Assembly (NCBI GenBank): GCA_944332435.1
Contig: CALVJW010000001.1
Span: forward strand, 80,370 to 113,721
Origin: an uncultured Bacilli bacterium
Lineage (GTDB): Bacteria > Bacillota_I > Bacilli_A > RF39 > UBA660
DNA: 33,352 nt
Direction: 5' to 3'
Positions within the stretch are counted from its first letter, which is position 1. Each line of letters opens with the position of its first letter. The notes under the pieces were generated by a model that was not told the origin of the DNA, ran no database searches, and saw only the letters and a program-made list of their open reading frames with translations. Shown here piece by piece: positions 1 to 33,352 of this stretch. Made by a program: the position numbers and the translations under genes.

Positions 1-1635
1 GGACAAGGAATTGCAACGGCAGTTGGAATGGCTCTTGGTGGAAAAATATTAGAAAATCGTTATCTGACACAACCAAGCAATCGTTTTGATAAAAATGTCA
101 AAGTTTTTGATCATTATGTTTATGTATTATGTGGTGATGGCGATTTAATGGAAGGAATAAGCTATGAAGCTTCTTCTTTTGCCGGTGCTCATCAATTAAA
201 TAATTTAATCGTGTTATATGACTCTAATCGTGTTAGTTTAGATGGCACAACGGACCACACGTTTACTGAAAATGTGAGAGAGCGTTTTGCCGCTCTTGGT
301 TGGCATACAGAATATGTAAAAGATGGAAATAGTATTTCAGAAATTAACAAAGCAATTATTAGTGCTAAAAAATCTTCTAAACCAACACTGATTGAAATTC
401 ACACAGTACTTGGTGATGGTTCCTTATTGGAAGGTACCAACGAAGTACATGGAAAACCACTTACCAACGAAGATTTATATCAATTAAAGGAAAAATTACA
501 TTTATCCAAAGAGCCATTTGCATATTCGGATTTTTTACGAAATGAAATGATTCGTAAAGTAACGGAACATTCTCGCAAACGATATGATGAATGGGCCAGT
601 GAATATCAAGAAATCAAGCGTCTTTCTGCAACGAATATTGATTATCTTTTTGATCGTGAAATACCGTTTGATTTAAAAAAATGTAATTTTATGTTTGCAC
701 CTGATTATAAAGAAGAACTTCGTAATACCAATGCAGAGGTAATGCGTGTTATTGCCCAACATTTACCAAATTTTGTAGGAGGATCTGCTGATTTAGCATC
801 TTCAACGAAAGTTCATTTACAAGAACAAAAAGATATTTCGAGACAAGATTTTACAGGAAGTAATATTTGGTATGGAGTACGGGAACATGCGATGGGAGCA
901 ATTATGAACGGATTAGCATTAACAAAGTTTAGGACTTTTGGTTCTACTTTCTTAGCATTTGCCGATTATATGAAACCAGCAATGCGAATGAGTGCTTTAA
1001 TGCATTTAAATCCAACTTTCATTTTTACTCATGATTCAATTAGTATCGGAAGTGATGGACCAACACATCAACCAATTGAACAATTAGCTATGTTACGGGC
1101 AATGCCAAACATGTATGTATTTCGTCCAGCAGATGCGAATGAAATCATTGGAACTTGGGATTTTATTTTACAATTAAAAGAGCGCCCAAGTACAATTGCT
1201 CTTTCTAGAAGTGAAGCACCACTTTTAAACGTAAGTCCGGAAATGGTTCGATTCGGAGCTTATATTGTAAAAAAAGAGGAAAAACAGTTACATGGCATCA
1301 TTATTGCAACGGGAACAGAAGTACATACCGCAATACGAATAGCGCACATTTTAAAAGAAAAAGAAGGATTAGATATTCGTGTTATTAGTATGCCATGTAT
1401 GGAATTATTTTTAGAGCAAACAGAAGAATATCGAAAAACATTACTCCCAACTGGTGTTCGTACGTTTGTAATAGAAGCCGGAAGCTCTTTTGGCTGGCAT
1501 CAATTTGTCTATAATCAGTCATATTTATTAACCTTAGATCAGTTTGGAACGAGTGGAACAAAAGATGAAGTATTAGCATATGCCCATTTTGATCAAGACA
1601 CCTTAATTCAAAGAATCAAAGAACGATTAAAATAG
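1..1635 (+). CDS. tkt: Transketolase, 5'-truncated by the window edge
   Basis: Thiamine-diphosphate enzyme of the non-oxidative pentose phosphate pathway, moving two-carbon units between sugar phosphates in the cytoplasm. The frame is open from base 1 and begins inside the conserved GQGIATAVGMA segment, so roughly the first 110-120 residues lie outside the window (family length about 660; 544 residues visible). Visible landmarks are the ThDP/Mg motif GDGDLMEG (about residues 45-52 of the fragment), the pyrimidine-domain segment GVREHAMGAI carrying the catalytic Glu, and GSDGPTHQPIEQ followed by RPADANE. The C-terminal domain is complete and ends in a TAG inside a terminator hairpin. In B. subtilis tkt is followed by sirA and yneF, as it appears to be here. 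No frameshift was seen. Identification is very secure; only the start is missing. Confidence 0.97.
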   Translation, partial: GQGIATAVGMALGGKILENRYLTQPSNRFDKNVKVFDHYVYVLCGDGDLMEGISYEASSFAGAHQLNNLIVLYDSNRVSLDGTTDHTFTENVRERFAALGWHTEYVKDGNSISEINKAIISAKKSSKPTLIEIHTVLGDGSLLEGTNEVHGKPLTNEDLYQLKEKLHLSKEPFAYSDFLRNEMIRKVTEHSRKRYDEWASEYQEIKRLSATNIDYLFDREIPFDLKKCNFMFAPDYKEELRNTNAEVMRVIAQHLPNFVGGSADLASSTKVHLQEQKDISRQDFTGSNIWYGVREHAMGAIMNGLALTKFRTFGSTFLAFADYMKPAMRMSALMHLNPTFIFTHDSISIGSDGPTHQPIEQLAMLRAMPNMYVFRPADANEIIGTWDFILQLKERPSTIALSRSEAPLLNVSPEMVRFGAYIVKKEEKQLHGIIIATGTEVHTAIRIAHILKEKEGLDIRVISMPCMELFLEQTEEYRKTLLPTGVRTFVIEAGSSFGWHQFVYNQSYLLTLDQFGTSGTKDEVLAYAHFDQDTLIQRIKERLK

Positions 1636-1656
1636 TCGTTCTTTTTCGTTTTTTTT
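1618..1656 (+). terminator. Rho-independent terminator of tkt
   Basis: A 9-bp perfect stem, AAAGAACGA (1618-1626) with TCGTTCTTT (1636-1644), has a 9-base loop and is followed by a T-rich run. The stem includes the last codons of tkt and the loop contains its TAG stop. Confidence 0.85.
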
Positions 1657-1693
1657 CGACAATAAAAATTGTTATGATAATCATGGTGATGAT

Positions 1694-2092
1694 ATGAGAA
1701 AATATTATTTGTTTGTAATTAGAAAAGAAGTATATGAAATTTATAAGCATAGACCAGAATCATTGTTTCGAACGTTAAAAAATCTTTATCATTTAGAAAA
1801 AGATGATTTTGAATATGGTTTTTCTTTATATCATCAATTATGTGAGACATTTGATGTAGAACGTTTAGAACAATATATGATTGATAAGTATCATTTAGAA
1901 AAAAAGGGGAACATTTTTTATTATGAAAATAATTATTTGCTAATTAAGCCATCACGGGTCATTTTAAAAACAAATGTTAATATGCCACATCTTTTTATCG
2001 ATTTTAAATGTTATAATCGTTTAATTTTTGTTGTTGACTTTGATATGTATGATTATTTTTTCTTATGTGATGATTATAATCAGATAAGATAG
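1694..2092 (+). CDS. SirA-like protein (sporulation inhibitor of DNA replication family, YneE)
   Basis: A 132-residue soluble protein with no membrane segment. Its N-terminus, MRKYYLFVIRKEV...YKHRPESLFR, follows the pattern I recall for B. subtilis SirA (YY-x-Y-x-I-K-E-E ... R-E-S-x-x-F), and it sits between tkt and yneF exactly where sirA lies in Bacillus. In Bacillus, SirA binds DnaA domain I and blocks new replication rounds when sporulation begins. The middle is rich in aromatic and charged residues; the C-terminus ends in an acidic, aromatic stretch (FDMYDYFFLCDDY). The start ATG has a modest GGTGAT site about 5 bases upstream and a TATGAT-like -10 at about 1673, so it probably has its own promoter behind the tkt terminator. 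The call rests on a short motif plus synteny and is provisional. The alternative is a lineage-specific hypothetical protein. Confidence 0.6.
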   Translation: MRKYYLFVIRKEVYEIYKHRPESLFRTLKNLYHLEKDDFEYGFSLYHQLCETFDVERLEQYMIDKYHLEKKGNIFYYENNYLLIKPSRVILKTNVNMPHLFIDFKCYNRLIFVVDFDMYDYFFLCDDYNQIR

Positions 2093-2158
2093 TGTCACTA
2101 AAATAAAGCAATTATTTTAAAGAATTTTTTCGCTTTTTCTCGAATAAAATGAAATGAC

Positions 2159-2187
2159 TTGATTAAAACTGGTAATTTTAGTAAAAT
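2159..2187 (+). promoter_or_regulatory. Sigma-A-type promoter of yneF
   Basis: TTGATT (2159-2164), a 17-base spacer and TAAAAT (2182-2187) lie just upstream of the AGGAGG site of yneF. Confidence 0.6.
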
Positions 2188-2209
2188 ATTATACGAGGAG
2201 GCTAAATAT

Positions 2210-2437
2210 ATGAACTGGGGAGCATTTTTTATAGATGTACTACAAATTGTTGGGGGATTAATCGTAGGTTTAGCTGCGGGATTCTTTTTAGCTAGAAATT
2301 ATATGAAAAAATATATGAAGAAAAATCCACCAATTAATGAACAAATGATTAAAGCTATGATGTCAGGAATGGGTAGAACACCTAGTCAAAAGCAAATTAA
2401 TCAAATGATGAAAACTATGAATAAGTATATGGACTAA
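2210..2437 (+). CDS. yneF: YneF family (UPF0154) small membrane protein
   Basis: A 75-residue protein with one N-terminal membrane helix (about residues 5-29, rich in Gly, Leu and Ile), a basic run ([12 protein letters not shown]) and a Met/Lys-rich helical tail with the family segment [15 protein letters not shown]. This is the typical UPF0154/YneF arrangement, expected to be anchored with its tail in the cytoplasm. The molecular role of the family is not established. The ATG at 2210 was chosen because a strong AGGAGG (2196-2201) precedes it; the frame is open further upstream but that part overlaps the promoter. It lies downstream of the sirA-like gene as in B. subtilis. Its last codons form the left arm of the terminator. 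Confidence 0.9.
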
Positions 2438-2451
2438 TTCATAGTTTTTTT
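2411..2451 (+). terminator. Rho-independent terminator of yneF
   Basis: A perfect 12-bp stem, AAAACTATGAAT (2411-2422) with ATTCATAGTTTT (2437-2448), has a 14-base loop and runs into seven T. The left arm lies inside the coding sequence. The next gene begins only 17 bases later. Confidence 0.85.
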
Positions 2452-2467
2452 ATATAGAGGTGTTGGA

Positions 2468-3190
2468 ATGATAATAGGGGTTGTTGGTAGACCAACAGAA
2501 AGTGAGAATGGTAGATTTTTTTATAAACTATCCAATGAATTAAAAGAAGTTATCTTTCAGTATCAGGGAGTACCACTTCTAATTACTGGCCCTAGTAATT
2601 ATGAAGAGCCATTAAATAACATAGAAAAAGAACGGTTGCATCAGCAAATTCGTATGTGTGATGGAATCATCTTACAAGGAGGAAGTGAGATATATCCATA
2701 TGATCATGAAATGATAACCTATATCGAACAAGAAAATATTCCAGTACTGGGAATTTGTCTTGGAATGCAGGCTATGGCCGAGCATGCAGGAGGAAAAATA
2801 GGAAAAATACCCGAGGACTATATCAATCATGCACAAAAAGCGAAAGAATACGTTCATTTTAATCAAGTGAAGCGTTCATCAAAATTATTTCAAATTTTAC
2901 AAGTAGAAGAAATAAAAGTAAATTCTAGGCATCATGATATGGTCCTTTCGACAAATCTAGATTGTTCTAGCTATAGTACAGATGGGGTAATAGAAGCAGT
3001 AGAAAATTGGGAAAAAGATTTTTTTATCGGAGTACAATGGCACCCAGAATCAATGTTTGAATATGATAAAGTGAGTAGAAAATTATGGCAAACATTTTTT
3101 GATTCTACAAGGAGGTACCATGAAGCTAGATGTGTTAATAGATGTATTGAAGCCCCAAGTAATCAAGAGGGGAAGAAAGAAGAAAATTAA
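2468..3190 (+). CDS. Class-I glutamine-amidotransferase-fold hydrolase, peptidase C26 / PuuD-like (gamma-glutamyl-GABA hydrolase family)
   Basis: A 240-residue cytoplasmic protein of the C26 family, whose members cleave gamma-glutamyl amide bonds. The nucleophile elbow GICLGMQ places the catalytic Cys at residue 97, and the His/Glu pair is in VQWHPES (residues 190-195). The N-terminal GVVGRPTESENGRFFYK and the IILQGGSEIYPYD segment are typical of the family. GAGGTG lies upstream of the ATG. The gene runs 71 bases into murF in a different frame, so its last 23 or so residues (rich in Arg, Cys, Lys and Glu) lie beyond the normal end of the fold and look like read-through into the murF start region. 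Tight coupling with murF suggests a role in cell-wall precursor or gamma-glutamyl peptide metabolism; that is inference, and the substrate is unknown. It does not look like GatD of the MurT/GatD amidating complex, since no MurT partner is present. Confidence 0.85.
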   Translation: MIIGVVGRPTESENGRFFYKLSNELKEVIFQYQGVPLLITGPSNYEEPLNNIEKERLHQQIRMCDGIILQGGSEIYPYDHEMITYIEQENIPVLGICLGMQAMAEHAGGKIGKIPEDYINHAQKAKEYVHFNQVKRSSKLFQILQVEEIKVNSRHHDMVLSTNLDCSSYSTDGVIEAVENWEKDFFIGVQWHPESMFEYDKVSRKLWQTFFDSTRRYHEARCVNRCIEAPSNQEGKKEEN

Positions 3191-4460
3191 AAACTATCAA
3201 ATCGATAGTAGAAAAGTAAGAAAGGGTGATGTATTTTTTGCTATTATTGGAAAAGAAAAAAATGGACATGATTATATTGAAGAAGTAATCAAAAAGAAAG
3301 CAAGTGTTGTAATTGTATCAGAAATGAATGAAGCATGGTTGAAGGAAGATATTACTATTTTGAAAGTAGAAGATACAACAAGAGCAATGCTTCAAGTTGC
3401 TCATTATTTAAGAAAACAGTATTCAATTCCAATTGTTGCAGTTACTGGTAGTGTTGGGAAAACGACAACCAAGGAATTAATCTTTCAAATATTAAAAACG
3501 AGATATCATGTTTTAAAAAGTCCGAAAAATTATAATAATCGCATTGGAATCCCACTTACATTATTTCAATTAAATGATCAATATCAAATTATGGTATTAG
3601 AATTTGGTATGAACCATGCCCATGAAATAGAAGAATTATCTTATTTATGTGAACCGGATGTTAGTTTAATTACCAATATTGGAACTGCTCATATTGGATA
3701 TCTAAATGGAAAGAAAAATATTGCAAAAGCTAAATTGGAAATATTAAAAGGAATGAAGAGTGGCTATTTTATTCAGAATCCTTATGATCCGTATTTAAAG
3801 AAAGTAAAGTCTAATACGATTGAAGTAATTAATCCTAAAAAAGACTATGATTTATATTTTACCAATGTTCAGTTATTTCAAACAAAGACATATGCGATTT
3901 TGCACTATCAAAAGAAGAAATATTCACTCATGATTCCTGCTCCAGGCAAAAGAATGTTAGAAAATGTATTACTAGCAGTTCAAGTAGGCTTACTATTTCA
4001 AATACCAATTGATACGATCATCAATGTAATTGAACAGTATACTTTACCCGAAGGTCGTGGAACATTGATGCATTGTGCTAATCAAGTAACAGTTATTAAT
4101 GATACATATAATGCTTCATTAGAATCGTTAGAAAATAATCTTACATTACTATCTCTTGCATCAAATCAAAAATATTTAATTTTTGGAGATTTTTTAGAAT
4201 TAGGAAAATATGCAAAAAAAATTCATAAACAAGCAGCAAAAATGATACGAAAAGTACCGGATTTAAATGTTATTTTGATTGGAAAGTATTCTAAAACGAT
4301 GAAATCATATTTACGTCATAGTAAGTGGTATTTAAGCGTAAAAGAAGCTCTTTCTGATTTAAGAAAAACAGAGTTTTCTGACTGTACTATTTTGGTAAAA
4401 GGATCTAGAAAGATGAATTTAGATCAAATTGTTGATTATTTCAAGAAAGAAAAAGAGTGA
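3120..4460 (+). CDS. murF: UDP-N-acetylmuramoyl-tripeptide--D-alanyl-D-alanine ligase
   Basis: ATP-dependent ligase that adds D-Ala-D-Ala to the UDP-MurNAc-tripeptide, the last cytoplasmic step of peptidoglycan precursor synthesis. It has 446 residues, a usual length. The P-loop is VTGSVGKTTTKE (about residues 109-119), followed by NYNNRIGIP, the central-domain EFGMNHAHEI and TNIGTAHIGYL, and INDTYNASLES at the start of the C-terminal Mur ligase domain. The ATG at 3120 is preceded by a near-perfect AAGGAGGT (3109-3116); both site and start lie inside the upstream amidotransferase-fold gene, implying translational coupling. The gene ends with TGA inside a hairpin shared with the convergent gene. 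Presence of murF shows that the cell makes peptidoglycan. Confidence 0.95.
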   Translation: MKLDVLIDVLKPQVIKRGRKKKIKNYQIDSRKVRKGDVFFAIIGKEKNGHDYIEEVIKKKASVVIVSEMNEAWLKEDITILKVEDTTRAMLQVAHYLRKQYSIPIVAVTGSVGKTTTKELIFQILKTRYHVLKSPKNYNNRIGIPLTLFQLNDQYQIMVLEFGMNHAHEIEELSYLCEPDVSLITNIGTAHIGYLNGKKNIAKAKLEILKGMKSGYFIQNPYDPYLKKVKSNTIEVINPKKDYDLYFTNVQLFQTKTYAILHYQKKKYSLMIPAPGKRMLENVLLAVQVGLLFQIPIDTIINVIEQYTLPEGRGTLMHCANQVTVINDTYNASLESLENNLTLLSLASNQKYLIFGDFLELGKYAKKIHKQAAKMIRKVPDLNVILIGKYSKTMKSYLRHSKWYLSVKEALSDLRKTEFSDCTILVKGSRKMNLDQIVDYFKKEKE

Positions 4461-4481
4461 ATTTCATGATTCACTCTTTTT
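4450..4481. terminator. Bidirectional terminator shared by murF and the convergent membrane-protein gene
   Basis: A perfect 13-bp stem, AAAAAGAGTGAAT (4450-4462) with ATTCACTCTTTTT (4469-4481), has a 6-base loop. It works on either strand: T-rich on the plus side and T-rich on the minus side. The arms encode the C-terminal residues and TGA stops of both genes. Confidence 0.9.
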
Positions 4482-4841
4482 AAAATTAATCCCTAACATA
4501 CTACCGAATAATGTAACACAAACGATAATGATATAATAAAGGAACGTTTGAAGAACAAAAGAACGATCCAAAGCAAGAGAAAATAGGGTAAAGAATAACA
4601 CGATAACGACACTTAATTTTAGTCCTGCTAACCACCCTTTTTTCTTTGCTTGTCTTCCCATTTGCATTCCCCCTAAGAATGTAGCAAGAAAAGGAATGAT
4701 AAGTTCTATGATAGTCCATGTTTTATTTCCTATCCAATTAAAATAATATAATGCGGTAAATAATAGTAAGGAAAGAAGTAAACTACCAAGAAAATATCCA
4801 AAAGCAATTCCTAATTTCTTTAATTCTTCTATATATTGCAT
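4464..4841 (-). CDS. TIGR04086-type membrane protein (YrzE-like)
   Basis: A 125-residue integral membrane protein with four predicted helices (about residues 13-33, 43-58, 71-90 and 97-118). A GGMQMGRQAKKKGWLAGL segment lies between helices 2 and 3. This Gly/Lys-rich connector and the four-helix layout match the TIGR04086/YrzE family of Bacilli, whose function is unknown. The ATG is preceded by AAGGTGATTAG on the minus strand, a good ribosome-binding site. It is divergent from the DUF421 gene. In B. subtilis yrzE and the DUF421 gene yrbG are also neighbours, next to spoVB, so the pair is kept here although separated from spoVB. Confidence 0.75.
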   Translation of the reverse strand: MQYIEELKKLGIAFGYFLGSLLLSLLLFTALYYFNWIGNKTWTIIELIIPFLATFLGGMQMGRQAKKKGWLAGLKLSVVIVLFFTLFSLALDRSFVLQTFLYYIIIVCVTLFGSMLGINFKKSES

Positions 4842-4866
4842 CTAATCACCTTAATATACTTTATGA

Positions 4867-4896
4867 TTGTGTATGAATTTTTATGAATGGTATCAT
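4867..4896 (+). promoter_or_regulatory. Promoter of the DUF421 gene
   Basis: TTGTGT (4867-4872), an 18-base spacer and TATCAT (4891-4896), with TGG immediately before the -10 giving an extended -10. It lies in the divergent gap between two genes. Confidence 0.5.
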
Positions 4897-4915
4897 GATA
4901 AAGTAGGTGATTTTA

Positions 4916-5536
4916 ATGATTTTAATTTTAAAAACAATTTTTTTATATTTTTTTATTGTAATTGTCTATCGAATTATGGGAAAGAAAGAAGTTGGACAAC
5001 TTGGAATTATGGATTTAATTGTATCCATTTTAATTGCTGAACTTGCAGCTTTAGCTTTAGAAGATGTTAATGCTTCTTTATGGATTTCTATTATTCCAAT
5101 TACAACATTATTAGTCATTCAAGTATTACTTAGTATTGTATCTTTAAAAAGTACGAAAGTACGACGTTTTATTGATGGCACCCCAAAAGTAATTATTAAA
5201 AATGGAAAATTAATGTTTAAAGAAATGACAAAGTTACGTTATAGTTTAGATGATTTAATTAGTCAATTACGTGAACAAGGGATTAAAAGTATTGATGAAG
5301 TAAATTTTGCGGTATTAGAAAACAATGGTAAATTATCTATTTTTGAACAGGGAAGTGATTATCCATTGCCACTTATCTTAGATGGTGTAATTGATACTTA
5401 TGTACTGCATGAAATACGGAAAGATGAAGCATGGCTTATGACTTTATTAAAGAAACGAAAGATTCCTTTATCAGATGTATTTTATGCATTTTATACAAAG
5501 GAAAAGACATTTATTATTAAGAAAAGCGAACTATAA
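4916..5536 (+). CDS. DUF421 family membrane protein (YetF/YrbG-like)
   Basis: A 206-residue protein with three N-terminal membrane helices (about residues 2-18, 28-47 and 52-75) and a cytoplasmic C-terminal domain. Family hallmarks are MGKKEVGQLGIMDLIVSILI early on and the sequence GTPKVIIKNGKLMFKEM ... YSLDDLISQLREQGI, followed by EVNFAVLENNGKLSIF. DUF421 proteins such as B. subtilis YetF and YrbG are membrane proteins, some linked to spore traits; the biochemical role is unclear. The ATG at 4916 is preferred because AGGTGA (4905-4910) lies 5 bases upstream; a GTG nine bases earlier overlaps that site. It is probably monocistronic, since a separate promoter precedes the following response regulator. 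Confidence 0.88.
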   Translation: MILILKTIFLYFFIVIVYRIMGKKEVGQLGIMDLIVSILIAELAALALEDVNASLWISIIPITTLLVIQVLLSIVSLKSTKVRRFIDGTPKVIIKNGKLMFKEMTKLRYSLDDLISQLREQGIKSIDEVNFAVLENNGKLSIFEQGSDYPLPLILDGVIDTYVLHEIRKDEAWLMTLLKKRKIPLSDVFYAFYTKEKTFIIKKSEL

Positions 5537-5556
5537 CTTTCTTACAAAATAGTCAC

Positions 5557-5584
5557 TTTCAAAATCCTATTTTTATAGTATAAT
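5557..5584 (+). promoter_or_regulatory. Promoter of the two-component operon
   Basis: TTTCAA (5557-5562), a 16-base spacer and TATAAT (5579-5584). A GTCAC (5552-5556) touches the -35 region and resembles the repeated GTCAC sites at 11744-11779. An ATG at 5583 overlaps the -10 and is not the true start. Confidence 0.6.
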
Positions 5585-5600
5585 GGATGCAGGTGATAAC

Positions 5601-6296
5601 ATGAAAACAATTTTAATTGTTGAAGATGATGAAACAATTCGTACTGGGCTAAAATATTTTTTAGAAAAGGAAAATTTTCAAGTAATCGAAGCAAGTACAT
5701 GTAAAGAAGCGCTTTTAAAAGTTTCTAATTCTATTAATCTATTATTGCTTGATTTAGGATTACCAGATGGTGATGGATTTCTTTTATTTCAAAAAATCAT
5801 GGAAAAAAAGAAAATACCAACGATATTTTTAACGGCAGTAGATGAAGAAGTTTCGATTGTCCGAGGATTAGATATGGGAGCAGATGACTATATTACCAAG
5901 CCATTTAAAGTAAGGGAACTGTTATCGCGAATTAATAATGTACTTCGTAGATACCAACGTAGTCAGGAAGATAATATTATTCATCTTCATAACTTAACGA
6001 TTGATTTAAATGGTGCTAGGGTAAGAAAAAATAATGAAGATGTTTTTTTAACCGCATTAGAGTATAAAATTCTTTTAATCCTTGGGTTAAATCCTAATAA
6101 AGTATTTACAAGAGAACAAATTCTTGCAGATATTTGGGATACGAATGAAGCTTTTGTGAATGACAACACCTTAACCGTTTATATTAAAAGAATTAGAGAA
6201 AAGATTGAAGATGACCCTAACCACCCTAAAATTATTCTTACAGTAAGGGGTCTTGGCTATAAAGTGAGTGATCAAAGTGAAAAAGTTACTGATTAG
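5601..6296 (+). CDS. OmpR/PhoB-family response regulator
   Basis: A 231-residue DNA-binding regulator. The receiver domain (about 1-118) has the acidic pair E8-D9-D10, phospho-acceptor D51 in LLLLDLGLPDGDG, T78 and K100 in ITKPF. The C-terminal winged-helix domain (about 130-228) has LTALEYKILLIL, the recognition-helix region NTLTVYIKRIREKI and the wing VRGLGYKV. The ATG at 5601 follows AGGTGA (5591-5596); an in-frame ATG at 5583 is part of the promoter -10. It overlaps the kinase gene, so the two are translationally coupled. Position next to two FtsX-type ABC exporters suggests that it controls them, as BceR/VraR-like systems do; candidate sites are noted at 11744-11779. The stimulus is unknown. 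Confidence 0.95.
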   Translation: MKTILIVEDDETIRTGLKYFLEKENFQVIEASTCKEALLKVSNSINLLLLDLGLPDGDGFLLFQKIMEKKKIPTIFLTAVDEEVSIVRGLDMGADDYITKPFKVRELLSRINNVLRRYQRSQEDNIIHLHNLTIDLNGARVRKNNEDVFLTALEYKILLILGLNPNKVFTREQILADIWDTNEAFVNDNTLTVYIKRIREKIEDDPNHPKIILTVRGLGYKVSDQSEKVTD

Positions 6297-7554
6297 ACAA
6301 AGTATCATTTTTCTTGTTCTTTTATTATTTGGTATTTGCTTTCATACGATGATGTTTCGTTATTTTAAACGATTACTGATAGATAATAATCAAGTAATTG
6401 CAGGAACGATTTTAGAAAAACATCCAGAGTTAGAAAATGAATTAGTGGAAGCAATGATAACTGCTGATCCAACGAATACCAAAAAGCTTCCAATATTGGA
6501 AAAATATGATTTAGATGATATCGATGCCTTAGATGAGTTAAGCTTTATGAAACAAGTAAAAGAAACATTGTTTTATGTACAACTGTTATACTTAATTATT
6601 GCTTTTCTACTTCTTAGTGTGCCATTTCTTTTCTATTTTTATCATGAAAAGAAAAGAATGCGTGAAATACGTGATGAATTATCAAAAGTACTCAACGATG
6701 ACTTCTATATTTCTTTATCTGATTATGAAGAAGGAGAACTTTCTAATTTAAAAAATGATTTACAGAAAATGATCGTTATGCTACGAGATTATAATGAATC
6801 AATGCATCAAGATAAAATCGCTTTAGAACAAACGTTATCTGATATTTCTCATCAATTAAAAACGCCACTGACTAGTATGTATATGGTAAATGATTTACTG
6901 ATGAATGATCATATTGAACCTGAGAAAAAGAAAGAATTATTATTAAAAAATAAAAAACAATTAGAACGAATTGAATGGTTAGTAACATCCCTTTTGAAAA
7001 TCTCTCGATTAGATAGTGGTGTTATTCAATTAAAGAGAGATTCTATCTCAGCACAAAAAATAATTGATGATGCATTAGCTCCGTTATTAATTCCAATTGA
7101 ATTAAAAAATCAAACGATAAAAGTAGACTGTGATGTTGATACCTTTTTCTGTGATCGCCATTGGACAATGGAAGCACTAATTAATTTATTAAAAAATGCC
7201 CATGAACATACAAAAGAAAATGGGATGATACAAATTAGGGTAAAAGAAAATCCAATTTATACGGTTATTACGATTCAAGATAATGGTGAAGGAATTAGTA
7301 AAAAAGATTTACCCCATATTTTTAAACGATTTTATAAAACGAATGAAAAATCGGATAGTATCGGAATTGGACTTAATATGGCAAAAATGATTGTCGAAAA
7401 ACAAAATGGGACGATTGCTGTTACAAGTAAGAAAAATGTTGGGACGACATTTACTTTAAAGTTTTATAAAACAGAATTATTAGATGGAAAAGGAAATAAA
7501 AAAACAAAAAAGGAAAAGACTAAAAAGGAAAAAGAAGAAGAACATTTGAAATAA
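6268..7554 (+). CDS. Membrane sensor histidine kinase
   Basis: A 428-residue partner of the preceding regulator. Two membrane helices (about 7-29 and 101-125) enclose an outer domain of about 70 residues, so this is not an intramembrane-sensing BceS-type kinase with a minimal loop. After a linker comes the dimerisation/phospho-acceptor box SDISHQLKTPLTSM (His195), then N box LINLLKNAHEHT, G1 IQDNGEGIS, F box IFKRFYKT and G2 GIGLNMAK. The C-terminus is an unusual Lys/Glu-rich tail (about the last 25 residues) whose DNA also forms the terminator arm. The start is a GTG inside the regulator gene; a GTG at 6277 is an equally plausible alternative, since no strong ribosome-binding site decides it. 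The likely signal is a cell-envelope stress or peptide (inference from neighbours). Confidence 0.93.
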   Translation: MIKVKKLLIRQSIIFLVLLLFGICFHTMMFRYFKRLLIDNNQVIAGTILEKHPELENELVEAMITADPTNTKKLPILEKYDLDDIDALDELSFMKQVKETLFYVQLLYLIIAFLLLSVPFLFYFYHEKKRMREIRDELSKVLNDDFYISLSDYEEGELSNLKNDLQKMIVMLRDYNESMHQDKIALEQTLSDISHQLKTPLTSMYMVNDLLMNDHIEPEKKKELLLKNKKQLERIEWLVTSLLKISRLDSGVIQLKRDSISAQKIIDDALAPLLIPIELKNQTIKVDCDVDTFFCDRHWTMEALINLLKNAHEHTKENGMIQIRVKENPIYTVITIQDNGEGISKKDLPHIFKRFYKTNEKSDSIGIGLNMAKMIVEKQNGTIAVTSKKNVGTTFTLKFYKTELLDGKGNKKTKKEKTKKEKEEEHLK

Positions 7555-7578
7555 TTTCTTCTTCTTTTTCACATTTTT
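7528..7578 (+). terminator. Terminator of the two-component operon
   Basis: A 15-bp perfect stem, GAAAAAGAAGAAGAA (7528-7542) with TTCTTCTTCTTTTTC (7556-7570), has a 13-base loop, then ACATTTTT. It separates the kinase from the ABC operon. The stem is purine/pyrimidine-biased. Confidence 0.75.
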
Positions 7579-7656
7579 AAGATATTAGTATTTTGTATTT
7601 TTCTTTTTCATATGCTAAATTAAACAAGAACAGTTTTATTCTGTGAAAAAAAATAG

Positions 7657-7662
7657 TATAAT
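7657..7662 (+). promoter_or_regulatory. -10 box of the first ABC operon
   Basis: TATAAT at 7657-7662, 22 bases before the start codon. No good -35 at 17 bases. A 9-bp inverted repeat, TTTTTCACA (7565-7573) with TGTGAAAAA (7642-7650), brackets the upstream region and may be regulatory. Confidence 0.45.
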
Positions 7663-7684
7663 AAAATTAGAATGGTGGTGGAAC

Positions 7685-8392
7685 ATGAAAGCACTTTATC
7701 AAATGAATCATGTTAGTAAAATTTATCAAAATAGTGCAACGAAACTCCATGCATTAAATGATATCTCATTGGAACTAAAACAAGGAGAAATCATTGTTAT
7801 TTTGGGACCTAGTGGAAGTGGGAAATCAACTTTATTAAATCTATTATCAGGAATTGATCATCCAACGAGTGGTGAAATTTTATTTCATGGTACTGATTTA
7901 GGAAAAATGAGTGATAAAGAGTTAACTTTATATCGAAGAAAAGAATTAGGCTTTATTTTTCAAAGTTATAATTTAGTATCCAATCTTACTGTATTAGAAA
8001 ATATTGAAATGGGCGCTAATTTAAGTACTGAGCCACTTGCTATGTCAGAAATTTTATCAGTAGTAGGATTACAAAAAGAAAAAAATAAGTATCCTTATCA
8101 GCTTTCTGGTGGGCAAATGCAAAGAGTAAGTATTGCAAGAGCGCTTGTGAAAAATCCGAAAGTATTATTTTGTGATGAACCAACGGGCGCTTTAGATGAA
8201 AAAACAGGAAAAAAAGTGTTAAAATCTTTGCAAGAAATTAACCAAAAATTTCATACAACAATGATTATTGTAACACATAATCCAAGCATTGCTTTGATGG
8301 CTCATACTGTAATTCGAATGAATAGTGGTCATATCATGGAAATTACACACAATAAAAATGTTGTAGATGCCTTAGAATTGAGGTGGGCATAA
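7685..8392 (+). CDS. ABC transporter ATPase, MacB/LolD/BceA type (unit 1, ATPase A)
   Basis: A 235-residue cytoplasmic ATPase. Walker A GPSGSGKST (41-49), Q-loop FIFQSYNL (90-97), signature LSGGQMQR (140-147), Walker B VLFCDEPTGALD (160-171) and H-loop VTHNPS. This ATPase subfamily works with FtsX-type permeases in exporting or extracting lipids, peptides and antimicrobials. The ATG at 7685 follows GGTGGTGG; an in-frame ATG at 7643 lies upstream of the -10 box and is rejected. The stop overlaps the permease start by one base, so the two are coupled. A second, different ATPase follows the same permease. Confidence 0.95.
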   Translation: MKALYQMNHVSKIYQNSATKLHALNDISLELKQGEIIVILGPSGSGKSTLLNLLSGIDHPTSGEILFHGTDLGKMSDKELTLYRRKELGFIFQSYNLVSNLTVLENIEMGANLSTEPLAMSEILSVVGLQKEKNKYPYQLSGGQMQRVSIARALVKNPKVLFCDEPTGALDEKTGKKVLKSLQEINQKFHTTMIIVTHNPSIALMAHTVIRMNSGHIMEITHNKNVVDALELRWA

Positions 8393-11016
8393 TGGATTTA
8401 TTAATTTTAAATGCGATAAAAGGGTTAAAAAAGAAAAAAATTCAAATGCTTGGTATTGTTGTTATGGTTTTATTATCAACTGGAATCTATACAACGATGA
8501 ATAGTGCGATTGATCGATTGGAAGAACGATATTATCATTATTTAGATCAGAATAAAGTAGAACATATCAGTTTAGAACCAACGATTGATTATACGAAAGA
8601 TATTAGTCCTTCTTTTCTTACTTCACTTAGAAGTACAAAATTAAAAGAAGTTACTGCTGAAGAGGATGCATTATTAAATTTATATCAGATGTGTTTAGTG
8701 CAACCAAATGAAGCTTGTAATCAAGAATTTTATATTGCTTTAGAACAAGTATTTAGAAAATATGATGTTTATGAAGAATTAGGAAATCAAAAATTAGATG
8801 TTCTTGCTAAGAAGTATGATTTTACTTATGAGTTACAAAAAACAAAGGTAGTAACCGACCAAAATTATACGATTAACGTGATGCCTTATGAAGAACATAA
8901 GAAAATGAATTTACCACACTTAGTTGAGGGGAATTTTCCTAAAAAAGCGGGTGAAATTACGGTATTACCAAAATTTGCTGAAAAGAATCATTTAGAAATT
9001 GGTGATACTTATAAAATAAATGGAAAGCAATATAAAATCGTTGGATATGCATATGCGAGCGATTATATTTATCCAATGCTTTCTATGAATCAACCGATTT
9101 TTGATGAAAAGTATAATAATATCGTTTTTATGCTATCTTCAGATTATGAACTATTTGATGGTATTAATAATGATACTTATGGTATTCTATTAAATGGCAA
9201 TTATGATCGTAAAAATAGAATTGCTAATGAACTTAGTCGTTCTTTAGAAGAAGAAAAGCAAGAAAAAACGCTTAGTGATGAAGAAATTCAAGCAGTGGTA
9301 GAAAAAGCTCAAGATACAAAAGATTCGATGCTACTGATTTCGACAATGCTAGAAAATGAAAAGGAAAACGTTCAAATTGGGATGAATACAATGGTACGTT
9401 TGTTGCGTACTGATGCAATTCAAATGGAATTTAAAGGAAATCGTACGTTTGCGGAAGCTTTCTTGTATTTATTATTAACGATATCTATTTTTATTATTTT
9501 AGTAATCACGAAAAAAAGAATTGATGATGAACGATTACAAATCGGAGTGTTAAAATCACTTGGATATAAACGTTATCAAATTGCAGCAAGCTATTTAGTA
9601 TATCCAATTCTTGGTTCGATTGTAGGTGGAATACTTGGATATTTCTTAGGAGTATTGCTTCATGAACCATTAACCGAATTATTTTTAAGTTATTATACAA
9701 TACCACTTGCTGGTTTCCGTTTAAATAGTAAATATTTTATCAATTCTCTTATGATTCCACTGATGTTACTTTCTACGCTAAGTTTTGCTATCGCATACTT
9801 TATGCTTCGTAAAAAACCACTTGCTTTATTAAAAGAAGGTAGTAATTTAAAAATTAATCGATTAAGTAAAATCGTGACCTATCTTACAAAACCACTTTCT
9901 TTTGAATCTAAATTCCGTTATAAATTAGCATCTCGTTCTGTAGGAAAACTTTTAATTGTAACGTTAACATCTTTTTGTACAGGACTATTAATCGTCTTAA
10001 TTTTAATCGGTTCTAATTTGTTTGAACATTTAATTGATCAATCATTTGAAAATTTAGATTATAAATATATGGTTAGTTATAAGACCATTCAATATAGTGA
10101 TACGACGGAAGATGATCTTATTTTAACAAGTACAATGGATATCAAGAAAATATTAGATTCTAATAAAAAAGAAAAGAAATTAGAAGATGATGAATATAGT
10201 ATTAACTTAACAGGTGTTGATTCTTATACGAAATATATTCAAGTAAAAGATGAAGAAGAGAAGAATTTAATTCCACTCTTATATGAAGAAGATCATTCAA
10301 TTATTATTAATAAAAATGTAGCAGAATATATGAAAGTGGAAGTAGGAGATACGGTTGTTTTAGATAATAATGGAAATGATGTATCGTTTAAGATTGTTGG
10401 AATTCAAGATGACTATTTAGGAACGACAACGTATATTAGTCGTGAATTATTAAGTAAAACATTAGGATACGAAGGCAATGCCTATAGTATGAAATATACG
10501 GTAAATAAGAATTATAGTAATATCAAATCATTGGATAGTGAAGAAGTAAATGCGATTTCTAGTGTATTTAGTATTGATGACTTAAGAAAAAATATTGAAA
10601 CACAAATGAGCCGTATGGATGCGGTAATCTATATTGTTATTTTCTTTGCATCATTTATGGTATTAATTATTATTTCTGTTATTGCGAATATCGTAGTCGA
10701 AGAAAATAAAAAGACCATTTCTTTAATGAAAGTTATGGGATATCAAAATAAAGAAATCAGTTCCATTGTATTAAATATTTATACACCATTTATTGTTGTA
10801 GCGTATTTATTATCCATCCCATGTATGATTGCCTTGTTAAAATGGATTATTACGTTATTAATTGGTGATACAAAAATGGTAATTCCAATTACATTATCAC
10901 CAACAATGGCACTTCTTGGCTTACTAGGGTTATTAATTGCGTACTATCTTGCAATTGCCTTATCAAGAAGAGTATTAAATAAAGTGCCCCTTGCAGTCGC
11001 GCTAAAAAGAGAGTAG
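8392..11016 (+). CDS. Large FtsX-type ABC transporter permease (unit 1)
   Basis: An 874-residue membrane subunit. Helix 1 is at about 19-37, followed by a large outer domain to about 348 and a first FtsX domain (about 351-480) with the coupling segment GVLKSLGYKRYQIAASY. Another helix lies at about 521-542, then a second outer domain, then a second FtsX domain (about 743-874) with SLMKVMGYQNKEIS. Two FtsX repeats with two outer domains give a MacB-like duplicated permease, not the single-domain BceB plan. AGGTGGG overlaps the ATPase stop and gives the ATG at 8392. It is translationally coupled to both neighbours. The substrate cannot be read from sequence; envelope-targeting peptides or lipoproteins are typical. 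No frame disruption was seen. Confidence 0.92.
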   Translation: MDLLILNAIKGLKKKKIQMLGIVVMVLLSTGIYTTMNSAIDRLEERYYHYLDQNKVEHISLEPTIDYTKDISPSFLTSLRSTKLKEVTAEEDALLNLYQMCLVQPNEACNQEFYIALEQVFRKYDVYEELGNQKLDVLAKKYDFTYELQKTKVVTDQNYTINVMPYEEHKKMNLPHLVEGNFPKKAGEITVLPKFAEKNHLEIGDTYKINGKQYKIVGYAYASDYIYPMLSMNQPIFDEKYNNIVFMLSSDYELFDGINNDTYGILLNGNYDRKNRIANELSRSLEEEKQEKTLSDEEIQAVVEKAQDTKDSMLLISTMLENEKENVQIGMNTMVRLLRTDAIQMEFKGNRTFAEAFLYLLLTISIFIILVITKKRIDDERLQIGVLKSLGYKRYQIAASYLVYPILGSIVGGILGYFLGVLLHEPLTELFLSYYTIPLAGFRLNSKYFINSLMIPLMLLSTLSFAIAYFMLRKKPLALLKEGSNLKINRLSKIVTYLTKPLSFESKFRYKLASRSVGKLLIVTLTSFCTGLLIVLILIGSNLFEHLIDQSFENLDYKYMVSYKTIQYSDTTEDDLILTSTMDIKKILDSNKKEKKLEDDEYSINLTGVDSYTKYIQVKDEEEKNLIPLLYEEDHSIIINKNVAEYMKVEVGDTVVLDNNGNDVSFKIVGIQDDYLGTTTYISRELLSKTLGYEGNAYSMKYTVNKNYSNIKSLDSEEVNAISSVFSIDDLRKNIETQMSRMDAVIYIVIFFASFMVLIIISVIANIVVEENKKTISLMKVMGYQNKEISSIVLNIYTPFIVVAYLLSIPCMIALLKWIITLLIGDTKMVIPITLSPTMALLGLLGLLIAYYLAIALSRRVLNKVPLAVALKRE

Positions 11017-11023
11017 GTGAATT

Positions 11024-11728
11024 ATGAATTTAATTGAAATGAAACATGTATATAAAACCTATCATGCGGGAGATGTTCCTACTCATGCCTTAAATAATAT
11101 TGATCTAACCATAAAAAAAGGTGAAGTTGTTGTCATTTTAGGTGCGAGTGGGAGTGGAAAAACAACCTTGCTTAATTGTCTATCTGGATTAGATACTGTA
11201 ACAAAAGGAACCATTTTATTTGAAGGAAAAGATATTACTCATATGAGTGATCGAAAAATTACGAACTTTAGAAAGAAATATCTTGGTTTTATCTTTCAAA
11301 CTTATAATTTACTAGAACATCTAAATGTATATGAAAATGTGTTAGTAGGGGCAAAATTAGGAAAACAAAAAGTTGATATTGAGGAAATTATTGATACCGT
11401 AGGACTTACACCACATAAAAATAAATACATGCATGAATTATCGGGAGGAGAGCAACAACGGGTTAGTATTGCAAGAGCGCTTGCCAAAAAACCAGAAGTG
11501 ATGTTTTGTGATGAGCCAACAGGAGCACTTGATGAAGAAACAGGGAAAATTGTATTAGAATCAATTATTGAAGCGAATGAAAAATTAGGGACAACGATGA
11601 TTATCATTACTCATAATCCAGGAATTGCAGAAATTGGTGATCGGGTACTACGAATGAATAGTGGAAGGATTGTTGAAGAAATAAAAAATAAAAAGAGGAC
11701 CAGACCAAAAGATATTACTTGGGGATAA
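11024..11728 (+). CDS. ABC transporter ATPase, MacB/LolD/BceA type (unit 1, ATPase B)
   Basis: A 234-residue ATPase, clearly a paralogue of the one at 7685. Walker A is GASGSGKTT (about 41-49), the signature LSGGEQQRVSIARAL, Walker B VMFCDEPTGALDEETG and H-loop ITHNPG. Both unit-1 ATPases end with a shared RMNSGxI motif. TAGGTGA lies just upstream of the ATG, seven bases after the permease stop. There is no second permease in this unit, so either this ATPase pairs with ATPase A as a heterodimer on the same permease, or it serves another permease. Its last codons form the left arm of the terminator. Confidence 0.95.
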   Translation: MNLIEMKHVYKTYHAGDVPTHALNNIDLTIKKGEVVVILGASGSGKTTLLNCLSGLDTVTKGTILFEGKDITHMSDRKITNFRKKYLGFIFQTYNLLEHLNVYENVLVGAKLGKQKVDIEEIIDTVGLTPHKNKYMHELSGGEQQRVSIARALAKKPEVMFCDEPTGALDEETGKIVLESIIEANEKLGTTMIIITHNPGIAEIGDRVLRMNSGRIVEEIKNKKRTRPKDITWG

Positions 11729-11744
11729 AAGGGCCTCTTTTTTT
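11691..11744 (+). terminator. Terminator of ABC unit 1
   Basis: AAAAGAGG (11691-11698) pairs with CCTCTTTT (11734-11741), with a long loop holding a minor CCAA/TTGG stem; seven T end the structure. Confidence 0.75.
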
Positions 11745-11779
11745 GTGACGGAATTGTCACACTTTTTGTCACGAAAAAG
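11744..11779 (+). promoter_or_regulatory. Candidate operator: repeated GTGAC/GTCAC sites
   Basis: TGTGAC-GGAATT-GTCACA (11744-11761) is a perfect 6-bp inverted repeat. A second TTGTCAC (11766-11772) repeats the first (11754-11760) at a 12-base step, within CTTTTT-GTCACG-AAAAAG (11762-11779), itself an inverted repeat. The second TTGTCA is also the -35. The layout suits binding by an OmpR-type regulator, probably the one at 5601, whose own promoter has one GTCAC. Confidence 0.5.
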
Positions 11780-11794
11780 TAATATAATTATATT
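11766..11794 (+). promoter_or_regulatory. Promoter of ABC unit 2
   Basis: TTGTCA (11766-11771), a 17-base spacer and TATATT (11789-11794), each 5 of 6 matches to consensus. An overlapping TATAAT at 11794-11799 lacks a suitable -35. Confidence 0.6.
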
Positions 11795-11818
11795 ATAATG
11801 AAATTGTGAGGCGATAAT

Positions 11819-11929
11819 ATGAAAAAAAAGAAACAACTATCATTAGAAACAATTTTTACAATTAGTATTTCTATTTTTATCATTGGATTATTAATCATAA
11901 GCGAATTTTTATGTTATGCGCCGAAATAA
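11819..11929 (+). CDS. 36-residue single-span membrane peptide
   Basis: A short gene beginning ATG AAA AAA AAG AAA and ending TAA. The product starts MKKKKQLSLETIFTI, is followed by a hydrophobic helix (about residues 12-27, Ile/Phe-rich) and ends SEFLCYAPK. It carries a TGAGG site (11807-11811) seven bases before the ATG, lies directly behind a promoter, and ends 15 bases before the next ATPase, so it is probably the first gene of that operon. The positive N-terminus predicts the basic end inside and a short tail with one Cys outside. I do not recognise it. It could be a small regulatory subunit of the transporter or sensor kinase, or a leader peptide whose translation affects the downstream genes. 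A protein-coding role is supported by start, spacing and hydrophobic pattern only. Confidence 0.6.
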   Translation: MKKKKQLSLETIFTISISIFIIGLLIISEFLCYAPK

Positions 11930-11944
11930 AGAGAGGAGTTCAAT

Positions 11945-12625
11945 ATGGAGTTGTTAAAAGTAGAACATCTATGTAAAACATATGGAACAGGGAACACTTT
12001 AGTGAAAGCTTTAGATGATGTGAGTTTTTCTGTAAATAAAGGTGAATTTGTCGCCATTGTTGGTGCTAGTGGAAGTGGAAAGTCAACGTTACTTCATATA
12101 CTAGGAGCAGTAGATAAACCAACAAGCGGAACAGTTTACATTGGAGGAGAAAATATTGGATTATTAGACGAAAACGCTTTAGCTATCTTCCGTCGTAGAG
12201 AAGTAGGCCTTATCTATCAATTTTATAATTTAATTCCAATTTTAAACGTTGAGGAAAATATGAGCCTACCAATTTTATTAGATCATAAAACAGTTGATCA
12301 GACGTATTTAAATGAACTTATTGATATTTTAGGATTACGGTCACGTTTAAAACATTTACCAAATGAATTATCAGGGGGGCAACAACAAAGGGTATCCATT
12401 GGAAGAGCGTTGATGAATCATCCAAGTTTACTACTATGTGATGAACCAACGGGAAATTTAGATAGTAAATCAGGGGCAGAAATCATTAATTTATTGAAAT
12501 TATCCAATCAAAAATATAAACAGACGATTATTATGATTACTCATGATCATGAACTTGCGATGCAGGCAGATCGTATTATTACCATTGATGATGGAAAAAT
12601 TATTCGTGATGAAGTGGTGAAATAA
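11945..12625 (+). CDS. ABC transporter ATPase, MacB/LolD/BceA type (unit 2)
   Basis: A 226-residue ATPase: Walker A GASGSGKST (about 39-47), LIYQFYNLIP in the Q-loop region, signature LSGGQQQRVSIGRAL, Walker B LLLCDEPTGNLDSKSG and H-loop ITHDHE. It is closer to the general LolD/MacB pattern (GNLD, THDHE) than the two unit-1 ATPases (GALD, THNP), so it is not a recent copy of them. GAGAGGAG precedes the ATG. The gene ends one base before the unit-2 permease, so this is a coupled ATPase-permease pair. Confidence 0.95.
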   Translation: MELLKVEHLCKTYGTGNTLVKALDDVSFSVNKGEFVAIVGASGSGKSTLLHILGAVDKPTSGTVYIGGENIGLLDENALAIFRRREVGLIYQFYNLIPILNVEENMSLPILLDHKTVDQTYLNELIDILGLRSRLKHLPNELSGGQQQRVSIGRALMNHPSLLLCDEPTGNLDSKSGAEIINLLKLSNQKYKQTIIMITHDHELAMQADRIITIDDGKIIRDEVVK

Positions 12626-12626
12626 T

Positions 12627-15209
12627 ATGAAGTTATTAAATCGATTAACAAGAAAACATCTTCTTATGAATAAAAGAAGAACCATTGTTACTATTATTGG
12701 GGTTATTTTATCATGTGCCCTCATGATGGGAATTGGCTTACTATTTTCGAGTGTTTATCAGAATATTGAAGATTCCATCATCATGTATTCTGGTAAATAT
12801 CATGTTCAGTTAAAAGATATTCACAAAGAAGATTTGGCTACGATAAAACAAAATGTGTATGTAAAATCAGTTGATTATAAAGAACTAATTAGTTTTGCAA
12901 AACCATCTTTCAATGGAAAAGTACAACATGATGATCTTTTTTCTATCAATACGGCCAATGATTCGTATTTAAAAACAGTCACTTTAGAAGATGGAAAATT
13001 TCCTAATTCAGATAAGGAAATATTGCTACCAAGTTATTTAAAAGATTATTATGACCAAAAATATCAAATTGGTGATGAAATTACATTTCAATTTGGCAAA
13101 CGTTATCAAAAGGAAGAAGAAATTTTTGATGATGTGTTATTTGAGAAAGAGACATGGAAGCCACTTGAAACAAAGACATATAAAATTGTAGGATTTTATA
13201 ATGACATAAAATATGGAATCAATACTTTTTCGCCATGCTTTACGAAAGATCAAGGAAGTAAACTAGATCATATTTCCACTTGGATTACTTATCGTTCTAA
13301 TAGAAAAATTCATGAGAAAACTGAATCAGTCATCAGTCATCTTGATACTAAATTAGATGATTCTAAAATTCTATATCATGAAGATTTATTAAGCCTTTAT
13401 GGACAAAGTAAATATAGTAATTACAATAAAGTGATGATTCAAATTGCTATTATTATTTTATCACTTGTATCAATCGCATGTATTATTGTTATTTATAATT
13501 CATTTCAAATATCAGTAATGGAACGAAAAAAACAGTTTGGTTTATTTTCTAGTATTGGAGCAACAACGAAACAATTACGATACACTGTTTTTTATGAAGC
13601 ATTTTTAATTGCAATCATTGCCATTCCAATCGGTATCATTGGTGCCTATTTAGGAATTGATGTGGTAATTCACTTTGTGAACCATTTCTTACCAGAAGAA
13701 TTTAATCCAGCTCTTAAATTATCACTGGATCCAACCTTTGTTTTCATCCCATTAGTATTTATTGTACTTGTTATTTTCTTATCCGCATGGTTGCCAGCTA
13801 GAAGAGCCAGTAAAATAACACCAATTCAAGCAATTAGACAAAACGATGATATTAAAATTAAGGGAAAGAAAATCAAAACGAATAAGTTCGTAGAAAAAAT
13901 ATTTGGCGTAGAAGGAACGATTGCTTTAAAAAATATTAAACGCAATAAGAAAAAATATCGTATTACGATTATTTCCTTATTTATTAGTATAGTGTTATTT
14001 ATTTCTTTTTCTGGAATATTAAAATATGGAGTAAAAAGTACAGAAGGCATTTTACAAATGGTAGATTATGATATTAGTATTTTTCTTCAGGATCAGTCAA
14101 AAGAAAAAGTAACTGATATTACAAATAAAATCATTCATCATAGTGAGGTAGAAGAAAGTAACGTAATGCAATCATTTGTATATGAAACTCCAATATTAGA
14201 AAAAGAAGTATATGAGGAAGCATATGATAAAGTATTTTCTGAATATTTAACTAGTGATAATTCTGGTAATCTTGATTATGATGAAATTCTTTTATATACT
14301 GTGTCAGAAAATTGTTATGAAGAGTTGAAAAATGAAGTTGGTCAAACAAAAGATATTCCAATTATAATTAATCATACTACAGCAGAATATGTAGATCGTA
14401 AAGGAAACAAAAAAGTTTATTCTGGACCAATTTTTAAAGAAGATAAAATAACATCGCTTCCACTTTATTATAAATTAATTGGTGATGAAAGTGAAAATAA
14501 ATCAAAGGTAGTTGATAATATTGCCTTTACTACGACTGTTCCATTTGGATTGAAAGGTCTTGCTCGTCAAGGACAAAAAATCATGATTGTAAATGAAACT
14601 TTATTTCACGAGTTAAAACAATTAGCAGTTTCCAATGATGAAGGGTATGCGGAACAATATAGTCAGGAAATTGTTTTAAAAGCAAAAGATGTTGAAAAAC
14701 TAGGTCGTGCATTAGAAAAAATGGAAGAGGATAAAAAAATTGAAACTTTTGCATTAAACAATGTAATAGAAGGACAAAAAGTACAACGTAATATTATGCT
14801 TGTTGCAAAAATTCTATTATATGGATTTATTAGTTTAGTTACCTTAATTGGAATTACCAGTGTCTTTAATACTATCAATACTTTTTTGATGTTACGAAAA
14901 AAAGAATTTGCTATGCTTCGTAGTATTGGGCTTACGCCACAAGGATTTAAGAAAATACTTTGGTTTGAAAGTCTATTCTTTGTTCTAAAAGCACTATTAT
15001 ATGCTTTACCAGTATCATTTGGTATCTTAGTTTTAATTGATTATGTATTAGGTAGTGCAATGACTTTTAATGAAATGTTAATACCATGGCAAGAGATTTT
15101 TATCGCAATTATTTTCTCATTTATGATTGTTTTAATGACCACTATTTATTCAACTAGAAAGATGCGAAGAGAAAACATATTAGAAGCAATTCGTGAAGAA
15201 AATATTTAA
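12627..15209 (+). CDS. Large FtsX-type ABC transporter permease (unit 2)
   Basis: An 860-residue membrane subunit with the same duplicated plan as unit 1. Helix 1 is at about 20-43, an outer domain runs to about 268, and the first FtsX domain (about 270-400) has RKKQFGLFSSIGATTKQL. A helix at about 446-464 is followed by a second outer domain (about 465-720) and a second FtsX domain (about 722-857) with RKKEFAMLRSIGLTPQGF and the closing segment ILEAIREENI. The ATG follows a weak GTGGTGA in the ATPase end, so translation is coupled. Sequence is clearly diverged from the unit-1 permease. The proposed role is export or removal of envelope-active compounds, from the two-component system and family precedent; substrate unknown. 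Confidence 0.92.
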   Translation: MKLLNRLTRKHLLMNKRRTIVTIIGVILSCALMMGIGLLFSSVYQNIEDSIIMYSGKYHVQLKDIHKEDLATIKQNVYVKSVDYKELISFAKPSFNGKVQHDDLFSINTANDSYLKTVTLEDGKFPNSDKEILLPSYLKDYYDQKYQIGDEITFQFGKRYQKEEEIFDDVLFEKETWKPLETKTYKIVGFYNDIKYGINTFSPCFTKDQGSKLDHISTWITYRSNRKIHEKTESVISHLDTKLDDSKILYHEDLLSLYGQSKYSNYNKVMIQIAIIILSLVSIACIIVIYNSFQISVMERKKQFGLFSSIGATTKQLRYTVFYEAFLIAIIAIPIGIIGAYLGIDVVIHFVNHFLPEEFNPALKLSLDPTFVFIPLVFIVLVIFLSAWLPARRASKITPIQAIRQNDDIKIKGKKIKTNKFVEKIFGVEGTIALKNIKRNKKKYRITIISLFISIVLFISFSGILKYGVKSTEGILQMVDYDISIFLQDQSKEKVTDITNKIIHHSEVEESNVMQSFVYETPILEKEVYEEAYDKVFSEYLTSDNSGNLDYDEILLYTVSENCYEELKNEVGQTKDIPIIINHTTAEYVDRKGNKKVYSGPIFKEDKITSLPLYYKLIGDESENKSKVVDNIAFTTTVPFGLKGLARQGQKIMIVNETLFHELKQLAVSNDEGYAEQYSQEIVLKAKDVEKLGRALEKMEEDKKIETFALNNVIEGQKVQRNIMLVAKILLYGFISLVTLIGITSVFNTINTFLMLRKKEFAMLRSIGLTPQGFKKILWFESLFFVLKALLYALPVSFGILVLIDYVLGSAMTFNEMLIPWQEIFIAIIFSFMIVLMTTIYSTRKMRRENILEAIREENI

Positions 15210-15234
15210 AGAAATCAATGTTGATTTCTTTTTT
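15208..15234 (+). terminator. Terminator of ABC unit 2
   Basis: AAAGAAATCA (15208-15217) pairs with TGATTTCTTT (15222-15231) around a 4-base loop, followed by further T residues. Confidence 0.85.
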
Positions 15235-15240
15235 ATAGTG

Positions 15241-15269
15241 TTTACATTCCAATCGAGTTATAGTATGAT
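15241..15269 (+). promoter_or_regulatory. Promoter of the RSH-like hydrolase gene
   Basis: TTTACA (15241-15246), a 17-base spacer and TATGAT (15264-15269), starting 7 bases after the unit-2 terminator. Confidence 0.7.
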
Positions 15270-15297
15270 AGTAGGTAATATTTAGGTGGTGACGTGT

Positions 15298-16737
15298 ATG
15301 GATATTGCAACATTATTAGTAGAATTAGAGCGATATATCGCAAGTGCAGAAGAATTGTCACTTGTGAAAGTGGCATTTCAAATTGCCAGTTTAGCACATC
15401 AAAAGCAACGGCGTGAAAGTGGAGAACCATATATTACTCATCCTTTAGAAGTTGCTCATATTCTAGTTTCTATGCATCAAGATACTGATACAATTTGTGC
15501 GGGCTTATTACACGATGTGATTGAAGATACCGATTACACGAAAGAATCTTTATTGAAAGAGTTGCAATATTTGCACGGTTATTCTTTTTCGGATGAGCGT
15601 TATCAAAATATTATTCATTTAGTAGATGGAGTAACAAAAGTTAAACAAGAAAATTATGATACGAAAATTATTAAGGCAACATTAGAAGATGAAAGAATTA
15701 TTATGATAAAATTAGCCGATCGACTACATAATATGCGAACATTACAATTTAAAAAAGATAAAGCAAAGAGAAAGAAAATTGCCTTAAAAACTTTTAATCA
15801 ATTTGTTCCTTGGGCCAAATATTTAGGCGCTTATAAAATTAAATATGAATTAGAAGATTTATGTTTTCAAATATTATCGCCAGATATTTATCAAAAATTA
15901 AAACAATTTCAATCGGTTATTTATGAAACAGCAATATTGGACTTAAATCAGAGAATGAAAGAATTAGACCATGTTTTTTTAGAAAAACAAATTTATTATT
16001 ATCCTAAAGTAAAAGATGTTTATGGCATTTATAAATCGGGATATCCACCACTAGATACTGATCAAAAGAAACAGATTACAGAAGAAATGCTTACAGACGA
16101 GACCGTATTAAAAAATGTTTATCAAAACTATAAAACGATTCCAGAATTAGTACAATTAAAAATCATTGTTGATACCAAAGAAGATTGTTATGAAATCGGT
16201 GATTACTTATCAAAACAAAATGCGTTTTCATTACTACCAAATACTTATTATGACTATATTCAATATCCAAAAAAGAATATGTATCAATCACTTGATTTTA
16301 TCTTAAATGAACTTTGGTTACCAATTCAATATCAAATCAGAACCAATCAAATGGATTTAAAAAATTGTTATGGTAATTTATATCATGAAGATACGAAAAA
16401 TAAAATTGATTTTGTAAGCCGTTTACAAAAATTAATTGATGCCTGTTCGAATGATGCTGAAATATTAAACTGTTTTAAAAAATTAGCAACAACAAAAATT
16501 TGTGTGACGACATTATCAGGAGAGAAAATTTTAATGGATCCTGGGAATACTGTTACTGATTTTGCAGCACGCATTGCATCTACTTTACCAGAACGGATGA
16601 ACCAAGCATATGTAAACGGGGTAGCAGTTAGAAAAGACTATGTATTAGAAGATGGAGATGTTGTTGTAATTAAAACAAAAGAATTAGAATCAACCAAGAA
16701 TATCAATGTTGGGTATCAAAAACAAAAAGTGGACTAG
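15298..16737 (+). CDS. RelA/SpoT homologue with intact (p)ppGpp hydrolase and degenerate synthetase domain
   Basis: A 479-residue RSH paralogue. The HD hydrolase domain (about 1-190) keeps the expected residues: R39, H48 in GEPYITHP, H72-D73 and E76-D77 in LLHDVIEDT, and D141/N145 in KLADRLHNMRTL. The synthetase region (about 225-360) keeps the fold signature (YPKKNMYQSLDF, QYQIRT) but not the active site. Compared with the complete Rel at 29558, GRAKSIYSIYKK has become PKVKDVYGIYKS, the YDLYALR segment is PELVQLK, and the Glu of FEIQIRT is Gln (Q344). A TGS domain follows (about 399-462); the zinc-finger/CC and ACT regions are absent. It probably breaks down (p)ppGpp but cannot make it (inference). 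The ATG at 15298 follows AGGTGGTGA; a GTG at 15286 overlaps that site. Confidence 0.88.
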   Translation: MDIATLLVELERYIASAEELSLVKVAFQIASLAHQKQRRESGEPYITHPLEVAHILVSMHQDTDTICAGLLHDVIEDTDYTKESLLKELQYLHGYSFSDERYQNIIHLVDGVTKVKQENYDTKIIKATLEDERIIMIKLADRLHNMRTLQFKKDKAKRKKIALKTFNQFVPWAKYLGAYKIKYELEDLCFQILSPDIYQKLKQFQSVIYETAILDLNQRMKELDHVFLEKQIYYYPKVKDVYGIYKSGYPPLDTDQKKQITEEMLTDETVLKNVYQNYKTIPELVQLKIIVDTKEDCYEIGDYLSKQNAFSLLPNTYYDYIQYPKKNMYQSLDFILNELWLPIQYQIRTNQMDLKNCYGNLYHEDTKNKIDFVSRLQKLIDACSNDAEILNCFKKLATTKICVTTLSGEKILMDPGNTVTDFAARIASTLPERMNQAYVNGVAVRKDYVLEDGDVVVIKTKELESTKNINVGYQKQKVD

Positions 16738-16763
16738 AAAAAGAAATCGAATGATTTCTTTTT
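16738..16763. terminator. Bidirectional terminator between the RSH-like gene and sua5
   Basis: AAAAAGAAATC (16738-16748) pairs with GATTTCTTTTT (16753-16763), loop GAAT. T-rich on both strands, it serves both convergent genes. Confidence 0.85.
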
Positions 16764-17787
16764 ATTTTTCTATATAATGATAACTAGTAGAACGGATTAG
16801 GCGATTCATAATTGCAATACCAAGCCCTTCCTTTTTTACTCCTTCAATAATAATAAAATCAGGATGCATGCGATCTACTTCACGAAGTAGGGTAAAGATA
16901 TTATGAGAGATTTCATCATAATTATGGATACTACCGTGTACGTAAAATTGGTCACATTGAATCTTACTTTGATGTTCTTTAAAACCGATAACAATGGTAT
17001 TATCTTTCATATTTTGATTTACTAAGTCAATTTGTACTTCTTCGTTATCACTATAAACAAGTAAGCATGCAGCATTAGGTGCATAATGTTTATATTTCAT
17101 TCCTGGACTTTCTACTTTTCCTGTAGCTTTTTTAAAAATATGTTCATCGATTTTCACTGTTCCAACGACTTCTTTAATATCTTCTGGAGTGATTTTTCCA
17201 GGTCTTAAAATAGTTGGAATTCCATCGATTACTTTTACAACCGTCGATTCAATTCCAATTTTCGTTTCTCCACCATCGATAATCGCACTCACTTTTCCGT
17301 CAAATTCGTCTACGATATCGCTTACTTTTGTACCACTAGGGCGACTCGATAAATTCGCACTCGGAGCTGCGATTGGAAGCTTTGCAGCTTTAATTAATTC
17401 ATGCGCAATCTTATCTTCTGGCATACGAATTCCCACTGTATCAAGACCAGCCGATACATTATCTGGAATACAGTTTTTCTTTTTTAAAATCAAAGTAAAA
17501 GGACCAGGCATAAAAGCATCAATTAAAGCTTGTTCCATTTCATTTGGCTCTTCCGTGATTTCTTTTAAATCATCAAAATCAGCAATATGGACAATCAGTG
17601 GATTATCATTGGCTCTTCCTTTGGCGATAAAAATATCGTCAACTGCTTTTGGATTAAACGCATTTGCCCCAATTCCATAAACCGTTTCAGTTGGAAAAAT
17701 AACTAATTTTCCTTCTTTTAAAAAAGTCGCTGCTTCTTGTAATTCCCTTTTATTTATTTCTGTTTTAAAATTATAATATTTTGTCAT
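16762..17787 (-). CDS. sua5: L-threonylcarbamoyladenylate synthase, Sua5 type
   Basis: Makes threonylcarbamoyl-AMP from threonine, bicarbonate and ATP for the t6A modification at position 37 of ANN-decoding tRNAs. It has 341 residues. The YrdC domain (about 1-205) shows FPTETVYGIGANAF, IFIAKGRANDNPLIVHI, PGPFTLIL, VGIRMPED, APSANLSSRPSGT and ESTVVKV. The C-terminal Sua5 domain (about 215-341) begins after LRPGKIT and includes SPGMKYKHYAPNA, with the end segment GLGIAIMNRL. So this is the long Sua5 form rather than the short TsaC. The ATG at 17787 follows AGGTGAG on the minus strand; a GTG three codons upstream overlaps that site. Single gene with its own promoter, divergent from the XRE regulator. 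Confidence 0.95.
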   Translation of the reverse strand: MTKYYNFKTEINKRELQEAATFLKEGKLVIFPTETVYGIGANAFNPKAVDDIFIAKGRANDNPLIVHIADFDDLKEITEEPNEMEQALIDAFMPGPFTLILKKKNCIPDNVSAGLDTVGIRMPEDKIAHELIKAAKLPIAAPSANLSSRPSGTKVSDIVDEFDGKVSAIIDGGETKIGIESTVVKVIDGIPTILRPGKITPEDIKEVVGTVKIDEHIFKKATGKVESPGMKYKHYAPNAACLLVYSDNEEVQIDLVNQNMKDNTIVIGFKEHQSKIQCDQFYVHGSIHNYDEISHNIFTLLREVDRMHPDFIIIEGVKKEGLGIAIMNRLIRSTSYHYIEK

Positions 17788-17806
17788 ACATCTCACCTAA
17801 TTTGCT

Positions 17807-17835
17807 ATTATACACATTTTTTACAAATAAGTAAA
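17807..17835 (-). promoter_or_regulatory. Promoter of sua5
   Basis: On the minus strand, TTTACT (17835-17830), a 17-base spacer and TATAAT (17812-17807), about 20 bases upstream of the start. Confidence 0.65.
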
Positions 17836-17861
17836 ATAAGGAAGTAAGATTATTTCATATA

Positions 17862-17870
17862 TGGTATAAT
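17862..17870 (+). promoter_or_regulatory. Extended -10 promoter of the XRE regulator gene
   Basis: TGGTATAAT at 17862-17870 is a full extended -10. No clear -35. The same TGGTATAAT occurs before addB. Confidence 0.6.
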
Positions 17871-17907
17871 GTTAAAAGAAAGATTGTTATTAGTTTGGAA
17901 GTGAAGT

Positions 17908-18600
17908 ATGGATCAAGAAAAAATTGGAAAATTAATCAAGGAGATAAGAAAGAAGCACCATCTTACCCAAAATGATTTCGCGAGCAAATATGGTGTTACG
18001 TATCAAGCTGTTTCCAAATGGGAAAATGGAAAAAATATTCCAGATATATCGATATTAAAACAAATTGCCAAAGATTTTGACATTGATATTGACGCTTTAC
18101 TAGAAGGAGAATCGAAGAAGAAAAAAAATAATCATGTTTTGATTATTCTAATTGCAATCATCCTAATGATTCTTATTAGCTTCTTTTCTTATATTTTGTT
18201 TCATAAAGATAACTTTGAATTTAAAACAATGAAAACAAGCTGTGATAATTTTAATATTTCTGGAAGTTTATCTTATAATCAAAAAAAATCTTCTATTTAT
18301 ATATCGAATATTGAATATTGTGGAAAAGAAAAAGATATTTCATATCAAAAAATTGATTGTGCATTATATGAGAAAAACCAAAATATAGTGAAAAAAATTA
18401 GTGATTGCAGTGCACAAAAAAATCAAAATATTACATTAGATAATTATTTAAAAAATATTGAGTTTGTCGTTGATGATTATGAAGCCTCTTGTAAAAAATT
18501 TGAAGGGAACGAATTATATATTCAAATCGAAGCACAATTGAATGAAGAAAAAATAGTTACTTATCGTATTCCTATTTCTTTCAATCAGTGTCAGAGCTAA
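17908..18600 (+). CDS. Membrane-anchored XRE-family regulator with six-cysteine outer domain
   Basis: A 230-residue protein. Residues about 8-64 are a Cro/C1-type helix-turn-helix (LTQNDFASKYGVTYQAVSKW; NIPDISIL). A basic linker (KKKKNN) leads to one membrane helix (about 76-98). The remaining 130 residues should lie outside the membrane and hold six Cys (112, 138, 151, 167, 195, 228) and no recognised enzyme motif. An even number of Cys confined to the outer domain suggests disulfides (inference). The ATG follows GGAAGTGAAGT. A membrane-anchored thioredoxin-like protein is encoded next, which may be a functional partner. The family looks like the XRE-plus-transmembrane regulators of Firmicutes; target genes and signal are unknown. 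Confidence 0.85.
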   Translation: MDQEKIGKLIKEIRKKHHLTQNDFASKYGVTYQAVSKWENGKNIPDISILKQIAKDFDIDIDALLEGESKKKKNNHVLIILIAIILMILISFFSYILFHKDNFEFKTMKTSCDNFNISGSLSYNQKKSSIYISNIEYCGKEKDISYQKIDCALYEKNQNIVKKISDCSAQKNQNITLDNYLKNIEFVVDDYEASCKKFEGNELYIQIEAQLNEEKIVTYRIPISFNQCQS

Positions 18601-18637
18601 CTCAACTTCAGGTTTAGTTCATTCAACTTAGAAGTTA

Positions 18638-18666
18638 TTGCTTTCATTTTTTTCATCATTTAAAAT
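18638..18666 (+). promoter_or_regulatory. Possible promoter of the thioredoxin-like gene
   Basis: TTGCTT (18638-18643), a 17-base spacer and TAAAAT (18661-18666), 18 bases before the start codon. The gene could also be read from the upstream regulator; the gap is only 83 bases. Confidence 0.4.
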
Positions 18667-18683
18667 GAGTTTGAGGTGAAAGA

Positions 18684-19286
18684 ATGAAAAAGAGAACATT
18701 TATTTTTATTTTTATAGTTAGTGTCGTAATTATTTTTAGTATACTTGGAATAGCTATTACGAAAAGGCAAAACAAAATGACTGACAGTGAAAAATTTAAA
18801 AAAGAATATACTGAGGTATCCAGTGATAATGTATTTGTATATAGAGAAATTGAAGATATTATTTCTATTTTAGAAAATGGTACCGGAATTGTTTATTTAG
18901 GTTTTCCTGAATGTCCCTGGTGCCAAGCTTATGTGGATTATTTAAATACAGAAGCGAAAAATAAGGGAGTAGAGAAAATCTATTATTATAATATTAAAGA
19001 GGATAGGGAAAATAATACTCGTGAATATCAAAAAATAGTATCCATTTTAAAAGATTATCTTCCTTTTTCAGAAGAAGGTAAAAAAAGACTATATGTACCA
19101 GCAGTAATCGCGGTAAAACAGGGAAAAATCGTTGGTTTTGATGATGAGACATCACTAGATACAAAGGGATATAAATCACCAAAAGAATATTGGGAAAATG
19201 AAGATTTAGATGGATTAAAGAAAAAGTTTTCAAAAATGTTTCAAAGTATAAAATTAAATTATTGTACGACAGATTGTAATAAATAA
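18684..19286 (+). CDS. Membrane-anchored thioredoxin-like protein with CPWC motif
   Basis: A 200-residue protein with an N-terminal signal anchor (basic MKKR, helix about 5-25) and an outer thioredoxin-fold domain. The active-site-like motif is FPECPWCQAY (C77, C80) after the strand GIVYLGF; the cis-Pro equivalent is P139 in RLYVPAVIAV. There is an inserted helical region (about 100-130), and the C-terminus carries a further C194-x3-C198 pair. The layout recalls PedC/bacteriocin-accessory-type thioredoxins and extracytoplasmic oxidoreductases. Likely role: making or reducing disulfides outside the membrane. Preceded by a good GAGGTGAAAG and followed by a strong terminator. Its neighbour is a regulator with six external cysteines. 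Confidence 0.8.
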   Translation: MKKRTFIFIFIVSVVIIFSILGIAITKRQNKMTDSEKFKKEYTEVSSDNVFVYREIEDIISILENGTGIVYLGFPECPWCQAYVDYLNTEAKNKGVEKIYYYNIKEDRENNTREYQKIVSILKDYLPFSEEGKKRLYVPAVIAVKQGKIVGFDDETSLDTKGYKSPKEYWENEDLDGLKKKFSKMFQSIKLNYCTTDCNK

Positions 19287-19296
19287 AAAAGTTAAT

Positions 19297-19342
19297 AAAA
19301 GTAAACAATATAGATAATATTTGTTTACTTTTTATTTTTTTT
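19297..19342 (+). terminator. Terminator after the thioredoxin-like gene
   Basis: A perfect 12-bp stem, AAAAGTAAACAA (19297-19308) with TTGTTTACTTTT (19321-19332), is followed by TATTTTTTTT. Confidence 0.9.
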
Positions 19343-19362
19343 CATGATATTAGCAAAGTTAA

Positions 19363-19371
19363 TGGTATAAT
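19363..19371 (+). promoter_or_regulatory. Extended -10 promoter of the addB-addA operon
   Basis: TGGTATAAT at 19363-19371; the ATG overlapping it (19370) is not the gene start. No clear -35. Confidence 0.6.
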
Positions 19372-19387
19372 GAATAAAGGTGATACT

Positions 19388-21787
19388 ATGCAGAAATTAT
19401 ATATAACATCGAAAGCAAAACAACGTATTCTATTAGAAAAAATAATGAATGATGAATTGTTACATGAATACAAATTTATGACCAAAGAAGAATTATTGGA
19501 AAACTTATATTTTAAATATGATAAAAGAGCAATTTATTATATTATGAAAGAGTATCATGAAAAAGTTGAAAATGCGATTATGTATTTAGATCATCTTTTT
19601 TATGTAGAAGAAAAAGAATATAACAGTAAAAAGCTAAATCAATTAGTAGAAATGAAACAACAATTAGAAAGACAAAATTTACTAATTAAAAATCCATTAT
19701 TTTCTTCTTTTTTAAAGAATCATGAAGTAGTCATTGATGAAGGTGTAATTGATAAATTTTATTTAAAAGTAATTGAAAAGTTAAAAGAAATCACAACGGT
19801 TACAGTATTAACACCTTCTACTTGCCATTATTGTCATGATGTTTATGAATATGAAAGTATCGAGTCAGAAATTGACGCAACAGCTAGAAAAATAGCCAAT
19901 CTCATCCATTTAGATACCGATATCAATCGTATTAAACTTGTTAATGTATCAGATGAATATCTACCATATTTAAAAAGAATCTTTTCTTTTTATCATATTC
20001 CAATTGAATTAAAAGAAAAGAATCGTCTTTATGGAACCACTGTAGCATCATTATTTTTAAATAAGTTAGATAAAGAACCAATTAGTGATATTTTAGATGA
20101 ATTGAAAGAAAAAGATCCTTCAAAAGAAAATAGTATTCTTTTAGAAAAAATTGTTGATATTATCAATCAATATAGTTGGTATGATTATGATTTTTCTGAT
20201 ATCAAAGATTTATTAATTTATGATTTAAAACAAACTAGTATTCCTACTTCTAAAAAAGCGAAAGCAGTTTCTTGTATCACTCTAGAAGAAGTAAAAGAAA
20301 ATGATATTGTCTTTTTTATCGGCTTTAATACAGATACTGTGCCAGTTTCAAAAAAAGATGAAGATTTTATTACGGATGCGATGCAAGAAGAATTAGGATT
20401 TAGTAAATCTTATGAATGGAATAAATTAAAAAAACAAGATACGATTCGAAAAATAGATAGTATTTTAAATCTTACGATTAGTTATAAAAAGATAGGTAGT
20501 ACAAAAGAAGCGTACCCATCTAGTTTACTTTCCGAAATTAATGTTAGAAATGTGATAAAAGAAGAGGAAGATGTTAACCACTCATATTCTGTTTTACAAG
20601 ATAAGTTGAAACTATCGAGAATGTTAGATCAATATACGAAATATGGAACGATTTCAAAATCCCTTACAACGTTATATACGAATTATGCGAATCTTCCATA
20701 TAAAACATACGAGCACAAGTTTACTGGACTAAAAAAAGAAGAAATTCATGATTATTTCAAGAAAAAAGATGGCTTTAATCTATCATATAGTCATTTAAAT
20801 ACTTTTATGAAGTGTCATTTCCGTTATTATTTAGACCAGATATTAAAATTAGACGAGTATGAACAGTCATTTTCTGCTTTGATTGGAAGTTATTTTCATA
20901 AAATATTAGAATGCATGAGAAAAGATAATTTTGATTTTGATAAAGAGACGGAAAAGTTCTTTTTCGAACATTCTCTTTCTAAAAAAGAATCGTTTCTTTT
21001 AAAAAAATTAATAGAAGAATTAAAACTTGCTATGAAAATTATTTTAGAACAAGAATCTTTTAGTCATCATGATCAGTTTTTACTAGAAGAAAAATTTGAA
21101 ATTCCATATGAACAAGATGGAATTAAAATCACGATGAAAGGTTTTATTGATAAAATCATGTTGCAAGAAAAAGATAATAAAGAGTATCTTAGCTTGATTG
21201 ATTATAAAACTGGAGGATATGGAATTGATTTAAACGGAGTCATTCATGGTTTTAATTTACAACTACCTATTTATGCTTATTTAGTAAAACGCAGTAATCG
21301 ATTCTCAAATGCTGTAATCAGTGGTTTTTATATATCTCCAATCTTAGTAGCCGATGAGCTTGTAAAAGATGATAAAACATCTTACGATAGAACCAAAGAA
21401 AAAATGAAATTAATTGGCTATAGTAACAAAGATGAGAATATTTTAGAACAATTTGATATTACTTACCGAGCAAGTGAAGTAATTAAAAGTATGAAAACAA
21501 CGAGTAAAGGATTTGGACCACATACGAAAGTATTATCAAGTGAAGAAATAGATGCCTTAGTGAACCTAGTAGAAAAAATGGTCAAAGAGGCAATTACAGA
21601 TATTTTAAATGGAGAGTTTAGTATTCATCCAAAACGATTGAATGATAAAGATATGAGTTGTGATTTCTGCCCATATCAAGATATTTGCTTTAAAACATAT
21701 GATGATTATCTTCATTTAGAAGAACAAGATTATAAAGAATTTTTAGGAGGTGAAGTATGGGAAGAAGATGGACAGACGAACAATTAA
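19388..21787 (+). CDS. addB: ATP-dependent nuclease subunit B (AddB/RexB type), short form
   Basis: The AddB-like subunit of the AddAB helicase-nuclease that processes DNA double-strand ends for RecA. The C-terminal half has the 4Fe-4S-stapled RecB-family nuclease: first Cys at C476 (MKCHFRYYL), then C758, C761 and C767 in CDFCPYQDIC; catalytic residues in GSYFHKILE, GFIDKIM and LIDYKTGG (D605, K607), followed by LQLPIYAYL. At 799 residues it is clearly shorter than Bacillus AddB (about 1,170), and I see no N-terminal P-loop. The helicase-like half is reduced, as I recall for RexB-like forms. The ATG at 19388 follows AAAGGTGAT; an in-frame ATG at 19370 is inside the -10 box. The end overlaps addA by 31 bases. 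Confidence 0.9.
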   Translation: MQKLYITSKAKQRILLEKIMNDELLHEYKFMTKEELLENLYFKYDKRAIYYIMKEYHEKVENAIMYLDHLFYVEEKEYNSKKLNQLVEMKQQLERQNLLIKNPLFSSFLKNHEVVIDEGVIDKFYLKVIEKLKEITTVTVLTPSTCHYCHDVYEYESIESEIDATARKIANLIHLDTDINRIKLVNVSDEYLPYLKRIFSFYHIPIELKEKNRLYGTTVASLFLNKLDKEPISDILDELKEKDPSKENSILLEKIVDIINQYSWYDYDFSDIKDLLIYDLKQTSIPTSKKAKAVSCITLEEVKENDIVFFIGFNTDTVPVSKKDEDFITDAMQEELGFSKSYEWNKLKKQDTIRKIDSILNLTISYKKIGSTKEAYPSSLLSEINVRNVIKEEEDVNHSYSVLQDKLKLSRMLDQYTKYGTISKSLTTLYTNYANLPYKTYEHKFTGLKKEEIHDYFKKKDGFNLSYSHLNTFMKCHFRYYLDQILKLDEYEQSFSALIGSYFHKILECMRKDNFDFDKETEKFFFEHSLSKKESFLLKKLIEELKLAMKIILEQESFSHHDQFLLEEKFEIPYEQDGIKITMKGFIDKIMLQEKDNKEYLSLIDYKTGGYGIDLNGVIHGFNLQLPIYAYLVKRSNRFSNAVISGFYISPILVADELVKDDKTSYDRTKEKMKLIGYSNKDENILEQFDITYRASEVIKSMKTTSKGFGPHTKVLSSEEIDALVNLVEKMVKEAITDILNGEFSIHPKRLNDKDMSCDFCPYQDICFKTYDDYLHLEEQDYKEFLGGEVWEEDGQTNN

Positions 21788-24700
21788 ATGCGATTTTAAG
21801 TAGTGGTGAAAACATTATCGTAAGTGCGGGAGCAGGAAGTGGGAAAACTGCTGTATTAACAGAACGTATTATTACGAAAGTAAAACAAGGTGTTCCTCTT
21901 AACTGTCTTTTGGTATTAACTTTTACGAATGCTGCCGCTGGCGAAATGAAAGAACGTGTTCGCAGTGCTTTAAAAAAGGAAAATTTAACGGATGCTCTCG
22001 ATTTAATTGATTCTTCTTATATTACAACCTTTGATTCCTATGCACTTTCGATTGTCAAAAAGTATCATTACTTGTTAGATATTACACCAAATGTAAGTAT
22101 AGCGGATGCATCTATAATGGCTTTAAAAAGAAAAGAATTTTTAGAAGAAATTATGGAAAGTGAATATACAGCATTAACTCCATCTTTTCAAAAGTTAATT
22201 ACTGATTTTTGCTTAAAAGATGATAAACAAATAACAGATACAATCTTAAAAATAAATGATAAGTTAGATTTACTTTATGAAAAGAAAGCGTATTTGAATC
22301 ACTATTTTGAACATTATTTAACGGAAGAAAAAGTAACAGAAGATATCAATTATTATGTTGCTCTTATAAAAGAAAAAATCGAAGAATTAAAACGAGAATT
22401 AAAATTACTAGAACTGGCAAGTGGTAGTGAATACTACGATAAAGTAATCGAAGTATTAAATCCACTGATGTCTAGTACTACTTATGATGAAATGAAATCT
22501 CATATAGATTTTAAACTTCCTAGTTTACCAAGAAATAGTGAAGAGGAAGTAAAACAAATCAAAACAGAAATTAGTAATTTAGTAAAAGAAATTCAAACTT
22601 TCTTTACTTATTCTTCCTTAGAAGAAATAAAACAATCTATTATGAGTACGAAACCTTATGTTGAAGCGATAATTGAAATTATAAAGAAATTAGATTACAA
22701 GATAGAAGCATATAAACATCAATATGATTTATATGAATTTACGGATATTGCGAAACTAGCAATTCAAGTAGTGAAAGAAAATAAGGAAGTAAAAGAAGAA
22801 TTAAAAAACCATATTCATGAAATATTAGTAGATGAATATCAAGATACTTCTGATTTACAAGAATTATTTATTGGTGAAATTAGTAACAATAATGTCTATA
22901 TGGTAGGAGATATTAAACAATCTATTTATCGCTTTCGTAATGCCAACCCTAAGATTTTTAAAGAAAAATATGATCAGTATAAAGAACACATTGGTGGGAT
23001 GAAAATTGATTTAAATAAAAATTTCCGCTCTCGCAATACAGTCCTTTCTAATATCAATGAAATATTTAATGAAATTATGGATAATATTGTAGGAGGAGCC
23101 GAATATAAAAATGAACATCAACTTGTATTTGGAAATACTTCTTATGTAGAAAAAGGTTCAACGAAGCAAAATATGGATTTAGAAATTTATAACTATGAAT
23201 ATCCCAAAGATAGTACTTATACAAAAGAAGAAATCGAAGCTTTTATGATTGCGAAAGATGTAAAAGAAAAAGTAGAAAGCCATTATCAAGTATTTGATAA
23301 AGATGAAGGAATTTTAAGAGATGCAAGTTATTCTGATTTTGCTATTTTAGTAGATCAAAAGAAAAACTTCGAATTATATAAAAAAATATTTACTTATTTT
23401 AATATTCCACTTGAAATTAATAAAGATGAAACACTTACTTCTTCTACCTTTATTAGTACGATAAAACATATTTTAAATCTAGTATTTAAAGATACGATTG
23501 ATACCGAATTTTTATTTAGTTATACAAGTGTTGCTAGAAGTTTTTTAATTACACTTTCCGATGAAGAAATTTTTAGAAGAGTTACGAATAAAGATTTCAA
23601 AGATGATGTGATTATTGAAAAAATTAATCGTTTAAAACAAAAACGCAATCTTATTACAAGTAAGATGTTATTAGAAGATATCTTAAGAGAATTTCATATC
23701 TATGAAAAATTAATTACGATTGGTGATATTGATGAAAATATAAAACGAATTGATTATTTAATGGAATTAGCAAGTAATCTAACGAATATGGGCTATGATC
23801 CTAAAAACTTTACTGAGCATTTAAAAGAAGTGTTTGATTCTAAAATTGAAATAAAATATAGTATGACACAAGATAGTAGTGATGCAGTTAAGATTATGAC
23901 AATTCATAAATCAAAGGGATTAGAATTTTACGTTTGTTATTTTCCAGAAATGAGTCATAAATTTAATATTCGTGAAGTAACTGAGAGATTTTCTTATAGT
24001 AATGACTTTGGAATAATTACACCATATTACTATGACGGGGTAAGACAAACCATTTATCCAAGACTCATCAAAGAACAATATTTAAAAGAAGAGATTAGTG
24101 AAAAATTACGTGTTTTTTATGTTGCCCTTACAAGAGCAAAAGAAAAAATGATTATCCTATGTGATTTAAATAAAGAGGTAAATATATCAAAAGAAAATGA
24201 TGTAATTCGTACCATAGATCGTTTAAAATATCGTTCTTTTAGAGATATTATGCTATCGGTAAAAGATGATATTCCACACTATATCACACCATATTCTTTA
24301 GAAACTTTACCACTTACCAAAGAATATAAAAAGAATATGTTAAAAGAGTATACTAATAAAACTACAGAAAACCATTATACTGTAACAGAACTTCATATGA
24401 AAGAAGAGGAAGTAGAACAAACTGTTTATAGCCATAAAAAGCATGAATTACAAACATATGAAGAAAGTTTATTATTAGAAGCTGGAAATTATCTTCATTT
24501 CTTATTTGAAACAATTGATTTAAAACAACCAAATCTTAGTAATTTACCACTTCGCGAAGAAGAGAAAGAAAGAATTTATACTTTTTTAAATCAGGATGCT
24601 TTATCGGATATTATGGATGCAGAAATTTATAAAGAATATGAATTTATTTACCAAGAAGGGGAAATACAAAGTCATGGAATTATTGACCTATTACTTGTTT

Positions 24701-24870
24701 ATTCTGATAAGGTAAAAATTATTGATTATAAATTAAAAAATATTGATAATCCCTTATATCAAGAGCAACTACAAGGATATAAGCACTATATTGAAAAGAA
24801 GTTACAAAAGCCAGTACAGACTTATTTATATTCCATTTTAAATGGTACTTTAAAAGAGGTGAAAGAGTAA
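21757..24870 (+). CDS. addA: ATP-dependent helicase/nuclease subunit A (AddA/RexA)
   Basis: The SF1A motor and nuclease subunit of AddAB, 1,037 residues against about 1,230 in Bacillus. Motifs in order: Walker A SAGAGSGKTAV (24-31), FTNAAAGEMKERV, Walker B DEYQDTSDLQ (about 359), GDIKQSIYRFR, NFRSR, TIHKSKGLEFYV (H717) and FYVALTRAKEKM. The C-terminal RecB-type nuclease has H914 (NYLHFLFE), D977 (GIIDLLL), and D990 and K992 (IIDYKLKN). Both nuclease and helicase residues look intact. A perfect AGGAGGTGA (21745-21753) lies within the end of addB and sets the ATG at 21757. The complex would recognise a short chi sequence, which cannot be identified from this window. Confidence 0.95.
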   Translation: MGRRWTDEQLNAILSSGENIIVSAGAGSGKTAVLTERIITKVKQGVPLNCLLVLTFTNAAAGEMKERVRSALKKENLTDALDLIDSSYITTFDSYALSIVKKYHYLLDITPNVSIADASIMALKRKEFLEEIMESEYTALTPSFQKLITDFCLKDDKQITDTILKINDKLDLLYEKKAYLNHYFEHYLTEEKVTEDINYYVALIKEKIEELKRELKLLELASGSEYYDKVIEVLNPLMSSTTYDEMKSHIDFKLPSLPRNSEEEVKQIKTEISNLVKEIQTFFTYSSLEEIKQSIMSTKPYVEAIIEIIKKLDYKIEAYKHQYDLYEFTDIAKLAIQVVKENKEVKEELKNHIHEILVDEYQDTSDLQELFIGEISNNNVYMVGDIKQSIYRFRNANPKIFKEKYDQYKEHIGGMKIDLNKNFRSRNTVLSNINEIFNEIMDNIVGGAEYKNEHQLVFGNTSYVEKGSTKQNMDLEIYNYEYPKDSTYTKEEIEAFMIAKDVKEKVESHYQVFDKDEGILRDASYSDFAILVDQKKNFELYKKIFTYFNIPLEINKDETLTSSTFISTIKHILNLVFKDTIDTEFLFSYTSVARSFLITLSDEEIFRRVTNKDFKDDVIIEKINRLKQKRNLITSKMLLEDILREFHIYEKLITIGDIDENIKRIDYLMELASNLTNMGYDPKNFTEHLKEVFDSKIEIKYSMTQDSSDAVKIMTIHKSKGLEFYVCYFPEMSHKFNIREVTERFSYSNDFGIITPYYYDGVRQTIYPRLIKEQYLKEEISEKLRVFYVALTRAKEKMIILCDLNKEVNISKENDVIRTIDRLKYRSFRDIMLSVKDDIPHYITPYSLETLPLTKEYKKNMLKEYTNKTTENHYTVTELHMKEEEVEQTVYSHKKHELQTYEESLLLEAGNYLHFLFETIDLKQPNLSNLPLREEEKERIYTFLNQDALSDIMDAEIYKEYEFIYQEGEIQSHGIIDLLLVYSDKVKIIDYKLKNIDNPLYQEQLQGYKHYIEKKLQKPVQTYLYSILNGTLKEVKE

Positions 24871-25449
24871 ATGAATTCTATTATTAAAGAAAAAATTAAA
24901 CGATATTCTAACTATCATTTTGATGCGAAATCTTATTTATTACATCACTACGTAAAAGAAGGAAAAGCAGTGATTCCTATTCATGTTACAAGTATTGATG
25001 ACTTATTCTGCTCTTATAGCAAAAATAAAGTAGAGTTAAATCCCGAATTGGTTTCTTATATTGAAGATGTTACGTATTATATTCCATATGAATATTCTAT
25101 TGAGCTAGAAATTGATGGAGCATTATTTTCCAATGATGAAAAAGCGGTGATTACAGCAAGTATTAAAGATTATTTTGGAATGCTTGCTTATGATAAAAAA
25201 GTAGAATTAAGATATAATACCAAAAAAGCGATTACATTATTTACTACTGGAATTATCGTTTTATGTATCTCCTTTCTTATGACCGGAGACTATGGAATCC
25301 AATTTTTAAAAGAAGTATTATCCATTATTGGTACTTTTGCTATCTGGGAATTTGTTGATACTGTCTGGTTTGATCGTTCTTCTAAAAGAATTGATGTATT
25401 AAATGCCGGACAGGTCGCAATAGCAACGATTGATTTTGTTGAAAATTAG
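24871..25449 (+). CDS. Hypothetical membrane protein encoded downstream of addA
   Basis: A 192-residue protein that I do not recognise. The N-terminal two thirds are soluble and mixed in charge, with a Tyr-rich strand-like segment (DVTYYIPYEYSIELEI). Two hydrophobic segments follow (about 120-137 and 148-165) with a short loop, then a soluble tail ending DVLNAGQVAIATIDFVEN. The start abuts the addA stop with no gap, preceded by AGAGGTGAAAG, so it is translated from the same message and ends at a strong terminator. Nothing in the sequence ties it to recombination; the position may be incidental. No signal peptide is visible. Confidence 0.8.
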   Translation: MNSIIKEKIKRYSNYHFDAKSYLLHHYVKEGKAVIPIHVTSIDDLFCSYSKNKVELNPELVSYIEDVTYYIPYEYSIELEIDGALFSNDEKAVITASIKDYFGMLAYDKKVELRYNTKKAITLFTTGIIVLCISFLMTGDYGIQFLKEVLSIIGTFAIWEFVDTVWFDRSSKRIDVLNAGQVAIATIDFVEN

Positions 25450-25480
25450 GATATTATTTCAAGTTCATTTGATCATAATG

Positions 25481-25514
25481 AAAAGAAAGTGTGATAGAAA
25501 AACACTTTCTTTTT
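25481..25514. terminator. Bidirectional terminator between the addBA operon and the flippase gene
   Basis: A perfect 12-bp stem, AAAAGAAAGTGT (25481-25492) with ACACTTTCTTTT (25502-25513), has a 9-base loop and T-rich flanks on both strands. Confidence 0.85.
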
Positions 25515-26808
25515 ATGTGGCAAGACTTTTTTTCACAATACGATATTGGTGGATTGTGACATATAAAATATTACTTGTCATCGCAATTACAAGTCCCCAT
25601 AATCCGATATGCAAGTAACTACAAAGAAATAATAAAATAGTACGAATGATCATTCCACCAAGTGTTCCCGTCATAGCTTCTTTTGCCTTTCCCATCGCTT
25701 GCAAACTACTAGTTAGCGGGGCTTGAACATAGTGGAATAAAAAGATGGGAGCTAATACTTTTAAATAAGTAATTCCTTCATTGGTATTATAAATAAGTTT
25801 TAAAAATAAATCAGGTACAGCTATAAACAATATCGTAATTGGTACACCAATGAGTAGAGAAAAACCAATTGCTTGTTTAATCTTATTTTTTGTATAAAGA
25901 TAGTGTTTATTTTCATAACTTTTACTTACGACTGGAATCAGAGCTTGACTAATTGCCATAGAGAAGAAAGAAGGCATAAGAAGCATTGGTAAAACATAAC
26001 CATTTAGAATTCCATATTCTCTTATAATAAAGGAATTATCATAACCAATTTGTAGCAATACAAACGTTAAAATAATCGGTTCAAAAAAGTTACCAATCGT
26101 TCCAATTAATCTACTACCAGTAGCTGGAATTCCAATTTTCATCACTTCTTTTACACTTTTTTTATTTGGTTTTAAATCTTCTTTTGTAATCGTAAAGTGC
26201 TTTGGTAAGAAAAAGAATAATACAAAAATAGAAGTAAGTTCACTTGCAATATTAGATAATACAACAAATGCAACCGCAAATTCTAACCCTTTTGTAAGAA
26301 AGATTGGTATTCCAATTGCTAAAATTATGAGTCTTACAAAATCTTCTGTAATATTAGAAATAACATGGGGAATCATTTTCTCTTTTCCAAAAAAGTAACC
26401 ACGTAAGATACTAGAAATACTAATAAATGGCAATACCAGACTAATTGCGATAATTGCATAATAACTACGTGGTTCATGAAGTAAAGTAGTAGATAAATAT
26501 CCTGCTGTTAAAATTACAATCAGCATAATAATGGCATTTAAAAATAATGAAATTGGTATCACGGAAAATACTAAGTTTTTATTGTTATATTTTTCTTTGG
26601 CAACCATAGTAGAAATAGCAATGGGAAGACCTAATTGTGCAAGTGCGATTAGTAGCATAAAAGTAGGATTGATTAACATATAAACGCCAATTCCTTCAGT
26701 ACCAAGTAATCTTGTCATGACGATACGAATAATCATTCCAAGAATTTTTGTAATCATGCCTCCAATAATTAAGATGATAGTAGAACGAATAAACTTACTT
26801 TTTTTCAT
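25513..26808 (-). CDS. SpoVB/MurJ-like MOP-superfamily lipid flippase
   Basis: A 431-residue polytopic membrane protein of the MOP exporter superfamily (oligosaccharide flippase, SpoVB branch). The N-terminus FIRSTIILIIGGMITKILG followed by RIVMTRLLGTEGIGVYML is the usual SpoVB opening; ALAQLGLPIAISTMVA and SSILRGYFFGKEKMIPH are further matches, and about 12 helices are visible. B. subtilis SpoVB is near 520 residues, so this is a shorter form. SpoVB-type proteins are thought to flip lipid-linked cell-wall precursors, in spore cortex synthesis or general wall growth. The start follows TTAGGGTG on the minus strand. In B. subtilis spoVB lies directly upstream of comN and secDF on the same strand; here the gene is inverted relative to them. 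Confidence 0.88.
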   Translation of the reverse strand: MKKSKFIRSTIILIIGGMITKILGMIIRIVMTRLLGTEGIGVYMLINPTFMLLIALAQLGLPIAISTMVAKEKYNNKNLVFSVIPISLFLNAIIMLIVILTAGYLSTTLLHEPRSYYAIIAISLVLPFISISSILRGYFFGKEKMIPHVISNITEDFVRLIILAIGIPIFLTKGLEFAVAFVVLSNIASELTSIFVLFFFLPKHFTITKEDLKPNKKSVKEVMKIGIPATGSRLIGTIGNFFEPIILTFVLLQIGYDNSFIIREYGILNGYVLPMLLMPSFFSMAISQALIPVVSKSYENKHYLYTKNKIKQAIGFSLLIGVPITILFIAVPDLFLKLIYNTNEGITYLKVLAPIFLFHYVQAPLTSSLQAMGKAKEAMTGTLGGMIIRTILLFLCSYLHIGLWGLVIAMTSNILYVTIHQYRIVKKSLAT

Positions 26809-26894
26809 GAATATGCACCCTAATTTAAGGTATGTCCTAAAAAAATAAAATATTCTTTTAACATCTTCTTTTCTTAGAAAAATAGCGGAAATAC

Positions 26895-26923
26895 TTTAAA
26901 AATAAACGAATTTAAGATATAAT
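26895..26923 (+). promoter_or_regulatory. Promoter of the comN-secDF-rel-dtd run
   Basis: TTTAAA (26895-26900), a 17-base spacer and TATAAT (26918-26923), 30 bases before the comN start. Confidence 0.6.
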
Positions 26924-26953
26924 GGATTTGTAGGTAGAATTGGGAGGATGCTT

Positions 26954-27229
26954 ATGGAGATAGAATTTACTTCATTACGTGAATTGTATGCCAGAATTGA
27001 ACCAGCTTTAGAAGCAAAGCGAATGGAGATGTTACGTTCTGGTTATCCATATATAAAAAAAGAAGATATTTGGAATTATTTAAAAGAACAGAAATGGAAA
27101 ACTTCAACTGATTTATCACTTGCTGAAATGGTAAATGATATATTAAATAGTGATGCAGAACTAATTGATGATCACTTAAAAAATACATTAAGAAGAACAA
27201 GAAGAAGTGCTTATTTTGACGAGGAGTGA
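26954..27229 (+). CDS. comN: ComN (YrzD)-like post-transcriptional regulator
   Basis: A 91-residue, largely helical soluble protein with no membrane segment. The segments RMEMLRSGYPYIKKEDIWNYLKEQKW and LSLAEMVNDILN match the pattern of the ComN/YrzD family, and the position directly before secDF is the B. subtilis one. In Bacillus, ComN binds comE mRNA and affects its level and localisation; whether that target exists here is unknown. The ATG at 26954 was chosen because GGGAGG (26942-26947) lies six bases upstream; an in-frame ATG at 26948 abuts that site. The stop lies four bases before the secDF start codon. Confidence 0.8.
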   Translation: MEIEFTSLRELYARIEPALEAKRMEMLRSGYPYIKKEDIWNYLKEQKWKTSTDLSLAEMVNDILNSDAELIDDHLKNTLRRTRRSAYFDEE

Positions 27230-27233
27230 TAAC

Positions 27234-29525
27234 GTGAAAGAAAAGAAATTCAAAGTAATAAAAGAAATGATTTTTGTCAGTTTAATTTTTATATTAATGG
27301 CAGTATTAGTAATTCCAATTTTTAATAGTTTAAACTATGGATTAGATCTTCAAGGCGGATTTGAAGTATTATATGAAGTAAAAAGTATTGATGATAAAGA
27401 TGTAACCAAGGATATGGTTACCAATACGTATAAAACATTAGCAAAACGTATTGATGAATTTGGTGTATCTGAACCAGTTATTACAGTCGAAGGGGATAAT
27501 AAAATCCGTGTACAATTGGCTGGTGTAACGAATGCTGAAAAAGCTCGTGAGAGTTTAAGTAAGGTAGCCAATTTAACATTTCGTGATGTTGATGACAATC
27601 TCTTACTAACGAGTGATGTTCTTCGTGCTGGAAAAGCAAAAGTAACTACAGATCAGTATGGAAAACCTGCAGTTGCACTTTCTATTCGTGACAATGAAGC
27701 ATTTTACCGTGCTACGAAACAAGTAAGTTCTAATACCGACGAAAGTAAACGAATGATGGTCATTTGGCTAGATTTTGAAGAAGGTGTTGATTCTTATGAA
27801 GCAGAAAAAGAAACTTGTGGTAGTTTAGAAAGTTCTAGATGTTTATCAGCAGCTGGAGTATCACAAGCATTTTCAAGTGATGTTATCATTCAAGGTGATT
27901 TTACACAAGAGGAAGTGACAGAACTTGTTAATTTAATCAACTCAGGTAGTTTACCAACACGTTTAGAAGAAGTTTCTTCTAAGACAGTTGCAGCTTCTTT
28001 TGGAGCACATTCATTAGAGAAAACGTTAGTGGCTGGGGTAGTAGGAGTTACGTTAATTATGCTTTTCATGATTGCTATCTATCACTTTGCTGGATTTGTA
28101 TCTAGTGTTGTTTTAATGATTTATACAGTAGCAGTTTTCGCAACATTCTGGGTAGTAGGTGGTACGTTAACTTTACCAGGAATTGCTGCGGTTGTGATTG
28201 GAATTGGTATGGCAGTAGATGCTAACGTTATTAGTTTTTCTAGAATTAAAGATGAATTAAAAAAAGGTACAAAATTACAAATGGCTTATAAGTTAGGAAA
28301 TAAAAGTTCTTTTATGACAATTTTTGATTCTAACTTTACAACATTAATTGTTGCAATTATCTTATTTATCTTTGGAGAAACGAGTGTAAAAGGGTTTGCA
28401 ACAATGTTAGTAATTAGTACCATTGTTACAATGTGTATTATGGTATTCTTAAACCGCTATTTACTTGGAAAATTTGTAGCAACGAAATATTTTGATGATA
28501 AATTAAATTTCCTTATTGGTGTGAAAAAAGAGGAAATCCCTGATATCAACAGTAAAAAAGTAGAACCTAAATTAGCATTTTCAAAATTTGACTTTGTTAA
28601 GAGTCGAAAAGCAAGTTATATTATATCGGGGATATTTTTTATCATTGGAATTATATCATTAGTAACATCTGGATTAAACTTAGGAATTGATTTTAAAGGT
28701 GGTACTTCTGTAACATTGAATGCTGGAAAAGAAATTAGTAAAAAAGAACTAAAACAAGATTTTAAAACATTAGGATATGATGCATATGAATTTACTTATG
28801 CAACCGATCATAACATTATTATTAATTTAAGTGATTCTTTAACAAAAGAAGAAGTAATGAATACGGAAAATTATTTCCAAAAGAAATATGATGCAAAAAC
28901 AGATATTGGGGTTGTATCAAACGTTGTAAAAGATGAATTAATCAAAAATGCCATTATTTCCGTTATTATCGCAAGTATTGCAATTGTACTTTATGTATCA
29001 TTTCGATTTACCTTTAAATTTGCACTTGCTGGTATTTTAGCTTTATTCCATGATGTATTTGCAATATTCGCATTATTTAGTATTTTCCATTTAGAAGTAT
29101 CAAGTATTTTTATTGCAGCAGTACTATCAATTATTGGATACTCTATTAATGATACGATTGTAACATTTGATCGTATTCGCGAAAATATGAAAGTAAAATA
29201 TAAAAATAAGATAAAAACAAAAGAACAACTTGCTGATGTAATTAATTTAAGTTTGAGACAAACAATCGCTCGTAGTGTTATTACAACGATTACGACTTTG
29301 ATTCCAGTTGTAAGTTTAATTCTACTTGGTTCTCATGAAATTATTACTTTTAACTTAGCTTTATTATTTGGACTAATTGTAGGAGTATATTCTTCTATCT
29401 TTACAGCATCTGGATTATGGTATGATTTCAATAAAAAAGATGTTAAAAGTACCAATAAGAAAAAATGGTATGAAGAAGAACTTCATGAGAAAGAAGAACT
29501 TACAGTAAAAGGAATTAATCATTAA
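27234..29525 (+). CDS. secDF: Protein translocase subunit SecDF (fused)
   Basis: Fused SecD and SecF, 763 residues (B. subtilis 737), an RND-type membrane protein that uses proton-motive force to help SecYEG export. SecD half: helix 1 at about 12-30, LNYGLDLQGGFEVLYEV (about 34-48), a periplasmic-type domain with LAKRIDEFGVSEPVI and NLINSGSLPTRLEE, then five helices with GIAAVVIGIGMAVDANVISF. SecF half begins at about 460: LGIDFKGGTSVTL (about 483) and IIGYSINDTIVTFDRIREN. The start is a GTG at 27234 preceded by GAGGAGTGA, overlapping the comN stop region; earlier in-frame codons lie inside comN and are rejected. The tail is Lys/Glu-rich and cytoplasmic. Confidence 0.96.
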   Translation: MKEKKFKVIKEMIFVSLIFILMAVLVIPIFNSLNYGLDLQGGFEVLYEVKSIDDKDVTKDMVTNTYKTLAKRIDEFGVSEPVITVEGDNKIRVQLAGVTNAEKARESLSKVANLTFRDVDDNLLLTSDVLRAGKAKVTTDQYGKPAVALSIRDNEAFYRATKQVSSNTDESKRMMVIWLDFEEGVDSYEAEKETCGSLESSRCLSAAGVSQAFSSDVIIQGDFTQEEVTELVNLINSGSLPTRLEEVSSKTVAASFGAHSLEKTLVAGVVGVTLIMLFMIAIYHFAGFVSSVVLMIYTVAVFATFWVVGGTLTLPGIAAVVIGIGMAVDANVISFSRIKDELKKGTKLQMAYKLGNKSSFMTIFDSNFTTLIVAIILFIFGETSVKGFATMLVISTIVTMCIMVFLNRYLLGKFVATKYFDDKLNFLIGVKKEEIPDINSKKVEPKLAFSKFDFVKSRKASYIISGIFFIIGIISLVTSGLNLGIDFKGGTSVTLNAGKEISKKELKQDFKTLGYDAYEFTYATDHNIIINLSDSLTKEEVMNTENYFQKKYDAKTDIGVVSNVVKDELIKNAIISVIIASIAIVLYVSFRFTFKFALAGILALFHDVFAIFALFSIFHLEVSSIFIAAVLSIIGYSINDTIVTFDRIRENMKVKYKNKIKTKEQLADVINLSLRQTIARSVITTITTLIPVVSLILLGSHEIITFNLALLFGLIVGVYSSIFTASGLWYDFNKKDVKSTNKKKWYEEELHEKEELTVKGINH

Positions 29526-29556
29526 AGAGATACAAAAATGAATGGAGTTGATCTCT
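29526..29556 (+). repeat. Inverted repeat around the rel ribosome-binding site
   Basis: AGAGAT (29526-29531) pairs with ATCTCT (29551-29556). The 19-base loop contains the GGAG used by rel, and the right arm ends one base before the TTG start. It lacks a T run, so it is not a normal terminator; it could influence translation of rel. Confidence 0.4.
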
Positions 29557-29557
29557 C

Positions 29558-31729
29558 TTGACAAAAGTAAATATGAATTTAAAATATGATGATTTAGTAA
29601 ATAAAATAAAAACTTATATCCATGACGAGAAGGAATTAAAAAAGATTGATGAGGCATATCAATATGCGCTTCTTTCTCACGCAGGAGAAAAGCGTTTAAC
29701 GGGTGATCCTTATATTGGGCACCCTTTAAACGTTGCGTATATTTTAACAGATATGAATGCTGATAGTAATACGATTTGTGCGGGGTTAATGCATGATTTA
29801 TTAGAAGATGGACATCATACAAAAGAAGAACTAAGAGAAAAATTTGGAGATGATATTACTAATTTGATTGATGGTATCACAGTGATTAATCGTTTGAATT
29901 TTTCTGGTGACAAACAATCTGTGATTGCGAATCATCGTAAAATCCTAGTTGGTTTATCAGAGGATGTTCGTGTAATATTTATTAAATTGGCCGATCGTTT
30001 GCACAATATGCGAACACTTTGGGTACATCCAGAACATGTTCAAAAAGAAAAAGCCAAAGAAACATTAGACATTTTAACACCGATTGCTCATCGACTTGGA
30101 ATGAGTCATATTAAAGGAGAATTAGAAGATTTATGTCTTCGTTATTTAAAACCAGATGTTTATTTTTCTATTGTAGAACAGTTGAATCAAACGAAAAATG
30201 AACGAGAACATTTTGTTGATGAAATGAAAGAAAGTGTTTCAGAATTATTAAATAAAGAAGGAATTAAACATGAAATTAAAGGGCGAGCAAAAAGTATTTA
30301 TAGTATCTATAAAAAACTAGATAAAGGGAAAACTTTTAGTAATATTTACGATTTATATGCTCTTCGTGTTTATGTCGACAAAAAAGAAGAATGTTATCAA
30401 GCACTTGGAATTATTCACTCAAAATATCGACCAATGCCCAAACGTTTTAAAGATTATATTGCTATGCCTAAAACAAATATGTATCAATCTTTACATACAA
30501 CAGTATTTGGGATTCATGAACGTTTATTTGAAATCCAGATCCGTACTTACGAAATGGATGAAATTGCAGAAAATGGAATTGCTTCACATTGGTCTTATAA
30601 AGAATCAGGTAGTGGAGTAAAAGCTAGTTTACAAAATGCAATGGAACAAAAATTACAATTTTTTAAATCCATTATTGAGTTAAAAGATGAATTAACAAAT
30701 GATGAAGAATTTGTTAATTCTGTAACAAAAGAAATATTGAACAATAATGTTTATGTATTTACACCAAATGGAGATGTCATTGAACTTCCTTCTGGTTCTA
30801 CGCCAATTGATTTTGCTTATCGTGTACACTCTAACGTTGGAGATCATATGGTTGGAGCGATTGTAAATGATAATATCGTACCATTAGATTATGTATTACA
30901 AAATAATGATATTGTAAAAATTAACACGAATAAAAATTCTGTTGGGCCTTCTAAAGAATGGTTAAATATTGCGTTTACAACACAAGCAAAAAATAAAATT
31001 CGTTCTTTCTTTAATAAAATTGATAAGCAAGAATACCAAAAAAGAGGAGAAGAAATTTTAAATAAAGAATTACGAAAAAGAAAAGTTGGGTTTAATGAAT
31101 TTTTCTCAAGCGAGAATGTAGAAACTTTGTTGTCAGAATTAAAATGTGAAACATTAGAAGAAATTTTTATGAATGTAGGAAATGGAAAATTTCCAGTTGG
31201 TTCTGTAATGAACATTATTTATTCTGAAACGGAAACAAAAGAGGATTTAATCTTAAAACGAACACAAAACAAAGAAATCAAATTGCCAACGATTAAAACT
31301 GATGTAATTGTAGAAGGAATTAGTGACATTAAAGTCAATGTGGCAAGTTGTTGTAAGCCAGTTCCCGGAGATGATATTATCGGTTATATTACTAAGGGTA
31401 GTGGAATTACTGTACATCGAATGATTTGCCCTAATATAATTGAAGAACATGAGCGAATTATTCCCGTTCATTGGAATCATCAAATATTAAAAAAATATCC
31501 AACAAGTATCTTAGTTGAAGCAAGAAAAGAAAAAAATACATTATTAGATATTATTTCAAAAACAAGTAATCATGATATTGTTGTAGAAGGAATTAAAACA
31601 TTAAAAAGTAGTGACAATGACTTATATGAAATAACGGTTGTCGTAACCCATTTAGATGTTTTAAAGAAATTTATGAATGATATTGATATGATTCCGAATA
31701 TTATAAAAGTAGAAAGGATGATTCAGTAA
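29558..31729 (+). CDS. rel: Bifunctional (p)ppGpp synthetase/hydrolase Rel
   Basis: A full-length long RSH enzyme, 723 residues from the TTG. The hydrolase domain has R46, H55 (PYIGHP), H79-D80 (LMHDLLED) and KLADRLHNMRTL. The synthetase domain keeps the GRAKSIYSIYKK loop, YDLYALRV, DYIAMPKTNMYQSLHT and FEIQIRTYEMDEIAE with its catalytic Glu. TGS follows at about 385-450, the conserved CC motif (VASCCKPVPGDDIIGY) at about 600, and an ACT domain at the end (about 645-723). So it should sense starved ribosomes and both make and break (p)ppGpp. The TTG start uses GGAG ten bases upstream; an ATG at 29573 would remove five residues and has no good ribosome-binding site. In B. subtilis recJ and apt lie between secDF and rel; they are absent here. 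The stop overlaps dtd. Confidence 0.95.
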   Translation: MTKVNMNLKYDDLVNKIKTYIHDEKELKKIDEAYQYALLSHAGEKRLTGDPYIGHPLNVAYILTDMNADSNTICAGLMHDLLEDGHHTKEELREKFGDDITNLIDGITVINRLNFSGDKQSVIANHRKILVGLSEDVRVIFIKLADRLHNMRTLWVHPEHVQKEKAKETLDILTPIAHRLGMSHIKGELEDLCLRYLKPDVYFSIVEQLNQTKNEREHFVDEMKESVSELLNKEGIKHEIKGRAKSIYSIYKKLDKGKTFSNIYDLYALRVYVDKKEECYQALGIIHSKYRPMPKRFKDYIAMPKTNMYQSLHTTVFGIHERLFEIQIRTYEMDEIAENGIASHWSYKESGSGVKASLQNAMEQKLQFFKSIIELKDELTNDEEFVNSVTKEILNNNVYVFTPNGDVIELPSGSTPIDFAYRVHSNVGDHMVGAIVNDNIVPLDYVLQNNDIVKINTNKNSVGPSKEWLNIAFTTQAKNKIRSFFNKIDKQEYQKRGEEILNKELRKRKVGFNEFFSSENVETLLSELKCETLEEIFMNVGNGKFPVGSVMNIIYSETETKEDLILKRTQNKEIKLPTIKTDVIVEGISDIKVNVASCCKPVPGDDIIGYITKGSGITVHRMICPNIIEEHERIIPVHWNHQILKKYPTSILVEARKEKNTLLDIISKTSNHDIVVEGIKTLKSSDNDLYEITVVVTHLDVLKKFMNDIDMIPNIIKVERMIQ

Positions 31730-32181
31730 TGCGCTTACTTGTTCAAAGGAGTAAAGAAGCAAGTGTTACGATTGATGGGAAAGTTCATGGTAAAATTGAT
31801 TTTGGTCTTGTCGTTTTAGTAGGGTTTACTCATACTGACACAGAAGCAGAAATTGATTATTTAATTGATAAATTATTACATTTGCGAATCTTTAATGATG
31901 AAAATGGAGTTATGAATCGTTCTTTATTAGATGTAGGTGGAGAAATATTAAGTATTTCACAATTTACTTTGTATGCTGATACAAGAAAAGGAAGAAGACC
32001 TAGTTATATTGCTGCATTAAATGGGGATGCTGCAACAAAGTTATATGATGTGTTTAACCAAAAAATAAAAGAAAAAGGAGTGAAGATAGAAACGGGAATC
32101 TTTGGAAGTGATATGAAAGTAGCACTTATCAATGATGGGCCGACTACTATCTTGTTGGAAAAAAAGTATGATAAAAAATAA
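31729..32181 (+). CDS. dtd: D-aminoacyl-tRNA deacylase
   Basis: A 150-residue cytoplasmic enzyme that hydrolyses D-amino acids, and glycine mischarged on tRNA-Ala, from tRNA. The start MRLLVQRSKEASVTIDGK and the motif SQFTLYADTRKGRRPS (77-92) are typical. The second signature, normally GPVT with its Gly-cisPro pair, reads NDGPTT (135-140): Gly-Pro kept, Val replaced by Thr. The ATG overlaps the rel stop by one base with AAAGGAT upstream; rel-dtd is a conserved Bacilli pair. It overlaps the next gene by 14 bases. Confidence 0.96.
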   Translation: MRLLVQRSKEASVTIDGKVHGKIDFGLVVLVGFTHTDTEAEIDYLIDKLLHLRIFNDENGVMNRSLLDVGGEILSISQFTLYADTRKGRRPSYIAALNGDAATKLYDVFNQKIKEKGVKIETGIFGSDMKVALINDGPTTILLEKKYDKK

Positions 32182-33262
32182 ATTAGATTTTAAATTAATT
32201 AATACCGCTTTGCTTGTTTTGATTATTTATTTATTATATAAAACAGGACTATTATGGATGGGCGTTACTGACAAAGTATTAAAAATTTTCGGACCGTTCT
32301 TCTTTGCATTTGCTGCTGCATATGCTTTTTACCCTATGTTAGAATTTCTTGAAAGAAAAAAAGTTCCTAAATCAATTGCTGTATTTTTAATTATTTTATT
32401 AGTGATTGGAACAATTTCTATTGTTGCTATTTTAGTAGCACCACTTTTATTTAACCAATTATCAAGCTTATTTACTAATATTATTTCTTTCTTAAAAGAA
32501 ATGTCTATGAATTATGATTGGAATGTAGGTCCATTGCAAGATTCTCTTTCTAAGTCATTTAATGAAATTATTACCAATCTTGGAAAATTAATTTCGGATG
32601 GGGCAATCAGTATGATTGATGTATCAATGAATGTATTATCTACTGTTGTGATTGCTTTTTCAGCCGCTATTTATTTCTTAATTGACATGAAAGAAATTAG
32701 ACATAAAGTAGGAAAATATTTAAGACGAAAATCAAAAAGAACTTATCAATATGCAAAAATACTAGATGATGAAATGAAACGCTATTTAACAGGTTTTATC
32801 AAAATTGTTTTTATTACATTGATTGAGTATACGTTTGCCTTTTATGTGATTGGTCATCCTAATGCCGTATTACTTGGATTTTTAGCTGCTATTGCAACAC
32901 TAATTCCTTATTTTGGAGGAATGATTACCAACTGTATTGCCGTAATTACTGCATTTGTTGTAAGTCCAAGTTTATTTATTCGAACAATCATCGCGTTCTT
33001 TGTTTTATCTAGTATTGACGGATATTTAATTAATCCATTTGTTTATGGAAAAACAAATTCTGTCCATCCAATTATTGTTATTCTGTCTGTTTTTGCGGGA
33101 GGAATCTTATTTGGTGTAGTGGGAATTATTATTTCTTTACCAGTATCCATTATTCTAATCGCCACTTATAAATTCTACAAACAAGATGTATTAGATAAAA
33201 TAGAAGATATTAAAGATGCAAAGAAAGAAGAAATCGAAGCACCAAAGAAAAAGGAGAAATAA
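32168..33262 (+). CDS. AI-2E/PerM family membrane transporter
   Basis: A 364-residue polytopic protein of the AI-2E family (PF01594; TqsA, PerM, YdiK relatives). About eight helices are seen: two near the N-terminus (14-30 and 38-56), one at 68-92, a soluble segment (about 100-150), then helices to 345. Family marks are LIPYFGG and INPFVYGKTNSVHPIIVILSVFAGGILFG split around the last helices. Members include exporters of the autoinducer AI-2 and Na+/H+ antiporters, so the substrate cannot be assigned. The C-terminus is a Lys/Glu-rich cytoplasmic tail. The ATG at 32168 lies inside dtd with only a weak GGA-type ribosome-binding site; translational coupling to dtd is likely. Confidence 0.9.
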   Translation: MIKNKLDFKLINTALLVLIIYLLYKTGLLWMGVTDKVLKIFGPFFFAFAAAYAFYPMLEFLERKKVPKSIAVFLIILLVIGTISIVAILVAPLLFNQLSSLFTNIISFLKEMSMNYDWNVGPLQDSLSKSFNEIITNLGKLISDGAISMIDVSMNVLSTVVIAFSAAIYFLIDMKEIRHKVGKYLRRKSKRTYQYAKILDDEMKRYLTGFIKIVFITLIEYTFAFYVIGHPNAVLLGFLAAIATLIPYFGGMITNCIAVITAFVVSPSLFIRTIIAFFVLSSIDGYLINPFVYGKTNSVHPIIVILSVFAGGILFGVVGIIISLPVSIILIATYKFYKQDVLDKIEDIKDAKKEEIEAPKKKEK

Positions 33263-33277
33263 CTCTTCTTTTTCTTT
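33244..33277 (+). terminator. Possible terminator after the AI-2E gene
   Basis: AAAGAAAAAG (33244-33253) pairs with CTTTTTCTTT (33268-33277), with an inner GAG/CTC. The following bases are not a T run, so function is uncertain. The remaining 75 bases of the window hold no gene that I can see. Confidence 0.45.
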
Positions 33278-33352
33278 ACACAAAAACTTGCTAATAAAAA
33301 GTCAATAGCTTTTAGAAATTTTTTAAATTTTATAAGCCTATATTTCAAAACA

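Follow-up and report, generated by a model that had tools for sequence, protein, structure and literature searches.

Two RSH genes, both on the plus strand, lie in the 33,352-nt stretch of uncultured Bacilli DNA analysed here (the window), and the shorter of them very probably encodes a paralogue of this lineage's Rel, which has turned into a dedicated (p)ppGpp 3'-pyrophosphohydrolase, built separately from SpoT. The evidence for this reading comes from the sequence: the residues of the hydrolase (HD) domain are kept, those of the synthetase (SYNTH) domain are lost, the gene has a single origin from Rel and it is under purifying selection. In the mechanism that we infer, the HD domain would remove pyrophosphate from (p)ppGpp, and the SYNTH domain would be a pseudo-enzyme that transfers no pyrophosphate and serves as a scaffold holding the HD domain, probably together with the TGS domain, as in Acinetobacter SpoT. 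The protein would not be driven by starved ribosomes and would lower the alarmone independently of the ribosome, opposing the synthetase of the long Rel. The first-pass annotation had already proposed a dedicated long hydrolase, SpoT-like in logic and convergently built, and the retained HD domain, the lost catalytic Glu, the purifying selection and the placement in a clade apart from E. coli SpoT make this proposal highly plausible. The features on which the analysis draws are collected in Table 1.

Table 1. Features of the two RSH genes and their surroundings, in window coordinates.
Feature	Position	Strand	Basis
Terminator-like, A/T-rich repeat of the type AGAAATCAA-at-TTGATTTCT with T run, 3' of the upstream gene	15210..15234	+	read by eye
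Promoter-like TTTACA-17-TATGAT, between upstream repeat and short RSH start	15241..15269	+	best match in region; match number not clearly above shuffles
Short RSH paralogue, proposed hydrolase-only (HD, pseudo-SYNTH, TGS; 479 aa)	15298..16737	+	ORF and Pfam
HD (hydrolase) domain, residues 26-177	15373..15828	+	HD_4 PF13328, E 4e-25
R39 (R44 of B. subtilis Rel)	15412..15414	+	alignment
H48 (H53 of B. subtilis Rel), metal ligand	15439..15441	+	alignment
H72-D73..E76-D77 (H77-D78..E81-D82 of B. subtilis Rel)	15511..15528	+	alignment
HD insertion, ~12 residues, limits approximate; only window genome and congener	15565..15606	+	alignment
Site of 10-residue deletion, HD alpha6-alpha7 stretch; only window genome and congener	15640..15666	+	alignment
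D141..N145 (D144, N148 of B. subtilis Rel)	15718..15732	+	alignment
ATP-loop remnant PKVKDVYGIYKS; R241 deleted, S247 to G	16003..16038	+	alignment
Pseudo-SYNTH insertion, ~24 residues, lineage-specific; low pLDDT at 251-258	16039..16119	+	alignment and model
Pseudo-SYNTH core, residues 276-359	16123..16374	+	RelA_SpoT PF04607, 44 bits (weak; long Rel 137)
PELVQLK; D264 to E, R269 to K	16141..16161	+	alignment
Q344, at the position of E324 in B. subtilis Rel and E335 in E. coli RelA; catalytic Glu gone	16327..16329	+	alignment
TGS domain, residues 401-460	16498..16677	+	PF02824, E 1e-10
A427, where Rel has the TGS His in contact with the tRNA CCA end	16576..16578	+	alignment
AGAAATC-gaat-GATTTCT with A/T runs, putative bidirectional terminator between short RSH and convergent gene	16742..16769	.	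read by eye
Long Rel, 723 aa, HD-SYNTH-TGS-AH/RIS-ACT, both catalytic sites intact	29558..31729	+	domains and residue alignment

The ATG at 15298 is preferred over a mechanically assigned GTG at 15286 as the start of the short RSH gene, because a Shine-Dalgarno-like AGGTGGTGA (15284-15292) precedes it. Since the gene is flanked by A/T-rich inverted repeats with T runs and has a promoter-like sequence of its own, it is probably transcribed alone. A terminator scanner that requires G-C pairs reported none at the A/T-rich repeats on either side, and a search for RNA families across the window returned none. The convergent neighbor (16762-17796, minus strand) presumably encodes a look-alike of the Sua5/YwlC-type tRNA threonylcarbamoyl enzymes, as recognized from its translation, and a Sua5/YwlC-like gene also adjoins the short RSH of a congener (L033).

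All eight residues of the hydrolase pocket align with those of B. subtilis Rel, and the set is as complete as the first-pass annotation had stated. In A. baumannii SpoT, the TGS and Core clamp the HD alpha6-alpha7 motif in the hydrolysing position (PMC9974481). In the window lineage this stretch carries a deletion, immediately preceded by the HD insertion, and the short RSH of this lineage may be held in the hydrolysing state with less regulation. The same two changes count against a dedicated hydrolase, as they could alter its substrate or activity.

Loss of the key synthetase residues had also been claimed and is borne out by the alignment. Compared with the SYNTH domain of B. subtilis Rel, R241 falls within a two-residue deletion and S247, D264, R269, H312 and E324 are replaced by G, E, K, D and Q, respectively; K243, K304, N306 and Y308 (B. 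subtilis Rel numbering) are retained. In Streptococcus Rel, the adenine is sandwiched by R241 and R269, the catalytic acids being D264 and E323 (PMC7983052). The E335Q variant of E. coli RelA, which carries the same Glu-to-Gln replacement as the window protein, is in use as a synthetase-dead control in laboratory work (PMC7400157, PMC4432633).

The TGS domain is kept and the CC and ACT regions are gone, again in line with the earlier reading: the protein ends about 19 residues past the TGS domain, and a Pfam search of its 479 residues gave no AH/RIS and no ACT domain, the helical and CC regions being likewise absent. Because these helical, CC and ACT regions are missing and the window lineage has no CCA-reading TGS His, the short RSH is expected to be free of control by starved ribosomes. 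HD and SYNTH domains occur in one chain, as in long RSHs, with both PF13328 and PF04607 above cut-off, and TIGR00691 matches below its cut-off (261 versus 499 bits). Identity as a bifunctional Rel[HS] was rejected, as R241, D264, R269 and E324 are deleted, E, K and Q and the helical, CC and ACT regions are absent. Identity as a small alarmone hydrolase was rejected as well, since such proteins consist of an HD domain only and the short RSH also possesses a pseudo-SYNTH and a TGS domain.

An AlphaFold model of the short RSH, computed from an 18-sequence alignment (mean pLDDT 79), found its best PDB matches by Foldseek in full-length A. baumannii SpoT (E 1.5e-23) and B. subtilis Rel (2.5e-23). 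The Moraxellaceae SpoT[Hs], for example A. baumannii SpoT (SpoT_Ab; PDB 7qpr), resembles the short RSH in being derived from Rel, in keeping the HD and TGS domains, in having a pseudo-SYNTH domain without catalytic and adenine-binding residues and in the loss of the TGS tRNA histidine, which is S407 in SpoT_Ab and A427 in the short RSH (PMC9974481). The sequence hallmarks of SpoT[Hs], taken as a functional kind, are an intact set of HD residues and the loss of synthetase catalytic residues, and the short RSH shows both. However, SpoT_Ab is full length and its HD domain is tuned by HEL, ZFD and RRM, whereas the short RSH ends after the TGS domain; the partner of SpoT_Ab is a synthetase-only RelA, that of the window's short RSH an intact Rel; and the short RSH stems from a separate duplication, in Bacilli, with its Glu changed to Gln. 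Hydrolysis by SpoT_Ab is sharply lowered when TGS and HEL are removed (PMC9974481), and the short RSH, which is without HEL, is in this respect less easily seen as a dedicated hydrolase. RshC, described from six Bacillus strains as [HS], with both domains conserved, and as confined to Bacillus (Atkinson et al. 2011, PMC3153485), is likewise a second RSH of Bacilli that is cut in the helical domain and consists of HD, SYNTH and TGS without CC or ACT. By this published description, its SYNTH domain is conserved and that of the short RSH is not. Bifunctional Rel (B. subtilis, 6yxa, and the long Rel of the window), the ancestral protein, shares the HD residues and the domain order up to TGS but differs in its intact synthetase and ribosome-binding C-terminal domains. 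The small alarmone hydrolases (Mesh1, RelH, paSpo and others) are also hydrolases without synthetase function, yet they are lone HD domains, whereas the short RSH keeps its pseudo-SYNTH and TGS domains. Thus, a hydrolase-only RSH (Moraxellaceae SpoT) and an RSH cut after TGS (Bacillus RshC) were already known; judged from sequence, the combination of both would be new, as would its independent emergence in Bacilli, its distribution across one family and possibly a parallel RelA/SpoT split.

A survey of the GTDB family to which the window genome belongs, covering 145 genomes in which RSHs were then catalogued with a synthetase profile, revealed a second RSH of roughly 480 aa in many of them. 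The second RSH of the window is real, but it is not peculiar to this genome, being a family-wide paralogue of which 67 distinct copies from 63 genomes were aligned. The HD octet is complete in 66 of the 67 (D82E in the remaining one), Glu324 is lost in all 66 copies readable at this position (63 Q, 2 K, 1 R) and R269 is lost in 65/67. The pattern of a dead synthetase and an intact HD domain recurs in these 67 homologues and is thus not due to chance. Erosion is less advanced across the clade as a whole than in the window protein, as D264 is retained in 64/67; the guanine-site residues K304, N306 and Y308 are retained in 64-66 of 67 and the TGS His in 34/67. In the 133 long Rels of the family, the listed synthetase residues, including Glu324 and R269, are invariant except for S247G in seven. 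The order of conservation is HD (.58) > SYNTH (.52) > TGS (.44) in the short RSHs and the opposite in the family's long Rels, SYNTH (.73) > TGS (.70) > HD (.49). Two copies of the short RSH occur in each of three genomes (L012/L034 in G027, L016/L039 in G066 and L017/L060 in G028). Among some 470 genomes of the class, no short paralogue was recognizable outside the family, and nearly all carried a single full-length Rel, Rels cut by contig ends aside; all genomes listed in the class and "phylum" samples belong to the same class, none exceeds 3.6 Mb and Bacillus itself may be unsampled. Literature searches for RSHs with "RF39" or "Erysipelotrichia" found no papers.

These family-wide residues bear on two further explanations. 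A protein that is still bifunctional, with a weak synthetase of altered site, could be argued from the retention of D264 in most copies, but Glu324 is lost in every readable one and the window protein is also without R241, D264 and R269, so that we regard this as very improbable. It is also distinctly unlikely that the protein is a regulatory pseudo-enzyme, quiet at both sites, that works through binding to Rel, to the ribosome or to a guanine nucleotide: the conserved guanine-site residues and the strong constraint on the pseudo-SYNTH domain would fit such a role, but the invariant HD catalytic set is more than binding alone requires and the ribosome-binding C-terminal region is absent.

Phylogenetic analysis points to a single origin of the short RSHs. 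In a tree of 57 sequences they form one clade (support 100/97), with which a tree of 82 rows agrees; the family's long Rels form another (99/97), and both together a third (100/99), outside of which lie other Bacilli Rels, B. subtilis Rel, E. coli SpoT and E. coli RelA. Given that the short RSHs cluster together next to the family's Rel as their sister group, with E. coli SpoT elsewhere in the tree, they are assigned on the basis of the trees to one lineage-specific Rel duplication near the family base, separate from the duplication that made SpoT. Identity with the SpoT of beta/gamma-proteobacteria was rejected on the same grounds, as the short RSH joins the Rel of its own family (100/99) and E. 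coli SpoT falls outside. Within the family, the distribution is patchy, requiring 41 changes on the Rel tree, which is hardly better than shuffled. Transfer within the family is suggested by some short RSHs that share 82-88% identity although the Rels of the same genomes share only about 55%; misbinned contigs are an alternative. No sign of mobile carriage was found: all matches to phages and plasmids were distant, below 60% identity. The neighbors are varied: across 41 short RSH loci no conserved operon, defence island or toxin-like neighbor was observed, the commonest neighbors being the aminoacyl-tRNA synthetase family (6/41 loci) and Obg (4/41).

The ratio dN/dS between the short RSH of the window and that of the congener is 0.10 overall (HD 0.12, linker/SYNTH 0.07, TGS 0.08), compared with 0.03 for Rel in the same pair, indicating that the short RSH is under purifying selection. 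The constraint on the pseudo-SYNTH domain (0.07) argues that it serves something other than catalysis. A functionless, decaying duplicate is thereby extremely improbable: a few copies are broken by stop codons (L042 in G054, L046 in G089), and the short RSHs of the window and the congener sit on a long branch within the clade, but the low dN/dS and an HD domain invariant across the clade speak against decay.

Small alarmone synthetases, a search for which the first-pass annotation had recommended, were found neither in the window genome (943-kb assembly, 66% complete) nor in the congener G075 (94% complete). The synthetase-family profile gave two matches per genome, and in the window genome these are the short RSH and Rel. 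Elsewhere in the family, an apparent tandem small synthetase was observed in a 439-aa open frame adjoining Rel, with two consecutive RelA_SpoT domains (L225; G123:C16), and a RelA_SpoT domain (55 bits) lies within a 939-aa open frame at G038:C2:4404-4742. The short RSH might clear (pp)pApp or pGpp, or neutralize a toxic small alarmone synthetase as a guard, instead of setting the general (p)ppGpp level. Its patchy spread and apparent horizontal movement are accessory-like, and Foldseek also gave a weak match to a (p)ppApp hydrolase. By hand tally, however, small synthetases occur in 17/62 genomes with and 18/71 without the short RSH (p 0.84), the residues are those of a ppGpp-hydrolysing Rel and no toxin-like neighbor is conserved, so that this explanation is unlikely as well.

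The preferred reading, a dedicated (p)ppGpp hydrolase, has to be seen alongside the long Rel, which, as had been pointed out, is a full Rel encoded 14 kb away. As this Rel still looks bifunctional, the short RSH adds a hydrolase and does not replace that of Rel. A further hydrolase is therefore not obviously needed in the window genome, which counts against the preferred reading. Among the 133 family genomes with a long Rel, the HD octet is changed in at least one residue in 68 and a metal ligand in 54, often from HD to HE. Several genera appear to pair a synthetase-only-looking Rel with a hydrolase-only-looking short RSH, which is the RelA/SpoT arrangement; the window genome lies outside this group, as its own Rel keeps an intact HD domain. 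Among the long Rels in which the hydrolase site has changed (for example from HD to HE) and the synthetase is untouched, as in RelA, are L095, L105, L180, L181, L216 and L220. The presence of the short RSH does not significantly track these changes, neither for the HD octet (36/61 versus 32/72, Fisher p 0.12) nor for the metal ligands (29/61 versus 25/72, p 0.16) nor in phylogenetically independent pairs, which weighs against a dedicated hydrolase, and the explanation that the short RSH exists because Rel lost its hydrolase was not established by so weak an association. Another HD_4 protein is present in about 13 of the 31 genomes that combine a changed Rel HD domain with the absence of a short RSH. 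None was detected in the rest (G012, G026, G037, G038 and others), where gaps in the assemblies or remaining HD activity may be the explanation. Further candidate alarmone hydrolases are proteins of ~445-453 aa that recur in the family (L324-L329, L341) and carry a Mesh1-like HD_4 domain at the N terminus.

In most discussions, the RelA/SpoT split figures as a proteobacterial event. A tentative scenario, somewhat short of probable, is that an independent RelA/SpoT division took place in this family, in which a Rel duplicate became hydrolase-only and the long Rel of many genera then lost its hydrolase site, the window lineage being an intermediate; the pseudo-SYNTH domain, with its guanine-binding residues kept in most members, may then be a nucleotide sensor that sets hydrolysis. 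From its sequences, an uncultured Bacilli lineage seems to have evolved its own dedicated alarm-off enzyme. If a hydrolase-only RSH arose a second time, independently, in Bacilli, the 67 natural short RSHs and dozens of partner Rels in varied states of hydrolase decay would form a comparative series on the division of a two-way enzyme. Such a series would bear on why a dead synthetase domain is kept and on how an off-switch without ribosome control alters the stringent response in small-genome bacteria.

Follow-up and report, generated by a model that had tools for sequence, protein, structure and literature searches.

A membrane-bound XRE regulator and its predicted operator next to extracytoplasmic thiol and sulfur genes of uncultured Bacilli

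We analyzed a stretch of 33,352 nucleotides (the window) from an uncultured Bacilli bacterium, in which the gene for a membrane-bound XRE regulator (the sensor) is followed by the gene for an anchored thioredoxin-fold protein (TRX1). This sensor is probably a one-component membrane regulator that directly controls genes for extracytoplasmic thiol or sulfur proteins, with DNA binding and activation as predicted and a disulfide signal as inferred components of this reading. Within the family, the sensor gene is linked to such genes, an operator element phased to a promoter lies between them, exact copies of this element are restricted to sensor-bearing genomes, and its letters co-vary with the DNA-binding domain of the sensor.

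Domain organization of the sensor

The sensor gene (positions 17908..18600; + strand, as all features of the gene pair) encodes a protein of 230 aa. Residues 10-63 match HTH_3 (PF01381) with an E value of 1.5e-16 and 60.6 bits against a curated cut-off of 23, which places the protein among the XRE (Cro/CI-type) regulators. The AlphaFold2 model (pLDDT 84.4, pTM 0.52) was calculated from 70 sequences, i.e. the window sensor and 69 of 76 non-redundant relatives (alignment A3), while a separate sensor alignment (A1) was made without G044 and G003. The model consists of a five-helix HTH domain (residues 3-66; 17914..18105), one membrane helix that coincides with a hydrophobic stretch (residues 76-98; 18133..18201), and an outer domain with nine predicted strands (about residues 101-230; 18208..18597). 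The cysteines of the window sensor are found at positions 112, 138, 151, 167, 195, and 228, and all six are located beyond the membrane helix. According to this predicted topology, a DNA-binding domain, a membrane helix, and an outer domain are combined in a single chain, as in transmembrane one-component regulators. The open reading frame, the HTH_3 match, the modelled helix, and the cysteine positions all agree, in support of the original prediction of an HTH regulator that has a single membrane helix and carries its cysteines in an outer domain.

Other assignments of the protein were less informative. The match to the RstR repressor profile (NF041951) reached 58 bits, below its curated cut-off of 80. 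Pfam searches with the outer domains of the sensors gave scattered matches only, most of them for a single member, and the matches from PDB fold searches with the whole sensor were filled by the HTH part.

Distribution and gene neighborhood

Of 59 genomes from the family of the window, 29 contained full-length relatives of the sensor, and none of the matches listed for 39 other genomes extended past residue 186. With a profile of the outer domain, the sensor was found in 78 of 193 family genomes. Sensor-bearing named records are titled uncultured Bacilli, Mollicutes, Tenericutes, Erysipelotrichaceae etc., and are metagenome bins according to their titles. We classified 102 sensor loci by their next gene. 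Named records supplied 79 of them (taken from the best 80 of 217) and whole genomes the other 23, with six loci judged common to both sets counted once. We removed one XRE paralogue each from L068, L077, and L085, which had grouped with the sensors, and the sensor counts do not include G003 (L067/L165), which has a stop inside the sensor frame.

A thiol/sulfur-type gene was found directly downstream of the sensor in 85 of these 102 loci, the named part of which again comes from the best 80 of 217. The largest group (31 loci) encodes a lipoprotein with an invariant cysteine (RHOD, the Cys-lipoprotein partner), followed by a one- or two-domain thioredoxin (TRX2). TRX1 with its CPWC motif is the next gene in 29 loci, i.e. 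the window and 28 others, and an arylsulfotransferase (ASST) in 23. The latter was identified by a Pfam match with an E value of 1e-101 for one member and, at the sensor loci in ten whole genomes, by a genome-wide Pfam search. TRX2 alone follows in two loci, another gene in 13, a convergent gene in two, and two loci stop at a contig end. Twelve of the 13 'other' loci have an unrelated next gene, and they carry no operator (see below) except for one weak case. The remaining one, L189 (taken to be G038), encodes a small CMSC thioredoxin, a CcdA-like protein, a lipoprotein, and TRX2, the first two being named by eye. In the G038 locus L069, the sensor gene is followed by that of a small CMSC thioredoxin, a gene that is partly masked, and those for a CcdA-like membrane protein, the lipoprotein, and TRX2; the operator is present twice.

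This arrangement is not a matter of chance adjacency between a sensor and a thioredoxin gene: among other XRE-like genes of the same loci, such a partner was the next gene in only one of 24 cases (seven of the 24 have no same-strand neighbor), compared to 85 of 102 for the sensor. General synteny can likewise be dismissed as the reason for the pairing, because the upstream genes fall into 56 clusters among 76 loci. In comparison, the next gene falls into 13 clusters among 78 loci, and the third gene downstream into 53 among 64. On a quick tree of 100 sensors, in which L189 was labelled TRX1 and 48 of 97 inner branches were weak, the partner type requires 19 changes. Partner classes, neighbor counts, and tree changes together suggest that the sensor keeps one kind of partner but swaps its identity. 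The proposed co-occurrence of the sensor and thioredoxin genes in relatives therefore holds, with TRX1 directly next to the sensor in 29 of the 102 loci. What also stands of the original idea of a sensor-thioredoxin pair is the thiol/sulfur context at the outer surface; the thioredoxin itself is not a fixed partner, as its place is taken elsewhere by the arylsulfotransferase or by the Cys-lipoprotein plus a thioredoxin.

Predicted operator and promoter between the two genes

The gap behind the sensor gene contains a family element of the form CTCAACYnnnnGTTGAG, which is followed, usually after 5-6 bp, by TCAACYnnnnn[GT]TTATTG. In the window, the predicted operator site 1, CTCAACTTCAGGTTTAG (18601..18617), has one mismatch to the family palindrome CTCAACN5GTTGAG. 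The predicted site 2, TCAACTTAGAAGTTATTG (18623..18640), overlaps the -35 hexamer of the thioredoxin promoter, TTGCTT (18638..18643), which was predicted from the sequence and the family alignment. This hexamer is separated by a 17 bp spacer from the predicted -10 hexamer, TAAAAT (18661..18666). In an alignment of 45 sequences anchored at site 2, only one of 27 offsets tried gave good scores for a -10 hexamer (TAAAAT, TAAACT), indicating that the TTG at the end of site 2 represents the -35 region, with a spacer of 17 bp. A looser -10 match was found at this offset in 39 of 49 sequences, one base further in seven, and one base nearer in two. The -35 region appears to be reduced to the TTG itself (G in 40 of 49 sequences), with no consensus after it.

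To measure how regularly the element occurs, we cross-tested operator models, with training and test loci coming from different sets; the two sets contain related species and are hence not fully independent. The count also covered loci in which the stop codon of the sensor gene lies inside site 1, by including upstream sequence. Of the 85 partner loci, 78 contained an operator above the 99% shuffle level (74 of the 76 with a gap of more than 30 bp, four of the nine with a shorter gap), compared to two of the 13 'other' loci. These two are L189 and, weakly and below the best shuffle, L088. The two long-gap loci that were missed, L086 and L089, belong to a group with an altered operator (class II). 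No operator copy was detected upstream of the sensor gene in any of 80 loci.

Relative to the predicted promoter of the partner gene, simple arithmetic puts the site centers at about -42.5 and -64/-65. These positions and the reduction of the -35 region to TTG point to activation. The CI protein of phage lambda, an HTH_3-type regulator, binds at the promoter PRM to tandem 17-bp operators (OR1/OR2), which are about two helical turns apart, with the proximal one at about -42. The window operator resembles PRM in its tandem sites and in the proximal position of about -42 from the predicted promoter. The sensor differs from CI in being membrane-bound and in its operator letters, and the two have no known kinship beyond the HTH fold. 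The overlap of site 2 with the -35 hexamer would also suit a repressor, i.e. the same regulator acting at the same sites, blocking RNA polymerase from the -35 region until an outer signal relieves it. We consider this unlikely, since both sites lie at or upstream of -35, at the distance found for CI at PRM, and a promoter with a -35 region of only TTG looks activator-dependent.

Genome-wide searches for the operator

We searched the exact class I pattern in 98 whole genomes, 59 of the family and 39 others. The family genomes contained 18 sites. Thirteen are located directly behind a sensor gene (one at a contig end) and one further along the same operon in G038. The remaining four lie on contigs different from that of the sensor and immediately precede RHOD (G024, G040, G042) or a CPWC thioredoxin gene (G044). 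In the 39 non-family genomes, the pattern had five matches, none of them before a partner gene, and the reversed pattern, used as a control, matched once in all 98 genomes.

Extension to 193 family genomes (134 of them new) yielded 13 further class I sites, all of which directly precede ASST, RHOD, or TRX1. Three of these (G184, G187, G200) represent DNA already seen as L131, L208, and L159, so that a fair test is provided by the other ten. All ten precede a partner gene, including three (G125, G167, G183) on other contigs than the sensor. In total, 31 class I sites were found; the next gene is visible for 30 of them and is a partner in all 30 cases (29 by profile, G038 by eye). The class II operator (TAAAC/GTTTA) occurs in ten of the 193 family genomes, in all ten between sensor and partner, and five of these cases were previously unseen. 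For both classes together, all 15 places that were still unseen when the patterns were defined precede partner genes, three of them on contigs without the sensor. Exact sites are present in 35 of the 193 family genomes, all of which are among the 78 sensor-bearing ones (lists compared by eye; P 5e-17, a value that is optimistic because of kinship, with the site-bearing genomes spanning 22 genera for class I and seven for class II).

The copies on other contigs also bear on the possibility that the element is no operator at all, but acts in the RNA, as a terminator or attenuator downstream of the sensor gene. Site 1 is indeed palindromic and often followed by a T run. But the half-site letters are conserved beyond what mere pairing would demand, the T run is absent in several loci, including the window, and site 2 is phased to the -10 hexamer. 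Moreover, the element precedes partner genes that have no sensor upstream in G024, G040, G042, G044, G125, G167, and G183. On the basis of these copies, we rejected the terminator reading as highly improbable.

In the genome that contains the window, which is 66% complete (943 kb assembled), no other match to CTCAACN5GTTGAG with at most one mismatch was found. With two mismatches, 12 places matched, close to the level of the reversed-pattern control (13 vs 9). This genome (G000) has two ASST genes away from the sensor, on contigs C11 and C19; within the locus of the former (L101), there is no match to site 1 on the strand of the ASST gene, and we therefore do not count this copy as a target of the sensor.

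Co-variation between HTH domain and operator

Two residues of the HTH domain, Tyr32 and Asn43 in the window sensor, are replaced in relatives with the altered operator. All 65 sensors with a class I operator have Asn or Ser at position 43, and all five with a class II operator have Gly; another 29 sensors are without a strict match to either pattern. Gly43 was also found at all ten class II loci of the genome search. At position 32, Tyr or Phe predominates in class I sensors, and Ala, Ser, or Asn in those of class II. An exception is G042, which combines Ala32 with Asn43 and has its class I site on another contig. This co-variation is the best evidence that the sensor itself would bind the predicted sites.

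The anchored thioredoxin-fold protein

TRX1 of the window (18684..19286), the predicted target gene, encodes a protein of 200 aa with a hydrophobic anchor at its N-terminus. It contains CPWC at residues 77-80 (18912..18923) and CTTDC at residues 194-198 (19263..19277), just as the original prediction had described an adjacent anchored thioredoxin with CPWC and an extra C-terminal CxxxC. Both tail cysteines (194 and 198 in the window) are invariant in 12 of 12 aligned sequences. They are spaced as CxxxC in two of these sequences, the window protein and its nearest relative; the remaining ten have CxxC. The AlphaFold2 model (12 sequences) has a pLDDT of 83.7, with the poorly modelled tail below 50. 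Foldseek matched it to thioredoxins with a probability of 1.00 and a best E value of 2.4e-3, i.e. weakly but consistently and with none at E <= 0.001. With CPWC and these matches, TRX1 has a thioredoxin fold with a CxxC motif. The second-ranking match is 1zma, a bacteriocin transport accessory protein, and there is a weak similarity to PedC/BrcD (TIGR01295; 27.1 bits, E 3.1e-6). Membership in this family was rejected given its curated cut-off of 120, and, unlike for PedC/BrcD, no bacteriocin gene was noticed next to TRX1.

One TRX1 relative (L099:5993-6586, genome G012) has neither CPWC nor the tail pair; the G012 sensor adjoins an arylsulfotransferase gene. The joint loss is a hint that the two Cys pairs may work together.

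The thioredoxin is best read as a regulated output, an exchangeable target gene, because it is exchanged among the downstream genes behind the same predicted operator. The original prediction had assigned it a different role, that of setting the oxidation state of the sensor cysteines within a dedicated redox pair. Such a relay could coexist with gene regulation as a feedback, and it would fit the adjacency of the two genes in the window and 28 other loci, the location of both proteins outside the membrane, and the tail as a second conserved Cys pair. We nevertheless regard it as doubtful. In 54 of 102 loci, the sensor is found beside ASST or the Cys-lipoprotein instead, and the thioredoxin gene itself carries the operator; being an exchangeable target, it makes a weaker candidate for a signal donor. 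In addition, CadC of E. coli was not greatly affected when single Dsb proteins were missing (PMC3096576).

Cysteines of the outer domain

Conservation of the cysteines was counted on the whole-genome set only, since the named loci had been found with patterns that included Cys112, Cys138, and Cys151. This set comprises 28 sensors found without a Cys-based query (one of them a fragment, G032, and G044 included), and shifts of three columns were allowed. Of the 28 sensors, 21 have both Cys112 and Cys138, seven have neither, and none has just one of them (p 8e-7), as would be expected of a disulfide pair. Cys151 was found in 26, Cys195 in 27, and Cys228 in 26 sensors, but Cys167 in only ten. Hence, the cysteine signature of the sensor consists of five mostly conserved positions and one optional one, with 112 and 138 kept or lost jointly. 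Conserved outer cysteines with at least one co-varying pair (112/138) make it a candidate extracytoplasmic disulfide sensor. The 'exactly six cysteines' of the original prediction hold for the window protein, but these counts rule them out as a family signature. Similarly, conservation of the outer cysteines in relatives is borne out for most positions (151, 195, 228), but not for Cys167, nor for the pair 112/138 in the seven sensors without it.

In most relatives, an odd number of cysteines is left, so that one could be a switch thiol, a member of a triad, or a metal ligand. The latter leads to another possible, though less favored, reading, in which the sensor perceives a ligand such as a phenolic compound, or a soft metal via Cys151, Cys195, and Cys228, and its cysteines are structural or metal-binding. 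The retention of these three residues in 26-27 of 28 sensors is compatible with a Cys3 site, and ASST acts on phenolic sulfates (PMC7810732). However, no metal-handling gene was noticed among the partners, and their common theme is thiol chemistry.

The G044 sensor lacks Cys151, Cys167, Cys195, and Cys228, and yet an operator precedes a CPWC thioredoxin gene in its genome. This cysteine loss speaks for a different input, at least in the lineage of G044. The G044 sensor gene (L091:4247-4921) adjoins an aminoacyl-tRNA editing gene, and the class I operator before the CPWC thioredoxin is located on another contig, beside a distant ASST relative.

Proposed mechanism and relation to known systems

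We propose that the cytoplasmic XRE domain binds as dimers to the two tandem sites, one upstream of the -35 region of the next gene and one overlapping it. The outer cysteine domain would read an extracytoplasmic condition, most likely the thiol/disulfide state, and pass the signal on through the single membrane helix. The regulator would thus act as a dimeric activator that combines a CadC/ToxR-like topology with a promoter geometry like that of lambda CI at PRM. As its output, we envisage a very small set of regulated genes for extracytoplasmic thiol or sulfur proteins, comprising those for the anchored CPWC thioredoxin in the window genome and, in relatives, ASST, the Cys-lipoprotein plus a thioredoxin, or a small thioredoxin plus a CcdA-like protein.

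The thiol/disulfide state is the likely signal, which we infer from the common denominator of the partners and the cysteine-rich sensor. Against this speak the odd number of five conserved cysteines and the lipoprotein, which has no significant family match. Arylsulfotransferase itself is not a redox enzyme. It still fits a thiol regulon to the extent that the enzyme of E. coli depends on a disulfide and its gene lies together with those for DsbL and DsbI; PMC7810732 describes this astA-dsbL-dsbI arrangement, an arylsulfotransferase gene beside those for thiol-disulfide proteins, for uropathogenic E. coli. By comparison, the constant neighbor in our loci is the membrane regulator, and the thioredoxins were DsbL-like in no test made.

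ToxR, CadC, and TcpP resemble the sensor in combining a DNA-binding domain, one membrane helix, and an outer sensor domain in a single chain. In ToxR, an outer disulfide reportedly tunes activity. Membrane-bound one-component regulators with a tuning disulfide are already known, and CadC is another example (PMC3096576). The sensor differs from ToxR and CadC by its XRE/HTH_3 instead of a winged-helix domain, its five mostly conserved outer cysteines, and its thiol/sulfur targets. Consistently, Trans_reg_C (PF00486), the domain of the ToxR/CadC family, did not match the sensor at E <= 1. Another membrane-bound one-component regulator of the Bacillota is BcrR, described from Enterococcus in connection with bacitracin.

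Like the sensor, BcrR has an XRE-like DNA-binding domain. It differs in having several membrane helices and no known outer Cys domain, and in sensing bacitracin. In the literature searched, which mostly does not extend to subscription papers, we found neither an XRE-type regulator with such an outer domain, operator, and thiol regulon nor a report that joins RF39 with arylsulfotransferase. A word search of a survey of transmembrane transcription regulators (PMC10269533) gave no match for Xre, HTH_3, cysteine, or thioredoxin.

With slightly less than even confidence, we suggest that these components could form an undescribed single-protein envelope thiol-stress response of gut Bacilli. It would consist of a removable Cys112-Cys138 disulfide, a Cys151/195/228 switch, an XRE activator, a lambda-like tandem operator, and an effector gene repeatedly exchanged by the lineages. 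Our analysis predicts an operator at the level of single letters, the regulon behind it, and a regulator that may govern thiol chemistry at the outer surface of uncultured gut bacteria. It also ties arylsulfotransferase to a thiol-related regulon and gives context to an unannotated lipoprotein family. Experiments on these predictions would require purified protein and reporters in laboratory strains, so that the source organism itself need not be grown.

Lipoprotein family and genomic context

The lipoprotein (A5 family, e.g. L208:6493-7158) shows 71% mean column identity over 18 sequences, with the invariant cysteine in a MCGGGGYAGM-like motif. By eye, this motif makes it look rhodanese-like, an impression without statistical support: Pfam gave no match (one member), NCBIfam nothing near a cut-off, and the PDB rhodanese 8w14 an E value of 1.9. 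VKOR was found in none of 60 genomes searched (37 of the family, including the window genome, and 23 of other families in the class), and a DsbD/CcdA domain in eight, four of them over the cut-off.

Elsewhere in the window, positions 15298-16737 encode a short RelA/SpoT-like protein (479 aa from ATG) with HD, weak RelA_SpoT, and TGS domains. At 7685-15209, a row of genes encodes three ABC ATPases and two large FtsX-type permeases; a response regulator gene (5583-6296) lies further upstream.
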